A DNA stretch of 15,064 bases, from NCBI GenBank assembly GCA_016202645.1, contig JACQOF010000058.1:1-15064 (forward strand), in the 5' to 3' direction. Made by a program: the position numbers and the translations under genes. Source of the DNA: a bacterium (lineage in GTDB: Bacteria; Lindowbacteria; 2-12-FULL-62-27). Below the pieces are notes generated by a model. The model did no database searches. It was not told the DNA's origin and worked only from the letters and a program-made list of their open reading frames with translations. Below are positions 1 to 15,064 of this stretch, in pieces (position 1 is the first letter of the stretch; every line of letters starts with the position of its first letter).

Positions 1-334
1 ACGCCGACGTGTCCGTCAGTGTTTTTTTGACGCGTTGGACGCGGCCAAGAAGGATTTCCAGATCGGTGAGGGAGGCGCGGAGGCGGCGGAGACGCTCGTC
101 CGCCAGCGCGCCGACGTCCCGCAGGGCGTCGATTCGGCCCTCGAGAAGCTCCACGTTGGCGCTGGTCACGCGGTGAATCTCGGAAAGGATCCGCTCGACC
201 TTCACGTCAATGTCCCCGGCGTCAGCCGAAAAGGCCAGTCGGGCCTTTCTGCTTTTCCGGAACAGGAAAATCGTCCAAGCGGCGTTGGCGAGAAGTCCGA
301 CGGCCAAAACGAGGACCAGAAAGACGTCCATCAT
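1..334 (-). CDS. Membrane-anchored coiled-coil protein, partial (C-terminus beyond window)
   Basis: The frame opens with ATG at 334 and is still open at the window edge, giving at least 111 residues. Its ATG overlaps the stop of the upstream SpoVG-family gene (ATGA at 334-331), so the two are probably translationally coupled. Residues 1-24 are strongly hydrophobic (MMDVFLVLVLAVGLLANAAW) and are followed by a basic stretch (FRKSRKAR), the pattern of a single N-terminal membrane anchor with the rest in the cytoplasm. Residues from about 40 onward are charged and helix-favouring with heptad-like spacing (VKVERILSEI, VELLEGRIDAL, DERLRRLRASL), suggesting a coiled coil. No catalytic motif is visible. 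It may belong to one of the small anchored coiled-coil families found near motility genes, but I cannot name it. A second ATG at 331 is an alternative start. Function unknown. Confidence 0.75.
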   Translation of the reverse strand, partial: MMDVFLVLVLAVGLLANAAWTIFLFRKSRKARLAFSADAGDIDVKVERILSEIHRVTSANVELLEGRIDALRDVGALADERLRRLRASLTDLEILLGRVQRVKKTLTDTSA

Positions 335-663
335 AAATCGTCGACCGGTTCCATGGCGTCATCCGCGGACGGCTCGGCGCCCTGACTCCTGGCCGGCGGA
401 GGCGCCAGGAGGCCGTATTTTTCGAGGATAGTGCCGGTCAGGCGGGCGCGGGCGTCCTTATTGAGCGGAAAAAACGAGTCCCGCCAGTTGCCGCCCTTGT
501 CCCGCTGGGACGGCATGCTGACCCACGGCCCGTTCTCGCCGGACATGACCTTGAACCCGCGAACAACATACAGACCGAGGAGCGTGATGTCGGCAAAGGC
601 AAGGACATTCCCGGTCCCGTCCAACTTGCGGATCTTAACATCCGTAATGTCATTGAGGCTCAC
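331..663 (-). CDS. spoVG: SpoVG-family nucleic-acid-binding regulator
   Basis: The 110-residue product matches the SpoVG family along residues 5-87: the opening ITDVKIRKL, the central block with the GFKVMSGENGPWVSMPSQR pattern, and FRDS/FPLN in the form WRDSFFPLNKDAR. SpoVG proteins of Bacillus, Staphylococcus and Borrelia bind DNA or RNA and act as regulators; the family is also present in many non-sporulating bacteria. The C-terminal 25 residues are Pro/Ala/Asp-rich and probably disordered. The start is GTG at 663, 29 bases after the glycosyltransferase stop. The only nearby purine-rich sequence is TTCGGGGC directly before the GTG, so initiation looks weak. An upstream ATG at 679 is out of frame. 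Membership is clear; the regulatory target is unknown. Confidence 0.9.
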   Translation of the reverse strand: MSLNDITDVKIRKLDGTGNVLAFADITLLGLYVVRGFKVMSGENGPWVSMPSQRDKGGNWRDSFFPLNKDARARLTGTILEKYGLLAPPPARSQGAEPSADDAMEPVDDL

Positions 664-692
664 GCCCCGAACGTATCATGACTCAGTCGATG

Positions 693-1625
693 TTACAAGC
701 GTCGGCGGGTGGTGAGGGAGGCGACGAGGTCGGCGAGGAATCCGACGAAGAGGATGATCATGCCGGAGAGGATGAGGAGGATCGGGAGTTCCTCGATGCG
801 GCCCCAGGAGATGACCTGAAATCCCAGGAGGCCGGCGCCCGTGACCAGAAGAAACGCGCCCGGAGGGACGAAGACGCGGACCGGCTCGAAGAGAACGGCG
901 AGGCGGACCATGATGGTGAGGAATTTCAGGCCGTCCCGGAACGGGCGGATCTTGCTTACGCCCTTCGTGCGGCGCTCCATGCCCTGCACCGGCAGAAACT
1001 TGACGCGGAAACCGCCTTTGAGAAATGCGATGGTCGAGGTGGTGGGGTACGAAAAACCGTTTGGAAAAAGATGAACATACTCGAGAAGCGCGTCCCGCCG
1101 GGCGGCGCGGAAGCCCGAAGTCAGGTCGGGAATGCGGCGGCCCGCAAGAAGGCTCGCGAAGCCGCTCAGGACGGCGTTGCCGAAGCGCCGGAAGGCCGAC
1201 TGGGCGGCGGCGGACCGGGAGGCGACGACCATGTCGGCGTCCTGGAGCGCGTCGAGGAGTTTCGGGATGGCATCGGGCGGATGCTGGCCGTCGGAGTCCA
1301 TGAGGACAAGGATGGGCGTCGAGGCGGCGCGGATGCCGGTCTTGACGGCGGCGCCGTTGCCGAAATTTTCCTCGTGAACGATGACTTCCGCGCCCGCCTT
1401 CCGGGCAAGGTCCGCGGTCGCGTCCCCGGAACCATCGTCGACGACGAGAAGTTTCGCGCCGGGGAGGACGCGGTTTAGGCGGTCGAGAATTTCGGCGATG
1501 CTGGCGGCCTCATTGAAGGCCGGAAGGACGACGGTGACGTCTGAAAGAGAGATGGCCGGCTTATTCGCCGCGGAAGGCGAAGTCGAGGACTTTGGTGCCC
1601 GCGAGGGTAAAACGCTTGAAGTCAT
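693..1625 (-). CDS. GT2-family glycosyltransferase with two C-terminal membrane helices (polyprenyl-phosphate sugar transferase type)
   Basis: The 310-residue product shows the GT-A fold signatures of family GT2: LPAFNEA (34-40), VDDGSGD (62-68) and a DxD-like DSDGQH (110-115). Two hydrophobic segments near residues 253-275 and 280-303 give the layout of dolichyl- or undecaprenyl-phosphate mannosyl/glucosyltransferases (DPM1/GtrB type), which load a sugar from a nucleotide donor onto a polyprenyl phosphate at the inner membrane. The C-terminus is basic (TTRRRL). The ATG at 1625 lies 65 bases inside the preceding radical SAM gene, and the first 27 residues are Ser/Ala/Pro-rich and non-conserved in appearance. 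No other ATG, GTG or TTG lies between it and the conserved core, so this start is the only standard one. No clear Shine-Dalgarno precedes it. The sugar and acceptor are not determinable. Confidence 0.88.
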   Translation of the reverse strand: MTSSVLPSRAPKSSTSPSAANKPAISLSDVTVVLPAFNEAASIAEILDRLNRVLPGAKLLVVDDGSGDATADLARKAGAEVIVHEENFGNGAAVKTGIRAASTPILVLMDSDGQHPPDAIPKLLDALQDADMVVASRSAAAQSAFRRFGNAVLSGFASLLAGRRIPDLTSGFRAARRDALLEYVHLFPNGFSYPTTSTIAFLKGGFRVKFLPVQGMERRTKGVSKIRPFRDGLKFLTIMVRLAVLFEPVRVFVPPGAFLLVTGAGLLGFQVISWGRIEELPILLILSGMIILFVGFLADLVASLTTRRRL

Positions 1626-3009
1626 CCGGGTTGGAGATGCGCTTGAGGGTCTTCACGAAATATTTCGGTCTCGCGTAGAATTTCCGGTAGGCGCGACGGA
1701 TGCCGCGCTCGAGGATCTTGCTGTCGACGCTCGTGTAGTGCTGGTTGTAGAGGCCTTCGGTGTGGAGGACGGAGAAATCGGAGGCGGTGCCGTCGCCGAT
1801 TTCGGGAAACCGTTTTTCGACCATTTTGAACATGGGAGTCCCGGGATAGGGCGTGCAGACCCCGAAGGTCGCGGTGGTCGGTTCGATGTGAGTGATGAAA
1901 TCGATGGTGGTCTCGATGGTCTCCTCGGTTTCGCCGGGGGACCCGAGCATGGTGTGCGCGTGGGAATCGATGCCGATTTCATTCATCCAGCGGAAGGCCT
2001 GCCGGGTCTCCTCGATGGTGATGCCCTTGTGGATGTTGTCGAGGATCTCCTGCACGCCCGATTCGACGCCGAACTTGATGTAGTGACAGCCGGCGCGCTT
2101 GGCGAGTTTCAGAAGATCCTTCGTGCACTCGTTCACGCGGGTGTTGCAGATCCAGACGACGTCCCATTTGTTCTTGATGATGCCTTCGCAAATCTGGATG
2201 TCGCGGTCCTTGTCGACGAAAAATGTCTCGTCCCGGAAGTAGATTTCTTTGTAGCCCTTCGAAATCAGATGCTCCATCTCCCCGAGAACGCGGTCGGCCG
2301 ATTGGAAACGGGTTTTGGTGCCGTAGAGAAACGGCGCCGTGCAGAACGTGCAGACGGCGGGACAGCCGCGGGAGGTGATGAGGGTCATGTAGGGCATGCG
2401 CATGACGAGGGGATTGAAGTAGTGAACATCTTTTGGGAGAAACTCGACGTTGAGGTATGGGAGGGAATCAATGTCGACGTAGTCGGCGCGGTCGTTGACG
2501 ACCGGGCCTTTTTCGGGGTCCAGATAGGCGATACCGGGCGTGGGCCGCCAGTCTTTACCGGCGCGTTTGGCGAGCAGGACATCCCGGACCGTGTGCTCGG
2601 GCTCGCGGCGGACGGCGACGTCGACGCTTTTTTTCTGGACGGCGGCTTTGGGCATGAAGGTCGTGTGGGATCCGTAGACGACGGAGAAAAGATCGGGGTT
2701 GCGCTCCTTGAAATACTCGAGGACGTAGGAGTCCTCCCCGAAACTCATGGTCGACGTCGATGTGACGATGGCCTTGTAGGGCGAGACGTCGATCTGGTTC
2801 AGGGGAATGTGTTCGGCGAGGGCCTCGATGAAGGTCACGTCGAAGCCGGCCTTCTGGAGGACCGTCGCGATCGAGATCAGAAAAAACGGCGGCACGGTGC
2901 CGCCGCCGATGCGCTTGCCTTTGCACCAACAGCCGTAAATGACATCCCGGACCACGTTGGTCGCGTATCGGCTTGGAGGATTGATCACCAGGACTTTGAA
3001 ATCACTCAT
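1561..3009 (-). CDS. Cobalamin-dependent-type radical SAM protein
   Basis: The 482-residue product has an N-terminal Rossmann-like region (about 1-150) typical of B12-binding radical SAM enzymes (VLVINPPSRY at 6-15; PPFFLISIATVLQKAG near 40-55; YGSHTTFMP at 112-120). A radical SAM core follows, with the cluster motif RGCPAVCTFC, cysteines 216, 220 and 223 (CxxxCxxC). Later core motifs are FRDETFFVD, KFGVESG (312-318), MLGSPGET and the C-terminal CTPYPGTP. The canonical cobalamin DxHxxG motif is not evident, as in many members of this BchE-like class, so B12 use is inferred. The start is ATG at 3009 with AGGGAG upstream. A longer in-frame opening to 3321 was rejected because it would run through the neighbouring small gene. 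Substrate unknown; the adjacent glycosyltransferase hints at lipid or cell-envelope modification. Confidence 0.9.
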   Translation of the reverse strand: MSDFKVLVINPPSRYATNVVRDVIYGCWCKGKRIGGGTVPPFFLISIATVLQKAGFDVTFIEALAEHIPLNQIDVSPYKAIVTSTSTMSFGEDSYVLEYFKERNPDLFSVVYGSHTTFMPKAAVQKKSVDVAVRREPEHTVRDVLLAKRAGKDWRPTPGIAYLDPEKGPVVNDRADYVDIDSLPYLNVEFLPKDVHYFNPLVMRMPYMTLITSRGCPAVCTFCTAPFLYGTKTRFQSADRVLGEMEHLISKGYKEIYFRDETFFVDKDRDIQICEGIIKNKWDVVWICNTRVNECTKDLLKLAKRAGCHYIKFGVESGVQEILDNIHKGITIEETRQAFRWMNEIGIDSHAHTMLGSPGETEETIETTIDFITHIEPTTATFGVCTPYPGTPMFKMVEKRFPEIGDGTASDFSVLHTEGLYNQHYTSVDSKILERGIRRAYRKFYARPKYFVKTLKRISNPDDFKRFTLAGTKVLDFAFRGE

Positions 3010-3031
3010 GTTTGGAAGCCGCTCCCTGTTT

Positions 3032-3352
3032 TCAAGTGGTGGCGTCGAACCGCTCGCCCTTGCCGTCCTCTTTCGCGCCCCTCGCGCCCTTCTCTTCCTC
3101 TTCGCCCTCTTCTTCCCCGCCCGATTTTTTTTTGCCCCGCTCCCGCTTTTCCTGCTCCCTCTCTCTGACTTTGATGTCGTCCGTCTCGCCCGACTCGGCC
3201 ACCTGCGTCTCCCGCTCATGGGTCTTGTCGGGAATCTTTTGCATTTCTTTAGACTGCACCAAGGGCGCAAGATTCTGCTGGGCCTGCTCCGTCCCGGCCA
3301 CCTGGGTCTGCTGGGCCACAATCACCTGGACATCAATCGGCCTCACCACCAT
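3032..3352 (-). CDS. Small Gln-rich then highly charged protein of unknown function
   Basis: The 106-residue product starts at ATG 3352 behind a strong Shine-Dalgarno (AAAGGAGGAAG) and ends 22 bases before the radical SAM start, so the two are probably co-transcribed. Residues 1-35 (MVVRPIDVQVIVAQQTQVAG and the following QAQQN) are Gln-rich and mildly amphipathic. From about residue 65 the protein is almost entirely Lys, Arg, Glu and Gly, including a Glu-rich run, and is probably disordered. The opening, a PIDVQ-type motif followed by a Gln-rich stretch and a charged tail, resembles small uncharacterised proteins I associate with motility loci, but this is a weak recollection. No enzyme motif, signal peptide or membrane segment is seen. 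The good ribosome site and a plausible promoter (3394-3422) argue that it is real. Confidence 0.7.
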   Translation of the reverse strand: MVVRPIDVQVIVAQQTQVAGTEQAQQNLAPLVQSKEMQKIPDKTHERETQVAESGETDDIKVREREQEKRERGKKKSGGEEEGEEEEKGARGAKEDGKGERFDATT

Positions 3353-3393
3353 ACGCCACTTCCTCCTTTATGGCGCCACCCCGAATTATCCGC

Positions 3394-3422
3394 AGTCTAC
3401 CGAGAGACGGGGGAAGAGTCAA
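3394..3422 (-). promoter_or_regulatory. Predicted sigma-70-type promoter for the 3352-1561 gene pair
   Basis: On the minus strand TTGACT (3422-3417) is separated by exactly 17 bases from TAGACT (3399-3394). The start site would be near 3387, leaving a leader of about 35 bases with the AGGAGG ribosome site. Matches are 5/6 and 4/6 to consensus. It lies directly downstream of the 8-base repeat array at 3425-3464. Not experimentally supported. Confidence 0.4.
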
Positions 3423-3424
3423 TA

Positions 3425-3464
3425 GTATCGGAGTATCGGAGTGTCGGCGTATCGGTGTATCGGT
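3425..3464 (+). repeat. Five tandem 8-base units (GTATCGGA-type), copy 1
   Basis: Read on the plus strand the units are GTATCGGA, GTATCGGA, GTGTCGGC, GTATCGGT and GTATCGGT, followed by GAAAC. The array fills most of the gap between the CheX-like stop (3478) and the promoter of the next gene. A second five-unit, 40-base array of the same unit, in the opposite orientation, lies at 12044-12083. Both arrays lead into GAAAC. Confidence 0.85.
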
Positions 3465-3477
3465 GAAACCGCGGAAA

Positions 3478-3990
3478 TCAACCGATGTGAAATGCCAAGT
3501 GGATGACACCCGAGTCGGTGATGATGGGAATTTCGATCATGGGGAGTTTCGATGTCAGGGTTTTGGTCCATTCGAAGCGGCTGTAGACTTGCGGGGCGGT
3601 GAGGCTGATGTGGAGATTGATTTGCGCGAGGAAATCGAGGGCGGAGACGAGTGCGTCGTTGGCGAGCATCTGCAGGGCGAGACGGAATTCGGCGTCGGTG
3701 ATGTGCATACGTTTTGAAAGGATGCCTTCGACGGCTTTGTGGGCCATCGCCGTGTCGACGCCGAAGACGATGTCGGCGTTCACCATGCCGCGGGCCTGGG
3801 CGTAGACCGCGTACCCGGCGGTTTTCCAGCCGGCCGGATGCGCCGAGGGTTTCCCGAGACGGATGTTGGGGACGTTGATTTCTTTTAGATGCGCCGTCAT
3901 TGCGCGCAGGATCGCGTTGACCTTGCTCGCGACCATACCCGCCGTTTGATTCTCACTCTGTATCGGCTGAACTTCCGTCACCGGAATCAT
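3478..3990 (-). CDS. CheX-like (CheC/CheX/FliY phosphatase-fold) protein, probably catalytically altered
   Basis: The 170-residue product resembles CheX-type phosphatases: a helical start (VNAILRAMTAHLKEINV), a strand pair around GYAVYAQARGMVNADIVFGVD, a helix AMAHKAVEGILSKRM, the helix normally carrying the catalytic ExxN motif (LALQMLANDALVSAL), then INLHISLTAPQVYS, matching the usual 'itpPtv' strand. CheX proteins dephosphorylate CheY-P. Here the Glu of ExxN reads Met (MLAN) and the Gly after it reads Val, so phosphatase activity is doubtful while the fold seems kept. Start choice: a GTG at 3999 is directly abutted by GGGAGGT, leaving no spacing, whereas ATG at 3990 has the same GGAGGT 9 bases upstream; the ATG is preferred. 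It stands alone between two gene-free gaps, behind a candidate sigma-54 promoter. Confidence 0.7.
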   Translation of the reverse strand: MIPVTEVQPIQSENQTAGMVASKVNAILRAMTAHLKEINVPNIRLGKPSAHPAGWKTAGYAVYAQARGMVNADIVFGVDTAMAHKAVEGILSKRMHITDAEFRLALQMLANDALVSALDFLAQINLHISLTAPQVYSRFEWTKTLTSKLPMIEIPIITDSGVIHLAFHIG

Positions 3991-4023
3991 CAGAGACACA
4001 CCTCCCGCCTTGGGCGTTTTTTG

Positions 4024-4051
4024 TCTTTCAAACGTATGCGATTTTGAAAGA
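4024..4051 (-). promoter_or_regulatory. Hairpin in the predicted leader of the CheX-like gene
   Basis: TCTTTCAAA (4024-4032) and TTTGAAAGA (4043-4051) form a perfect 9-base stem with a 10-base loop. It lies 34 to 61 bases upstream of the chosen ATG at 3990 and downstream of the predicted sigma-54 start near 4062, so it would be in the mRNA leader. No U-run follows on the minus strand, so it is not a typical terminator. Confidence 0.4.
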
Positions 4052-4072
4052 TCATCGAACTGTTATAGCAGG

Positions 4073-4089
4073 AGCAAACACCATGCCGG
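4073..4089 (-). promoter_or_regulatory. Predicted sigma-54 (-24/-12) promoter for the CheX-like gene
   Basis: The minus strand reads CCGGCATGGTGTTTGCT. Against the sigma-54 consensus YTGGCACGRNNNTTGCW, every specified position matches except two. The invariant GG and GC are correctly separated by 10 bases. Transcription would start near 4062, about 70 bases before the ATG. Sigma-54 control is common for motility and chemotaxis genes, which suits the product. A weak sigma-70 -10 (TATAAC at 4067-4062) overlaps the region as an alternative. Confidence 0.5.
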
Positions 4090-4240
4090 CGTTAAACCGG
4101 GGCAGATCAAAATTTCTAACAACAAAGAAGTTAGAAAGTTATAGATTTTGACGTGGGTCTGAATTTTTGCCGGATGTCGTGACAAAAAGCAACAGTGTCG
4201 GACTGAGCGTCGTAAATCTCATCAGTGGAACACACTCCCT

Positions 4241-4513
4241 AATTAGCCGCGGAGGTCACGGAGAAGATAAATTCTGTTTTTGTAAGTTTATGACTGAAGT
4301 TTTGCAAGATTCCTCCTCCCCCCTTGAGGGGGAGGCAGGGAGGGGGGTTACAACTCCGAAATATACTGCTTTTCCTTCGGAAACCCCCCATCCAACTTCC
4401 CCCTCAAGGGGGGAAGGGTGGGTTGTGCAAATGCTGTAAATCGAATTTTCAAAAGTTCAGTTTATGATTTACAGACAATATTTTTTAATTCTCCGTGACA
4501 TCTGTGGCTAATT
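4241..4513. repeat. MITE-like long imperfect palindrome with C/G-rich core
   Basis: The outer arms, 4241-4265 on the plus strand and 4513-4489 on the minus strand, both begin AATTAGCC and share 22 of 25 bases including GTCACGGAGAA. Similarity continues inward for about 50 more bases (both contain TGTAA, ACTGAA, TTTTG). Inside these lie two opposed copies of a CCCCCTTGAGGGGG-type palindrome (around 4315-4337 and 4396-4419). The centre has GGGGGGTT (4342-4349) facing AACCCCCC (4382-4389) and CCGAA facing TTCGG. No transposase is encoded. The right end stops exactly at the TAA of the exported protein gene, so the folded RNA could also terminate the SUF transcript. No clear target-site duplication is seen. 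Confidence 0.65.
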
Positions 4514-5299
4514 TTACTTTTTCACAGGCTTCAAAAGCGAAATCGACGTTTGGATGGCTTTCATCAGCGGGGTGTCGTTCATGAGAAAAAACCGGTTGGA
4601 CGAATCTGGGAGGGGCCACGGTTCGTTGGAGGAATAAGCGTAAAAGGCGTAGCCTTCGGCGCCGGCGGCGCTGGCGACGGCGGCCATGCTCATGAGTTCA
4701 TTCGGGGTCGGCGGCCGGGGCCAGGCGGGAAGGCCGGCGAAGGACTGGAGGACGACATGGACGGGTTTGTCTTTCACGATATTTTTTGCGAGCGCGATAA
4801 ATTGGTGAAGCCGGCGGTAGTCGTCGGCGACGAGAGGAGTTTTCTTTGTGACGATGTAGGGGACGACGGCGAAGATGTCGCAGTAGGGCGCGTAGTCGGC
4901 ATACCGGTAGGGATTATAGAGGGTCTGGTAGACCGGATGCGCCGGGTCGACCGATTTCAGGGTGCGGTAGGCCCAGGCGACCTGTTCGACCGGTTTTCGG
5001 TTGACATCGGGCTCGTCGTAGATCATCCAGGCAAATAGGGCCGGATGGGATTTCAGCCCGGAAATTTTTTGGATCCATGCGTCGGTGTCCGGGCCGGGGG
5101 AAATATTGACGAGAGCGCGAAGGCCAAGCCGGTGCGCGGCGTCGAGCTGGTCTTTTTCGGGCCAGATGACAACGGCATTCATGGAAAGATTTTTGGCGAA
5201 GTCGTATCTGCCGAAGGGGACGTTGTAGAGGGCGAAGAGAGGGTCGGCGGCGAAGGCGGTGGACGGAAGGAACAAAAGCAGGGCCGTGAGAATTTTCAT
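4514..5299 (-). CDS. Exported TIM-barrel, glycoside hydrolase-like protein
   Basis: The 261-residue product begins with a Sec signal peptide (MKILTALLLFLPSTAFA, cleavage likely after AFA at 18), so it acts outside the cytoplasm. The mature part reads like a compact TIM barrel of glycoside-hydrolase type: MNAVVIWPEKDQLDAAHRLG, RALVNISPG, then HPALFAWMIYDEPD, where the W..xDEP block with Asp95-Glu96-Pro97 is the usual acid/base strand of such barrels, and a late AAGAEGYAFYAYSS strand. A partner nucleophile is not obvious, so activity is uncertain, and at 261 residues it is short for the fold. The start at 5299 follows the fusion gene's stop by 5 bases with no strong ribosome site, implying coupling. 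It is a functionally odd last gene of an iron-sulfur operon. Confidence 0.75.
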   Translation of the reverse strand: MKILTALLLFLPSTAFAADPLFALYNVPFGRYDFAKNLSMNAVVIWPEKDQLDAAHRLGLRALVNISPGPDTDAWIQKISGLKSHPALFAWMIYDEPDVNRKPVEQVAWAYRTLKSVDPAHPVYQTLYNPYRYADYAPYCDIFAVVPYIVTKKTPLVADDYRRLHQFIALAKNIVKDKPVHVVLQSFAGLPAWPRPPTPNELMSMAAVASAAGAEGYAFYAYSSNEPWPLPDSSNRFFLMNDTPLMKAIQTSISLLKPVKK

Positions 5300-5304
5300 A
5301 CGGT

Positions 5305-5904
5305 CTACGCCATGCCCAATTCCAAGCGGGCCGCGTCGGACATGCGGTCCGGGGTCCACTGGGGTTCCCAGACGATTTCCACTTGCGCGGCGCCGACGCC
5401 GTCCATCGCGGAGACTTTTGCCTCGGTCTCGGCCTGCATCTTGGGGGCTTCAGGGCATCCCGGGGCGGTGAGAGACATTTTGACGTGGACTTTCGATTTT
5501 TCCGGCTGATCCGGCAGAGGGCTGATGTTGACTTCATAGATGAGACCCAGATCGACGATGTTGACGGGGATTTCCGGGTCGTAACAGGTCGATAGGAGGT
5601 CCATCACCTTGTCTTTGCTGACGGCTTCTGCGCCGCCCGCAATCGACGGGACAATGCTGATCTCATCGCCGTTTTTGACGGGAGCTTTCATGTCCCCCTT
5701 CTGGCGGATGTCGTCTTCGTTCACGAAAACATTGATGAAGCTCCGGATTTTGCCGCTCTCGGCCACGAGGTGGGGCTTCAAGTCCGGATAGTCGGCCACC
5801 AGCCGGTCGAGGGCTTCCTGGACGGTCCGGCCGTCGACGGTTACAGCGGACTGCTGGCGGGTATGGGCCCGGAGGGCTGTGGGAATCAGAATGGTCACGG
5901 GCAT
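5305..5904 (-). CDS. MoaD/ThiS sulfur-carrier domain fused to SufT (DUF59) domain
   Basis: The 199-residue product has two clear domains. Residues 1-91 form a MoaD/ThiS/CysO ubiquitin-like fold (VTILIPTALR, GRTVQEALDRL, INVFVNEDDIR, GDEISIVPSIAGG) ending in the Gly90-Gly91 that in free sulfur carriers is the C-terminus and becomes a thiocarboxylate. Here the chain continues without a stop into a SufT/DUF59 domain (about 97-199) with YDPEIPVNIVDLGL (108-121), TAPGCP (146-151, Cys150) and WEPQWTPDRMS (169-179), all intact. The start at 5904 has AGGAGG upstream, overlapping the end of the cysteine synthase gene 5 bases away. SufT helps Fe-S protein maturation; CysO-type carriers feed sulfur to CysM-type synthases. 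No good internal ribosome site precedes the SufT part, so a fused protein is expected. Confidence 0.9.
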   Translation of the reverse strand: MPVTILIPTALRAHTRQQSAVTVDGRTVQEALDRLVADYPDLKPHLVAESGKIRSFINVFVNEDDIRQKGDMKAPVKNGDEISIVPSIAGGAEAVSKDKVMDLLSTCYDPEIPVNIVDLGLIYEVNISPLPDQPEKSKVHVKMSLTAPGCPEAPKMQAETEAKVSAMDGVGAAQVEIVWEPQWTPDRMSDAARLELGMA

Positions 5905-5908
5905 GGGG

Positions 5909-6880
5909 TCAATCCTCCTTCCAGAATCGTTCGGTGAGGTACTTGTCGGCGCCGTCCGGAAAGACGGTCACGATGAGCGCCGGTTTTTTTTCCGAGTCGA
6001 CGCGCCGCGCGAGGGTCTCGGCGGCGGCCAAGGCGGCGCCGGAGGAAAGCCCGATCAGAAATCCCTCCTGGCGAGCGGCGCGGCGGACCGCCTCGTGGGC
6101 GGCTTCGGTCGAGACAAACAAAGTCTCGTCCGGGAACGACCGGTCGTATATTTTCGGGACGATGGAGGAGGCCATGTGTTTCATGCCTTCGAGGCCGTGA
6201 AAGGGCGAATCGGGCTCGACGGCGATGACGCGGATTTTCCGGTTCTTCTCCTTTAAAAACCGCCCTACACCCATCAGGGTCCCGCCGGTGCCGACGGTGG
6301 CGATGAAGTGGGTGATCTTGCCACGGGTGTCTTTCCAGATTTCCGGCCCTGTGGCGTGGTAATGGGCGCGCCAGTTGTTGTCGTTGCCGTACTGGTTCGG
6401 GAAAAAATACCGGCCGGGGTCCTGATCGAAGATTTTGGCGGCGCCGCGAATGGCCCCGTCGGAGCCCTCCAGGGCGCTGGTGTAAATGACTTCGGCGCCA
6501 AGCGCGGCGAGGATGTGTTTCCGTTCCGGGCTGATGTTCGCGGGAACGCAGAGCTTGAGGCGGTATCCGCGGGCGGCGGCGATGCAGGCATACGCGATGC
6601 CGGTGTTGCCGCTGGTCGCGTCAAGGATGGTCTTGTCCGGCGTGAGCTTGCCGGTCCGCTCGCCCTCCAGGATCATCCGCGCGGCGGCGCGGTCCTTGAC
6701 GGACCCGCCGGGGTTCTGCCACTCGGCTTTGGCCAGGATGCGGACTTTGGAGCCGGGCGGCGAGAATTTTCCAAGGGCGATGAGCGGCGTGCGGCCGATC
6801 AACCCGAAGAAATCCGCGCCGGGGCCGCGCCCGCGGGCGGGGGAGCGTTTTGTTCGGTCTTTCATTGCCGAAATTTTCAT
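5909..6880 (-). CDS. cysM: Cysteine synthase, PLP-dependent (CysM/CysK type)
   Basis: The 323-residue product is a fold-type II PLP enzyme of the O-acetylserine (or O-phosphoserine) sulfhydrylase family. Visible landmarks are IGRTPLI (28-34), NPGGSVKDRAA with the PLP lysine Lys62, the substrate loop TSGNTG (89-94), the phosphate-binding GTGGT (197-201) and GLSSGAA (278-283) binding the PLP ring nitrogen. It makes cysteine in the cytoplasm, the sulfur donor of SufS two steps away in the pathway. CysK and CysM cannot be separated by eye; the next gene encodes a CysO-like carrier, which favours a carrier-using CysM. It starts at ATG 6880, 3 bases after the ygfZ stop; a second ATG at 6865 has a longer spacing to GAGGG and is possible. 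The first 22 residues are basic and unconserved in appearance. Confidence 0.9.
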   Translation of the reverse strand: MKISAMKDRTKRSPARGRGPGADFFGLIGRTPLIALGKFSPPGSKVRILAKAEWQNPGGSVKDRAAARMILEGERTGKLTPDKTILDATSGNTGIAYACIAAARGYRLKLCVPANISPERKHILAALGAEVIYTSALEGSDGAIRGAAKIFDQDPGRYFFPNQYGNDNNWRAHYHATGPEIWKDTRGKITHFIATVGTGGTLMGVGRFLKEKNRKIRVIAVEPDSPFHGLEGMKHMASSIVPKIYDRSFPDETLFVSTEAAHEAVRRAARQEGFLIGLSSGAALAAAETLARRVDSEKKPALIVTVFPDGADKYLTERFWKED

Positions 6881-6883
6881 CCC

Positions 6884-8047
6884 TCAGGCTATCTTTGAGG
6901 CGGCCGCGCTGGCAAGCGACCCCTGGCGGGCGATGTCGACGACCACGGCGGCCGGGCCGTCGGGGGAACCGATGCGAAGACGAGTGCCGGGGTCGAAGGA
7001 TCCCTTGGACACGAGCGCGAGCGCGACGGCGCGCGAAAATTTGATGGACCGCGCCGCGGATGTGACGGAACCCGCCCCCAACGCGCCATGGAGAAAATTC
7101 CCTCCTGGAATTTTCTGAGACTGGAGCGTTGGGGACTGGACTTCCCTGTCCGCGGGCTTGCCGTCCCGAAAGACAGGATCGCCCGGGCAGGCGGGCGGGC
7201 CGTCCGAGACGAGGCCGACGAGGCGGCGGTTGACGCCGCCGTAGGTATTGATCCGGGCGACTACTTCCTGGCCGGTATAACAGCCCTTCGTGAAACTGAC
7301 CGCGATTTCCTCGCGGGATGCCTCCTGCGGGAGATGGTCCGCCGTGTAATCGACGCCGAATTTCGGAATGCCGGCTTCAATGCGCAGGATGTCTTCGGCG
7401 ATCGCGCCGCAGAGACGCCCGCCGAATTTCTCGACGGCCGACCGGGCCGCCGCATGCCATTCATCCGCGCGGCTTTCGGGGACGGCAATGTCCACGCCCC
7501 GCTCGACCGTGCGATCGCGTGAAAAAATGAGGATATCCCGCTCTGAAACGACTGATCGTCGCACTGGCGCCTCTTCCCCCTCAAGGGGGGAGGATGAAAG
7601 TAGAAAGTCGGGTAGCGATAGACTCTTTAGAACTTCAGCATGCGCCGGACCGGCCAGATGAAACATCCTCGGCGCGTCCGGCTGTTCGTCGAGCGCGACG
7701 TCCTCCATGACGACTGAGGATTCGATCAGAGACACGAAAGAATCAAGCAGGTCGCCGGCGATCTGGACAGCCACGTGGCCGGGAAATGCCCAGGCGGTAA
7801 ACGGCATCCGGATTTTCCCCCTGGCTGTCAGAAACAGGGACTCCGCGCCGCGGCCCGGCGCGAGAGATTTGATGTCGTTGGACGAAAGCGTGTGAAGAAA
7901 ATTGGCAGCGTCGGCGCCTTTGAGAAAAACCAGACGGTCAGACAACGCGAACAGCCCGGCAGAGGCGTGCACGGCGGCGGCTTCGCCGCAGGGATCGCCG
8001 TAATCCGCGGGCGCGGCCGGATCCGGCCGGCTCTTCTGTCTGATCAT
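6884..8047 (-). CDS. ygfZ: YgfZ/GcvT-domain protein, folate-dependent Fe-S cluster maturation or repair factor
   Basis: The product (387 residues from ATG 8047) carries the YgfZ signature TKGCYTGQE with Cys256, preceded by EAGIPKFGVDYTADHLPQEA and followed by RINTYGGVNRRLVGL. YgfZ proteins bind tetrahydrofolate and support Fe-S enzymes under oxidative stress, fitting the cluster. Two stretches look inserted relative to the family. About residues 148-168 (FLLSSSPLEGEEAPVRRS) are encoded by a CCCCCTTGAGGGGG-type palindrome, and about residues 299-325 (including QKIPGGNFLHG) by a second hairpin. Both keep the frame. The A-type carrier gene's TGA overlaps a possible TTG start at 8056 (TTGA); ATG 8047 is 5 bases after that stop. 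Neither has a strong ribosome site, so initiation is probably coupled. Confidence 0.9.
   Translation of the reverse strand: MIRQKSRPDPAAPADYGDPCGEAAAVHASAGLFALSDRLVFLKGADAANFLHTLSSNDIKSLAPGRGAESLFLTARGKIRMPFTAWAFPGHVAVQIAGDLLDSFVSLIESSVVMEDVALDEQPDAPRMFHLAGPAHAEVLKSLSLPDFLLSSSPLEGEEAPVRRSVVSERDILIFSRDRTVERGVDIAVPESRADEWHAAARSAVEKFGGRLCGAIAEDILRIEAGIPKFGVDYTADHLPQEASREEIAVSFTKGCYTGQEVVARINTYGGVNRRLVGLVSDGPPACPGDPVFRDGKPADREVQSPTLQSQKIPGGNFLHGALGAGSVTSAARSIKFSRAVALALVSKGSFDPGTRLRIGSPDGPAAVVVDIARQGSLASAAASKIA
7092..7116. repeat. Perfect hairpin inside ygfZ (10-base arms)
   Basis: AGAAAATTCC (7092-7101) and GGAATTTTCT (7107-7116) are perfect reverse complements with a 5-base loop. They lie in a 25-30 codon segment that interrupts the otherwise typical C-terminal barrel of YgfZ between FRDGKPA and GSVTSAARS. 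The arms are markedly AT-rich against the surrounding gene. Confidence 0.6.
7572..7593. repeat. C/G palindrome inside ygfZ, sharing its core with the 4241-4513 element
   Basis: CTTCCCCCTCAAGGGGGGA at 7573-7591 is an exact 19-base copy of 4396-4414 inside the MITE-like element. It encodes SSPLEGEE in the ygfZ frame. The match is too long and too oddly composed to be chance, so it looks like a repeat unit carried into a coding region without breaking the frame. Confidence 0.7.
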
Positions 8048-8052
8048 CCGAT

Positions 8053-8457
8053 TCAACCCGGCGGAGCCGTGCTGGTCGACGGGGCCGGTTCGGATTTAAA
8101 GGAAACGGACGTGCCGCAGCCGCAGGTCGCCGCGACCCGGGGACTCAGAATGGTAAACCCCGCGCCCTGGTACTTCATGATGAAGTGGAGCGTCGATCCG
8201 TTCAGAAGCCTCAGGCTTTTTTCGTCGACGACGACCTTTGCGCCATTATGCTCAAAGACCCGGTCCTCGGGTTTGGGCCGGTCCATGCGCATGACGTACT
8301 CGAAGCCCGAACACCCGCCGGCTTTGACGCCGACCCGGAAGGCGTAGTCGGCCGGGTCGAGTTTCTGCTCGGTGTGGAAAATACCGATCCATTTGGCCGC
8401 CTCGTCCGACACGCGGATGAACGGCGCCGGCTTTGTTTCCGCGGTCTGTTCCGTCAT
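8053..8457 (-). CDS. sufA: A-type Fe-S carrier (SufA/IscA/HesB family)
   Basis: The 134-residue product has the A-type carrier layout with all three cluster-binding cysteines: Cys49 in AGGCSGF and Cys112/Cys114 in ATCGCGTS. These proteins receive an Fe-S cluster from SufBCD and pass it to target enzymes in the cytoplasm. The family core runs from about residue 14 (IRVSDEAAKWI) to 120; a short Ser/Thr/Pro/Ala tail follows. The start at ATG 8457 is 7 bases after the sufU stop. A longer frame from 8493 would overlap sufU by 29 bases and add residues outside the family, so it was not chosen. Assignment among SufA, IscA and ErpA rests on operon context. Confidence 0.9.
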   Translation of the reverse strand: MTEQTAETKPAPFIRVSDEAAKWIGIFHTEQKLDPADYAFRVGVKAGGCSGFEYVMRMDRPKPEDRVFEHNGAKVVVDEKSLRLLNGSTLHFIMKYQGAGFTILSPRVAATCGCGTSVSFKSEPAPSTSTAPPG

Positions 8458-8464
8458 GGTTACG

Positions 8465-8905
8465 TCACATCCCTTCCCTGGCCGAGCGCTCATTCAAGGC
8501 TTTTTCGAGCGTTGTCCATGCGAGGAGCGCGCATTTCACGCGCGCGGGGAAATCGGCGACGCCTTTCAGGGCTTCGAGATCCCCGAGTTCCTCATCCGTC
8601 AGTTTTTCTTCCCCGTGCATCATGGCCTTGATGCCGTTGATATATTTTTGCGCGTGCGCGCGATCCCGGCCCTTCAGGGTCTCGGTCATCATGGACGCGG
8701 ACGCGAGACTGATGGAACAGCCTTTGCCCTCGAAGCGGATGTCCTTAAGCGTTCCCCCGTTCACGTGCGCGTGCAGGCAGAGTTCGTCCCCGCAGAGCGG
8801 GTTGGACTCGAAAATCTCGATGTCGGGCTTTTCGAGTTTCCCGCGATTGCGCGGGGTCTTGTAATGGTCGAGAATGATTTCCTGATAAAGTCCTTCGAGG
8901 CTCAT
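8465..8905 (-). CDS. sufU: SufU-type sulfurtransferase / IscU-like protein
   Basis: The 146-residue product contains the conserved ligands of the IscU/SufU fold: Cys38 and Asp40 in NPLCGDE, Cys63 in GKGCSIS and Cys125 in RVKCALLAW. The extra stretch of about 20 residues before the third cysteine (near 96-120, HGEEKLTDEELGDLEALKG) and the lack of an IscU-type LPPVK motif mark SufU rather than IscU. In Bacillus, SufU is a zinc protein that accepts sulfur from SufS and hands it to SufBCD. No SufE is present in the cluster, so SufU is the expected partner here. Its ATG overlaps the sufS stop (ATGA at 8905-8902). Confidence 0.95.
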   Translation of the reverse strand: MSLEGLYQEIILDHYKTPRNRGKLEKPDIEIFESNPLCGDELCLHAHVNGGTLKDIRFEGKGCSISLASASMMTETLKGRDRAHAQKYINGIKAMMHGEEKLTDEELGDLEALKGVADFPARVKCALLAWTTLEKALNERSAREGM

Positions 8906-10188
8906 GTTTTGAATATCTCCTTTGCTTTTAAAATGCCCTCCGCCAAGCGGTCCACGTCCGCCTCCATATTATACACATAAAATCCGGCGCGCGCAGTCGC
9001 CGCGACTTTGAGGCGCTCCATCAGCGGCTGAGCGCAGTGGTGGCCCGCCCGGATGGCCACGGCACATTCCCGGTCGACGATGGTGGCCAGGTCGTGGGCG
9101 TGTACGCCGTCGACGTTGAAGGACACCACGCCGCCGCGGCGGGATGGGTCGGGCGGCCCGTAGAGGGTGATGCCGGGAATTTCGCCGAGTTTCCGGAGCG
9201 CGTAGGCCGTGAGGGTCTTCTCGTGTTCGCGGATCCGGTCGAGGCCGATGCCGCGCAGATAGTCGATGGCGGCGCCCAGGCCAATGGCGCCCGCGATGTC
9301 GGGCGTGCCGGCTTCGAATTTCCAGGGCAGATCGTTCCACGTGGCGTGATCGAGGAAAACCTGCCGGATCATGTCGCCGCCGCCGTGGAAGGGCGGCATT
9401 TTTTCAAGGACCGATTTGCGGACGTAGAGCGCGCCGATGCCCGTCGGGGCGCACATTTTGTGGCCGGAGAGCGCAAAAAAATCACAGTCGAGGTCCCGCA
9501 CGTCGACGGCCATGTGCGGCGCGCTCTGGGCGCCGTCGACGCAGATGAGGGCGCCGGCGTCGTGCGCCAGACGCGCGATGTCTTTGACGGGATTAATCGT
9601 CCCGAGGACGTTGGAGACTTGCGTGACGGACACCAGGCGCGTGCGGTCCGAGATCAATTTTCCGGCGACGGCCAAATCCAGAACGCCGTCCGGGTCCAGT
9701 GGAATATGTTTGAGCGCCGCACCCTTTTCTTTCGCCAGAATCTGCCACGGCACGAGGTTGGAATGGTGTTCCATTTCGGTCAGAAGGATTTCGTCGCCGG
9801 ACTTCACGTTCGCGCGGCCCCAGGCATAGGCAACGAGGTTCAGGGATTCGGTCGTGCCGCGGGTGAAGATGATCTCCTCGACGGTTGCGGCGTTCAGGAA
9901 CGCGCGGACTTTTTCGCGCGCGCCTTCGTAGGCCGCCGTGGCCTCCTCGGCGAGGCGGTAGGCGCCGCGGTGGACGTTGGCGTTGGTGGTTTCATAAAAC
10001 CGGGTGATGGCTTCGATGACCGCGCGGGGTTTCTGGGTGGTGGCGGGATTGTCGAGATAGACGATGGGTTTGCCGCCGAATTTCCGGTCGAGCACCGGAA
10101 AATCCTTTCGGATCGCGGCGGGATCGATTTCCCCGGATTTTTTCCCCGGGACGGGTGAGGCGGCGGTTTGTTTCAAGGCCAGGCTCAC
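8902..10188 (-). CDS. sufS: Cysteine desulfurase SufS
   Basis: The product is a fold-type I PLP enzyme that removes sulfur from cysteine. From the GTG at 10188 it has 428 residues. Signatures are DNPATTQKP (46-54), NANVHRGAYRLAEEAT (69-84), FTRGTTESLNLV, the PLP-phosphate region VDGAQSAPH, the Schiff-base lysine Lys244 in SGHKMCAPTGIG, and the active-site cysteine Cys385 in RAGHHCAQP, which is the SufS (group II) pattern. No ATG exists before the conserved core, and the frame extends back to 10635, but that extension would read through the Rieske gene in another frame. GTG 10188, 19 bases after the Rieske stop, is therefore the likely start, although its ribosome site is weak. TTG 10176 is an alternative. 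Confidence 0.93.
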   Translation of the reverse strand: MSLALKQTAASPVPGKKSGEIDPAAIRKDFPVLDRKFGGKPIVYLDNPATTQKPRAVIEAITRFYETTNANVHRGAYRLAEEATAAYEGAREKVRAFLNAATVEEIIFTRGTTESLNLVAYAWGRANVKSGDEILLTEMEHHSNLVPWQILAKEKGAALKHIPLDPDGVLDLAVAGKLISDRTRLVSVTQVSNVLGTINPVKDIARLAHDAGALICVDGAQSAPHMAVDVRDLDCDFFALSGHKMCAPTGIGALYVRKSVLEKMPPFHGGGDMIRQVFLDHATWNDLPWKFEAGTPDIAGAIGLGAAIDYLRGIGLDRIREHEKTLTAYALRKLGEIPGITLYGPPDPSRRGGVVSFNVDGVHAHDLATIVDRECAVAIRAGHHCAQPLMERLKVAATARAGFYVYNMEADVDRLAEGILKAKEIFKT

Positions 10189-10207
10189 GGCAAAGGCCGT
10201 CCCGTCC

Positions 10208-10543
10208 TCAGGTCCCCGCCTGGGTGGGCGCGGGGGAAGACACGTCGATGTGGATCTCGCCGTTTTGGACTTTGACGGCGTACGTTTGGACGGCCGTGAC
10301 GGCCGGCATGGTGAGGGCGGCGCCGGTTTTGATGTTGAAGAGCGCGCCGTGCCATGGACATTCGACGGTCTCGCCGTCGATGGCGCCCTCGGCCAGGGAC
10401 GCCTCCTCGTGGGTGCAGATATCATCGATGGCATGAAACTGGCCGCCCAAGTTGAACAACGCCACGCGGTGTCCGTCGACTTGAAAGAGTTTTCCAGAGC
10501 CTTCCGGCAGATCGGCGGCGCGGGCGACGAATTGGTAGGCCAT
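10208..10543 (-). CDS. Rieske-type [2Fe-2S] ferredoxin
   Basis: The 111-residue product carries a complete Rieske motif: Cys43 and His45 in CTHEEASL, and Cys62 and His65 in CPWHGALFN. It lacks signal peptide and membrane anchor, so it is a soluble ferredoxin like the electron carriers of dioxygenase systems (BphF/NirD-like). Actinobacterial suf operons also carry a small Rieske gene, where it is thought to supply electrons or act as an early client of assembly; the precise role is unknown. The start is ATG 10543 with only a weak purine stretch upstream. It is separated from sufD by 119 bases that contain a dRS3-like inverted repeat, the largest gap in the operon. Confidence 0.93.
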   Translation of the reverse strand: MAYQFVARAADLPEGSGKLFQVDGHRVALFNLGGQFHAIDDICTHEEASLAEGAIDGETVECPWHGALFNIKTGAALTMPAVTAVQTYAVKVQNGEIHIDVSSPAPTQAGT

Positions 10544-10576
10544 AAGGAACTATTCAGCCATCCTCTCTCTGCTCTC

Positions 10577-10633
10577 GTCATGCCCGCGAAAGCGGGCATC
10601 CAGAGTCTGGATTCCCGCTTTCGCGGGAATGAC
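10577..10633. repeat. dRS3-like inverted repeat between sufD and the Rieske gene
   Basis: Two 28-base arms (10577-10604 and 10606-10633) are reverse complements except at two positions, around a single-base spacer. Each arm contains its own palindrome: GCCCGCGAAAGCGGGC (10582-10597) and ATTCCCGCTTTCGCGGGAAT (10611-10630). The second fits the pattern ATTCCC-N8-GGGAAT known as dRS3 in Neisseria, and similar units occur in many proteobacterial genomes. It would fold into a strong hairpin in the suf mRNA, so it could separate or stabilise the two halves of the transcript. No T-run follows on the minus strand. Confidence 0.8.
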
Positions 10634-10662
10634 AACCCGAGTGAATACAGCCATGATTAATT

Positions 10663-12045
10663 TCACTCTCCCGGTGAATCTTCCTGGTGAAGTTCAAATT
10701 TAATCTGCAGGGCCCGGCGGACGCGTTCCTGGAGCGCCGCGGCCGGCACGCCTTTCAATACTTCCTCATAAAAACCCAGCACGATCATTTTCCGCGCGAG
10801 GACTTCAGGTATACCCCGGCTTTTCAAATAAAACAATTCCTCCGCGGAAATTTCGCCGATGGTCGCGGCGTGCTTGCAGATAACGTCGTTGGCCTCGATC
10901 TCCAGGGTCGGCACCGAGTCGGAGCGGGCCTTGTCGGACAGAAGCATCGTGTGGTCGGCGAGGAAGGACTGGGTCTGCGCGGCGGCGGTTTCGACGACGA
11001 TCCGGCCGCGAAATCCAGACCGCGCGTAATCGTCGCAGACGCCCTTGTAGAGGATGTTGCCTTCCGTGTGCGGCGCTTTGTGCGTCAGCAGGGTCACGAT
11101 GTCGGACTGCTGGCGGCCGTTGATGTAATAGAGGCCCAGAAGCTCGCATCGGCCGCCCTTGCCGGTCAGATCGCAGTCGATGTTGCCCTTGTTGAGGCGG
11201 CCGCCAAGTTCCGCCGTGAGCCACGCGACCTGCGCTCGTTCCCGGCCGATGGTTTTTTCGCTGGTAAAGTTGAAGGTCTCCGTATCGAAATCCTGCAGGG
11301 ACATGAACCGGATCTGAGCGCCGTCGGCCATGTGGATTTCGGCGGCGCTGGACACGAGGTTCTGTCTGCCGGCTCCGCTCGCGGGGCGCTCGGAGGTGCG
11401 TTCCTCGAAGTAGCTGAGGGAGGCGTCCCTTTCGAGAATGATGAGGGTGTGCGGAAAGAGTCCGGCGCCGGGGGCGTCGGCGAAGACGAGGGACCGGAGC
11501 GGCACGTCGACGTGGACGCCGGCGGGGACGTAAAGGAAAGTCCCGCCGGACTGAAAGGCGTAATGGAGCGCGACGAATTTACCGTCGGTGGCGGGCCGGA
11601 TCGACCCGTAATATTTCCGGACGAGGTCCTCATGCTCGCGGGCGGCGCGGTCGAACCCGCACCAGACGACGCCCTGCTTGCGGAGGTCTTCGTCGAGGCT
11701 TTCATAGATGTCCTCGGAATTATGCTGAATGAGCGTGCCCGCGGCGTGCGGGCCAAGATCGACGCGGCTTTTGACCGGCCCGGTCAGGGCGCTCAGGCTG
11801 GTGACTTTCCCGATTGATTCGGCGAAGGGGGCGATGTCCGAGAGCCGAAGCGCGCGCAGGTCGACCCTGCGCCATTCCTCGTCCCGGCGCGTCGGCATGG
11901 GAAGTTTCTGGTAGAGGTCCCACGCGCGTTTGCGGGATTCGGCGAGCCAGGCCGGTTCGCCCGCGCGGAATTTTTGGAGCGCCGCGAATCCCTCCGCAGT
12001 GAGGCCCGACATCCGGGTTTCTTCAGCAGTTGTCATGAGTTTCAC
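10663..12045 (-). CDS. sufD: Fe-S cluster assembly protein SufD
   Basis: The 460-residue product has the SufB/SufD beta-helix core, with a helical N-terminus (RKRAWDLYQKLPMPTRRDEEWRRVD near 38-62), the GTFLYVPAGVHVDVPL strand block (168-183) and the conserved C-terminal block VICKHAATIGEI, where His392 corresponds to E. coli SufD His360 at the SufB-SufD interface. SufD pairs with SufB and SufC2 to form the cytoplasmic scaffold. The start GTG 12045 has GGAG 5 bases upstream; ATG 12036 would leave a 14-base spacing, so GTG is preferred. Both the GGAG and the GTG belong to the 8-base repeat array 12044-12083. SufB lies directly upstream. Family assignment as SufD and not SufB rests on the length, the weaker core and the position. 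Confidence 0.93.
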   Translation of the reverse strand: MKLMTTAEETRMSGLTAEGFAALQKFRAGEPAWLAESRKRAWDLYQKLPMPTRRDEEWRRVDLRALRLSDIAPFAESIGKVTSLSALTGPVKSRVDLGPHAAGTLIQHNSEDIYESLDEDLRKQGVVWCGFDRAAREHEDLVRKYYGSIRPATDGKFVALHYAFQSGGTFLYVPAGVHVDVPLRSLVFADAPGAGLFPHTLIILERDASLSYFEERTSERPASGAGRQNLVSSAAEIHMADGAQIRFMSLQDFDTETFNFTSEKTIGRERAQVAWLTAELGGRLNKGNIDCDLTGKGGRCELLGLYYINGRQQSDIVTLLTHKAPHTEGNILYKGVCDDYARSGFRGRIVVETAAAQTQSFLADHTMLLSDKARSDSVPTLEIEANDVICKHAATIGEISAEELFYLKSRGIPEVLARKMIVLGFYEEVLKGVPAAALQERVRRALQIKFELHQEDSPGE

Positions 12046-12083
12046 CGATTCTCCGTTTCACCGATACTCCGATACTCCGATAC
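12044..12083 (-). repeat. Five tandem 8-base units (GTATCGGA-type), copy 2, forming the sufD translation start
   Basis: On the minus strand the units are GTATCGGA, GTATCGGA, GTATCGGT, GAAACGGA and GAATCGGT, followed by GAAAC. The array is 40 bases long, the same size as the copy at 3425-3464. It fills nearly all of the 48-base sufB-sufD gap. The GGAG core of the fourth unit is the apparent ribosome site of sufD and the last unit's end provides the GTG start. Confidence 0.85.
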
Positions 12084-12093
12084 TTTCAAGAAA

Positions 12094-13515
12094 TCAGCCG
12101 CAGGCGCCGGTCATCTCCAGTTCGATGAGCCGGTTGAGTTCGACGGCATATTCCATCGGAAGTTCCTTCACAAGCGGCTCGATGAACCCGCGGACGATCA
12201 TGGTCATGGCTTCGCCCTCGGGAACGCCGCGGCTCATGAGATAGAACAGCTGTTCGTCGCCGATCTTGGAGACGGTGGCTTCGTGGCCGATGGAAACGCG
12301 GTCCTCCTCGTTTTCCATGTACGGGAAGGTGTCGGACTTGCTTTCGGGATCCAGGAGCAAAGCGTCACAGCGGACGTGGGACTTTACGTCCTTCGCGCCT
12401 TTTTCGACTTTCACCAGGCCCCGGTAACTCGTGCGGCCGGTGCCCTTGGAGATCGATTTCGAGATGATCTGCGACTGGGTGTTCGGCGCGCAGTGGACCA
12501 TCTTGCCGCCCGCGTCCTGGTGCTGGCCGTCGCCGGCGAAAGCGATCGATAGAACTTCACCCTTGGCGCCGGGTTCCATCATGTAGACGGCGGGATACTT
12601 CATCGTGAGCTTGGACCCGAGGTTGCCGTCGACCCATTCGACGGTGGCGCCTTCGTAGGCCATGGCGCGTTTGGTGACGAGGTTGTAGACGTTTTTCGAC
12701 CAGTTCTGGATGGTGGTGTAACGGAGGCGCGCGCCTTTTTTGGCGATGAGTTCGACGACCGCCGAGTGCAGGGAATTGGCGGAGTAGACGGGGGCGGTGC
12801 AGCCTTCGACGTAATGGACGTAGGAGCCTTCATCGGCGATGATGAGGGTGCGCTCGAACTGGCCCATGTTTTTCGCGTTGATCCGGAAATAGGCCTGAAG
12901 CGGCACTTCGACGTGGACACCCGGCGGGACGTAGACGAAAGACCCGCCGGACCAGGCCGCGGAATTGAGCGCGGCGAATTTGTTGTCGGCCGGAGGGATG
13001 ACGGTGCCGAAGTACTGTTTGAAAAGTTCCGGGTATTTTTCCATGGCCTCGGTCGGATCGAGAAAGATCACGCCCTGCTTGGCCCATTTTTCCTGAAGAC
13101 TGTGGTAGACGACTTCCGACTCGTACTGCGCGCCGACGCCGCCCAGCCACTCGCGCTCGGCCTGGGGGATGCCGAGTTTTTCGAAGGTGTTCTTGATGTA
13201 CGCGGGGACGTCCTCCCAGGAGTCCTCGTTGGAACGGTCGGAAGGCCGGACGTAATAGAAGATGTCGTTGAAATCAAGCTCGCTGAGGTCTCCGCCCCAG
13301 GTCGGCATCTGCTTCTTCTCGAAAATCTGAAGAGACCTCTGCCGGAACTGGCGCATCCACTCGGGCTCCTCTTTCATGTGGGAAATCATGTCGACGACCC
13401 GCGGGTTGATGCCTTTTTCAGACTTGAAGGAGTAGTCCTCTTTATCCGAAAAGCCGTAGACGTACTCGTCCTTGGCCCGGGTCAGCTCCTGAAGATTTAC
13501 CTCATCGCTTGCCAT
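12094..13515 (-). CDS. sufB: Fe-S cluster assembly protein SufB
   Basis: The 473-residue product is a full-length SufB: an N-terminal region with [20 protein letters not shown] (35-54), the beta-helix core with [22 protein letters not shown] (190-211), [18 protein letters not shown] (341-358) and the C-terminal block [15 protein letters not shown]. Cys383 and Glu412 match by position and spacing the E. coli residues Cys405 and Glu434 needed for cluster assembly. SufB receives sulfur from SufS/SufU and builds the cluster on the SufBCD complex. The ATG at 13515 has AGGAGG 11 bases upstream and follows the sufC stop by 24 bases. The C-terminus (EMTGACG) is normal for the family. No anomalies were seen. 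Confidence 0.97.
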
Positions 13516-13539
13516 GATCTTATAAGCCTCCTTTTTTGT

Positions 13540-14367
13540 TCACGCGGCCGCCACTGGGGTGGCGATGCCGAATTTCTGGCGGATCCAGTCGTAGCCCCGG
13601 GCTTCCAGCTCCTGGGCGAAATCGGGGCCGCCGGACGTCACGAGTTTGCCCTCCATGAGGACGTGGACGATCTGGGGCCTGATGTAGTTGAGGAGGCGCT
13701 GGTAGTGCGTGATGACCAGCGCGCCCATGCTCGGCCCCACGAGGCGGTTGACGCCCTCGGCGACGGTTTTCATCGCGTCGATGTCAAGACCCGAATCGGT
13801 CTCGTCAAGGATGGCAAGCTCGGGTTTGAGGACCGCCATCTGGAGAATCTCGACGCGCTTTTTTTCGCCGCCGGAAAAACCGTCGTTCAGGTACCGAAAC
13901 GCAAAGTCCTCCTTGAGGCTGAGCGTTCGCATGTTTTCCTTGAGGATCTTGAGAAACTCCCGCGCGGAAATCTGGTTGCCGTTTTTGCCGGCCGCTTCCG
14001 CATCCTTGCCGGTGATGGCCTTCAGAACCTTGCCGCCGGCGCGCTTGGCGTTAACGGCGGTGCGGAGGAAATTCCCGACAGTGACGCCGGGGACGGCGGC
14101 GGGATATTGAAACGCGAGAAAAAGACCGGCGCGGGCGCGCTCGTCGGGCGGCATGGCGAGCAGGTCCTCGCCTTTGAAAAGAACCTTGCCGCTCGTGATG
14201 GTATATTTGGGATGGCCGGCGAGGGCAAAGGAAAGCGTGCTTTTCCCGGAGCCGTTCGGCCCCATGAGCGCGTGGACTTCGTTCTTGCTGACCTGAAGCG
14301 AAATCCCCTTGATGATCTCCTTGCCTTCGACCGACACGTGCAAGTCTTCGATTTCAAGCGTAGCCAA
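13540..14367 (-). CDS. sufC: Fe-S assembly ATPase SufC
   Basis: The 275-residue product is an ABC-type ATPase with Walker A GPNGSGKST (36-44), Q-loop Gln87 in AFQYPAAVPG, the signature FSGGEKKR (164-171), Walker B LAILDETDSGLD (184-195) and switch His221. The ETDSGLDIDA wording is characteristic of SufC and not of transporters. It drives conformational change in the soluble SufBCD complex. It starts with TTG at 14367; GGAGGT lies 8 bases upstream and no in-frame ATG or GTG is better placed. It is about 25 residues longer than typical SufC because of a Lys/Gly/Ala-rich stretch (near 106-137, AKRAGGKVLKAITGK onward) before the ABC-specific helices. The regulator gene ends 18 bases upstream. Confidence 0.97.
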   Translation of the reverse strand: MATLEIEDLHVSVEGKEIIKGISLQVSKNEVHALMGPNGSGKSTLSFALAGHPKYTITSGKVLFKGEDLLAMPPDERARAGLFLAFQYPAAVPGVTVGNFLRTAVNAKRAGGKVLKAITGKDAEAAGKNGNQISAREFLKILKENMRTLSLKEDFAFRYLNDGFSGGEKKRVEILQMAVLKPELAILDETDSGLDIDAMKTVAEGVNRLVGPSMGALVITHYQRLLNYIRPQIVHVLMEGKLVTSGGPDFAQELEARGYDWIRQKFGIATPVAAA

Positions 14368-14385
14368 GTTGGTTCACCTCCGAAA

Positions 14386-14916
14386 TTAACCGGCCGCCGA
14401 TGCGGCCACAGCCGGCGTCGGAGACGCCGGCACTTGGGGCCGCGGAGCGGCTGATCCGGCAGGCTGAGACGCGCGGGACGCCATCAGCTGTTCGACTTCT
14501 TTTTCCTCCATGAGCATGTCCGCCAGGGTCGTGCGGTTCAGGGTCGTGTATATCTGCCTTGCCAATAGCGCCCAGACCGGCCGGATCCCGCATCCGCCGA
14601 CGTGGGAACAGGCTTCCAGTTTTCCCGGATACTCGGAACACAGATCCTTCGGATAAAAAAACCCGCCCAGGGGCCGAAGCACATCGGAAAGATGGATCTG
14701 TTCCGCGGAACGTCTCAGGCAATACCCGCCGTTGATCCCGCGCACACTCTCGATCAGACCGGCCCGGCGAAACGTCACGAGAAGTTTCGTGACATAATCA
14801 GCGGACAGCCCCTCCTGCGCGGCAATCTCCCGAACCGACACGGCCCGCCCAACCCCGGCGCGCGCCAACTGAAGTATACACCTGAGCCCGTACTCCTCCT
14901 GCTTGGAAATCTTCAT
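14386..14916 (-). CDS. Rrf2-family (IscR/SufR-like) Fe-S-sensing transcriptional regulator
   Basis: The 176-residue product has the Rrf2 winged-helix domain: EEYGLRCILQLA (7-18), VSVREIAAQEGLSADYVTKLL (27-46) and the wing GLIESVRGINGGYCL (53-67). Three cysteines, Cys93, Cys103 and Cys109, lie in the usual cluster-binding segment, with His105 nearby. Their spacing (9 then 5 residues between) differs from E. coli IscR (5 and 5), so cluster binding is likely but not certain. About 30 C-terminal residues (from 147) are Ala/Pro/Ser-rich and probably disordered, longer than in most family members. As first gene of the cluster it is the expected autoregulator of suf expression in response to Fe-S status. 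The start at ATG 14916 has AGGA 10 bases upstream. Confidence 0.93.
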   Translation of the reverse strand: MKISKQEEYGLRCILQLARAGVGRAVSVREIAAQEGLSADYVTKLLVTFRRAGLIESVRGINGGYCLRRSAEQIHLSDVLRPLGGFFYPKDLCSEYPGKLEACSHVGGCGIRPVWALLARQIYTTLNRTTLADMLMEEKEVEQLMASRASQPAGSAAPRPQVPASPTPAVAASAAG

Positions 14917-14925
14917 GGCAGGTCG

Positions 14926-14956
14926 ATCCTAACGAAACCTGACACTATTGTCAAGT
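14926..14956 (-). promoter_or_regulatory. Predicted suf operon promoter with overlapping Rrf2-type operator
   Basis: On the minus strand a perfect TTGACA (14954-14949) and TAGGAT (14931-14926) are separated by 17 bases. The -35 box lies inside a dyad ACCTGACA-CTAT-TGTCAAGT (14937-14956, plus strand; 7 of 8 arm positions pair), a layout expected for an Rrf2/IscR-type repressor site. A further half-site GTCAGGTTT at 14973-14981 is the exact reverse complement of 14935-14943. The predicted start site is about 14918-14920, only 2 to 4 bases before the ATG, so the message could be nearly leaderless unless another promoter is used. Confidence 0.5.
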
Positions 14957-15005
14957 ATTACCGGAAAAAAAAGTCAGGTTTGAAACTTAACAACTTACGG
15001 TCTGA

Positions 15006-15041
15006 CCCCGCACCCCCTACCCCGCACCCCCTCCGCACCCC
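15006..15041 (-). repeat. G-rich tract with G-quadruplex potential upstream of the suf promoter
   Basis: The plus strand has five runs of four or five C (15006-15009, 15013-15017, 15020-15023, 15027-15031, 15038-15041) separated by 2 to 6 bases, built on a repeated CCCGCACCCC unit. The minus strand therefore meets the usual four-G-run pattern with short loops. It sits about 90-125 bases upstream of the regulator start. Confidence 0.5.
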
Positions 15042-15064
15042 TACGCGCGGATCAAGGTATATAT

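Follow-up and report, generated by a model that had tools for sequence, protein, structure and literature searches.

The window (15,064 nucleotides, the entire contig C31 of a 2.9-Mb genome with an estimated completeness of 82%) encodes a CysO-type ubiquitin-like sulfur carrier and the Fe-S maturation protein SufT in a single open frame, in which the Gly-Gly motif of the carrier is buried in the chain. The fusion is probably real and, as judged from the genomes compared, private to this lineage; it most likely works like MoaX of Mycobacterium tuberculosis, but with a new partner. The frame reads from 5904 to 5305 on the minus strand, begins with ATG and runs through 199 residues with no stop between the halves. 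The plus-strand reading of 5305-5904 is broken by a stop, and the composition of the three codon positions is similar on either side of the junction.

Both domain matches are far beyond chance. The ThiS family (PF02597) covers residues 6-91 (E 1.9e-11) and FeS_assembly_P/DUF59 (PF01883) residues 97-175 (E 1.4e-17), each above the Pfam cut-off; the NCBIfam model SUF_assoc (TIGR02945) extends over residues 97-198 (E 8.6e-35) with 119 bits, under its curated whole-protein cut-off of 143. The nearest solved relatives of the carrier half found by phmmer are CysO of Amycolatopsis (4n6e_B) and of M. tuberculosis (3dwg_C), and both chains end exactly at the Gly-Gly that matches Gly90-Gly91. Those of the SufT half are the DUF59/SufT proteins 1uwd, 2cu6 and 3lno, and alignment with 25 SufT proteins revealed the full SUF-associated length and the conserved motifs. 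By sequence, the carrier half thus belongs to the CysO family, and the SufT half is intact. Foldseek searches with a structure model relate the carrier half to 4n6e_B (target TM 0.87) and 3dwg_C, and the SufT half to 3cq2 and 3lno. Residues 89-93 are the sole segment of the model with pLDDT below 50; the low pTM (0.52) despite two well-predicted domains suggests a flexible joint at the Gly-Gly. Beyond Gly91 the chain continues with AEAVSKDKVMDLL, 108 residues in all, so that the encoded protein has no C-terminal Gly-Gly, and the carrier would gain one only after cleavage. The original prediction, a MoaD/ThiS-like carrier domain ending in VPSIAGG and running on in frame into a complete SufT (DUF59) domain directly downstream of cysM, is borne out on all these points; the carrier can be placed more closely, in the CysO family, and the minus strand, which the prediction did not give, can be added. 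The long SufT family (TIGR03406) was considered as origin of the N-terminal half and rejected: its match covers only residues 93-198.

All genes of the surrounding suf operon lie on the minus strand, in the order Rrf2 regulator, sufC, sufB, sufD, Rieske ferredoxin, sufS, sufU, iscA-type, ygfZ-type, cysM, fusion and an unnamed protein (Table 1). The listed open frame at 8902-10635 is longer than SufS, the TIGR01979 match beginning at its residue 174. The unnamed protein (4514-5359, minus strand) directly follows sufT, has its listed start inside the fusion gene and is 60-64% conserved at the same place in both relatives described below; it has no Pfam or NCBIfam match. The YgfZ-like gene (6884-8056, minus strand) carries two in-frame insertions compared with both relatives, one of which, LLSSSPLEGEE, contains a 24-nt repeat (7575-7598) that is 96% complementary to one arm of a hairpin at 4310-4414, in the gap downstream of the operon. 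A near-perfect 28-nt hairpin occurs at 10577-10633, between the Rieske gene and sufD, and repeats of the TATCGGAG type form a 46-nt inverted pair at 3424-3469 and 12039-12084, 8.6 kb apart.

Table 1. The fused gene, its parts and the neighbouring genes of the operon
Feature	Position	Strand	Basis and remarks
Fused cysO-sufT gene	5305..5904	-	Open frame; both domains by Pfam; 199 aa
CysO-type ubiquitin-like sulfur carrier domain, residues 1-91, ending VPSIAGG	5632..5904	-	ThiS PF02597, phmmer, Foldseek
SufT (DUF59) domain, residues 97-199	5308..5616	-	PF01883, TIGR02945, Foldseek
Residues 92-100 (AEAVSKDKV) after Gly91	5605..5631	-	Sequence; no stop; no ATG where sufT of the relatives starts
CysM-type cysteine synthase	5909..6880	-	TIGR01136/TIGR01138; 4 nt upstream of the fusion
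YgfZ-like Fe-S protein (suf operon)	6884..8056	-	TIGR03317 above cut-off
IscA-type carrier	8053..8493	-	TIGR00049 above cut-off
SufU	8465..8905	-	TIGR01994 above cut-off
SufS cysteine desulfurase	8902..10116	-	TIGR01979, 602 bits
Rieske-type ferredoxin	10208..10543	-	PF00355
SufD	10663..12045	-	By reading, position and 30-33% cross-match with SufB, not family scan; 71-74% conserved in both relatives, same place
SufB	12094..13515	-	By reading and position, not family scan; 93% identical in relative G001, same place
SufC	13540..14367	-	By reading and position, not family scan; 84-87% identical in both relatives, same place
Rrf2-family regulator	14386..14916	-	PF02082

The comparison within the phylum comprised three genomes: the present one (G000) and two relatives, G001 and G002, the latter a Candidatus Lindowbacteria assembly. 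The block is syntenic in both relatives, including the genes downstream of sufT; the order suf-cysM-cysO-sufT is conserved, and cysM adjoins the carrier gene in all three genomes. In G001 and G002, carrier and SufT are encoded by two genes side by side; the fusion is therefore either an event of this lineage or an error. The carrier of G002 ends with VPSIAGG, directly followed by the stop, and overlaps sufT by ATGA; that of G001 ends with VPSIAGGRR and a stop, and there an AGGAGG probably doubles as the ribosome site of sufT, which starts 5 nt later. VPSIAGG itself is identical in the three genomes. Pairwise identities of the carrier half are 69, 68 and 71%, and it does not evolve clearly faster on the branch of the fusion; for both halves, dN is 0.15-0.25 against saturated or high dS, rates that also average over the time before the fusion. 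Both relatives have, between ygfZ and cysM, a DUF59-containing gene with an open frame of 370-468 aa, probably of the Mrp type (L155 9661-9894, minus strand; G002:C20:14356-14625); it is absent from the window.

The two-domain architecture, which the original prediction proposed to look for elsewhere, appears to be rare. No second open frame with both domains was present among the matches listed in a search of 386 other genomes, and the best 80 loci from a scan of 84,980 species genomes contained no fusion outside the window. A script run over 154 fetched loci found both domains in the window frame only, and none of about 100 SufT loci had the fusion. One match over residues 1-199 outside the window (L040) turned out to be the two separate genes of G002. 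Outside the phylum, neither CysO nor CysM occurred beside SufT within the flanks fetched around SufT loci. The papers searched on HcyS/HcyD and on this phylum held nothing on the point of a carrier-SufT fusion, and the domain combination was not found in the literature searched.

How could a carrier with a buried Gly-Gly function? To our knowledge, the motif is chemically useful only at a C-terminus. A free C-terminal glycine is required for adenylation and thiocarboxylation, as established for MoaD and CysO (PMC4326299, PMC3227635); hence, without a cut after Gly91 the carrier would be idle. MoaX of M. tuberculosis and DR2607 of Deinococcus radiodurans likewise consist of an N-terminal ubiquitin-like carrier with a buried Gly-Gly, fused to another protein: MoaX is cut between Gly82 and Ser83, and its activity requires that cleavage (PMC4326299); in Deinococcus a JAMM protease cuts the MoaD-MoaE fusion (PMC8832034). 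Here, too, the sequence and the structure model indicate a continuous chain whose internal Gly-Gly lies in a flexible joint. In those fusions, however, the carrier is joined to MoaE, the enzyme that uses its sulfur; in the present protein it is joined to SufT, while the sulfur presumably goes to CysM, encoded by a gene of its own. Fused carriers whose Gly-Gly is buried are thus already known; new is SufT as the partner.

The unfused counterparts of the two halves are known as well. The CysO-CysM-Mec-MoeZ pathway of M. tuberculosis (PMC3227635) shares with the present genome a CysO-type carrier beside CysM, a MoeZ-like E1-rhodanese and a JAMM protein, but CysO of M. tuberculosis is a free protein ending with Gly-Gly, neither fused to SufT nor part of a suf operon. 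The same four functions make up the ThiS/MoaD-E1-rhodanese-JAB-cysteine synthase operons of types 4b-4d (Iyer, Burroughs and Aravind 2006, PMC1779556); here, in contrast, the genes for E1 and JAMM are located elsewhere, and the cysM-cysO pair forms part of the suf operon. SufT of Staphylococcus aureus and Rv1466 of M. tuberculosis (PMC4982691, PMC9045647) resemble the C-terminal half and its suf operon context, but have no carrier domain.

Both enzymes that the original prediction suggested looking for, a JAMM protease and an E1-like enzyme, are encoded elsewhere in the genome. The E1 is a single ThiF-rhodanese (E1-rhodanese) protein of the MoeZ kind. The JAMM protein, encoded on contig C95, has an intact HxH-x10-D motif and counterparts in both relatives; its nearest NCBIfam family is the desampylases, under the cut-off of that family. 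Its gene is not adjacent to the fusion; the G001 counterpart lies ~3.4 kb beyond a carrier-NIL gene on the same contig. Three further carriers are encoded besides the fusion. Other carriers of this genome end with GGDI (L003) or GGK, or run into a NIL domain (L002). No second CysO beside a CysM was found in this genome. Several carriers of the phylum extend past the Gly-Gly with unlike tails (DI, K, RR, SAYGFNNFSTT, ESDLFPFTPFSIFH and the NIL domain), and a trimming activity is therefore probably needed anyway. Carriers related to L003 in G002 (L038 1468-1791, minus strand) and G001 (L039) have unlike tails of 14 and 11 residues after the Gly-Gly. In the carrier-NIL proteins (L002, 1282-1806, minus strand, in this genome; L037 in G001), a CysO-like carrier with a buried Gly-Gly passes directly into a second domain, as in the fusion, but this domain is NIL instead of SufT and the genes adjoin a threonine-synthase-like gene; they possibly represent another protein-borne sulfur route in amino-acid synthesis.

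The unchanged Gly-Gly tail, the conserved carrier half, the flexible joint and the JAMM gene favour cutting, as do the known cases of MoaX and DR2607, and on balance we judge the following course of events to be probable. The operon neighbours cysO and sufT would have been fused in frame in this lineage, so that a single polypeptide would contain both domains, each folding on its own, connected flexibly at the Gly-Gly. A JAMM metalloprotease of the Mec/desampylase type would cut after Gly91 and release CysO and SufT, the latter two residues longer at its N-terminus than the free SufT of G001. Freed CysO would be adenylated and thiocarboxylated by the MoeZ-like E1-rhodanese and give its sulfur to CysM, which would make cysteine, probably from O-phosphoserine; the cysteine could supply SufS of the same operon, and SufT would act in Fe-S maturation as usual. 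From the domains and genes present we infer that the chain is cut and its carrier thiocarboxylated, and likewise which substrate CysM uses and any advantage of making both halves at a fixed 1:1 ratio. The adjacent CysM in three genomes and the closeness to CysO, which CysM uses, speak for a CysO role of the carrier. No CysE reaches the cut-off in any of the three genomes, which fits O-phosphoserine as the substrate of CysM. CysM has Lys at the position of Arg220 of M. tuberculosis CysM, a residue that we take to bind phosphoserine, and CysK1 has Gln there; Lys appears compatible with, yet not diagnostic for, phosphoserine use. MoaE, checked for a link to molybdopterin synthesis, was not found in this 82% complete genome and was found in both relatives. 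Against the release of the carrier weigh, in our assessment, the occurrence of the fusion in one incomplete genome, the separate genes of both relatives, the distant JAMM gene and the purely predicted nature of the cleavage.

The original prediction had offered release by proteolysis and docking as alternatives. If the fusion stayed whole, its carrier half might have given up carrying sulfur and instead hold SufT to CysM or the E1, for docking or regulation. The adjacent cysM gene, the solved complex in which CysO binds CysM (3dwg) and the existence of SufT proteins with another N-terminal extension (TIGR03406) would suit such a role. However, the Gly-Gly tail, which has no use other than thiocarboxylation, is the same as in the relatives with free carriers, the carrier half shows no clear acceleration, and a replacement CysO beside CysM was not found in the genome, though three other carriers exist. 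Nothing found points positively to docking, which we regard as unlikely, and less likely than release.

The original prediction further held that separate genes in all relatives would mark the fusion as an assembly error. The relatives do indeed both have two genes, yet an error cannot be concluded from this, since the stop, the ribosome site and the start codon between the genes are all missing in the window. An error that joined two truly separate genes would take one substitution or one indel of a single base: codon 93 (GAA) would become a stop if its G were changed to T, and the +1 frame of the carrier ends in a TGA that shares bases with codon 100 (GTG), as in coupled gene pairs. Yet the ATG that starts sufT in the relatives is replaced by GCC/GCA, and no long homopolymer is present at the junction. 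The predicted duplex energy of the ribosome site is -13.1 and -9 to -10 kcal/mol in the relatives, compared with -0.9 kcal/mol at GTG100 of the window; ATG101 reaches -6.1 kcal/mol, but with zero spacing. A start at codon 100 or 101 would leave 5-6 residues before the TCYDPE motif, a truncation without parallel in 99 SufT open frames, none of which has fewer than 14 open residues there. With the boundary on the stop side, ribosome site and start codon of sufT all gone, an error appears improbable.

Further readings have less in their favour. CysO-SufT might stay joined for at least part of its life and physically link the making of cysteine by CysM with the role of SufT in Fe-S maturation; cutting at Gly91 would then serve as the regulatory switch between the two. 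To this we give a small chance. The fusion might also be without functional importance and in transit to loss, other carriers serving cysteine synthesis so that only the SufT half matters; three further carriers are indeed present, but the carrier half is as conserved as in the relatives, and the chance of this is slighter still. Least likely of all is that the carrier feeds sulfur straight to Fe-S assembly via SufT, bypassing cysteine: the physical fusion and the suf operon context are all that suggests it, whereas the usual sulfur source, SufS with SufU, is encoded in the same operon, CysM is kept beside the carrier, and we know of no SufT that acts as a sulfur acceptor.

Release of the carrier after Gly91, the reading preferred here, makes the CysO-SufT protein an unusual variant of the fused carriers known elsewhere rather than a new kind of system, and SufT adds to the few proteins known to be joined to a carrier whose Gly-Gly is buried. 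The original prediction went too far in seeing a new connection of cysteine synthesis with Fe-S maturation, as the gene order in three genomes is evidence of arrangement, not of function. Since several carriers run past their Gly-Gly, a general JAMM trimming step becomes testable. The conserved order suf-cysM-cysO-sufT places cysteine synthesis from protein-borne sulfur and Fe-S assembly in one gene cluster of this phylum.
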